A DNA stretch of 40,063 nucleotides from Aquificota bacterium (GTDB lineage: Bacteria > Aquificota > Aquificia > Aquificales > Aquificaceae). The DNA lies in contig JAUQQK010000014.1 in assembly GCA_030549905.1 (NCBI GenBank), positions 1 to 40,063 of the forward strand. Direction: 5' to 3'. Positions 1 through 40,063 of the stretch are shown piece by piece. The position numbers and the translations under genes are program-made. Every line of letters begins with the position of its first letter. Position 1 is the first letter of the stretch. The notes beneath the pieces are model-generated. The model made no database searches. It saw only the letters and a program-made list of their open reading frames with translations, and was not told the origin of the DNA.

Positions 1-498
<498 letters not shown>

Positions 499-1335
499 AA
501 CGCTTGTTGTCCCGCTCCCAGGCAACTGGGAGGCAAGAACGCGGCTTATAACGGGGGAGCCCTCCTGCCCAAAAAGGGCGTGGGGTAATCCCGTGGGAAG
601 TCAGGAGAGGCACGATGGTGAGCAAAAGGCAAAAGGAAATAATCATAGGCACCCTTTTGGGTGATGGCTACCTGCAAGCCACAGGCAAGAAGAATGCAAG
701 GCTAAAGCTTGAGCATTCTGAAAAACAAAAAGACTACATCTTCTGGAAGTGGGAAGAGCTGAAAAACCTGATGCAGGACAAACCCAAAAGGATAGAAAGG
801 TATAACCCAAAGTGGCGTAAAACTTACACCTACTACAGGTGTCAGAGCCACTCAATGCCTTTGCTGGGAAAGTTAAGAAGGCTCTTCTACGATGAGAAGG
901 GCAAAAAAAGGGTGCCAGAAAAAATAAGTATGCTTCTAAAAGCTCCCCTTTCTCTGGCAGTCTGGTATATGGATGACGGACACTACTACAGAAGAGACAA
1001 GGTGGCCTACATATACCTCCCAAAGTACGGAGAAGAGGAGTTGCAAAGGCTGACCGAAGCCTTGGAAAAAAACTTTGGTTTAAAGCCAAAGGTAGTATGG
1101 AAAAAGGGCTACCCAGTGCTTTACTTTCCGAGAGAGGAAACTGAGAGGCTTATGTCCATAATAAAGCCTTGGGTGCCTGAGTTTATGAAATACAAAACCT
1201 CTCCTGACCCTGTAACGACTGAGGGCGCGTTGCCCGAAGGTTCTACCAAAAGGTAGAGCCAACACGCCGCGCTCCCCACGAAAAAGGTGGGGATGAAGAT
1301 ATAGTCTAACCCTCTGGGAAACCAGAGCAAGGTTG
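499..1335 (+). ncRNA. Group I self-splicing intron in 23S rRNA (insertion site L2449)
   Basis: The core helices can be paired by eye. P1 joins exon GGGAT (494-498) to GTCCC (509-513), with the diagnostic U.G wobble at the 5' splice site. P10 joins CTTGTT (503-508) to the 3' exon AACAGG (1336-1341). P2 is a 7-bp hairpin with a GCAA loop (515-532). P3 is 538-543 with 1226-1231. P4 is ACGGG (551-555) with CCCGT (590-594). P5 closes on an AAAAA loop. P6 is a perfect 10-bp helix, 601-610 with 1198-1207. P7 is GACT (1217-1220) with AGTC (1303-1306), the latter inside the classic S element AAGATATAGTCT (1296-1307). P8 is 1239-1260. P9 is CTCTGG-GAAA-CCAGAG (1312-1327). The intron ends in the expected G (1335). 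Removing it restores CCGGGGAT/AACAGGCTAAT, the universal 23S sequence. The subgroup was not assigned. Confidence 0.95.
615..1256 (+). CDS. LAGLIDADG homing endonuclease inside the 23S intron
   Basis: The 213-residue protein has two LAGLIDADG-type motifs: [12 protein letters not shown] near residues 9-20 and [11 protein letters not shown] near residues 113-123. It is therefore a single-chain, two-motif enzyme resembling the LAGLIDADG_2-type family. Such enzymes cut intron-less 23S alleles at the insertion site, which spreads the intron by double-strand-break repair; some also act as maturases. The ATG follows a strong ribosome site, AGGAGAGG at 603-610. That site is also the 5' strand of intron helix P6. 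The gene sits in the P6 loop, but its last ~20 codons run through the intron core (P6 3' strand, P7, P3 and P8), and the stop falls in P8. The acidic residues of both motifs are present, so it is probably active. Activity itself cannot be read from sequence. Confidence 0.93.
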
Positions 1336-1773
<438 letters not shown>

Positions 1774-1809
1774 CCACAGGAAGGAAAGCCTATTGAGTTG
1801 CCAAAGCTT

Positions 1810-1930
1810 CCCTCGGGACCATAGCGGAGGGGAAACACCCGGTTTCCATTCCGAACCCGGCAGTTAAGCCCTCCAGCGCCGATGATACTGTGCCGGGCGA
1901 ACGGCACGGGAAAGTAGGTCGTCCCGGGGG
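1810..1930 (+). rRNA. rrf: 5S rRNA
   Basis: The ends pair as helix I over ten bases: CCCTCGGGAC (1810-1819) with GTCCCGGGGG (1921-1930), including one G.U pair. Inside are the conserved CCGAACCCGGCAGTTAAGC (about 1851-1869) and GATGATACTG (about 1881). Length is about 121 nt, normal for 5S. It follows 23S by roughly 36 nt. A short T tract (TTTT at 1931-1934) follows the closing helix. No separate terminator hairpin and no tRNA are visible before the convergent tonB gene. Confidence 0.95.
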
Positions 1931-1938
1931 TTTTAAAA

Positions 1939-2730
1939 TTACTCAAGCCTGTAAACTACAGGAAGTTTTACAACCACTTCCACAGAAGGTTTTGGAAAAT
2001 ACTTTGAAACTTTTTGAACAGTTTCTACAGCATTCCTGTCCAAGAGCTCATAGCCTGAGCTTTCTAAAACTCTCACTTCCTTTAAAGTGCCGTCTTCGCA
2101 AAGTTTTATAAGCAGAACTACTTTTCCTTCCCATCCCATCCTTCTTGCCAGTGGCGGATAGCTTATGTTTTTTTGCACTATGGAGGATATTACGGAAAAC
2201 TGTGTTTTTATGTATTCTTCTTTGGGGCTTTCTTGTGAGGCTTTGGTTTGACCCTGTCTGGGCGGGGCTACTTCAGAAGGGCTGTGTTCAGAGGACAAGC
2301 TTTGCAAGGGTCCCTTGTTAAGCTTTGTTTCTGCTCCTGTGTTTGCTTGAGCCTTTGAGGTGTTTTCACCCTTTTGAGTTAAGCTTTCGGTTTGATTTGT
2401 GTCAGGGTTTATAACCTTAGGTGATGTGGGTGGTTTTTGTGGAGGCTCTAAGTTCTGGCTTTCTGAATATTGTATGTGCTTGGCTTCCTTCTGTGCTTTT
2501 GTGGAAGCTACATGTGTTTTGTGTTGTGAATAGGGGTTCTCTTGTCTTTTCTCTTCTTTATTGCCTGACTTATAAGTTGTGTGCCTTTCCTCTGATATGT
2601 GGAAGGTGCTAAGGTCTATCTCCAGTATCTTTTCTTCTTTTATTTTCAAGTTGGAAGTTAGCAAAATAATACCCGCTACTCCAAGATGTATTAGGAAGGA
2701 ATTTCCAAAGGCTTTTAACTTCTGATTCAT
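1939..2730 (-). CDS. tonB: TonB energy-transducing protein
   Basis: The 263-residue protein has one N-terminal membrane anchor (about residues 8-26), a long polar, Gln/Ser/Pro-rich periplasmic spacer (about 40-175) and a C-terminal TonB domain. That domain carries the typical features: YPPLARRMGWEGKVVL, a VLESSGY segment and a final beta strand ending VVYRLE. TonB carries proton-motive energy from ExbB/ExbD to outer-membrane receptors by binding their TonB box. It is the last gene of the operon that starts with a TonB-dependent receptor at 7067, and its start overlaps the exbD stop by 4 nt, implying translational coupling. Its 3' end lies only 8 nt from the 5S rRNA gene on the opposite strand. 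Confidence 0.93.
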   Translation of the reverse strand: MNQKLKAFGNSFLIHLGVAGIILLTSNLKIKEEKILEIDLSTFHISEERHTTYKSGNKEEKRQENPYSQHKTHVASTKAQKEAKHIQYSESQNLEPPQKPPTSPKVINPDTNQTESLTQKGENTSKAQANTGAETKLNKGPLQSLSSEHSPSEVAPPRQGQTKASQESPKEEYIKTQFSVISSIVQKNISYPPLARRMGWEGKVVLLIKLCEDGTLKEVRVLESSGYELLDRNAVETVQKVSKYFPKPSVEVVVKLPVVYRLE

Positions 2731-3107
2731 CTTAATGCCTCCGTCCTTATGGAAAGCCTTTCAAATCCATACTTTTTAAGAAGGTCTATAAGGCTCACTA
2801 AGGACTGGACGCTGGCATGTTTGTCTGCATACAGGTTTATATGTGTAGATGGGTGTAGGTTTTTTAAAATTTCCTCCAGCTCTTTAAAACTTACTTCTTT
2901 ACCGCTATATAAAACTTTCCCTTCTTTTGTAAGCACAAGCTCAAGGCTTTTAATGGTTGTTTGAGTTGTGCTTCCACCCTTTGGAAGGCTGACTGGAATG
3001 GCACCTTGCACAATAAAGGTGGCTGTGGTTAGCACTATGGTCAGAAGTACCAGCATTATGTCTACCAACGGTATTACGTTTATGGAGCTAAATTCCTTGT
3101 CCTCCAT
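2727..3107 (-). CDS. exbD: ExbD/TolR-type biopolymer transport protein
   Basis: The 126-residue protein has a short cytoplasmic N-terminus, a single membrane helix with the family's essential acidic residue (Asp16 in [13 protein letters not shown]), and a periplasmic domain ending in a helix-rich fold. It belongs to the proton channel ExbB5D2-type complex that powers TonB. It overlaps exbB upstream by 20 nt and tonB downstream by 4 nt. TolR is the paralogous alternative, but the adjacent tonB and receptor genes favour ExbD. Confidence 0.94.
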
Positions 3108-3522
3108 TTTTGACCTCCCAAAGGGTTATAAGCTCCCTTACTCTTCTGAGCAGGTAGTTGTATAGAATGCTTGAGGGAATAGCTACTAAAAGTCCTACCG
3201 CAGTAGCTTTTAGAGCCAGCGCAAGACCTACCATTATCTTTTTCGTATCCATAAGACCTTCCTGACCTATGCTGTAGAAGGTAAGCATTATGCCAAGGAC
3301 CGTTCCCAGAAGTCCAATATAGGGTGCGTTAGAAGCCACAGAAGCTATTACAAACAAACCTTTTGTGAGTTCTATCTCCAGCTCCTGTTTGCTTTTGAAT
3401 TCAGAAAGCTCTATCTTTCTATAGAAGCTAAGCCTTTCTAAGGCTATACCTACCGATATGAAGCTAAGAATAAGTAAAAGTCCTATTACTCCATAATCTA
3501 CTGCAAGTCTGAGCCACTCCAT
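3088..3522 (-). CDS. exbB: ExbB/TolQ-type proton channel subunit
   Basis: The 144-residue protein is a short version of the MotA/TolQ/ExbB family. It has an N-terminal membrane helix (about 10-28), then two closely spaced helices containing the signature [19 protein letters not shown] and [20 protein letters not shown]. It forms the pentameric channel around ExbD in the inner membrane. Its short N-terminus matches other compact ExbB proteins paired with a small ExbD. It lies 15 nt after the polyferredoxin gene, so probably in the same transcript. Confidence 0.94.
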
Positions 3523-3537
3523 GATGTTAATTTTAAG

Positions 3538-4947
3538 TTAATGTTTGTGGTAATGTGGTGGGAAAGTTAACATGACCCACACAGTAAGGGCTGACAGAAG
3601 GAGGTAAAAGAGCGGTAGCCAAGAAGCTAAGGCAAAGACCGTTAGTCTTCTTTCTGGTTTTAGCATAGAAGCCCTTTTCCACAGTATGTGAAGGCTCCAG
3701 AAACCTGCTATGAAGGGGAAAACTCTAAAGACCATAAGCCAGCTTTCACCTCTTTTTGCTAAGGGTTCCACATGCAGACCAAGACCAAAAGCCTGAGAGA
3801 AACCATTTACTATATGATGGTAGTATTCAATGAAGAAAAACTCCAGCACATGTGAAAGGCTTCCCACTATCATGAGAGGAGCAAAGGCATAACCAAGGGT
3901 TAGGAGAACTTTTTTGTAATCTTCCTTAATAAGCCATGCTATGAGCTTAAAACTCCCTATAGAGAGAAGAAGTGCTATGGTGAGTCCCATGAGCATGGCT
4001 ATAAAGCCTGACATATCTATCCACTTGGGAAGTCCAAAAGATTTCTGAACAGCATTACCTATCACAACCCAAGGCATGTGTTCTCCGATTCCGCTTCTTG
4101 AAAGTCCATGATGAAACCTCATGGTGAAAGTAATAACACCTACAAGCAGTATATATACCCATACTTCCCACTCTTTTGGTGTCTTTATAGGCTTGTATAG
4201 AGAACTTCCAAAAGGACGCACTTCCAGTTTTACCGCAGGGCAGGCATGGGCACATTCCATACACAGGGTGCAGTTTGCACTGGAGTTTCTTTCTCCAAAC
4301 TTTGAAGGGTTAAGTTCATAGGGGCATGCGAGGGCGCAGTCTGGCTTTTTACAGGTCTTACATTCTTCCTGATAAGTGGTAAGCCATAAAGTACCTACCC
4401 TTGAAAAGGCTGTGTTTACAGAGCCGATAGGACATACATACTTGCAGTAAGCCATGCCTCTGAATAGAAAGAAAACAAATATTGCAAGTAGTGTGAAAGA
4501 GAGGAAAAACAGGGCGGTTATAAAAGGGCTTCTCAATAAACTTGGGAAAGTGTAAAGCACAAACCAGTAAGCGAGTATGTTGCTACCTATTATGCCTATA
4601 TATGGGTTTGCCAGCCACTTTGGGGGTCTAAGCTTCAAGCCTGTTTTTGTCAGGTATTTTCCTACGAAGCCATGGGGACACACCATACAGAAAACATTGC
4701 CAAGAGTAGAAAGAGAAACAACCATGAAGAAGGGCCAGAAAAGTCCCCAGAAGACTGCAGTGGTAAAAAGGTTATCTTTTGTAGGGTTTAAAAAACCATA
4801 GGCTATGGCGTATATAAGTAAAAAGAGGGTCGTGAGTCTGTAAGCGAGAAGCATGTATTTGTTTTTGAAGAAAAAGGCAAGAAGGGGTATGCCAAATATG
4901 TCTTTTTTGTCCCTTTTAGCTATAAAATGTACTTTGCTTACCGCCAT
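3538..4947 (-). CDS. Membrane-bound polyferredoxin (NapH/NosR/CcoG-like), electron transfer to uptake system
   Basis: The 469-residue protein has several membrane helices and four cysteine motifs: C87-x2-C90-P and C168-x3-C172-P, of the membrane NapH/NosR type, then two ferredoxin-type [4Fe-4S] motifs, C196-x2-C199-x4-C204-x3-C208 and C226-x2-C229-x2-C232-x3-C236. The C-terminal membrane half is rich in histidine (RFHHGL near 280, EYYHH near 375, HYHKH at the end), so it may hold haem or metal. The family moves electrons across or into the membrane. No NosZ, Nap or cbb3 genes are near; it sits between a TonB-dependent receptor (11 nt gap) and exbB. A role in reducing the imported metal is therefore inferred, not shown. 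It lacks the periplasmic FMN domain of NosR. Confidence 0.8.
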   Translation of the reverse strand: MAVSKVHFIAKRDKKDIFGIPLLAFFFKNKYMLLAYRLTTLFLLIYAIAYGFLNPTKDNLFTTAVFWGLFWPFFMVVSLSTLGNVFCMVCPHGFVGKYLTKTGLKLRPPKWLANPYIGIIGSNILAYWFVLYTFPSLLRSPFITALFFLSFTLLAIFVFFLFRGMAYCKYVCPIGSVNTAFSRVGTLWLTTYQEECKTCKKPDCALACPYELNPSKFGERNSSANCTLCMECAHACPAVKLEVRPFGSSLYKPIKTPKEWEVWVYILLVGVITFTMRFHHGLSRSGIGEHMPWVVIGNAVQKSFGLPKWIDMSGFIAMLMGLTIALLLSIGSFKLIAWLIKEDYKKVLLTLGYAFAPLMIVGSLSHVLEFFFIEYYHHIVNGFSQAFGLGLHVEPLAKRGESWLMVFRVFPFIAGFWSLHILWKRASMLKPERRLTVFALASWLPLFYLLLSALTVWVMLTFPPHYHKH

Positions 4948-4958
4948 GGTGCCACCTC

Positions 4959-7067
4959 CTAAAATTGATAGTTAAGCTTTACTACAAAGGTTCTTGGTGG
5001 CGCGGGTGTGTATCTTTTCCTTGCAGTGTTTGGATTTGCGGAAGCATCCTTTGTAACCTCTACTGCATACTTTTTGTCAAAGAGGTTGTCCGCATTAAGT
5101 GATAAGTCCCACCTTCCCTTTTCATACCCCACCATAAGGTTGGTGATGAAGCTATAACCTCCATACTTTTCTGAGTTGGCGTTATCTATATAATAGCTTC
5201 CCCATGTGTCCGCCTGAAGCCTCACCTTAAAACCGGACTCATGCTTATACATGGCGTATATGGAGTAGTAGTGCTGGGGTATGTAAGGAAGCCTTTTACC
5301 GCTCCTGTCAAAGTTCTGAGTGGTATTTCCAACCCTGATAGGCTCATAGAATTTCTTGAACTTGTAATCCTGATAGCTGTAGGACATACCAAGAGAAAGT
5401 CCTTTCGTGGGTGTGATGTTTGCATCAAGCTCAAAGCCTTTCTTTTCCGTCTTTCCTGCGTTGATAAACCTTGTCTGACCATCTTCAAAGTATCTGACTA
5501 CTTCATCCTTTACAGGCGAAAAGTAAAGGGCTGTATCCAGATTAAGTATGCCTTCTCTCACTTTCAAACCCACTTCATAGTTTTCAACTTTTGCAAGCTT
5601 CAGGTTTGGGTTGGAGGACAGTTCGGAGGAAGTTGGCGTTTGAGCACCCCTTGCATAAGTGGCATAAATGTTTATACCATCAAAAGCTTTATAAACTATA
5701 CCTATCTTAGGATTTATGGCATTGTATGTCCTTTCCTTTGAATAGCTAAAACAGTTTTCTATGGTGGCGTTTGGACAATTTCTGTAATTGCCACCTGCAA
5801 AGTCATAATCTGACCATTTGTATCCTGAAATGTCAAACTTTACTCTGTCAAATCTTGCTCCTACGTCAAGTATAAACCTTTTGTATTCAAAGGACTGCTG
5901 TAGGTATATACCGTAAAGGGTAGTCTTCTGGTCTTGCTTTTCAGAAAGGTCTCCAGCTCTGTCAGAAAGGGTTGAAACTATCCTGCCGTTCTGCACTACT
6001 ATGTCCGCATACTTATAATAGTCTGTCTTTTGACTATCGTGCCTGAGGGTGGTTCCTGCCACAAGGGTGCCAAGAGGGTTTTTCCAGTTGGCTTGAAGGT
6101 CAAAACCGTATATCCAGCTGTCAGCAGAGTTTATCCTTCCAGTAACCGGGTGGTAATGGGTCCAGTGGTTTATCCAGAAGATGGGCTTTAGCTCAAGGTT
6201 TCCTATACTTTTTGTCAGTTTTGTGTTGAAAAACCATATTTCTGAATACCTGCCCATGTGTTTCCATGGGTCCGCCGTTTGCTGAACTTCTCCTGTCTCT
6301 TTGAAAACTTTCCACTGGTCTATTTTTCTTGTGGGGTCTACCACCAATGCACCTGGTAGCTGGAGGCTTGCCTTTGTGTATCCGAGGTAGGTTTCAAGGA
6401 TAGAGCCATCTGAAAACATGTAGGCGGGCTGAAGGGTTATCTGGTTTGTCCAGAACCTGTTCCATGGTCTCCAGCTGTTATCTGTTTGCCTTCTGCTGGC
6501 TGAAAGGGTCAGGTAGAAGTTTTTGAAGCTGGTAGTATAGTTAAAGTGGGAAAAGAAGGTGCCATAATCACCACCTCCAATTTTGAAAAAACCCCCCTTC
6601 CTCTCAAAGGGGCTTATAGTCTGAACGTTTATCACGCCACCTGCGGCATTTACACCCCAGAGGGGATTAGGTCCTTTATTTACTTCAATGGATTTGACAA
6701 GCTGTGTATCCACAAAATCAAGCCTTGTAAGGCTGTCTGGGTCTGTGATGGGAACGCCGTTAAGCAGTATCATTATCTGTCTTATGCCGTAAGGTGCCTG
6801 AAGCCCTGCACCTCTTATTATGAGCCTTGTATCATATCCCTGGTTTCTTGACTGAATAAAAACACCTGGCACACCGCTGAGAGCTTCCTGAAGGTTAAAC
6901 ATCTTGGTCTCTTTAATTCTCTCCTCTCCAACCACCTTTACGCTGGAAGGAACATCTTCTGTTTTCCTCTCCAGCCTTGAGGCTGTCACGCTTACCTCTT
7001 CCACCTGCACTTCCTTTGAGAATACGGTTCCCGCAAGAAGCGCTGTCAAAAGATAGCTCCTCTTCAT
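4959..7067 (-). CDS. TonB-dependent outer-membrane receptor
   Basis: The 702-residue protein has a signal peptide (MKRSYLLTALLAGTVFS) and a TonB-box-like stretch near 23-30 (EEVSVTAS). A plug domain spans roughly 38-155, with LIIRGAG, ILLNGVPITDP and NPLWGVNAAGGVINV. A 22-strand-type barrel follows and ends in the outer-membrane aromatic C-terminus (NYQF). Extracellular loops include a Cys pair (NCPNATIENC near 435-445). The ligand cannot be read from sequence; ferric chelates, copper or cobalamin are all possible. It is the first gene of the operon receptor-polyferredoxin-exbB-exbD-tonB. The start has a strong ribosome site (GGAGG) and a promoter at 7101-7127. Confidence 0.92.
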   Translation of the reverse strand: MKRSYLLTALLAGTVFSKEVQVEEVSVTASRLERKTEDVPSSVKVVGEERIKETKMFNLQEALSGVPGVFIQSRNQGYDTRLIIRGAGLQAPYGIRQIMILLNGVPITDPDSLTRLDFVDTQLVKSIEVNKGPNPLWGVNAAGGVINVQTISPFERKGGFFKIGGGDYGTFFSHFNYTTSFKNFYLTLSASRRQTDNSWRPWNRFWTNQITLQPAYMFSDGSILETYLGYTKASLQLPGALVVDPTRKIDQWKVFKETGEVQQTADPWKHMGRYSEIWFFNTKLTKSIGNLELKPIFWINHWTHYHPVTGRINSADSWIYGFDLQANWKNPLGTLVAGTTLRHDSQKTDYYKYADIVVQNGRIVSTLSDRAGDLSEKQDQKTTLYGIYLQQSFEYKRFILDVGARFDRVKFDISGYKWSDYDFAGGNYRNCPNATIENCFSYSKERTYNAINPKIGIVYKAFDGINIYATYARGAQTPTSSELSSNPNLKLAKVENYEVGLKVREGILNLDTALYFSPVKDEVVRYFEDGQTRFINAGKTEKKGFELDANITPTKGLSLGMSYSYQDYKFKKFYEPIRVGNTTQNFDRSGKRLPYIPQHYYSIYAMYKHESGFKVRLQADTWGSYYIDNANSEKYGGYSFITNLMVGYEKGRWDLSLNADNLFDKKYAVEVTKDASANPNTARKRYTPAPPRTFVVKLNYQF

Positions 7068-7100
7068 GCTAAACCTCCGTGAGTTTTTACTTATTTTAAC

Positions 7101-7127
7101 GTTATATAACTGTGAAAGTCAAGTCAA
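7101..7127 (-). promoter_or_regulatory. Probable promoter of the TonB-receptor operon
   Basis: On the minus strand TTGACT (7127-7122) and TATAAC (7106-7101) are separated by 15 bp. The leader to the ATG at 7067 is about 30 nt and contains GGAGG. No clear Fur-type 19-bp palindrome was seen here. The spacer is short, so an activator may assist. Confidence 0.5.
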
Positions 7128-7136
7128 TTTATAAAA

Positions 7137-7195
7137 GGGGCGAAAGCCCAAAAGGGTGTGCTATGAAGGACGCATGAGGGAACGCGGCGCACCAC
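7137..7195. other. Intergenic stretch with two potential hairpins, function unknown
   Basis: GGGC-GAAA-GCCC (7138-7149) is a GNRA-capped mini-hairpin. It is followed by GGTGTGC (near 7154) which can pair with GCGCACC (near 7193), enclosing a G/A-rich loop. The stretch lies between the divergent TonB-receptor and icd genes. I do not recognise a known riboswitch. It could be part of the icd leader or a small RNA. Confidence 0.3.
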
Positions 7196-7234
7196 CTCAT
7201 ATAATTATAACGCTAAATTCACATAAAATTCAAC

Positions 7235-7248
7235 ATGATACATATCAT
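7235..7248. promoter_or_regulatory. Perfect palindrome upstream of icd, possible operator
   Basis: ATGATA-CA-TATCAT is a 6-2-6 perfect inverted repeat. A -10-like TAAAAT (7262-7267) lies just downstream, so the palindrome would cover the -35 region of icd. It is also about 130 bp upstream of the divergent receptor promoter. The binding protein is unknown. Confidence 0.35.
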
Positions 7249-7294
7249 AAACTTTTTATGCTAAAATACTACAAAACTTTGAAAGGAGTGGCTC

Positions 7295-8557
7295 ATGAAG
7301 TGGGACAATGTGTTTGTATGGGAAGGAAAGGCAAGAATCCCCTCAGAAGGGCAGTTTATAAAACTAAAGGAAGACAAAAGCATTGAAGTGCCTGACAATC
7401 CCATAATTCCCTACATTGAGGGAGACGGTATAGGTCCTGAAATAACACCTGCTATGATTCATGTGGTAAATTCCGCGGTTGAAAAGGCTTATAAGGGTTC
7501 AAGAAGGATATACTGGGTAGAGCTTCTGGCGGGAGATAAGGCGGAAGAAAAAACAGGAAAACGTATGCCGGAAGAAACACTGGAGGTTTTAAAGGAAGCC
7601 ATAGTTTCTATAAAAGGACCCCTTGGCACGCCTGTAGGAAAGGGTGGAAAGTCTTTAAATGCTATACTTCGTCAATCTATGGATTTTTATTCTGCCATTC
7701 GTCCCGTATTTTGGCTTGGACAACCTTCTCCTATACCTAATCCTGAGAGAGTAAATGTGGCAGTTTTCAGAGAGAACTCTGATGACGTTTATATGTCCGT
7801 AGAGTATATGCCAAAAACTCCTGAAGTACAGAAGGTAAGAAAATTCTTTATTGAAGAAATGGGTGTGTCTGAATATGCTCTTCCAGAAGATTGTGGTATC
7901 ACTGTAAAGCCTATGAGCGAGTATAAAACTAAGAGGCATGTAAGAAAAGCTCTTCGTTGGGCTTTGGAAAATGGTAAAAAGACAGTGGCGGTAGTAGGTA
8001 AAGGAAACATTATGAAGGCTACAGAAGGAGCTTTTATGAACTGGGCTTTTGAAGTGGCAAAAGAGCCAGAATTCGAAGGAAAGGTTATCACAGAAGGTGA
8101 GCCTCAGGAAGGTCAGGTAAAACTCGTAAAGGTTATAACAGACCAGATGCTTATGCAGTTGGTATTAAAGCCTGAAGCCTATGATGTGATAATAACGCAA
8201 AATTTAAATGGAGACTATATTTCCGACTTGGCTTCAGCTCTTGTAGGTGGTCCTGGTTTTGTACCAAGTGGAAACATAGGAGATGGATATGCTCTCTTTG
8301 AAAGCACACATGGAACTGCTTATGACATTGCAGGAAAAGGTATTGCAAATCCTCTTTCTATTACCCTTTCCGGTGCTATGATGCTTGAGTATTTGGGCTG
8401 GAAGGAAGCTGCACAGCTCATATACGAAGCGGTCAGACGTGCCATAGGAGATAGGCTCGGTACTCCAGATATAGCCAATGGCTTTAGGAAGATGGGCATA
8501 GAGGCGAAAGAGCTTTCTACTATGGACTTTGCTCAAGCCATAGCGGAGAGGCTCTGA
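7295..8557 (+). CDS. icd: Isocitrate dehydrogenase, NAD-type signature
   Basis: The 420-residue protein resembles the E. coli-type homodimeric enzyme. It shows IEGDGIGPEIT near 40-50, substrate-binding SLNAILRQ starting at Ser120, VFRENSDDVY, NLNGDYISDLASALVGG, and the cofactor loop HGTAYDIAGKGIANP. In that loop Asp344 and Ile345 replace the Lys344/Tyr345 of the NADP-specific E. coli enzyme. The Tyr391/Arg395 positions appear to be Pro and Asn. These changes mark NAD use in this family. In Hydrogenobacter relatives the enzyme works in the reductive TCA cycle, reducing oxalosuccinate made by a separate carboxylase; that role here is inferred. The start follows GAAAGGAG. The last 25 bp overlap the 3' end of murD on the other strand. 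Confidence 0.93.
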   Translation: MKWDNVFVWEGKARIPSEGQFIKLKEDKSIEVPDNPIIPYIEGDGIGPEITPAMIHVVNSAVEKAYKGSRRIYWVELLAGDKAEEKTGKRMPEETLEVLKEAIVSIKGPLGTPVGKGGKSLNAILRQSMDFYSAIRPVFWLGQPSPIPNPERVNVAVFRENSDDVYMSVEYMPKTPEVQKVRKFFIEEMGVSEYALPEDCGITVKPMSEYKTKRHVRKALRWALENGKKTVAVVGKGNIMKATEGAFMNWAFEVAKEPEFEGKVITEGEPQEGQVKLVKVITDQMLMQLVLKPEAYDVIITQNLNGDYISDLASALVGGPGFVPSGNIGDGYALFESTHGTAYDIAGKGIANPLSITLSGAMMLEYLGWKEAAQLIYEAVRRAIGDRLGTPDIANGFRKMGIEAKELSTMDFAQAIAERL

Positions 8558-9789
8558 AGAATTCTATTAAAAGCCTTTCCCCTTTCCTTGTAATCTCTAA
8601 ACATATCAAAAGAGGCACAGGCTGGAGAAAATAGAAGCACATCTCCTTCACTTCCTTTTTCAAAAGCTTTAAATACAGCTTCTTGCAGGTCTTTACAAAG
8701 ACAAATTTCTACATCGTGCCAGGCTTTTGCTATCTTTTCCTTAGATTCACCAATAAGAAAGCAGGCTTTTACCTTTTTCTTCACTAACTCTCTTATGCTT
8801 TCAAAGTCTCCTCCTTTGTCTCTTCCACCTGCTATAAGAAGTACTCTTCCATCTTCAAAGCTTTCTAAGGCGGATTTGAGAGCATTTACAGTAGTAGCCT
8901 TTGAATCATTATATACTTCAATACCTTTAAAGTTTCCCACATATTCAAGCCTGTAAGGAAGCCCTTTAAAGGTATATAGGACTTCTTGTATTACTTCTAC
9001 AGGCACTTCCATAAGTCTTGCTATGATGCTGGCAAAGAGAGCGTTTGCCCAGTTGTGTTTTCCCTTTATCTTTAGTTTTTCCACATGAAAGAGCTTCTCT
9101 CCCAGAAAGTAGGCGTTTCCATTCTTGATATACCCTTCTCCATCTTCAGAGAGTAAAAAGAGTTTTCTGGCTTTTGAAGGAGAGTTCTTTATCCTATCAT
9201 CAAGAGCGTTGAGTAGCAAAGAGTCTTCTTCTTTTTGCTGTGCAAAAATGTTTTGTTTACTCTTGAGGTAGTCTTCAAGGCTTTCGTGCCAGTCAAGATG
9301 GTCTTCAGAAAAGTTTAAAAAGGCTCCTATATGTGGTCTGAAAGTCTTTAAAGTCTTTCCTTGGAAGGAGGAGACTTCAAGGACAGCAAGACAAGAAGGG
9401 TTTTTCAAAACTATTTGAGAAAGAGGTGTTCCTGCATTTGCACCTTCTTCCACATTGGCATAATATTCTCTTAACATTAAGTATGTGAGCCTTGTAGTGG
9501 TAGATTTGCCATCTGTACCTGTTATAGCTATAGCTTTACCTTTGAAAAATCTCCATGCAAGTTCCAACTCACCTATTACCTCTATGCCCTTTTCTTCCGC
9601 CTTTATCCACAAGGGATGTTTTGGAGGAATACCAGGAGATAGGACCACTGTGTCTACAAGCTCTAAGTAGTCCTCCCAGCTGTCCTTTTGTGCATCATCA
9701 CCAGCATAGACCTCATAGCCTTTTGCCTTGAGAAGTTCCACCGCAGACCTTCCACTAACTCCAAGACCCCACACTAAAACCCTTTTCAC
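8533..9789 (-). CDS. murD: UDP-N-acetylmuramoyl-L-alanine:D-glutamate ligase
   Basis: The 418-residue cytoplasmic Mur ligase adds D-glutamate to UDP-MurNAc-L-Ala, using ATP, in peptidoglycan precursor synthesis. The sequence shows an N-terminal Rossmann-like domain (VLVWGLGVSG), the ATP loop GTDGKSTTT (91-99), and NFSEDHLDWH with the downstream lysine region (YLKSKQNIF) where the family carbamylates a Lys. The C-terminal domain follows with YNDSKATT and AGGRDKGG. Length is near the usual 420-450. It begins with GTG and has no Shine-Dalgarno. A TAGAAT hexamer 8 nt upstream suggests a leaderless mRNA. It is not in a dcw cluster here. Confidence 0.94.
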   Translation of the reverse strand: MKRVLVWGLGVSGRSAVELLKAKGYEVYAGDDAQKDSWEDYLELVDTVVLSPGIPPKHPLWIKAEEKGIEVIGELELAWRFFKGKAIAITGTDGKSTTTRLTYLMLREYYANVEEGANAGTPLSQIVLKNPSCLAVLEVSSFQGKTLKTFRPHIGAFLNFSEDHLDWHESLEDYLKSKQNIFAQQKEEDSLLLNALDDRIKNSPSKARKLFLLSEDGEGYIKNGNAYFLGEKLFHVEKLKIKGKHNWANALFASIIARLMEVPVEVIQEVLYTFKGLPYRLEYVGNFKGIEVYNDSKATTVNALKSALESFEDGRVLLIAGGRDKGGDFESIRELVKKKVKACFLIGESKEKIAKAWHDVEICLCKDLQEAVFKAFEKGSEGDVLLFSPACASFDMFRDYKERGKAFNRILQSLSAMA

Positions 9790-9793
9790 AAAC

Positions 9794-9803
9794 TAAAATT
9801 CTA
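9794..9803. promoter_or_regulatory. Back-to-back -10 elements of murD and the methyltransferase gene
   Basis: Only 16 bp separate the two divergent start codons. On minus, TAGAAT (9803-9798) sits 8 nt before the murD GTG. On plus, TAAAAT (9794-9799) sits 6 nt before the methyltransferase ATG. The hexamers overlap and neither gene has a Shine-Dalgarno, so both transcripts would start at or next to the start codon. The -35 matches are poor. Confidence 0.45.
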
Positions 9804-9805
9804 TC

Positions 9806-10348
9806 ATGGCTCTTGAAGACAGAGAAAGGTGGAACCAGAAGTATCTGGCTGGGTGGAAAAGCTCTCTGCACAAAACTCTTCTGGACTTTTACAGGTTCGC
9901 ACCTTTGGGAAGAGCCTTAGAGGTTGCCTGCGGAACAGGTGAGAATGCGGTTTTTCTTGCAAAGGCGGGCTTTGTGGTGGATGCGGTGGATATTTCAGAT
10001 ATAGCGATTCAAAAGGCAAAGGAGCTTGCAAGGAAGGAAGGTGTATATGTTAATTTCATATGTGCGGACCTTGACCACTTTGTACCAGAAGAAAATGCTT
10101 ACGAACTTGTGGTGAATTTTTACTACCTTAACAGAAGCCTGATACCTAAGCTAAAAAGGGCTCTAAAGCAAGAGGGTCTAATCATCTTTGAAACATACAA
10201 CGAAAAGCACACATTAGTAAAAAAGGACTTTAACCCTGAGTATCTTCTTAAGGAAGGTGAGCTTCTTCAGCTATTCAGAGACTTTGAGGTGCTACACTAC
10301 AGCGAAAGCTTCAACATATCAACCTTTGTGGGGAAAAAGCTCAGATAA
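9806..10348 (+). CDS. Class I SAM-dependent methyltransferase, TehB-like
   Basis: The 180-residue protein has the Rossmann methyltransferase motifs: motif I LEVACGTGENAVF (about 38-50), the ribose-binding acidic strand VDAVDIS (58-64), then NFICADLDHF and VVNFYYLNRSLIP, which resembles TehB/UbiE-like small methyltransferases. The C-terminus IIFETYNEKH and ESFNISTFVGKKLR completes the fold. The substrate is unknown; TehB relatives methylate tellurite or other chalcogen oxyanions and small thiols. The gene is divergent from murD (16 bp) and overlaps the 3' end of mrdA by 8 bp. No functional link to cell-wall genes is evident. Confidence 0.8.
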   Translation: MALEDRERWNQKYLAGWKSSLHKTLLDFYRFAPLGRALEVACGTGENAVFLAKAGFVVDAVDISDIAIQKAKELARKEGVYVNFICADLDHFVPEENAYELVVNFYYLNRSLIPKLKRALKQEGLIIFETYNEKHTLVKKDFNPEYLLKEGELLQLFRDFEVLHYSESFNISTFVGKKLR

Positions 10349-12110
10349 GCTCCTTGTGTATGCCTTCCATGTATATCCTTTCTAATATTCTCCTTGCTAT
10401 GGGTGCAACAACCGCACCTCCAGAGCCTCCGTGTTCCACGAGGACGCCGATAACAAAAAGAGGGTCTCTGTATGGTGCAAAGCCTACAAACCAGGCATGG
10501 TCTCTAAGATGGTATGGCAAGTTCTTCCTTCTTGTGCTGTGAGCTGATACCTGAGCGGTTCCCGTCTTGCCTGCAATATCTACGATGGGAGAGAAGGCGG
10601 AAGTGGCTGTTCCACGCCTTACTACATCTCTGAGTGCTTCTCTCACAAGGGCAAAGTGTTCCGGTTTTGCCCTTACCACTTTATATACTTCTCTCTTTGC
10701 CCTCCAGAGCACCTTTCCTTCCGCATCCCTTTTTTCCTTAACCAGTATAGGTTTGTATATTACTCCATCGTTCGCTATTCCGAGCATCATCAGGGTTTGC
10801 TCCAGCAGGGTGGAGCGTATAAAACCCTGCCCTATGGACATGTTTATAGTATCACCACCATACCATGGTTCTTTAAGCCTTTTCCTTTTCCATTCGGGCG
10901 TAGGAATGAATCCGCTACTATGGGGAAGGTCAAAGGGAACGGGCTCTCCGTAAGAGAAGTTTCTTAAAGCCCTTTCCATTTCCCTTGGTCCCAGCTTATA
11001 ATAGCCCATGCTATAAAAGTAAACATCACAGGAGTCTCTTATGGCTCCACGAAGGTTTTCCCAACCATGGCCGTGCCTGTTCCAGCAGAAGAAATTTCTG
11101 TTTCCAAGCTCAAAGCTGCCCCTGCAGACTATTCCCTCTCTTTCGGATACGCCCCTTGATAGCAGGGCTATGCCTAAGGCGGGTTTTATTACGGAGGCTG
11201 GAGGATACTTGCCCTGAAGCACCCTATTGAAAAGAGGTTTTAATGGGTCTTCTATGTAGCTTTGCCACCTTTCGGATATGAGGTTAGGGTCAAAGGAAGG
11301 ATAGCTGAGAAGGGCAAGTACCTCACCGCTTCTTGCATCAAGCACAAGCACACCGCCAGCCTTCTGCCCTGAATCTTTAAAGACTTCATAGGCTATCTTT
11401 TGAATACGCAGGTCAAGACTGAGGACAAGGCTGTATCCCTTTGTGGGTTCCCTCTGACCAAGCCTTTGCACTATTTTGCCAACCGCATTAACCATTACCT
11501 CTTCAGCACCCACCTCTCCCAGAAGGTCCTCATCAAATATAGCCTCAAGCCCATACATACCCACAAGGCTTTCGGGTCCAATTTTTTCCTTATACTTCTC
11601 AAGATGCCTTTCAGAGGGATAGCCCGTATAACCTACCACATGAGCGCATACATCTCCATAGGGATAAACCCTTGAAGGCACAGTATTTATAAACACGCCG
11701 GGTAGCTTATAGCTGTAGTTGTAAAATTTGTCTATTTCCTCCTGAGACTTTAGCTCCGTGAGTAGTATGGGCTCTAATGCTTTCCTTTTTCTTATATCTT
11801 CATAGCTCATCTCAATACCAAAAAGTTCCTTTAACGCCTTTATCACATCCTTAAGGCTTCCTGACTCTTTTAGTTTTTGATGGTCCAGCATGAGCACATA
11901 CTTTGGAATGTCGTATGCTATCTTTACCCCTTTTCTGTCAATTATGTCTCCTCTCTGCGGATATATTATCCTTCTTCTAACATAGTTCCTTTCCGCCAGC
12001 TCCTTGTAGTCTTTTCCCTTTACTAACTGAACATATACAAGCCTGACAATCAGGACCATGTATGCTATAAGCCCTGTAAAAAGCAGGAATACAAACCTAC
12101 GTCTGCTCAT
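10341..12110 (-). CDS. mrdA: Penicillin-binding protein 2, elongasome transpeptidase
   Basis: The 589-residue class B PBP has an N-terminal membrane anchor (about 7-28), a dimerisation/pedestal region (40-240, with RGDIIDRKG near 53) and a transpeptidase domain. Catalytic motifs are S306-x-x-K309 (PPASVIKP), SCD (360-362, the SxN-type motif with Asp in the third place) and KTGTA (515-519). It crosslinks lateral-wall peptidoglycan in the periplasm as partner of RodA and MreBCD. It is the last gene of mreB-mreC-mreD-mrdA, overlapping mreD by 4 nt. rodA is not adjacent in this window. Confidence 0.94.
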   Translation of the reverse strand: MSRRRFVFLLFTGLIAYMVLIVRLVYVQLVKGKDYKELAERNYVRRRIIYPQRGDIIDRKGVKIAYDIPKYVLMLDHQKLKESGSLKDVIKALKELFGIEMSYEDIRKRKALEPILLTELKSQEEIDKFYNYSYKLPGVFINTVPSRVYPYGDVCAHVVGYTGYPSERHLEKYKEKIGPESLVGMYGLEAIFDEDLLGEVGAEEVMVNAVGKIVQRLGQREPTKGYSLVLSLDLRIQKIAYEVFKDSGQKAGGVLVLDARSGEVLALLSYPSFDPNLISERWQSYIEDPLKPLFNRVLQGKYPPASVIKPALGIALLSRGVSEREGIVCRGSFELGNRNFFCWNRHGHGWENLRGAIRDSCDVYFYSMGYYKLGPREMERALRNFSYGEPVPFDLPHSSGFIPTPEWKRKRLKEPWYGGDTINMSIGQGFIRSTLLEQTLMMLGIANDGVIYKPILVKEKRDAEGKVLWRAKREVYKVVRAKPEHFALVREALRDVVRRGTATSAFSPIVDIAGKTGTAQVSAHSTRRKNLPYHLRDHAWFVGFAPYRDPLFVIGVLVEHGGSGGAVVAPIARRILERIYMEGIHKELI

Positions 12111-12556
12111 GTTTCTGCGTTTTTAAGATGCCTTCTGGATATAAAGTATAGGATAAGCATCTCTATTAGCAAAGATGCCAGCAGTAGAGGAAGGTTAATA
12201 TAGATGAGAAATTTAACTCTGAATATGCCAAAGACCCATAACTTCTCTATAAGGGACAGGACACCATAAACCACAGTCAAAGAGGCGGGAGTGGGGAACT
12301 CATACCTTGAGCTGATAAGCTTAAAGAGCAAAGAAAATATTAAGAAACCAGAAGTATGAAGACCAAGAGAGTTCTGGAAGATGTCAAGGAGCATACCCGA
12401 TATAAGAGGCTTTTTCATAGAATAGTCCCCCTTTAACATATTCAGGAAAAGGTATGTCAGCAAAAGATTTGGTACTATGAGAAGGCTTTGGAAAAGGGCT
12501 GTAAGCAACGAACTTTGCACAAAAGCTAATGCTACTGCTATTAGGTAAAACATCAT
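12107..12556 (-). CDS. mreD: Rod shape-determining protein MreD
   Basis: The 149-residue, very hydrophobic protein has five or six predicted membrane helices, the normal size and make-up of MreD. Sequence identity in this family is low, so the call leans on position between mreC and mrdA, with 4-nt overlaps at both ends (ATGA-type coupling). It is an inner-membrane scaffold of the elongasome linking MreC and PBP2. Confidence 0.88.
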   Translation of the reverse strand: MMFYLIAVALAFVQSSLLTALFQSLLIVPNLLLTYLFLNMLKGDYSMKKPLISGMLLDIFQNSLGLHTSGFLIFSLLFKLISSRYEFPTPASLTVVYGVLSLIEKLWVFGIFRVKFLIYINLPLLLASLLIEMLILYFISRRHLKNAET

Positions 12557-13341
12557 GGCTTTTCCTTTAAGATAAGACAGAAGGAAAGGCTTCTAATATC
12601 CGCCAAGGGTTTTACGCTCACCTTTTTAAAGAAGCCTTTACTGTCCGATGAAACCATATCTACTACGCCTATTAGCAACATGGGAAGGTTTTTATCAGGC
12701 AGACGTAAATATACTTCCTCGCCCTTTTTTATATTGTCTTCTACCTTTACATGCAAAAGATAACCCTCAGGAAAACCGCCCTTGTATATGTATGCCTTTC
12801 CTCCAGCGCTTGCACTTATGCTGAAATCGTTAGAATAAACCGTTCTTATCCTTGAAGAGCCCACATAAGCTTTTTCCACTATACCCACAAGCATGTTATC
12901 GTAAAGTGCAAGCATGCCGTCTGTAATGCCTGCCTCCTGTCCCTTGTCCACCAGTATAAAGGTATCAAGTCCAGATGGGTCATAGGCTATTATCCTTGTG
13001 TAAGCCATATTGTATTTTTTAAATTCTCCGGAAAGGTCCATAAGCCTGCTTATTTGAAGAAGGTTATACTGACAGGCTTCTAACTCCGCCTTATACAGCT
13101 TATACCTTTCAAGTTCTCTACGCATTACTTGGTTTTCCTTACTTACATGGACTAAATAAACATATGTATTTATTGATTCTCTGGCTCTCTCATATACGAA
13201 GCTTTTCAGCTCATATATGGGGTATATAAAAAATTTAACTGCGTTGCTCAAAGAATTTACAAAAGGCAAGGAGGAGAGGTTTGTAAAGTATGCTAAAAGG
13301 CTTAGCAAAAGGAAAAGTATATGCCAAAAATAGGACTTCAT
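12553..13341 (-). CDS. mreC: Rod shape-determining protein MreC
   Basis: The 262-residue protein has a single N-terminal membrane helix (about 5-24), a coiled-coil segment (65-110; NQVMRRELERYKLYKAELEA) and a periplasmic beta-rich core. The core contains the family hallmarks IIAYDPSG, VDKGQEAGITDGM and VGIVEKAYVGSSRIRTVYS. MreC oligomerises along the membrane and activates PBP2. Its ends overlap mreB and mreD by 4 nt each, so the four genes are tightly coupled. Confidence 0.93.
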   Translation of the reverse strand: MKSYFWHILFLLLSLLAYFTNLSSLPFVNSLSNAVKFFIYPIYELKSFVYERARESINTYVYLVHVSKENQVMRRELERYKLYKAELEACQYNLLQISRLMDLSGEFKKYNMAYTRIIAYDPSGLDTFILVDKGQEAGITDGMLALYDNMLVGIVEKAYVGSSRIRTVYSNDFSISASAGGKAYIYKGGFPEGYLLHVKVEDNIKKGEEVYLRLPDKNLPMLLIGVVDMVSSDSKGFFKKVSVKPLADIRSLSFCLILKEKP

Positions 13342-14369
13342 ATCATGGATACTTTCCTTATAAGGTCTATGTTATCAAGCACTTTTCCTACACCTCTTGC
13401 CACCGCAGTTATCGGGTCTTCACAGTATTGAGTTTTTATGCCAGTTTCCCTCTCTATCCTGATGTTCATGTTCCTTAGGAGAGAACCCCCGCCCGCAAGT
13501 GTTATACCCCTTTCCGCTATATCAGAGGCAAGCTCTGGAGGGGTTTTTTCAAGGGTCGATTTTATCGCATTTACTATAGAAGATAACACATCCTCCAGGG
13601 CTTCTGTTACATCCCTATTACTTATTCTTACTACCTTTGGTAGGCCAGTTATGTCTCTACCTTTTATTTCCATTTGCCTTTCTTCCTCTTCGTATATGGC
13701 ACTGCCAAGCTCAATCTTTGCTCTTTCCGCCGTCTGCTCTCCTATGAACAAATGATATTTCTTCTTTACATGCTGTATGATAGCCTCTGTCATCTCATCG
13801 CCCGCAACCCTTATAGAGTTAGAAACCACTATGCCCGCCAGAGATATGACTGCTATTTCTGTAGTGCCACCACCTATATCAACCACCATATTGCCTATGG
13901 GTTCTTCTATGGGAAGACCTGCACCTATTGCTGCAGCCATTGGCTCCGCAATAAGATAAACCTCTCTTGCACCAGCACTCTTCGCAGCGTCTATGACCGC
14001 CCTCTTTTCTACCTGCGTAACCCCAGAGGGAACGCCTATTACCACACGAGGTTTTGCTTTAAAAAGGCTGTTGCCTATGGCTTTGTTGATGAAGTAGGCA
14101 AGCATGACCTTTGTAGCCTCAAAGTCTGTTATAACCCCATCTCTTAAAGGTCTTACCGTTTGTATATTTTCCGGTGTTTTGCCTAACATCTCTTTGGCTT
14201 CTTTGCCTACCGCAAGCACTTTGCCAGTTCTGACATCTACAGCAACAATGGATGGTTCATAAAGCACTATTCCTTTGTTTTGTGCGTATACAACCGTATT
14301 GGCAGTGCCTAGGTCTATGCCTATGTTGTTTGATACAAAACCGAGCAGGTTTGCTAATTTGCCAAGCAT
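13338..14369 (-). CDS. mreB: Actin-like rod shape protein MreB
   Basis: The 343-residue protein carries the actin-superfamily phosphate loops NNIGIDLGTANTVVY (phosphate 1, near 14-28), VVDIGGGTTEIAVISL (phosphate 2, near 163) and the adenosine motif GITLAGGGSLLRNM (near 290). It polymerises with ATP beneath the membrane and directs elongasome movement. It is first in the mreB-mreC-mreD-mrdA operon. A perfect TATAAT lies 8 nt upstream of the ATG and no clear Shine-Dalgarno is present, suggesting a leaderless mRNA. Confidence 0.96.
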   Translation of the reverse strand: MLGKLANLLGFVSNNIGIDLGTANTVVYAQNKGIVLYEPSIVAVDVRTGKVLAVGKEAKEMLGKTPENIQTVRPLRDGVITDFEATKVMLAYFINKAIGNSLFKAKPRVVIGVPSGVTQVEKRAVIDAAKSAGAREVYLIAEPMAAAIGAGLPIEEPIGNMVVDIGGGTTEIAVISLAGIVVSNSIRVAGDEMTEAIIQHVKKKYHLFIGEQTAERAKIELGSAIYEEEERQMEIKGRDITGLPKVVRISNRDVTEALEDVLSSIVNAIKSTLEKTPPELASDIAERGITLAGGGSLLRNMNIRIERETGIKTQYCEDPITAVARGVGKVLDNIDLIRKVSMI

Positions 14370-14383
14370 CGCCTATTATTATA
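14351..14383. promoter_or_regulatory. Divergent promoters for mreB and spoT/rel
   Basis: The two ATGs are separated by 18 bp. On plus, TTGCTA (14351-14356), a 17-bp spacer and TATTAT (14374-14379) end 8 nt before the spoT ATG at 14388. On minus, TATAAT (14383-14378) ends 8 nt before the mreB ATG at 14369. The -10 hexamers overlap, so simultaneous initiation on both strands is unlikely. The spoT -35 lies inside the mreB coding region. Confidence 0.55.
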
Positions 14384-14387
14384 ACTT

Positions 14388-16484
14388 ATGGAAGCTGTTT
14401 TAATAAAAAAAACAGAAGAAAGGCTATTAAGTAGGCTGAAGGGAGAGGAAGATAGGGTTAAAAAGGCTATTGAGTTTATAGATGAAAAACATCAAGGTCA
14501 ATACAGAAAGTCTGGAGAACCCTATGTAATACATCCAATAGAAGTGGCTTCTACCTTGGCGGAGCTCGGTATGGATGTGAACACGGTAGTGGCTGGTCTT
14601 TTGCATGATGTTCTGGAAGATACAGACACCACGTATAAAGAGCTTGTGGAAAACTTTGGAAAGGATGTAGCGGATATTGTGGAGGGTGTAACCAAGCTGG
14701 GTAAAATACCCTTTAAAGACATAGAGAGCCAGAAGGCGGAGAACTACAGAAAGTTAATCCTTGCCTTTTCAAAGGACCTTAGAGTTATTTTTGTAAAACT
14801 TGCGGACAGGCTTCACAATATGAAGACTCTTCATTACCTGCCGAGGGAAAAACAGGTAAGAATTGCAAAGGAAACTCTTGAAATATACGTGCCTATTGCC
14901 AACAGGCTTGGGCTCTGGCGGATAAAAACGGAATTAGAGGATCTATGTTTTATGTATCTTTATCCAAAGGAATATGAGGAAGTAAAAAGCTTTGTGGGAA
15001 GGTCTAGGAAGGAGCTTGAAGAGTATTTAAAAAGGACCTTCATACCAAAGCTAAAAGAGGAGCTAAAAAAAGCGGGCATTGAGGCTCACATCACTTACAG
15101 ACCCAAGCATCTTTACGGCATATGGCAGAAAACTTTAAGAAAGGGCATCAGGCTTGAGGATGTGCATGATATACTGGGCGTCAGGGTAATAGTAAGTACT
15201 GTGCAGGAGTGCTACCTGGTGCTAGGTGTGGTGCATAGTGCCTTTACACCTGTGCCGGGCAAGTTTGATGACTATATATCCCTGCCAAAACCTAATCTTT
15301 ATCAATCTCTTCACACAGCGGTTATAGGACCTAAGGGTAGAGTAGTGGAGGTGCAGATTCGCACCTGGGATATGCACGAGCGTGCGGAAAAGGGTATTGC
15401 AGCCCACTGGGCATATAAAGAGGGTAAAAGGGCAGCAGACAGCAGCGTATATTCTTGGCTTAAAAGCCTTGTGGAGAGCGTTCAGGGAAGTAAAAATCCT
15501 CAGGAGCTTCTTGAGAACCTAAAACTTGAGCTGTTTTCTGAGGAGGTTTTTGTCTTTACTCCAAAGGGAGACCTTGTGGTGCTTCCAAAGGGGGCAACGC
15601 CTGTAGATTTTGCTTATCACATACATACGGATATAGGAAACCACTGTGCGGGTGCAAAAGTAAACGGTAGGATAGTGCCTTTAAATTACAGGCTTCAGAA
15701 TGGTGATATGGTGGAGGTCATCACAAATCCCAACAAAAAACCAAACCCCGAGTGGCTCAGCTTTGTGGCCACATCAAAGGCAAAAAGCAAGATAAAGCAG
15801 GCTATAAAGGAGTTAGAGAGGGAAAGGTATATACAGCTTGGTAAAGAAAGACTTGAGCTTTTCGCTAAAAAGCTTGGTGTGGAAGAAAAAGGTCTATTGG
15901 GTGGGCTTGTAAAGGAACTTGGTGCAAAGGGTGAAGAGGACGTATTAATAGCATTGGGAAGTGGAAAGCTTAGCAAAGAAAAGGTTTATTCCTTATACAA
16001 ACCACCTGAAAAGAGAAAGCAGGCAGAGGAAAAAGTGGAGGACATTATTAGCATAGACGGTTCTCTTAGCCTTCTTCACAAACTGGCGGAGTGCTGTAAT
16101 CCACTTCCGGGGGAGGAGGTCTACGGTGTGGTTTCTAAAGGGAAGGGTCTTGTGGTGCACTCAAAGGACTGTCCCAACCTCAGTTATGTGAAAAGCATTT
16201 CTCCTGAAAGGGTTGTAAGGGTAGTATTCACAAAGTCCGCCGGTCTTCATCCTGTAAGGCTAAGGCTCTTAGCAAAGGACAGGATAGGAATTCTGGCTGA
16301 GATTACATCAGCCATATCAAAGCAAGGAGCCAACATAACGGAGGCAAGGACCAAAAGCCTGCCCTCCGGCACGGCCCTTATGGACTTTACCCTTCAGGTC
16401 AGGAGCTACGAGGAGTTTTTAAGGCTTATGGAAGCTCTAAGGCATGTGGAAGGGGTAGAAAAGACAGAAAGGCTCTTTATATAA
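14388..16484 (+). CDS. spoT: Bifunctional (p)ppGpp synthetase/hydrolase (RelA/SpoT family)
   Basis: The 698-residue long Rel enzyme makes and degrades (p)ppGpp, the starvation alarmone. The HD hydrolase domain is intact: YVIHPIEVA (His49), GLLHDVLEDT (His73-Asp74, Glu77-Asp78) and KLADRLHNMKTL. The synthetase domain has DILGVRVIV, PKPNLYQSLHT and VEVQIRTWDMHERAEKGIAAHW. TGS (about 390-450, VFTPKGDLVVLPKGATPVDFAY), a zinc-finger-like/helical region (ECCNPLPGEEV) and a C-terminal ACT domain (about 625-698) follow. The synthetase loop reads KFDD (292-295) rather than the RxKD typical of bifunctional enzymes. It is expressed divergently from mreB and is probably leaderless. Confidence 0.93.
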   Translation: MEAVLIKKTEERLLSRLKGEEDRVKKAIEFIDEKHQGQYRKSGEPYVIHPIEVASTLAELGMDVNTVVAGLLHDVLEDTDTTYKELVENFGKDVADIVEGVTKLGKIPFKDIESQKAENYRKLILAFSKDLRVIFVKLADRLHNMKTLHYLPREKQVRIAKETLEIYVPIANRLGLWRIKTELEDLCFMYLYPKEYEEVKSFVGRSRKELEEYLKRTFIPKLKEELKKAGIEAHITYRPKHLYGIWQKTLRKGIRLEDVHDILGVRVIVSTVQECYLVLGVVHSAFTPVPGKFDDYISLPKPNLYQSLHTAVIGPKGRVVEVQIRTWDMHERAEKGIAAHWAYKEGKRAADSSVYSWLKSLVESVQGSKNPQELLENLKLELFSEEVFVFTPKGDLVVLPKGATPVDFAYHIHTDIGNHCAGAKVNGRIVPLNYRLQNGDMVEVITNPNKKPNPEWLSFVATSKAKSKIKQAIKELERERYIQLGKERLELFAKKLGVEEKGLLGGLVKELGAKGEEDVLIALGSGKLSKEKVYSLYKPPEKRKQAEEKVEDIISIDGSLSLLHKLAECCNPLPGEEVYGVVSKGKGLVVHSKDCPNLSYVKSISPERVVRVVFTKSAGLHPVRLRLLAKDRIGILAEITSAISKQGANITEARTKSLPSGTALMDFTLQVRSYEEFLRLMEALRHVEGVEKTERLFI

Positions 16485-16503
16485 AAAGGCCCCGCAGGGG
16501 GCT
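16480..16503 (-). terminator. Intrinsic terminator of clpB
   Basis: Read on the minus strand, directly at the clpB stop, GCCCCC-TGC-GGGGC forms a strong GC stem (16502-16489). It is followed by CTTTTTAT (16488-16481). On plus the same hairpin follows the spoT stop but lacks a T tract, so it mainly serves clpB. Confidence 0.75.
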
Positions 16504-19463
16504 CAGGATGAAACCACTTCAAAGACTAACTGACCGTCCTTGAGGTCTGCTTTTACTTTCTGACCATCCTTTACCTCACCTTTGATTATAAGATTTGCAA
16601 GGGGTGTTTCTAAGTGCTTCTGAAGGGTTCTCTTCAAGGGTCTTGCACCGTAAGCGGGGTCGTAGCCGAGCCTTACAAGGTGTTCCTTTGCGGAAGGTGT
16701 TAGCTCTAAGCTTATGTTTCTTTCCGCAAGCCTTTTGTTTATGCTCGCCACAAGCAGGTCTATTATCTGGAACAGCTCCTTCATGGTGAGGGGCTTAAAT
16801 ACTATCACCTCGTCTATCCTGTTTAGAAACTCAGGTCTAAAGTGGTATTTTAGCTCTTCCAAAACCTTTTCCTTTGCCCTTTCAAACTCTTTCTGCACCT
16901 TCTCCTCGTCCGCATCCACAGGAATGGAAAGAAGATACTGAGAGCCTATGTTGGAGGTCATGATTATCACCGTGTTTCTAAAATCCACCGTCCTGCCGTG
17001 AGAGTCTGTGAGCCTTCCATCGTCCAGCACCTGTAAAAAGAGGTCAAAGACCCTCGGATGTGCCTTTTCCACCTCGTCAAGCAGGATTACTGAGTAGGGC
17101 TTTCTCCTTACCGCCTCTGTGAGCTTTCCACCCTCCTCGTATCCCACATAGCCCGGAGGTGCGCCTATAAGCTTTGCCACGCTGTGCTCTTCTTTGAATT
17201 CAGACATGTCAAGCCTTATTAGGGCATCTTCATCGCCAAAAAGGAGTTCAGCAAGAGCCTTGGAAAGCTCTGTCTTTCCAACACCTGTAGGACCCAGAAA
17301 GAGGAAGCTGGCTATGGGTCTCTTGGGGTCCTTTAGCCCAGCCCTTGCCCTTCTTATGGCTTCAGATACTGCCACCACCGCATGCTCCTGGTCTATAACC
17401 CTCCTGTGAAGCTCTTCCTCAAGTTTTAATAGCCTTTGCATTTCTTCTTCCTTCAACTTTGAGACAGGTATGCCCGTCCATTCTGAGACCACCTGAGCCA
17501 CATCGTCCCAGCCTACTACAAGCTCCTGAGCCTTTTTTGCTTCAAGCTCTTTTAGTTCCTTTTCTAACTTCACCTTTTCTATCTTCAGGTTTGCCTCCCT
17601 CTCATAATCTCCTCTTTCAGAAGCCTTTATTATCTCCTGGTCAAGCTCCTCCATCTTTTTCTTTATCTCAGAGAGCTTTGCTTCCACTCCACCCACTTTA
17701 GAAAGTAGCTCCTGCTTTTCCTTTTCAAGCTGAACCCTTTTAATCTTCAGCTGGGCTTCCTTCTCATAATTGCCCTCAAGGTAAGCCTTCTGAATCTCTT
17801 CTTCCAGAGACCTGAGCTTCCTTTCTATTTCCTGCACCTCTGGGGGCAGGGCTACCACCGAGAGCTTCTTTCTGGCGGAAGCCTGGTCTAAAGCATCTAT
17901 TGCCTTGTCGGGCAGTTTTCTAAAGGTCACGTATCTTCTCGTTAGCTTTACCGCCGCTTCTATGGCTTCGTCGGATATCTTCACCTTGTGGTGTTGCTCG
18001 AGCTTTGGTCTAAGACCTTTGAGTATCTCTATGGTCTCTTCTTCAGTAGGCTCATCTACGTATATGGGCTGGAACCTCCTTTCTAAGGCAGGGTCCTTCT
18101 CTATGTATTTTCTGTATTCGTCCACCGTGGTGGCACCTATTACCCTTATCTCTCCTCTTGCCAGAGCTGGCTTTAGCATGTTGCCCGCATCGACCGCACC
18201 TTCCGCCTTTCCTGCACCCACTATGGTGTGTATCTCATCTATGAAGAGAATCACATTGCCTTTTTGCTTTACCTCTTCAAGTAAGCTTTTGAGCCTTTCT
18301 TCAAACTCACCCCTGTATTTAGAGCCTGCAAGCATAGAACCCATGTCTACAGAGATTATTTCCTTGTCCTGAAGCTCTGTGGGGACTTCCTTATTCACAA
18401 TTCTTTGAGCAAGCCCTTCCACTATGGCAGTCTTTCCAACTCCTGGGTCTCCCACCAGCACCGGATTATTCTTTGTGCGTCTTAAAAGCACTTCAATAAC
18501 CTGATTTATTTCCCTTTCCCTGCCTATGACAGGGTCCAGTTTGCCTTCCTTTGCAAGCTGGGTTAGGTTTGTGCCGAACCGCTCAAGGGCTGATTTGTCC
18601 TCTTCCCTTAGTTCCTGAGCCACATCCTTCATCTTTTCACCTCCTGTAAGGTCTTCTAATATCTTACCTCCTATAGTATCCTTTGCCTCTATAAGGCTTG
18701 CGGATATGTGATAGGGCTCCACCTGAGAAAGCCCTTCAGACACAGCCTTATCCTGAGCCTTCTCAAGAACCCTTATTAGGTTTTGAGAGTAGTCAAAGGC
18801 AGGCTCTTTTCCAAAGACAATTTTGCCCACCGCTTCTATGACCCTTTCGGGCGACAGTCCAAGCTCCTTTACCTGCTCCACAAGGTTTGAGCTTTCTAAA
18901 GCCTTCCTGACAAGTCCATCTATGCTAAGCCTGTTTTCTAAAAAGGCTTTTACATCCTCTGGCTTAAAGACAGTGGAAAGGCTTCTTTCTACACCTTCTA
19001 ACTGACTTTTATAGTTGCCTTCAAGCCTTTCAAGGCGAGAAAGCTCCACCTGAAGCTCTTGATAGCTCCAGTAGTCTCCATATCTTCTTGCCCTTTCAAG
19101 CTCCTGCCTTATTTTCTCCTTTGCCTTCCTTATTTTCTCAAACTCTATCTGCACCTGTCCTATATCGGACTTTACCTGCATTATCTTGCTTCTTAGGTCT
19201 ATGAGGTATTTGGCTTCCTGCTCCACCGCCTTAGAGATTTGAGAAGATAGCTTTTCTAAATACTCAGACACCTTTTTATATACTTCCTTTGCATCTATGC
19301 CCCTCTTTTCAAGGTACTTGGATAGTGGAGATTTTTCATCCTGTAAGAAGGCAAGGAGAAGGTGGTCCGTATCCACCTTGTTGTCCCCCTTTGACCTGGC
19401 TATCTGTTTTGCCTTTTCCAAGTATTCCAAGGACTTCTTTGAAAGCAGGTTCTCACTAAACAT
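16503..19463 (-). CDS. clpB: ClpB disaggregase with an enlarged N-terminal domain
   Basis: The 986-residue protein is well above the usual ~860. It is a hexameric AAA+ chaperone that threads aggregated proteins with DnaK help. Two Clp_N half-repeats are seen at about 1-70 and 224-272. Between them is an insertion of about 150 residues rich in heptads (75-165 strongly coiled-coil). Then come NBD1 with GDPGVGKT (339-346) and [10 protein letters not shown], the middle coiled-coil M domain with two KEAQLKI/REANLKI-like repeats, NBD2 with GPTGVGKT (about 724-731), and a C-terminal D2-small domain. No ClpP-binding IGF/L loop was noticed. The start has AGGAGGT at good spacing and a consensus-like promoter. 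Confidence 0.95.
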
Positions 19464-19493
19464 ACCAACCTCCTAAATTTGATATTGTTATTT

Positions 19494-19521
19494 ATAATAT
19501 GCTTTAGTTTCTTATTGTCAA
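19494..19521 (-). promoter_or_regulatory. clpB promoter, sigma-70 type
   Basis: Minus strand: TTGACA (19521-19516), 16 bp, TATTAT (19499-19494). A 30-nt leader with AGGAGGT precedes the clpB ATG. No CIRCE element or sigma-32-like box is present. Confidence 0.7.
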
Positions 19522-19547
19522 GTATTAACGGTAGGAATGCACCAGTA

Positions 19548-19725
19548 AAGACTTAACAAAGGGGGTGGCTTATAATAGATTACCCCAGGTATAAGCTAAA
19601 ATACAAAGGATTGAACTGTCTCCGCTTTGCTTAAAAAGGTGATTTTTGTTAAGACAAAGATTGTACTCAAACAGGTGCCCGTGGAAGTGGAGGTAAGCAT
19701 AAGCAAACGATGGGAGAAGGGTTAA
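19548..19725 (+). other. Intergenic stretch with a possible promoter and a very short reading frame
   Basis: AAGACT (19548-19553), 17 bp and a perfect TATAAT (19571-19576) form a plausible plus-strand promoter. No long gene follows. A short frame from TTG 19627 or GTG 19639 to TAA 19723-19725 would encode about 29-33 residues rich in Lys and Val (ending SISKRWEKG). It could be a small protein, a gene remnant, or a transcript antisense to the 3' end of the LuxR-type gene. No family was recognised. Confidence 0.25.
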
Positions 19726-21023
19726 GTAGCCTGCTCTTTACTGTGTTCTTCCTGCCATTTTTTGTAAGATTCTTCCAAACCTTCTCTTGCCATGTTTAAT
19801 TTTTCCATAGCTCGCCTGCAGTGTTGCCTCACACTTGAAACAGATATAAACATCTCCTCCGCAATTTCCTTATAGCTTTTGCCCTTAAGTATGTGCGTTA
19901 GCACTTCTAACTCCTTAGTAGAAAGCCTTTTCCTGTCAGCATCCATACAGTGAAGCATCTCCTGAAGAAATTCAAGCTCAGGGCTTGAATGCTTTTCCTC
20001 TTGATTTATAGGTTCTTCCTGAAGCTCATTTTGAACCTCCTGTTCTACTCTTTCCTCTTGAGCAGGCTTTACCGCATAAAGCTTATAAAGCACATAAGCT
20101 ATTAAAGCAAGATTACCGACCATAAGAAGGAAGCTTATGTGTAAGCTCAACTTTGCCAGCAGATAGCCTGAGAGTATAGCAAGACATACGGTTCCAAAAC
20201 CCACTGGAAAGGCTTTGAGAGGATTTCTTATTTTCATTAGGCTGTATAGTAAATAAGTGTCAGTAAAGCCAAAAGCCATCTGCATGAGGAACATTACTAA
20301 ATTTAAAGACACAGCCATCTGTATATGCATAAGAGAAAAAGAAAAAGCAAAACATAGAACTGCTATATGCAAAAGATAACCTTCTTTTAAGCCCTTTGAA
20401 ATAACAAAATATGCAATAGCAACCGCAATAGCATAAAAAACCACCTCAATACCCAAAAAATAAGCCTTCTCTGAATAGTAAGACATAATACCTCTATACA
20501 TAAGACCACCTGTTATGTAGAGAAGGAATATACCAACCAAAAACTGCAAAGAAACACCCTGTTTATCCACATCCGACATAAACAAATTTATAGGCTTATA
20601 CAAACTAACCAAAGGAAGAAGACTTATAAGGAACATCTTATACATATCTTGGAAAGGAGAGAGCATAAGCAAGAGAACACCCACATTACCCAACGCCAGA
20701 CCAAGCAAAGACCATACCCTTACATTCTCACTCAGAATATACCCCACAAGCACCGCCAGAAAGGAAGAAAAAAAGCCAAGCAAGAACATCAGCAAGCCTT
20801 TAAAAGGAAAAAAGTAGAAGAAAAAGGTAAGCAAAGAAGAAACACCAACAAAAGGAAAAGCAAGCCTGTAAAAAACATAGTTATAGTAGTAAATAAGACC
20901 AAAGCCAACCATGTGTCCTGTAAGGAAATAAGGCAAAAGGTCTAAGTCTTTTAGCAAAAAGCCCGCCATAGGGAAGGATATAAGCCATAACACAAAACCC
21001 ACAAGACTTACAAAACCAAACAT
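19722..21023 (-). CDS. Membrane-embedded LuxR-type transcription factor (12-TM MFS-like sensor + HTH)
   Basis: The 433-residue protein has about twelve hydrophobic segments in residues 1-325, arranged like an MFS or related sensor domain. An acidic, Gln-rich cytoplasmic linker (about 328-360) follows, then a LuxR/GerE helix-turn-helix (365-412; KELEVLTHILKGKSYKEIAE, then SVSSVRQHCRRAMEKL). Such one-piece membrane regulators are best known from Eggerthella-type actinobacteria, where they control neighbouring genes in response to small molecules. Here the gene is divergent from a surface lipoprotein, and the space between holds a repeat array that is the obvious target. The ligand is unknown. 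A TATAAT lies 11 nt upstream of the start, so the leader is very short. Confidence 0.85.
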   Translation of the reverse strand: MFGFVSLVGFVLWLISFPMAGFLLKDLDLLPYFLTGHMVGFGLIYYYNYVFYRLAFPFVGVSSLLTFFFYFFPFKGLLMFLLGFFSSFLAVLVGYILSENVRVWSLLGLALGNVGVLLLMLSPFQDMYKMFLISLLPLVSLYKPINLFMSDVDKQGVSLQFLVGIFLLYITGGLMYRGIMSYYSEKAYFLGIEVVFYAIAVAIAYFVISKGLKEGYLLHIAVLCFAFSFSLMHIQMAVSLNLVMFLMQMAFGFTDTYLLYSLMKIRNPLKAFPVGFGTVCLAILSGYLLAKLSLHISFLLMVGNLALIAYVLYKLYAVKPAQEERVEQEVQNELQEEPINQEEKHSSPELEFLQEMLHCMDADRKRLSTKELEVLTHILKGKSYKEIAEEMFISVSSVRQHCRRAMEKLNMAREGLEESYKKWQEEHSKEQAT

Positions 21024-21034
21024 AAAAAACCCCC

Positions 21035-21040
21035 ATTATA
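21035..21040 (-). promoter_or_regulatory. -10 element of the membrane LuxR gene
   Basis: A perfect TATAAT reads on minus (21040-21035), 11 nt before the ATG. There is no -35 consensus at 16-18 bp. That position is taken by repeat site 1 of the TGYGACA array (21052-21058), which suggests activator dependence or autoregulation. Confidence 0.5.
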
Positions 21041-21051
21041 CATTTTAACCC

Positions 21052-21152
21052 TGTCACAGGGGCATGTGTATTTTGTCGCAGGGGGTATGCGACAAGGGGT
21101 GTGACAAACCCTGCGACAAGCCCTGCGACAAAAATGCGACAAAGATGCGACT
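21052..21152. repeat. Array of eight TGYGACA(A) sites between divergent genes, probable operator
   Basis: Sites start at 21052 and 21074 (inverted, read as TGTCRCA), then 21088, 21100, 21112, 21124, 21135 and 21146 (direct). The direct sites are 12, 12, 12, 11 and 11 bp apart, close to one helix turn. Site 1 is centred in the palindrome CCCTGT-C-ACAGGG (21049-21061). Sites 2 and 3 form an 8-bp perfect inverted repeat with a 7-nt centre (21073-21095). The last site runs into the -35 TTGACA of the lipoprotein gene. The layout looks like multimeric binding of an activator upstream of -35; the adjacent LuxR-type protein is the natural candidate. Confidence 0.75.
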
Positions 21153-21181
21153 TGACAAGCTCCCCCACATACAGCTACCTT
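21152..21181 (+). promoter_or_regulatory. Promoter of the surface lipoprotein gene
   Basis: A perfect -35 TTGACA (21152-21157) overlaps the last repeat of the array, with a weak -10 TACCTT (21176-21181) after 18 bp. A weak -10 together with upstream sites fits positive control. The gene itself has AGGGAGG (21198-21204), 7 nt before the ATG. Confidence 0.5.
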
Positions 21182-21211
21182 ATTCCAATAAGCATGTAGG
21201 GAGGAACTGCC

Positions 21212-23887
21212 ATGAAGCTAAGAGATTTATTGGCTACATGCCTGATAGCCCTGCTGGCAATCCTGTCAGGGTGCGGTGGAGGTTCTTCTTCTGGTCCCCT
21301 TGAGGGACTGCGGACTGCTCTGTTTGGAAACAAGAACCTAAAGGTTCAAAGTATCATACCATCCTCATGGGCTATTTCCTATGGAGGAGGTCCATCTGGT
21401 TTCTTCTCGTCTCCACTTGACTATGAAGAATATGCATATGCTATTCAGGAAACAAGTGACAATGGGTACATAGTAGCTGGAAGTGAAGAATCTTTCAGCG
21501 GTGGCGTTAAAGATGTCTGGATATTGAAGCTTGACCAAGATGGAAATGTTGTTTGGCAGAATAGATATGGCGGTGATGGCGATGATATAGCCTATTCAAT
21601 CCAGCAGACATCAGATGGTGGATACATAGTTGCAGGGTGCACGAGTTCATTTACTCAATACGAACATGCATGGATCCTAAAGCTTAATGCTAACGGTGAC
21701 ATAGAATGGGGAAAGGCTTATGGTAGAAGCGACTCTTCTACTTGTGTTTACTCAGTACAGCAAACGGATGATGGTTATATAGCAGTTGGATGGATAGGTT
21801 TTTCTAGTGTGGGTGATGGCTCTACTCTTATCATAAAACTTGACCAGTCTGGGAACTTAGTTTGGGAAAAGGTTTACGGAAGAGATGGTGGAGCTAATTC
21901 AGTTATTTATGCTAAGGCAATCCAAAGGACTTTAGATAGTGGATACATAATAGCTGGATATACGTTTGCAAACCAGTCGCCAACAAATTATGACGTTTGG
22001 ATCCTAAAAATAGATGCTGACGGCAATAAACAATGGGAAAGGTTCTATGGTGGGGCAGGAGAAGACTATGCTTATTCTATTCAACAGATATCAAATAACG
22101 AATATGTATTGGCTGGGATGACAACCTCTTTCGGTGCTGGCAATGCCGATGCTTTTGTGCTTAAGATTGATGGAAACGGAAATTTAATATGGTTTAAGAC
22201 CTACGGGGGAACAGGTTATGATTCCGCATATTCCCTTCAGAAAACTTCAGATGGTGGCTACATAGTGGCTGGATATACAAGTTCATTTGGCTTAGCTCCT
22301 CCTGACTTGTGGATATTTAAGCTTAACCAAGATGGGGACGTATTATGGGGGAAAACTTATGGTAGCAGTGTAGGCTGGACAACAGAGGAGGGGGCCTACG
22401 CCGTTCGAGAAACAATTGATGGTCATTATATAGTAGCTGGTTATACAAAAACTTTTGGAAAAGGTAATTCTTATGATATGTGGATACTAAAAGTTGATTC
22501 TGGGGGTAATGTTCAAGGTTGTAGTATTATGAGTGCATCAAATATAGTTGTTAAGACAGTAACTACAGACATATCTCTTAGTGGTCAATCTATACTTGAA
22601 CAGAACCCAGTAATTTCTTCTATTGTTGATACTTCTAACCTTGCACAAGTCAATCCAACGTATGTGCAAGGATACGAGGTGTGCTTCTATCCAAAATATA
22701 CCCTGAACATCAATAGAATGGGTACAGGTATCGGTTCTGTATCAAGTGATGATCTTTTAATTATGTGTTCGCCTGTGATGCAAGACTGCACCCAGCAATA
22801 TAGACAAAATGTTTTAGTTACCTTACAAGCTTATGCATCCAACGACTCCGTCTTTTCAGGTTGGGGTGGAGATTGTCAGAGCTGTGGAACAAATACCACA
22901 TGTCAGATAACCATGGATTCAAACAAAACATGCACAGCAACATTTAATCAGTTACCACCTAACAATCCTCCTGTTATAAATAGCAATAGCTTCGTTGCTA
23001 ATCCAAACTCAGGAACAGCACCATTGCAAGTCACATTCAGCTGGAACATATCAGACCCAGATAACGACACGCTTACCTGCAAGCTTGATGTAAATGGTGA
23101 TAATACCATTGACTACACAATAAACAACTGCACAAGCCAGAGCACGCAAACCCACACCTACAACACACCAGGCACATACACAGCAAAGCTAATAGTAGAT
23201 GATGGAAGAGGTGGAACAGCCAGTGCAACATATAACATAACAGTAAGTCAGGCTACTGGTGGCGGAAGTAGTGGTTCTGGCGGAGGTACTGGAGGTGGTG
23301 GCACTGGCGGGGGTGGTGGCGGACCAATAGTAATACCACCCCCAGAGACACCCACCACACCACCCGCAGACACAGCCACCACCAGCTCACCATCAGGAGG
23401 CAACATATCTGTGCAGGTAACAGGTGGCACCTTTACACAACAACCTACCACCATAACCAACATACCCGCACCACCCAACAACGGCACCACACCACACGGA
23501 GCTATAACCTTCACAGTACAGCTTGCACAAGGACAGACACAGATAAACGTGAGCATAACCTTCCCCAGCATACCAGCCAACGCACAGTTTTATAAGCTCA
23601 TAAACGGCAATTACATACCCTTCACACCCACCATAAGTGGCAATACGATAAGCTTTACCGTTGTGGATAACGGACAGCTTGATGCAAACAGTCAGGCTGG
23701 TGTGATAGGCGACCCTGTTGTGATGGTGGTTCCACAGCAACAAAGTGGAGGTAGTGGCACAGGTGGTAGCACTGTAGGAGGAGGTGGAGGAGGTTGTTCT
23801 ATGGGTGGTGGAGCATCACCTGTTAATAGTCTTATGTGGCTTCTTGTGCCTGCAAGCGTGCTTCTACGGAGGCTAAGAAGAAGGTAA
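21212..23887 (+). CDS. Large surface lipoprotein: seven-repeat propeller, PKD, choice-of-anchor U-like domain, C-terminal sorting tail
   Basis: The 891-residue protein begins with a lipoprotein signal (lipobox LSGC, Cys21). Residues about 50-470 hold seven ~55-residue repeats (consensus AYSIQQTSDGGYIVAG ... WILKLDxxGNVxWxKxYG), probably a seven-bladed beta-propeller. About 495-580 is a Cys-containing InlB-B-like repeat (VFSGWGGDC, then CTATFN). About 585-680 is a PKD domain (GTAPLQVTFSW, DPDNDTLTCKLDVNGD, GTYTAKLIVDDG). A Gly-rich then Pro/Thr-rich linker leads to a beta domain (about 729-843) resembling 'choice-of-anchor U'. The end is GGGG-CSMGGGASPVN (Cys862), a hydrophobic helix and RRLRRR, as in CTERM sorting signals. 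Function is probably adhesion or envelope structure; unproven. Confidence 0.85.
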   Translation: MKLRDLLATCLIALLAILSGCGGGSSSGPLEGLRTALFGNKNLKVQSIIPSSWAISYGGGPSGFFSSPLDYEEYAYAIQETSDNGYIVAGSEESFSGGVKDVWILKLDQDGNVVWQNRYGGDGDDIAYSIQQTSDGGYIVAGCTSSFTQYEHAWILKLNANGDIEWGKAYGRSDSSTCVYSVQQTDDGYIAVGWIGFSSVGDGSTLIIKLDQSGNLVWEKVYGRDGGANSVIYAKAIQRTLDSGYIIAGYTFANQSPTNYDVWILKIDADGNKQWERFYGGAGEDYAYSIQQISNNEYVLAGMTTSFGAGNADAFVLKIDGNGNLIWFKTYGGTGYDSAYSLQKTSDGGYIVAGYTSSFGLAPPDLWIFKLNQDGDVLWGKTYGSSVGWTTEEGAYAVRETIDGHYIVAGYTKTFGKGNSYDMWILKVDSGGNVQGCSIMSASNIVVKTVTTDISLSGQSILEQNPVISSIVDTSNLAQVNPTYVQGYEVCFYPKYTLNINRMGTGIGSVSSDDLLIMCSPVMQDCTQQYRQNVLVTLQAYASNDSVFSGWGGDCQSCGTNTTCQITMDSNKTCTATFNQLPPNNPPVINSNSFVANPNSGTAPLQVTFSWNISDPDNDTLTCKLDVNGDNTIDYTINNCTSQSTQTHTYNTPGTYTAKLIVDDGRGGTASATYNITVSQATGGGSSGSGGGTGGGGTGGGGGGPIVIPPPETPTTPPADTATTSSPSGGNISVQVTGGTFTQQPTTITNIPAPPNNGTTPHGAITFTVQLAQGQTQINVSITFPSIPANAQFYKLINGNYIPFTPTISGNTISFTVVDNGQLDANSQAGVIGDPVVMVVPQQQSGGSGTGGSTVGGGGGGCSMGGGASPVNSLMWLLVPASVLLRRLRRR

Positions 23888-23893
23888 GCTTTT

Positions 23894-23921
23894 AGCCCCC
23901 TTTTGGGGGCTTTCTTTTTTT
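23894..23921 (+). terminator. Intrinsic terminator of the lipoprotein gene
   Basis: AGCCCCC-TTTT-GGGGGCT (23894-23911) is a perfect 7-bp stem followed by a T-rich tract (TTTCTTTTTTTG) starting 7 nt after the stop codon. Confidence 0.92.
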
Positions 23922-23928
23922 GTTTTAT

Positions 23929-23981
23929 CCCTAAAAGTGGTTTGTGTTTAAAAACAGCAATACACTTATAGCTTTTTAGGG
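23929..23981. repeat. Inverted repeat between convergent genes
   Basis: CCCTAAAA (23929-23936) and TTTTAGGG (23974-23981) are perfect inverted copies. GTGT (23944-23947) and ACAC (23962-23965) nest inside. It lies between the lipoprotein terminator and the 3' end of the rrf2 gene. It may be a weak bidirectional terminator or a small palindromic repeat. Confidence 0.4.
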
Positions 23982-24030
23982 ATTTGTCCGTCTGGTTTAG
24001 AGCTAATGTGAAATGTGAAAATTTTTAGCG

Positions 24031-24474
24031 TTAACCCTGCATCTTTGCAACTTCATGCCTGTGCTTGCCTTCCACGTCCGCAAGCTCTGCTATTGTAGTA
24101 CTTGTGAGGTATTCAAGTATCTTTTCTCTGAGTTCTGTCCATTTATGATGCACCGTGCAGGGAGCGGTTTGCCATTCTTCACACCGTCCCGGTCTTAGGG
24201 CACAGTAATCTAACTTGTAGTCTTCGTCCAGGTATCTTATAACATCCATTATGGTTATCTGTTCGGGAGGTACCGCAAGGGTGAAGCCACCTGTTGGACC
24301 CTTGTAGGACTTCAGCACACGCTCCCTGGCGAGCTTATGGAATATCTTTGAAAGGAAGGGTTTTGGTATGCGCTGAGCCTCTGCGATTTCTTCCACCTTA
24401 ACGAGCCTGTCCCTGTTCAGGGCAAGGTATGCAAGGGCAAGCAGGGCATATTTTACAGTTTCTGAGTATATCAT
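24031..24474 (-). CDS. Rrf2-family Fe-S transcriptional regulator
   Basis: The protein is 147 residues from the chosen start (150 from an upstream ATG at 24483). The N-terminal winged helix is typical of Rrf2 (YALLALAYLALNRDRLVKVEEIAEA, PKPFLSKIFHKLARERVLKSYKGPTGGF). Three cysteines, in CALRPGRCEEWQTAPC (C-x6-C-x7-C), match the cluster-binding loop of IscR/NsrR/RsrR-like sensors. It therefore probably senses iron-sulfur status, redox state or NO. The start at 24474 is preferred because TATAAT (24488-24483) lies 8 nt before it, the leaderless pattern seen at other genes here. It is divergent from glnE. Target genes are unknown. Confidence 0.9.
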   Translation of the reverse strand: MIYSETVKYALLALAYLALNRDRLVKVEEIAEAQRIPKPFLSKIFHKLARERVLKSYKGPTGGFTLAVPPEQITIMDVIRYLDEDYKLDYCALRPGRCEEWQTAPCTVHHKWTELREKILEYLTSTTIAELADVEGKHRHEVAKMQG

Positions 24475-24482
24475 AATAAACA

Positions 24483-24534
24483 ATTATATACCTTAAAGTC
24501 CCTTTATGCAACCCATCCTCATAGCCATTAGAAT
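24483..24534. promoter_or_regulatory. Divergent promoters of rrf2 and glnE
   Basis: Minus: TTGCAT (24511-24506), 17 bp, TATAAT (24488-24483), 8 nt before the rrf2 ATG. Plus: TAGAAT (24529-24534), 6 nt before the glnE ATG at 24541. Neither gene has a Shine-Dalgarno. The shared 67-bp space is where autoregulation by the Rrf2 protein would act. Confidence 0.5.
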
Positions 24535-24540
24535 ATATGC

Positions 24541-27321
24541 ATGTTCCCGCAGGAGTGGTGGAAAAGGGCTGAGGAAAAGGTGTATAACCTTCAAAGGGCA
24601 AAGGAAGGTCTGGAGGAAATGCTGAGAAATCATCCAGAGCCTGAAAGCCTTATAAATTACCTGAATGAAAGGCGCTTTATACTGCTTCTTGAACTTTTAG
24701 ACCAGTCAGAGTGTATAAGAAAGTTTCTAATAAACCATCCTGAAGACTTTCAAAAAACCATACCGGGGCTATGGTATGTCTTTAAGGATAAGCAAGCATA
24801 CTTAAAAGAGCTAAAGGCTCTTCTAAGCGATGGTATGTCGGATGAAGAATTTTCAAGAGTGTTAGCCTATTACAGGCATAGGGAGCTTATGAGGGTGCTG
24901 TCAAAGGAGATACTCGGAACCGCAAAGGTGCAGGATATCCTCCGGGAATACTCAGAACTGCCAGATGCCATGTTAGAGCTATGTTATGAAAGAGCCTTTT
25001 CTGAGGCGGTTGATAGGTATGGCAAACCCTTTGATGAGGAGGGCAATCCTGCGGAGGGTTGTATAATAGCCCTCGGGAAGCTTGGAAGCTATGAGTTAAA
25101 TTACTATTCAGACATTGACCTTATGTTCCTTCATTCCTCCGACAGAGGTCATGCGGGCAGGCTAACGCTTTCCGAGTTCTTCTCATGGGTCTTTCAAAAG
25201 GTTTTAAAACTCATGACCACCCAGACCTCAGAGGGAAAGCCTTACGAGACGGACCTTGACCTGAGACCCTTCGGCAAATCTGGACCCATAAGCATGTCCT
25301 TGAGAAGTGCGGAGCTTTACTATGAATCTTATGGTAGAACCTGGGAAAGGTTTGCCCTTTTAAGGGCAAGGTATTCCGCCGGGAGCGAAAGGCTTTACAG
25401 GGACTTTGAAAGGGATGTAAAAACACCCTTTGTATACAGAAAGTATGTGGATTACAGGGTGCTTGATGAGATAAGGCTTATAAAGTCCCAGATAGCCAGC
25501 GAGGCAAAGAAGAAGCTTTTAGGAAAGCATAATGTGAAAACGGGCGAGGGGGGTATAAGGGAGGTGGAGTTTGCTGTTCAGGCTCTTGTGCTTTTACTGG
25601 GAGGTAAGTTTCCCTACCTTCGGGAGAGCAACACCTTCAGGGCTATATGGCTTTTGAACCAGAAAGGGGTTTTCTCAAACGAAGAAGCCCTCTTCCTTGA
25701 AAGAGCCTACGAGTTTCTAAGAAGGCTTGAACATCGCATACAGCTTTCCACCTGCATACAGACGCAGAGCTTTTCTCAGCAGGAGGTCAAAAGGCTTGCC
25801 CTCTATATGGGTTTGAGGGAAGAGGACTTTCTTAAGCTATACAGAGAATACACTACGGGCGTAAGCCTTATATTCTCCAGCATTATGCCCTCTGAAAAGG
25901 AGGAGGAACTACAGCCTATTCAGAGAGCCCTTCTGAACGAAGATGTGCAAGAAGCCAAGGAAATACTTCTCAGCATGGGCTTTAAGGACCCCGTAAGAGC
26001 TTACAACATCCTGTCCAGCTACATAACAGGAAGGGAAGGCATAAAGCTATCTACTCAAGAAAAACAGGCATTTATTAGGCTACTGCCCCGTATTCTGGAG
26101 AGCATTTCACAAAGCATGGACCCAGATGAAACCCTTTCAAACTTTGATAAATTCTTCTCAAACCCCACAGGCAGGAAGGTAGTTTTAAGCCCCGCAAAGG
26201 AAGATATAAACAAAAAGCTATGTAAAGTTTTTTCTCTTTCCTCATACCTGTCCACTTTGATTAGCAGGTATCCAGACCTTGTGGAGGATTTCCTCACCCT
26301 CTATCAGGACTTTCCGGAGCTTGAGCAGTTTGAGGAAGAGTTTGAAAAGTATGAACAAACCTTGGGTTTAAGCAGAGAAGATTTATACAGACGTTTCAAG
26401 AGAGTATGGGAGATAAGAATAGCACTTATTTATCTACTTAAAAAGGAAGAAAGATTTGTAAAACTTTTAGAATTTTTTGAAAAAATGTCAGACCTTGCGG
26501 ACTTTATCCTTAGTAAGCTCTGGAAGGATTTTGACATAAACCATATGCTACTTATAGCCCTTGGTAAGTATGGAAGCAGGGAGCTTACCATCGGTTCGGA
26601 CCTGGACTTAGTTTTTGTATCTGAGGAAGAAAATCAAGAGAACACAAAAAAGGCTCAAGAGCTAATTATGTTTTTAACAAAACACACAAAAGAGGGATAT
26701 CTTTACGATGTGGATTTCAGGTTGAGACCTATGGGAAAGGCTGGACAGCTTGCTCCATCTTTACACTTTTATAAAGAGTATTTTCAAAACAATGCCCGCA
26801 CATGGGAAAGGATTGCATGGACAAGGGCGAGGTATTTAGCAGGAGAGGAAAGTCTGAGGGAGGAATTTGAGGAGCTTTTAAAGGACTTTCTTTTTGAAAA
26901 GCCCCTTGAAGCCAAAGAAAGAGAAGAAATTAGAGATATGAGGTTTTCCTTGGAAAAAATTGCAAAGAAAGGAAAAGGCTTAATAGACCTCAAGTTTGCC
27001 CCAGGTGGTCTGATAGATGGTGAGTTTATTATTCAGTATTACCTGCTTCTTGAAAGATTGAGAGAGCCCTCCATGATAAGAGCTTGCAAAAGGCTCTCAG
27101 AAAAACACAGCCTGCTTAGAGATGTATATGATGCTTATATGTTTTTAAGGCTTGTGGAAACAAGGTTGCGGCTCTCTAAGGAGAAGGCTGGCTCCGTCCT
27201 TGGACCGCAGGAGCTAAAAAGGGTGGCGAGCTCCTTGGGAATGCACTCAGAAGAACTGCAGGAGAGGATTATGGAAAGCATGAGGAGGCTGAGGGAGGCA
27301 TTCCTGGAGGTCTTTGATTAA
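24541..27321 (+). CDS. glnE: Glutamine synthetase adenylyltransferase/deadenylylase
   Basis: The 926-residue protein has two nucleotidyltransferase halves. The N-terminal half has ALGKLGSYELNYYSDIDLMF (acidic residues near 191-193), usually the deadenylylase. The C-terminal half has ALGKYGSRELTIGSDLDLVF (near 687-689), the adenylylase. Helical linker and C-terminal regions (KFAPGGLIDGEF) match GlnE. It turns glutamine synthetase down or up by AMP attachment or removal under PII control, linking nitrogen status to ammonia assimilation. Length is near the usual ~945. glnA and glnB are not in this window. The start is supported by a -10-like hexamer immediately upstream, but no ribosome site is seen. 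Confidence 0.94.
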   Translation: MFPQEWWKRAEEKVYNLQRAKEGLEEMLRNHPEPESLINYLNERRFILLLELLDQSECIRKFLINHPEDFQKTIPGLWYVFKDKQAYLKELKALLSDGMSDEEFSRVLAYYRHRELMRVLSKEILGTAKVQDILREYSELPDAMLELCYERAFSEAVDRYGKPFDEEGNPAEGCIIALGKLGSYELNYYSDIDLMFLHSSDRGHAGRLTLSEFFSWVFQKVLKLMTTQTSEGKPYETDLDLRPFGKSGPISMSLRSAELYYESYGRTWERFALLRARYSAGSERLYRDFERDVKTPFVYRKYVDYRVLDEIRLIKSQIASEAKKKLLGKHNVKTGEGGIREVEFAVQALVLLLGGKFPYLRESNTFRAIWLLNQKGVFSNEEALFLERAYEFLRRLEHRIQLSTCIQTQSFSQQEVKRLALYMGLREEDFLKLYREYTTGVSLIFSSIMPSEKEEELQPIQRALLNEDVQEAKEILLSMGFKDPVRAYNILSSYITGREGIKLSTQEKQAFIRLLPRILESISQSMDPDETLSNFDKFFSNPTGRKVVLSPAKEDINKKLCKVFSLSSYLSTLISRYPDLVEDFLTLYQDFPELEQFEEEFEKYEQTLGLSREDLYRRFKRVWEIRIALIYLLKKEERFVKLLEFFEKMSDLADFILSKLWKDFDINHMLLIALGKYGSRELTIGSDLDLVFVSEEENQENTKKAQELIMFLTKHTKEGYLYDVDFRLRPMGKAGQLAPSLHFYKEYFQNNARTWERIAWTRARYLAGEESLREEFEELLKDFLFEKPLEAKEREEIRDMRFSLEKIAKKGKGLIDLKFAPGGLIDGEFIIQYYLLLERLREPSMIRACKRLSEKHSLLRDVYDAYMFLRLVETRLRLSKEKAGSVLGPQELKRVASSLGMHSEELQERIMESMRRLREAFLEVFD

Positions 27322-27335
27322 CCTCCCTAAAGGTG

Positions 27336-28388
27336 TTAAACCTTCACTGAATACTTGGAGTGTTCAAAGGTTAGCTTGTATTTACTTATATGCTTCCCGC
27401 CCACCTCTGCTATAGGATACATAAACTCATTTATAGGCTCCTTATCGGATGTGGGGGGTTCAAGCATAAAGTCTCTTGCGTAGTTGAAGGCTATCCAGTG
27501 GGTATCCCAGCCACCGAACATGAAGTCTCTTACTTCCCTTACCTTCGGGTGGGTTATGTCTAACTTTTCCTCGAGTATAAGTTTTCTCACATCCGCCGGG
27601 TCTGCTGGTATCCACCTGCCAAGGTAAAACTCCGCTCTGCAGTGCTGTGCCTTTGTGGCATCGCCTTGCACGGAAGATATGCCTTTTGAAAGCTTTGAAG
27701 GTAATACCCTTATACCAAAGAGCTCTCTTGCAGGTATTCCTGAGGCTCTGCAGAGTGCAACGAATAGTGAGTTTATGTCTGTGCATTTTCCTCCAAAATA
27801 GCCAGTTTCAAGCATGCTTTTTACATCACCCACACCGCAACCTAAGACCTTGGGGTCTCTAAAGGTATTTTCAACAACCCATTCGTATATAGCCCTTACC
27901 TTGTCAAGGTCGCTTTTTTTGCCCTTTGTAATCCTATCTGCGTATTCTTTTACTATACCGTCTGTTTGTATATGCTGTGTGGGTTTTAAGAAGAAGGCTA
28001 TATCTTCAGGAAGGCTTGAGTTGTTTTTAGGTATTTTGTTAAAATCTACCCTGTCCCTCTCCCAGAACTCCACCTCAAAGCTTACACTTAGTTTTTTATT
28101 GGCGTTTCCCTTTTCAAACTCAGCGTAAAGTATGGGTGCTTTGTATGTTTTGTCCCTTGTTAAGGCAATGTACCTGTAGCTTCCTTCCACCTGCAGGCTG
28201 AGCAACTGCTGATAGTCTGTGTTCATGGGCACAGGAATCCACATCCTGACTGTATCCTCATAGGGTAGTTCTACAGAGTATGTTAGCCAGATTCTATGTC
28301 TTTCCTGCTTTGCATTACTTAGCCTAACAGGCAATGAACTCAGCAGTATGGAACCTGCTACACCTTTTATAAAAGTCCTCCTGTTCAT
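27336..28388 (-). CDS. Tat-exported transglutaminase-like protein
   Basis: The 350-residue protein has a twin-arginine signal (NRRTFIKG then a short hydrophobic stretch ending at about residue 26, LSNA), so it is folded before export to the periplasm. An N-terminal beta-rich region (30-150) precedes a transglutaminase/protease-like core. The likely catalytic triad is Cys near 202 (GGKCTDINSLFVALCRASGIPAR cut as GGKCTDINSLF), His near 247 (QHCRAEFYLG) and Asp near 262 (PADPADV). The family includes peptidases, cyclases and inactive forms; substrate unknown. It follows gltX on the same strand after 154 bp with its own putative leader, so independent transcription is likely. Its 3' end faces that of glnE, 14 bp away. 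Confidence 0.85.
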   Translation of the reverse strand: MNRRTFIKGVAGSILLSSLPVRLSNAKQERHRIWLTYSVELPYEDTVRMWIPVPMNTDYQQLLSLQVEGSYRYIALTRDKTYKAPILYAEFEKGNANKKLSVSFEVEFWERDRVDFNKIPKNNSSLPEDIAFFLKPTQHIQTDGIVKEYADRITKGKKSDLDKVRAIYEWVVENTFRDPKVLGCGVGDVKSMLETGYFGGKCTDINSLFVALCRASGIPARELFGIRVLPSKLSKGISSVQGDATKAQHCRAEFYLGRWIPADPADVRKLILEEKLDITHPKVREVRDFMFGGWDTHWIAFNYARDFMLEPPTSDKEPINEFMYPIAEVGGKHISKYKLTFEHSKYSVKV

Positions 28389-28390
28389 GT

Positions 28391-28407
28391 TTGCACCTCC
28401 AGTGCAA
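28391..28407 (-). promoter_or_regulatory. Hairpin enclosing the ribosome-binding site of the Tat protein gene
   Basis: On the minus-strand mRNA TTGCAC-TGGAG-GTGCAA is a 6-bp perfect stem with a 5-nt loop. Most of the Shine-Dalgarno (GGAG, with the following G in the stem) sits in this hairpin, 3 nt before the ATG. It could limit translation when folded and open at high temperature. Confidence 0.4.
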
Positions 28408-28501
28408 TATTTTTCTCAGGATGGTAATATAACCCTGTTTTGTCTTTGAATCATTAGAAAATTTCTAACCAAGCCTTACTTATTTTTTGAAAAGTTCAAG
28501 C

Positions 28502-28527
28502 AAAATCTTACAGATGGGGAAGATTTT
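28502..28527 (-). terminator. Possible weak terminator after gltX
   Basis: AAAATCTT (28502-28509) and AAGATTTT (28520-28527) are perfect inverted copies around a 10-nt centre. On minus the hairpin ends in TTTT about 16 nt after the gltX stop. The stem is AT-rich, so it would be weak at high temperature. Confidence 0.35.
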
Positions 28528-28542
28528 CATGCTTTATGCCCA

Positions 28543-29958
28543 TCAAAAACGTCCAAGAGCTCTGACAATTCTCTTTATAACCTTCTCCTTTGGCATCACA
28601 TCGCATATTATATCCACACCCACGCCTTCTAACTCACCCGTAAGGCTTGCTCTAAGGGTATGCCATACATCCTTTGCCTTTAGGTTTAGCTCCTTTTGTA
28701 TTTCCTTTGCCAGCTCTTTTACCACCTGACCGCTAAGGTTGTCCCTTTCCTGCAGTTTATGCAAGAAAAGCTCAAGCACCCTTCTGGAGTTTTCATTCTC
28801 AAGCAGGGATATTGCCTCCTGGCTATAAGATACCTCTTCTACGAAAAAGACCTTAAGCCTTTCCACACCTTCTTTAAGAGTTTCAAAGGAGTCTCTTGTC
28901 TTTTCCAGCACTTTCCTTACATAGTCCTTTTCCGCAGATAGTCCCTCCCTTTCAAGGAAGGGCATAAACTCTTCCACAAGCCTGTCAAGGCTCAGCACTT
29001 CCCTTATATAGACGCCGTTCAGCCAGCGTAGTTTTTCCTTGCTAAAGACCGCAGGAGAAGAATTGACATCTTCAAGTCTGAAGAGTTCTATAAGCTCTTC
29101 TTTTGAAAAAATTTCCCTCTCTGTGTTGGGTGGGCTCCATCCAAGCAGGCAAAGATAGTTAAAGAGAGCTTCTGGGAAGTATCCCTCTTCTCTGTAGTTT
29201 CTGACAGAAACAGCACCGTGTCTTTTGGATAGCTTACTCCTGTCTTCGCCGAGGATTACAGGTAGGTGGGCAAATTTAGGCACCTGAAAGCCTAAGGCTT
29301 CGTATATGAGTATCTGCTTTGGTGTGTTGGGTATGTGGTCTTCACCTCTTATTACATGGGTGACGCCCATCAAGGCATCGTCTATCACCACCACAAAGTT
29401 ATAGGTGGGACTGCCATCGCTCCTGACAATAACAAAGTCTCCAAAGTCATCCACCTTTATGGATATGGCTCCCTTTATAAGGTCTTCAAAGACCACCACC
29501 CTCCCGTCTGGCACTTTAAAGCGTATGGTAAAGGGCTTGCCCTCCCTCTTGAAAGCCTCCACCTCTTCCTTGCTCAAGAGCCTGCACTTGCCCGAATACC
29601 TGTAGGGTATGCCCTTCTTCTCTGCCTCCTCTCTTTCTTTTTCCAGCTCCTCTACCGTGCAGAAGCATGGGTAGGCATGACCGTTGTCTAAAAGCTTCTG
29701 GGCATACTCCCTGTATATGTCAAACCTCTCCGACTGTCTGTAAAACTCGTCCCACTCAAGACCAAGCCATTTCAGGTCTTCAAGGAGCATTTCCTCAAAC
29801 TCTTTTGTGGAACGTTCCCTGTCCGTGTCCTCTATACGCAGGATGAACTTTCCTCTGTGGTGTCTTGCAAAGAGGTAGGCAAAGATGGCGGTTCTGGCGT
29901 TTCCAAGATGCAGGTATCCTGTGGGGCTTGGAGCAAAGCGTGAGACAACCATATGCAT
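28543..29958 (-). CDS. gltX: Glutamyl-tRNA synthetase
   Basis: The 471-residue class I aminoacyl-tRNA synthetase attaches glutamate to tRNA(Glu). It shows the HIGH-type motif FAPSPTGYLHLGNART (8-23), the KMSKS-type motif SKLSKRHG, an RGEDHIPNTPKQI segment, and a Cys set (CFC ... C near 98-126) that fits a zinc site. Its C-terminal helical anticodon domain is complete. Starts at Met1 and Met3 (29952) are both possible. It begins 1 nt after the nth stop, so the two are co-transcribed. Whether it also charges tRNA(Gln) (non-discriminating, with GatCAB) cannot be told from sequence. Confidence 0.95.
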   Translation of the reverse strand: MHMVVSRFAPSPTGYLHLGNARTAIFAYLFARHHRGKFILRIEDTDRERSTKEFEEMLLEDLKWLGLEWDEFYRQSERFDIYREYAQKLLDNGHAYPCFCTVEELEKEREEAEKKGIPYRYSGKCRLLSKEEVEAFKREGKPFTIRFKVPDGRVVVFEDLIKGAISIKVDDFGDFVIVRSDGSPTYNFVVVIDDALMGVTHVIRGEDHIPNTPKQILIYEALGFQVPKFAHLPVILGEDRSKLSKRHGAVSVRNYREEGYFPEALFNYLCLLGWSPPNTEREIFSKEELIELFRLEDVNSSPAVFSKEKLRWLNGVYIREVLSLDRLVEEFMPFLEREGLSAEKDYVRKVLEKTRDSFETLKEGVERLKVFFVEEVSYSQEAISLLENENSRRVLELFLHKLQERDNLSGQVVKELAKEIQKELNLKAKDVWHTLRASLTGELEGVGVDIICDVMPKEKVIKRIVRALGRF

Positions 29959-29959
29959 A

Positions 29960-30610
29960 TTATAGCCTGAGCCTGTAGTAATCGCACCACTCTTTTACAG
30001 GGCATTCACCACACCTTGGCTTTACGGGTTTGCATATGGTCTGACCAAAGGCTACAAGAAGCCTGTTATAATCCCTTCTGTATTCTGGTGGTATTAGTTC
30101 CATCAAAACCCTTTCTGTTTCCTCGGGTTTTTTTGTCTTTACAAGCCCCCACCGATTGCTTATCCTGTGCACATGAGTATCCACCGCTATAACGGGTCTG
30201 TTATAGCCCTCCGCAAGCACTATGTTTGCTACTTTTCTGCCCACGCCCTTAAGCCTCAGGAGGTCTTCCATATTGTCTGGCACTTTTCCACCAAACTCTT
30301 CTAAAAGCTGTCTTGCCAGCTCCTTAAGGTGCTTTGCCTTGTTTTTATAAAAGCCTACAGGAAATATGAGCCTTTGAAGCTCCTCAAGGCTTATTTCTAA
30401 GAGGTCTTCCGGTCCCTTTATCTTTTCTAAAAACCTTCTGCATACCTCTGCGGTGGTCTCATCCTTAGTCCTTGTGGATAACAAGGCACAGACGAGGGCT
30501 GTGAAGGGGTTTTTTGTTTTCTGGGCTATTAGCTTTACTATGGGCGCATGCCATTTTGGGTATTCCTGCCTTAGAACTTCAAGCGCCTGTTGAAGGTCCT
30601 CACTTTTCAT
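29960..30610 (-). CDS. nth: Endonuclease III, DNA glycosylase/AP lyase
   Basis: The 216-residue HhH-GPD glycosylase removes oxidised pyrimidines in base-excision repair. The helix-hairpin-helix LKGVGRKVANIVL contains the catalytic Lys121. The second catalytic residue is Asp144 (AVDTHVHRISNRWGL). Four C-terminal cysteines, C-x6-C-x2-C-x5-C (CKPVKPRCGECPVKEWC), bind the [4Fe-4S] cluster. Length equals the E. coli enzyme. TAGAAT lies 8 nt before the ATG with no ribosome site, again suggesting a leaderless mRNA. gltX follows directly. Confidence 0.95.
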   Translation of the reverse strand: MKSEDLQQALEVLRQEYPKWHAPIVKLIAQKTKNPFTALVCALLSTRTKDETTAEVCRRFLEKIKGPEDLLEISLEELQRLIFPVGFYKNKAKHLKELARQLLEEFGGKVPDNMEDLLRLKGVGRKVANIVLAEGYNRPVIAVDTHVHRISNRWGLVKTKKPEETERVLMELIPPEYRRDYNRLLVAFGQTICKPVKPRCGECPVKEWCDYYRLRL

Positions 30611-30618
30611 AGCCTTTT

Positions 30619-30624
30619 ATTCTA
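30619..30624 (-). promoter_or_regulatory. -10 element of nth-gltX
   Basis: TAGAAT on minus (30624-30619), 8 nt before the nth ATG; the -35 match is poor. The plus-strand SYLF gene starts about 56 bp away in the opposite direction. Confidence 0.4.
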
Positions 30625-30665
30625 ACAGAGCTTTTCCCAGCATAAAATTATCAATGGAGGTTGAC

Positions 30666-31299
30666 ATGGTAAGGTTTATTCTTGTAGTGCTTTTAACAGG
30701 ACGTGGATAAGCTTGTGGAGGATTCCGCCAGCGTTATAAATGAACTTAAGAATGATGAGGAAAAGATACCCATTGACTTATTGAAGAGAGCAAAGGGTGT
30801 TATTGTATGCCCTGGGCTTATAAAAGGTGCCTTTATTGTAGGTGCGGGTGGGGGTAGCTGTGTAGTTAGCTATAGAAACCAGAAAAGCGGTAGCTGGAGT
30901 GCTCCAGCCTTTTATAAGATAATTCAAGCTTCTGTTGGTTTTCAGCTTGGTGTGGAAGCAATTGACCTACTTCTGGTTATTAACACAGACAGGGGTATGA
31001 GGAGCCTAATAAAAAGTAAGGTAAAGTTGGGTGCGGATGCTTCTGTAGCTGCAGGTCCTGTGGGAAGGAGTGCCTCAGCATCAACAGATGTGGTCCTAAA
31101 GGCGGATATATATTCCTATTCCAAGGCTAAGGGCATTTTTGCTGGTGTTTCGTTGCAGGGCGCGATTCTTGTGCCAGATGGGGAATCTATTAGGATATAC
31201 TACGGAAAGGACTTAAACCCTTCGGAAATTTTATTCGGAAATCTTCATGCTCCAGCCTCAGCACTTAAGTTTTTAGATGCTCTAAGAGGGTTGAGGTAG
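30666..31299 (+). pseudogene. SYLF (Ysc84/DUF500) lipid-binding domain protein, signal peptide out of frame
   Basis: From GTG 30703 a 198-residue SYLF domain is open, starting DKLVEDSASVINELK. It has VIVCPGLIKGAFIVGAGGGSCVV, SAPAFYKIIQASVGFQLGVEAIDLLLVI and AGPVGRSASASTDV, all family hallmarks. Family members are usually exported and bind lipid or envelope. A perfect ribosome site (GGAGG, 30656-30660) and ATG 30666 begin a signal-like MVRFILVVLLTG, but that frame stops at 30708-30710. The SYLF frame is +1 to it and has a TAA at 30694-30696. So either the gene is frame-shifted (pseudogene, sequencing error or phase switch) or the SYLF part starts at GTG without a signal. The domain itself looks undamaged. 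Its 3' end overlaps the MFS gene by 18 bp. Confidence 0.6.
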
Positions 31300-32463
31300 T
31301 TTAATCTTAAGGAGTATTAGCACTCCGAGAAGCTGTGCAATTACACTAAAGAGGATTAAATAATTCAGAGAATATTCATAAAGCATGCCAGCCAGCAACC
31401 CTCCCATGAAAAGGCTGGCTCCATAGAAAAAGTGGAATAAACCGTAAGCACTGCCTCTTGCGGATGCTGATGACAGCTTTGCCACTGCAGACCTCATTAT
31501 GGATTCCTGCACGCCCATGGCTATGCCCCACAGGAGAACTGCCATGTGGGGTTGGTTAAAGTAAAGCAAGAGAGGGGCTGCAAATATTCCAGGCAGTAGC
31601 CCAAGCACAAGTGCATAAAAGCCTGCCCTGTCAAAGAGGTAGCCAAAGAAAAGTGCGGAGAGGGCGTCCACTGCCATGGCAAGGGCAAAAAGCAGTGCCA
31701 CCTGATAGCTGGAAAGCCCAAGGCCCTTTTCCATATAGTAGCCTATGAGGGGAAACTGCAGAAAACCAAGCCCCACGAGGAAGGAGGCAAAAAGATAAGC
31801 GTAAAAGCCACTTTTTACTTCAAGCCTTCTGCTTACGCTTGCAGGTGGAGAAACCTCATTCTGGTAGAGGTTTTTTGCATAAAGGAGGAGAGAGAGGGCA
31901 AGAAGGGCTGGCAGGAAAAGGAATAAAAAGGCAGTTTGATACCCGAAGCCCAAAAAGAGAACCAGGCTGACCGCAAGGGGTCCTGAAAGGGCACCAAGCT
32001 GGTCTAAAAATTCATGCAGTCCAAAGCCTTTCCCGTGCCCGACCTGTGCTGTAGCCTGAGAAAGGAGTGTATCCCTTGAAGGTGTTCTGATGCCTTTTCC
32101 TGCCCTCTCAAGGAAGACCAAAAGCCCCGCAAACTGCCAGCTCTTTGCAAAGCCAAGAAGGGGAACAGAAAGTAAGTTAAGGGCATATCCAAAGAGAGTA
32201 AAGCCCCAGTAAAGCCTCAGCCTGTCAGACAGAAATCCTCCCAGAAGTCTTAGCCAGTAGCCCGCAAGCTCAGAAAGACCAGATATGAAGCTTACTGTGA
32301 AGGCGGAGGCGCCCAGAAAAGCAAGGTAGGGACCTATGATGCCCTTTGCACCCTCATAGGTAAAGTCAGAAAGAAGACTTACAAAGCCCATCAGAAATAT
32401 GAACCTGTAAGCCCTTCCCTTACCCCACATCAAATTCTTCCACCTCTCCCAGAACTTCCACAC
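31282..32463 (-). CDS. Major facilitator superfamily transporter
   Basis: The 393-residue protein has about twelve membrane helices and MFS loop signatures: GGFLSDRLRLYWGF after TM2 and RAGKGIRTPSRDTLLSQA between TM4 and TM5. A central cytoplasmic loop near 200 separates the halves. The substrate is unknown. Its start overlaps the DUF4911-like gene by 44 nt and that gene overlaps dnaX by 47 nt, so all three should be one transcript. The upstream segment (MWKFWERWKNLMWGKG) is within the overlap. A later Met at residue 12 would shorten the overlap to about 11 nt and is a reasonable alternative start. Confidence 0.85.
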   Translation of the reverse strand: MWKFWERWKNLMWGKGRAYRFIFLMGFVSLLSDFTYEGAKGIIGPYLAFLGASAFTVSFISGLSELAGYWLRLLGGFLSDRLRLYWGFTLFGYALNLLSVPLLGFAKSWQFAGLLVFLERAGKGIRTPSRDTLLSQATAQVGHGKGFGLHEFLDQLGALSGPLAVSLVLFLGFGYQTAFLFLFLPALLALSLLLYAKNLYQNEVSPPASVSRRLEVKSGFYAYLFASFLVGLGFLQFPLIGYYMEKGLGLSSYQVALLFALAMAVDALSALFFGYLFDRAGFYALVLGLLPGIFAAPLLLYFNQPHMAVLLWGIAMGVQESIMRSAVAKLSSASARGSAYGLFHFFYGASLFMGGLLAGMLYEYSLNYLILFSVIAQLLGVLILLKIKLPQPS

Positions 32464-32671
32464 CCTCTATATGCTTTTTTATATTATCCAGAAGAGGTAA
32501 AAGCTCTTCAAAAGTGTCTGGCGTGGCTATAAGATATACCTCCTCCGAAGACCTTTCCTTAGTTCTTACTATTGCCCTTCTTCCTGCACCGTCCACGATA
32601 GCACTAAACAGACCTATTAACCTCTTAGGCACTTTGACCAGAAGAACCCTTGCCCTTACCTCTTTTTTCAT
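32420..32671 (-). CDS. Small DUF4911-like protein
   Basis: The 83-residue protein of predicted alpha/beta fold has beta strand RARVLLVKVP, helix RLIGLFSAIVDGAG, strand AIVRTK, strand EEVYLIATP, then a helix EELLPLLDNIKKHIEG and an acidic tail. This pattern and the RLIGLFSAIVDG segment resemble DUF4911, small proteins often found next to DNA replication or RNA genes; function is not known. It overlaps the 3' end of dnaX by 47 nt in another frame and the MFS gene by 44 nt. It may be translated by coupling. Confidence 0.65.
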   Translation of the reverse strand: MKKEVRARVLLVKVPKRLIGLFSAIVDGAGRRAIVRTKERSSEEVYLIATPDTFEELLPLLDNIKKHIEGVEVLGEVEEFDVG

Positions 32672-34076
32672 GACTTACCACCTTTGCACCAAAGAGGTCC
32701 TTTACCTTCTCAACAAAGGGTGGAAGGCTCTCTTCCTGCTCAGAGGAGATTTCCACAACAAACTCCACTTTAGGGTATACAGCCTTTACCCTTGCTATAT
32801 CTTCCTTTGAAAGCTCCCCTTCCTTCAAGTAGAAGACGAGCCTGTCGCCTTCCCTGACATGCCTTAGCCTTTTTAGGGCTTCGTAGGTTAGTGTGTCAAG
32901 GTTTTTTTTAAGCACATCAAAAGGGTCCTCCTTCTCTTCCTCCTTTTCCGTTTCTTCTTTTTTCTGGGAAGGCTTTGACACCTTCAGAAGCTCCGTGATG
33001 GGTAGTATGTCCTTCACTACAAGAGTTTTTATAACCGCAAGCTCACAAGCCCTTAGAAAATCCCTAGTTCTTGCATCCGCCCTTGCCGTATTTACCACCT
33101 TTTCTAAGTATAAAAGGGCATTTAGAGGCAGGTGCTCAAAGGAGCGGTGGAAATCCTCCACTTCCATCACCTTGTGGGGTTCCTTTAAGCTCCTGTAAAG
33201 TATCAGGCTCCTTATTTCTTCTTCAAGGGCATCCCAGAACCTCGTAAGGTTAAAACCCCTTTCACTAATATCCCTCAAGAACTCAAGGGCTTTATCTACC
33301 TCCGAGTTTATCAAAAGCCTCAAAAAGTCCCTTACCCTCTCCTGAGAGAGAATGCCCAGAAACTCCTCAAGCAGTGAGGAGCTTACTTTACCTTCCCCGT
33401 AGGTGCTTGCCTGGTCAAGTAGGGATACAGCGTCCCTCATGCCACCGTCGCTTATGCGGGCTATTTCATAAAGGGCTTTTTCCTCGCACTCAAGCCCCTC
33501 CATCTGGCATATCTTCTTAAGATACTCTACTATCTCCTTGTCCCTTAACTTTGAGAAGATGAGCCTCTGACAGCGTGAAAGTATAGTGGGCATTATCTTT
33601 TCATACTCGGTGGTGCAGAGGATAAAAATGGTTCTTGGTGGCGGCTCTTCAAGGGTCTTAAGTAAAGCATTGAAGGCTTCCTTTGTGAGCATGTGGGCTT
33701 CATCAAGTATATATACCTTGTATTTGCCCTTTAAGGGGGCATAAGAAACTGCATCCCTTATAGCCCTTATATCATCTATCCCCCTGTTGGAAGCGGCGTC
33801 TATCTCAATCAGGTCTGGAAAGGTGCCTTTATCTATGGCTATACAGTTCTCACACACACCGCAGGGTTCTCCCTCTTTTGGGTTTATACAGTTTATAGCC
33901 TTTGTTAGTATGCGTGCGAGGGTTGTCTTCCCTGTGCCTCTTGGTCCTGCAAAGAGGTAGGCGTGTGAGAGTTTTCCAAGCCTGACTGCGTTTTTTAAAA
34001 CCCTTACCGCCACCTTCTGCCCGGCCACGTCGGAGAAGGTTTTAGGTCTGTATTTTCTTGCAAAGGGCACATACAT
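32625..34076 (-). CDS. dnaX: DNA polymerase III clamp-loader subunit tau/gamma
   Basis: The 483-residue AAA+ protein has GPRGTGKTT (44-52), a four-Cys zinc module (C63, C72, C75, C78), VYILDEAHMLTKEAFNALLKTLEEPP (Walker B and sensor region, shown as ILDEAHML) and LSRCQR. A charged linker (about 368-385) leads to a short C-terminal tau-specific region. It loads the sliding clamp and bridges polymerases. An A8 run at codons 389-392 can shift frame to an immediate stop, giving a gamma form of about 393 residues. TATAAT 8 nt before the ATG and no ribosome site suggest a leaderless mRNA. The tau tail is much shorter than in E. coli. Confidence 0.95.
   Translation of the reverse strand: MYVPFARKYRPKTFSDVAGQKVAVRVLKNAVRLGKLSHAYLFAGPRGTGKTTLARILTKAINCINPKEGEPCGVCENCIAIDKGTFPDLIEIDAASNRGIDDIRAIRDAVSYAPLKGKYKVYILDEAHMLTKEAFNALLKTLEEPPPRTIFILCTTEYEKIMPTILSRCQRLIFSKLRDKEIVEYLKKICQMEGLECEEKALYEIARISDGGMRDAVSLLDQASTYGEGKVSSSLLEEFLGILSQERVRDFLRLLINSEVDKALEFLRDISERGFNLTRFWDALEEEIRSLILYRSLKEPHKVMEVEDFHRSFEHLPLNALLYLEKVVNTARADARTRDFLRACELAVIKTLVVKDILPITELLKVSKPSQKKEETEKEEEKEDPFDVLKKNLDTLTYEALKRLRHVREGDRLVFYLKEGELSKEDIARVKAVYPKVEFVVEISSEQEESLPPFVEKVKDLFGAKVVSHEKRGKGKGSSGQSA
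32901..32912 (-). promoter_or_regulatory. A8 slippery site in dnaX (tau/gamma switch)
   Basis: On minus CTT-AAA-AAA-AAC encodes L389-K-K-N. Adding one A, or a -1 ribosomal shift, reads AAA-CCT-TGA and stops after residue 393. Losing one A stops at TAA four codons later. A Shine-Dalgarno-like AGGAGG lies 17 nt upstream of the run. Confidence 0.6.
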
Positions 34077-34084
34077 GGTCTTAA

Positions 34085-34090
34085 ATTATA
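34085..34090 (-). promoter_or_regulatory. -10 element of dnaX
   Basis: Perfect TATAAT on minus (34090-34085), 8 nt upstream of the dnaX ATG (34076). A clear -35 was not found. clpC starts 72 bp away in the other direction and, unlike dnaX, has a Shine-Dalgarno-like AGAGG. Confidence 0.5.
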
Positions 34091-34148
34091 ATCCTTATTG
34101 CAAAACTTTAGCCCTTTGTTATCTTTATCTAATAGAGAGGTGTGAGAG

Positions 34149-36584
34149 ATGTTTGAGAAGTTCACAGAAAAGGCCAGGCAAGTTATATTGCAAGCAAGGG
34201 AAGAAGCCATTGAGCTTGGACATACATACTTGGGAAGCGAGCACATACTGCTCGCTCTTATAAGGGATGATGACCTTCCCTCCCTTGTGCTTTCCAGATT
34301 TGGGCTTACGCAGGAAAAGGTGCGTAAAGCCATCATGGGTCAGATAACCCGTGGAAGCCACTCAGGAGAAATACTCTTTGCCCCAGATGCCAAGCGTGTG
34401 CTTGAATTTGCGGTGGAAGAGGCAAGGATACTACACCATCAGTTTGTGGGACCCGAGCACCTTCTTATAGGTGTGGTGAGGGAAAAAACAGGCCTGGGTG
34501 GAAGGATACTGAGGGGCTTCGGACTTGATGAATACTCGGTGAGGCGCGAGGTTCTACAGATACTGGGAGAGCTACCTCCACAGGAAACCACCAAGTATGC
34601 TCCTACGCCAAACTTAGACAGGTTTTCAAGAGACCTCACTCAGATGGCAAGGGAGGGCAAGCTGGACCCTGTAATTGGAAGAGATAAGGAGATAGAGAGG
34701 GTCATTCAGATACTTGTCAGGCGTCGCAAGAACAACCCGGTTCTGCTTGGAGACCCGGGGGTAGGCAAAACCGCCATAGTAGAGGGCTTAGCCCAGAGAA
34801 TAGCCAGCAGGCAGGTACCGGAGCCACTGCTCAATAAAAGGGTGGTAGCCCTTGACCTGGCAGCCCTCGTGGCAGGCACCAAATACAGGGGTCAGTTTGA
34901 GGAAAGGCTGAAAAACATACTCAAGGAGCTTGAAAAGGCTCCCAATGTGATACTTTTCATTGACGAGATACACACCTTGGTGGGTGCTGGCTCTGCGGAG
35001 GGCTCTATTGATGCTTCAAACATGCTTAAGCCCGCTTTAGCAAGGGGTGAGATTCAGGTGATAGGTGCCACAACCCTTGATGAGTATAGGAAATACATAG
35101 AAAAAGATGGAGCCTTAGAGCGCAGGTTTCAGCCCATCATAGTGGACCAGCCCACAGTCGAGGACACCATAAAGATACTGTACGGTCTTAAGCCCAAGTT
35201 TGAAGAGTTTCACAATGTAGAATATACACCAGAAGCTATAGAGAAGGCGGTGGCTCTTTCTGAAAGGTACATAACGGAGAGAAACTTGCCTGATAAGGCG
35301 ATAGATGTTATAGATGAGGCGGGGTCTCTGGTGAAGCTAAGAGCCTATCAACTTCCCCCTGAACTTAAACAGCTTGAGGAGAAAATTAAGGAGATAGAAA
35401 AGGATAAAGAGGAGGCGGCGCAGGAGCAGGATTATGAAAAAGCTGCAAGGCTAAGAGATGAGGAGCTCAGGCTCAGGGCAAAGTTAGAGGGGCTTAAGGC
35501 TAAGTGGAGACAGGAAATGGCACTGAACAGACCCAAGGTGACAGAAGAGGATGTGGCGGAAGTGGTTGCCCGCTGGACGGGCATACCGGTAAGGAGGATA
35601 CATGAGAGCGATATGGAAAAACTCCTGCACATAGAGGAGGAACTCAAAAAGAGGGTTATAGGACAGGAGGACGCCATAAAGGCTATAGCAAGGGCTATAA
35701 GAAGGTCTCGTGTGGGTCTTAAGGGTAAGCATAGACCCATAGGAGTGTTCCTCTTCCTTGGTCCAACAGGTGTAGGAAAGACAGAGACAGCGAAGGCTCT
35801 TGCAGAGTACCTCTTTGGCTCCGAGGAAGCCCTCATAAGGTTTGACATGTCTGAGTATATGGAAAAGCATACGGTTTCAAGGCTTGTGGGCGCACCACCC
35901 GGATATGTGGGCTATGAAGAGGGCGGACAGCTCACAGAAAAGGTGCGCAGGCGTCCATACAGCGTGCTTCTCTTTGACGAGATTGAAAAGGCTCACCCCG
36001 ATGTTTTCAACATATTCCTGCAGATATTTGACGATGGAAGGCTCACAGATGCCATGGGCAGGACGGTAGATTTCTCCAACACCATAATCATCATGACCTC
36101 CAACTTGGGTGCAAGGCTAATAGCTCACGGCTCTCAGATGGGCTTTGAGAAAAAGTTCGGCATGATAGATTACGAGCAGATGAAGAAGAATGTGCTTGAC
36201 CAGGTTAAAAAGACCTTCAGCCCTGAGTTTCTAAACAGGCTTGACGAGATAATAGTTTACAGACCCCTTGAGAAGGAGGATGTGGTCAAAATACTGGAGC
36301 TACAGCTTGAGCAGGTCAATAAGAGCCTTCAGGACTGGAATGTAAAGGTAAAGCTTCACAAGAGCTTTGTGGACTGGATAATAGATAAGGAGTACAAGCC
36401 CGAGTATGGTGCAAGAAGCCTAAAGAGGGCTCTGCAGCATCATGTGGAGGACCTTCTGGCAGAAGAACTCCTTAAGGGCACCCTTGCGGACACAGAACTG
36501 GTGGAGATAAGGGTAAAGGAGGACAAGCCTTACATAAAGCCTGTGAAGAAAAAGGAAAAGCTGGAGGCTATTTTTAACCAGTAA
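34149..36584 (+). CDS. clpC: ClpC-type AAA+ unfoldase
   Basis: The 811-residue protein is a Clp ATPase that feeds substrates to ClpP. It has an N-domain with two Clp_N repeats (1-145; [29 protein letters not shown]). NBD1 has GDPGVGKT at about 201-208 and [16 protein letters not shown] short UVR-containing middle domain (about 420-452, [13 protein letters not shown]) sets ClpC apart from ClpB. NBD2 has GPTGVGKT at about 538-545, and a C-terminal domain follows. It differs from the ClpB at 16503 in its short M region. The McsB/MecA adaptors of Firmicutes are not seen nearby. Its 3' end overlaps smc by 11 bp on the opposite strand. Confidence 0.94.
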
Positions 36585-39500
36585 GCAGTTGGGTGGGGTT
36601 TTCTAAGGCAAAGACCTTGGAAAGCCCGCCCCTTGCACTTACACCTATAACCTTGTCCGCAAAGCTTGCCAGCACTTCCCTGAGTGTCACCACTATAAAC
36701 TGAGCCTTCTTTGACCTTTCCTTTATAAGCTCTCCCACACGCCTTGCGTTTGCCTCATCAAGATGTGCATCTACCTCATCAAAGTAGTAAAAGGGTGAAG
36801 GCTTATAGTCCTGTATGGCAAATATTAAAGAAAGGGCGGCAAGCGTCTTTTCACCGCCCGAAATGGCTTCCAGATACTGGACCTCCTTCCCCCGTGGTTT
36901 TACCACCAAATTCACACCCCCCGAGAAGGGGTCCTCTTCCTTTTCTAACACCATGTATGCCTTCCCACCGGGCGATAGCTCGGAGAAAATGGCTTTCAGG
37001 TTTTTGTTTATTGCCCTGTATGTTTCCATGAAGGCTTTTAGCTTTTTACCTTCCACTTCCCTTATAAGCTCCTTTATAGAATCCTTTTCTTCCCTTAACC
37101 TTTCCTGCCTTTGCCTGTAATCCTTATACCTTTCTTCAAGCTCTTTTAGTTCTTCTTCCGCCCTGAAGTTTACACTGCCAAGTTTAGTCAGCTCGGAAAG
37201 GACTTTTGATATCTCGTCTTTAAGCCTTGATACGCCTTCTTTTACTTCAAACTCCTCGCCCTCATAGCCAAGCTCTTTTAGTTTTTGCAAAGCCTCCTCC
37301 AGCCTTTCCTCCAGCCTTGCCTTCTCCAAGTTCAGCTTATTAATGTCTTCTGACAGGTTTTCCTCCTCAATCTTTAACCTGCCCAGCTGTGATTGAAGGT
37401 TCCTTATTTCTTCCTCAAGCCTGTCCTTTGCCCTGTATAGCTCATAAGCCTGCTGGTTTGTTCTTTCTAACTCCCTTTCCAGCTCTTCCTTTTGGCTTTT
37501 TAGCTCTTCCTCTCTTTTTTTGAGTTCTCTAATTTCTTCTTCCACCTTTTCCAGAAAGGATAGCCTCCTATCTATCTCCTTCTGAAGGTTATTGGCTTCA
37601 AGCTCCAGCTCCTTCAGAGTTAGCTCTTTTGAGTGTATGCTTTGCTTCACCTTTTCTATTTTTTGCTTTTTTCTCTCATATTCCAGCCTCAAGTCTTCAA
37701 CGCCTGATTCCTTATAGTGTGTCAGAAGAGACTGTTTCTTGAGCGAAAGGTTTTGCAGTTTTTCCTCCAAGTAGGCAAGCTCTTCCTGAAATTCCTTCAC
37801 CAATTCCCTTGTCTTTTTCTTTTCTTCCTCAAGCAAATTCATGTATTCTTCACCCTTTTTAATTTTTTCTTCTATATCCTTTAGTCTTTCAAAGCCCCTT
37901 TTATCTCCTTCTTCTATTTCCTCCAGCCTTCTGTGAAGAATTTTTGCTACGCCTTCCTTTTCTACCAGTTCTTCCCTAAGTTTTCTTATCTCCCTTTCAA
38001 GGGCTTCTTCTTCCTCTTTTAATTTCCTTTCCATGTCTGAGAGCCTTTGGAGTTCTTCCATGTAAAAAGCCCTTCCAAGACCGCCCCATTCCTGCGTATG
38101 CCCTCCACTAATGACACCGCTCTTTTCAAAGAGCTCACCTTCTATGGTTACCATACGGTAGGTGCCTATGCCTAAGCTCTTTGCGGTATCAAAGCTATCC
38201 ACCAGCAAAGTATCCCCAAAGACAAACTTTATTGCCCTGTCAAGCCTTCTATCGTATTCCACAAGGTTTACCACAAAATCCACAACCCCCTTAAACCTTG
38301 GAAGGGCTGGCAGTTTTGTCTCCTTTATCCTGTTCAGAGGTATAAAACTCATCCTACCCCACTTTAATTCTCTTAACCTTTTTATGCATTCCTTCGCCGT
38401 GTCTTCATCTTCAACTATCACATAGGAAAGCCTTCCACCGCCGGCGGTTTCCACCGCCTTCAAGTATTCAAGGTCCTTCACCTTCAGAAGCTGTCCCACA
38501 CGCCCGTAAACTCCCTCTATACCCTCAAAGGGAAGCTCTTCGGAAGGCAGGCTCTCAAGCCTGCCTCTTATACCTGCCATCTCTTTTAGCACCTCTTCTC
38601 TCTCCTGCCTTATTTTTCTAAGTCTTTCCTCCAGCCTTTCAAGCTCCTGCTTTTTGTACCTTATTGATTTTTCCTCTTCTTTGAGCATCTTTTCGTGGTG
38701 TTCCTTTTTTAGTAGAGCTTCACCCATCTCGGCCTTTATTTTATTGGCTTCCTCCGAAAGCCTTTGTATGTCTTCTCTAACTCTCTCTTTTTTAAGCTCA
38801 AGTTCTTTGAGCTTTAGCTCAAGCGCTGAAAGCTCCTTTCTTTTGTTGTCTATGCTCTTTGAAACTTCTCTTAGCTTATCCTCCATCTTCTCCGCCTCTT
38901 CTAAGGAGACTCTAAGTTTCTCTTCCTTTTCCTTCATGCTCCTATAGAGTAGCTGAGCTTCCTCCTCAAGGGCTGAGAGCTCAAGGGTTTGCGTCTCTAT
39001 AAGGTTTCTTACCTCTTGTGCCTCCTTTAGAACTTCCGCCCTATGAGCCTGAAGGTGCTTTATGCTTTCCTGAGCGGACTGTATTTCCTTTTGTAATTCC
39101 TCCTGCCTTTCCAAGGTCTCTTTAAGTTTGCTGTTTGCATGCTCTATGGACTGGGAGAGCCTTCCTACACGCTCTCTAAAAGGAAGAAGGCTGTCCATAA
39201 CATCTGAATACTCCGCCTCCTTACTTTTAAGCTCTTCTTCCAGCTTCCTTGCCACGCTCCTGAGTTTCTCAATTTCCTTTACCTTATTCTCCAGCTCATC
39301 GCTTACCGATTGAAGGGCACTTCTTAAGTCCCTTATAGTTTTCATGCTCAGCTTTATCTCAAGCTCCCTCTTTTTTGCCTCCAATTCTCTGTATATATGT
39401 AGTTTATTAACATCTTCTCTTAACCTTTCTATCTGAACCTCCAGCTCGTCCATTAAAAGGAGAAGCTCCCGTATCTTTAGCTCTACCTCTCCGAGGTCTG

Positions 39501-40035
39501 TCAGGGCTTTCTGCTTTTTCTCCTCATATTCTCCTATGCCTGCTATCTCTTCTATCAATTTCCTTCTTTCTACAGGCGTCATCTTCAAGAACCTCACTAT
39601 ATCGCCCTGCAGGACCACATTGTAGGCTGTCTCGTATATGCCAGCCTTTGACAGAAAGTCCGAGAGGTCCCTCTCTCGTACAACCACGCCGTTTATCCTG
39701 AATACGCTCCTGCCATCTGGATATACCTTCCTTGATATTACTATCTCCTCCTCCTTTATGGGGAAAAGACCTTCATTTCTGAAATAGACCTCCACTAAAG
39801 CGTAATCCGCCCTGTCTGAGTTCTTTGAATATATAAGGTAGGTGAGGTTTTTCGCCCTAAGAGCCCTTGCGGTGGCTATGCCAAGGGCGAAGGAAAGGGC
39901 GTCTCCTATGTTGGACTTTCCAGAGCCGTTTGGTCCCACCACACCTATAAAGCCCCTGCCCAGCGGAATTTCTACCCTCTCCTTCCCATAAGACTTAAAA
40001 CCTTCAAGGACTATTTTTTCTATCCACGCACCCAC
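36574..40035 (-). CDS. smc: SMC chromosome condensation/segregation ATPase
   Basis: The protein is 1153 residues from GTG 40035. The N-terminal ATPase half has GPNGSGKSN (34-42). A long coiled coil follows, then a hinge at about 500-640 ([38 protein letters not shown]) ending in [14 protein letters not shown], and a second coiled coil. The C-terminal half has the ABC signature [16 protein letters not shown] and Walker [16 protein letters not shown] extrudes DNA loops with ScpA and ScpB. The open frame extends to a TTG at 40056, but GTG 40035 is preferred: TATACT (40048-40043) lies 7 nt before it, and homologous proteins begin close to this point. The gene is complete within the window. Confidence 0.95.
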
Positions 40036-40042
40036 AAGAATT

Positions 40043-40048
40043 AGTATA
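40043..40048 (-). promoter_or_regulatory. -10 element of smc
   Basis: TATACT on minus, 7 nt before GTG 40035, with no Shine-Dalgarno. The -35 region would fall at or beyond the window edge, so it cannot be judged. Confidence 0.35.
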
Positions 40049-40063
40049 ATAAACAAATAGCAT

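Follow-up and report, generated by a model that had tools for sequence, protein, structure and literature searches.

We found that a membrane protein with a LuxR-type DNA-binding domain is probably a one-component transcription activator of the divergent gene for a surface protein, acting through an array of TGYGAC sites between the two genes; we put the probability of this reading at about two in three. The genes are in the window (the whole 40,063-nucleotide stretch of DNA that was analysed), which is contig C8 of a 28-contig, 1.65 Mb Aquificaceae genome. The ORF for the regulator (19722-21023, minus strand; 433 amino acids) and the ORF for the surface lipoprotein (21212-23887, plus strand; 891 amino acids) are divergent and separated by 188 bp. 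A first-pass annotation of this DNA had described a 12-TM domain fused to a LuxR DNA-binding domain, divergent from a single large surface protein, with eight sites between the genes. The fusion was borne out (the coordinates were exact, 12 helices were predicted and a GerE match was found), the ORF coordinates confirmed the divergent arrangement, and all eight sites were present, six direct and two inverted. The window also contains a gene for a ClpB-like AAA protein (16503-19463; 986 amino acids; 1030 bits versus a curated ClpB cut-off of 1232).

The regulator was identified by profile search and structure prediction. Its C-terminus matched the GerE/LuxR domain PF00196 over residues 366-411 (E=4.5e-12; 45.9 bits versus a cut-off of 23.5); the domain itself is assigned to residues 361-412 (19788-19943, minus strand). 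Known families matched only the last 70 residues (GerE): the membrane part matched no Pfam or NCBIfam family, and no MFS family at E up to 1. An AlphaFold2 model, built from an alignment of 11 homologues, had 12 membrane helices over residues 2-335 (mean pLDDT 83.9). The top structural matches of the model were MFS transporters, with many MFS entries nearly tied. MelB matched with a Z of 27.6 and an rmsd of 3.7 (322 residues aligned, 9% identity, regulator residues 1-327), and MelB, VMAT and SotB resembled the predicted fold with Z values of 25-28. Unlike these transporters, the regulator has no sequence-profile match to the family and is fused to a DNA-binding domain. Based on the predicted structure and the alignment of homologues, residues 1-326 (20046-21023, minus strand) form a putative membrane sensor domain with the MFS fold. 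The 11 sequences share 44 invariant alignment columns, 36 of which are in the membrane part. These 36 include F10, V11, W13, S16-M19 and G21 in the TM1 signature FVxWLISFPMxGFLL, the tyrosines Y169/176/183/197, and the polar residues K129, E193, Q248 and D255. Together, the domains, the predicted fold and the conservation across relatives support the proposal of a one-component membrane LuxR regulator.

We infer that the membrane domain senses a compound. The predicted MFS fold does not by itself show sensing, and the protein could still transport. That is, the domain may be an active transporter or transceptor whose flux, and not ligand occupancy, is relayed to the DNA-binding domain, as the full set of 12 predicted helices and the four invariant polar residues might suggest. 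However, there was no Pfam MFS sequence match, and the neighbours of the regulator are genes for surface proteins and not catabolic genes. We consider signalling by flux unlikely.

The DNA between the two genes contains a regular array of putative operator sites. Six direct sites, TGYGAC(A/T), begin at 21088, 21100, 21112, 21124, 21135 and 21146 (21088-21152, plus strand), with spacings of 12, 12, 12, 11 and 11 bp; the last of them is TGCGACT. A motif scan identified two inverted sites on the minus strand, TGTGACA (21052-21058) on the regulator side and TGCGACA (21074-21080). Seven of the eight sites match TGYGACA exactly, and the remaining one differs at a single position. In the 1.65 Mb genome there are 51 copies of TGYGACA, elsewhere scattered singly and with no second cluster. 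The seven exact sites span 90 bp, and at the Poisson rate ~4e-16 windows of 90 bp with seven sites are expected. No paired sites at 11-12 bp, with one mismatch or fewer, were found elsewhere in the window genome.

Arrays and regulators tended to occur together. Exact paired arrays were found in four of seven genomes with a close regulator versus 2 of 94 without one (Fisher p=1.2e-4, a value that ignores kinship among the 101 genomes). The two regulator-less genomes with an exact paired match were G017 (69% complete) and G098. The match in G098 (C38:4540) was rejected, as was one in G039 (C8:93342), both being inside coding sequence. G017 (C91; L068:11-82) has TGTGACA arrays in both direct and inverted orientation where a contig ends, and no regulator was found in this genome. 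As a probe for the regulon, the exact 12-mer TGYGACTTGACA was too strict, matching 2 of 61 genomes. A search for paired sites with two mismatches gave as many matches as a reversed control pattern, and we therefore used mainly matches with 0-1 mismatch. These comparisons beyond the window support the proposal that the array is the probable cognate operator of the regulator. We think it very improbable that the array serves a different regulator, such as the Rrf2 protein encoded ~145 bp past the surface gene (24031-24483): array-like sites adjoin the regulator in varied neighbourhoods and phyla, and no Rrf2 gene was noticed there.

The array leads directly into a predicted promoter for the surface gene (21152-21181, plus strand), assigned from sequence and from a layout shared with homologous loci. 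The -35 hexamer, TTGACA (21152-21157), abuts the last operator site and is followed, after an 18-nt spacer, by a -10-like sequence, TACCTT (21176-21181), that is a poor match. Across 13 aligned intergenic regions, AAGTC was nearly invariant and there were more TGT sites at ~11-bp steps. Read toward the divergent gene, AAGTC is GAC-TT, and the TT starts the -35 hexamer. In most loci the site nearest the divergent gene abuts the -35, and a -10 then follows at 16-18 nt. The -35/-10 pairs were TTGACA/TAGGAT in G034, TTGATA/TATAAT in G011, TTCAAA/TATAAT in L121, TTTACA/GATAAT in L147 and TTTACA/TAGGAT in genus g3; matches were weak in L120, L123 and L125. In our first promoter scan the anchor patterns included part of the -35, and so we repeated it with an operator-only anchor, which was misplaced in G040 and G039. 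The mean -35 match was then 4.0, compared to 1.6 at random positions of the same regions, and the mean -10 match was 4.1 compared to 2.7; none of 100,000 draws reached the observed means, although related loci in these comparisons, as in those of the arrays, are not independent samples.

Judged from sequence, a site abutting the -35 would favour activation through contact with RNA polymerase. It is also conceivable that the regulator represses both the surface gene and its own gene until a signal releases it, with the sites next to the -35 blocking RNA polymerase. The last site does touch the -35, and the inverted site at 21052-21058 is inside the predicted promoter of the regulator gene (-35 at 21070, -10 ending at 21042). 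However, the helix-phased array reaches upstream of the -35, the usual layout for activators with a GerE domain; the lux box, for example, is at about -42. In addition, the 12-TM LuxR proteins of Eggerthella (the DadR, HcdR and CadR class) are genetically proven activators (PMC9734109). We regard repression as rather unlikely.

Homologues of the regulator were found in 11 of the 101 genomes searched (including the window genome), one copy in each. The first-pass annotation had looked to other 12-TM LuxR proteins in Aquificota for nearby arrays and adjacent surface-protein genes, and this expectation mostly held. Arrays were clear in G045, G040, G039 and L119 and shorter in G034, and the promoters in Nitrospirota and Desulfatitalea were array-like. 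The divergent genes in G040 and G034 encode sorting-tail proteins of 399 and 401 amino acids, in G034 behind a 162-aa ORF. In G039, a gene for a 771-aa sorting-tail protein is upstream in the same direction, and the array precedes that gene. The neighbour in G045 is an exported trypsin-FHA protein. The expectation failed in G011 and G004, which have degenerate arrays next to a uracil-DNA glycosylase-like gene, and in genus g3, which has array-like sites next to fabD; none of these has an exported neighbour.

G040 has a second array, ~530 kb from the first, that precedes another sorting-tail lipoprotein gene. This region duplicates, at 88% identity, the intergenic DNA and the opening bases of the regulator gene (L103:6203-6421 versus L024:9333-9573), indicating that the operator travelled with its target gene. 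We accepted this array, which has two mismatches, because of its position and the duplication. In G045 there was a further array at a contig end (C36; L020:1-32), and sorting-tail genes were cut at the ends of C39 and C57, which suggests that the assembly broke at repeated arrays or gene starts.

We also searched more widely. Scanning a larger genome-contig collection with the regulator as a single sequence gave no homologues; an alignment scan of the same collection gave homologues in Nitrospirota and in a Desulfatitalea MAG. When 296 genomes from one of those phyla were searched, three more genomes with a homologue were found, one of the genes being truncated. Most relatives, in Aquificaceae, Nitrospirota and the Desulfatitalea MAG, keep the divergent layout with a helix-phased array between the genes and a neighbour that is usually exported. 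The neighbour proteins are often unrelated to each other. Those of L120-L125 have a lipobox and Gly runs, that of L126 has 93 amino acids and a signal-like N-terminus, and those of L147 and L148 resemble an outer-membrane barrel. In L119, a gene for a bacterial gasdermin (PADLOC bGSDM E=8e-26; L119:568-1407) is behind a TGYGACA array and divergent from the regulator homologue; a defence-type pore protein under the switch of this regulator would be unexpected. A gene for a 182-aa, possibly exported protein adjoins the gasdermin gene. We rejected two MAG labels as likely misbinning. L119 was labelled Bathyarchaeota, and the gatB gene that flanks it has its matches on Aquificaceae contigs (74% to G045). 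L120 was labelled Anaerolineaceae, and its DNA is 85% identical over 3.3 kb to the Desulfatitalea locus.

In a tree of the regulators, the Aquificaceae clade, with TGYGACA sites, was apart from the rest, with GTCGTCC/GTCAAC-type sites; thus, site type follows regulator clade. Spacing was less regular in Nitrospirota, and a strict chain test was not significant for most Nitrospirota loci. The pairing of the regulator with an exported neighbour is common, not universal. Across phyla, the controlled protein changes, but the membrane domain, polar residues included, is conserved; the regulator therefore probably responds to a general cue from the envelope or the environment and not to the surface protein's own substrate. 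A conserved sensor domain next to exported proteins of unrelated sequence could also mean that the regulator monitors how the surface protein itself is exported or sorted, a form of feedback, rather than an external compound. This seems quite improbable, given the orthologues without an exported neighbour (G011, G004 and g3) and the one with a gasdermin (L119).

The surface protein, characterized by profile search and reading, has a lipobox, LSGC, at residue 21 (C21), SBBP/delta-60-like repeats, an InlB-like repeat, a PKD domain and a choice-of-anchor U domain (E=6.5e-16). By reading, its tail (23777-23887, plus strand), GGGGGCSMGGGASPVNSLMWLLVPASVLLRRLRRR, has a Gly run, Cys862, a hydrophobic helix and RRLRRR. 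The three features of MYXO-CTERM, an invariant Cys, a TM helix and an Arg-rich tail, could thus be read in it, and the Gly/Cys motif, the helix and the Arg-rich end resemble the MYXO-CTERM/myxosortase system (PMC11980579). The tail differs from that system in that the MYXO-CTERM profile TIGR03901 had no match to the surface protein at E up to 1. No CPBP/Rce1-like protease, the kind that processes MYXO-CTERM proteins (PMC11980579), was found in the window genome at E up to 0.001. Nine relatives have one such protease each.

The regulator resembles several known systems. Like NarL/FixJ-type proteins, it has a GerE domain and short sites in several orientations, as in the heptamers of NarL promoters, but it is membrane-bound and has no receiver domain or kinase. 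Like ToxR/CadC-type proteins, it would be a membrane-bound, DNA-binding activator that works without a kinase; those proteins differ from the 12-TM GerE regulator in having a single TM helix and a winged-helix domain. It is most like DadR, HcdR and CadR of Coriobacteriia, which also have an N-terminal 12-TM domain, a C-terminal PF00196 HTH and a gene near the presumed target. Coriobacteriia have dozens of 12-TM LuxRs per genome, controlling catechol dehydroxylases and other enzymes, and in the Eggerthella class the membrane domains have diverged (generally <20% identical) and the inducers match the substrates of individual enzymes (PMC9734109). In contrast, the regulator described here occurs once per genome, its membrane domain is conserved, its putative targets are exported proteins, and its array abuts the -35. 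Scans of the contig collection with the regulator and with query A2 returned no Eggerthella sequences. By architecture the regulator fits the 10-12-TM LuxR class, yet it is a distinct subfamily, in a comparison in which DadR, HcdR and CadR were known by description.

The annotation had also suggested that an Aquificaceae-like genome would be a new setting for such fusions, and this was only partly right. The class has been described as reaching its highest abundance in Coriobacteriia without being confined to them (PMC9734109), and an earlier count had already recorded transmembrane regulators in Aquificota (PMC10269533). The main text of PMC9734109 mentions no operator array or MFS fold for the 10-12-TM LuxRs. 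The architecture class is known. In the open-access literature searched, we came across no account of an MFS-LuxR fusion with an operator array, and no description of the subfamily, of its array or of its exported-protein targets.

In the reading that we favour, the 12-helix MFS-fold domain would act as a sensor and is probably no longer, or not mainly, a transporter. The cytoplasmic GerE domain would bind the TGYGAC sites, and in the signalled state several copies of the regulator would line up next to one another along a single face of the DNA. The bound copies could then touch RNA polymerase at the promoter, the -35 of which adjoins the last site, and so turn on the divergent gene, whose product is the exported surface protein. 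Autoregulation is the probable role of the inverted sites on the regulator side. More tentatively, it is possible that the MFS-fold sensor, the GerE domain and the helix-phased array abutting the -35 make up a transferable one-protein cassette that couples one conserved signal, across several phyla including thermophiles, to unrelated exported effectors (surface lipoproteins and outer-membrane barrels) and in one case to a gasdermin.

How a polytopic membrane protein directly controls transcription is an open question for the whole 12-TM LuxR class, and we know of no ligand-binding structure for it. In this subfamily the putative operator is defined, the promoter geometry is fixed, the membrane domain is conserved, the proteins are thermostable and the regulon is small (the window genome has one array and G040 two), features that make the search for a ligand and a structure directly testable. 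It also links membrane sensing to the display of surface proteins in deep-branching thermophiles.
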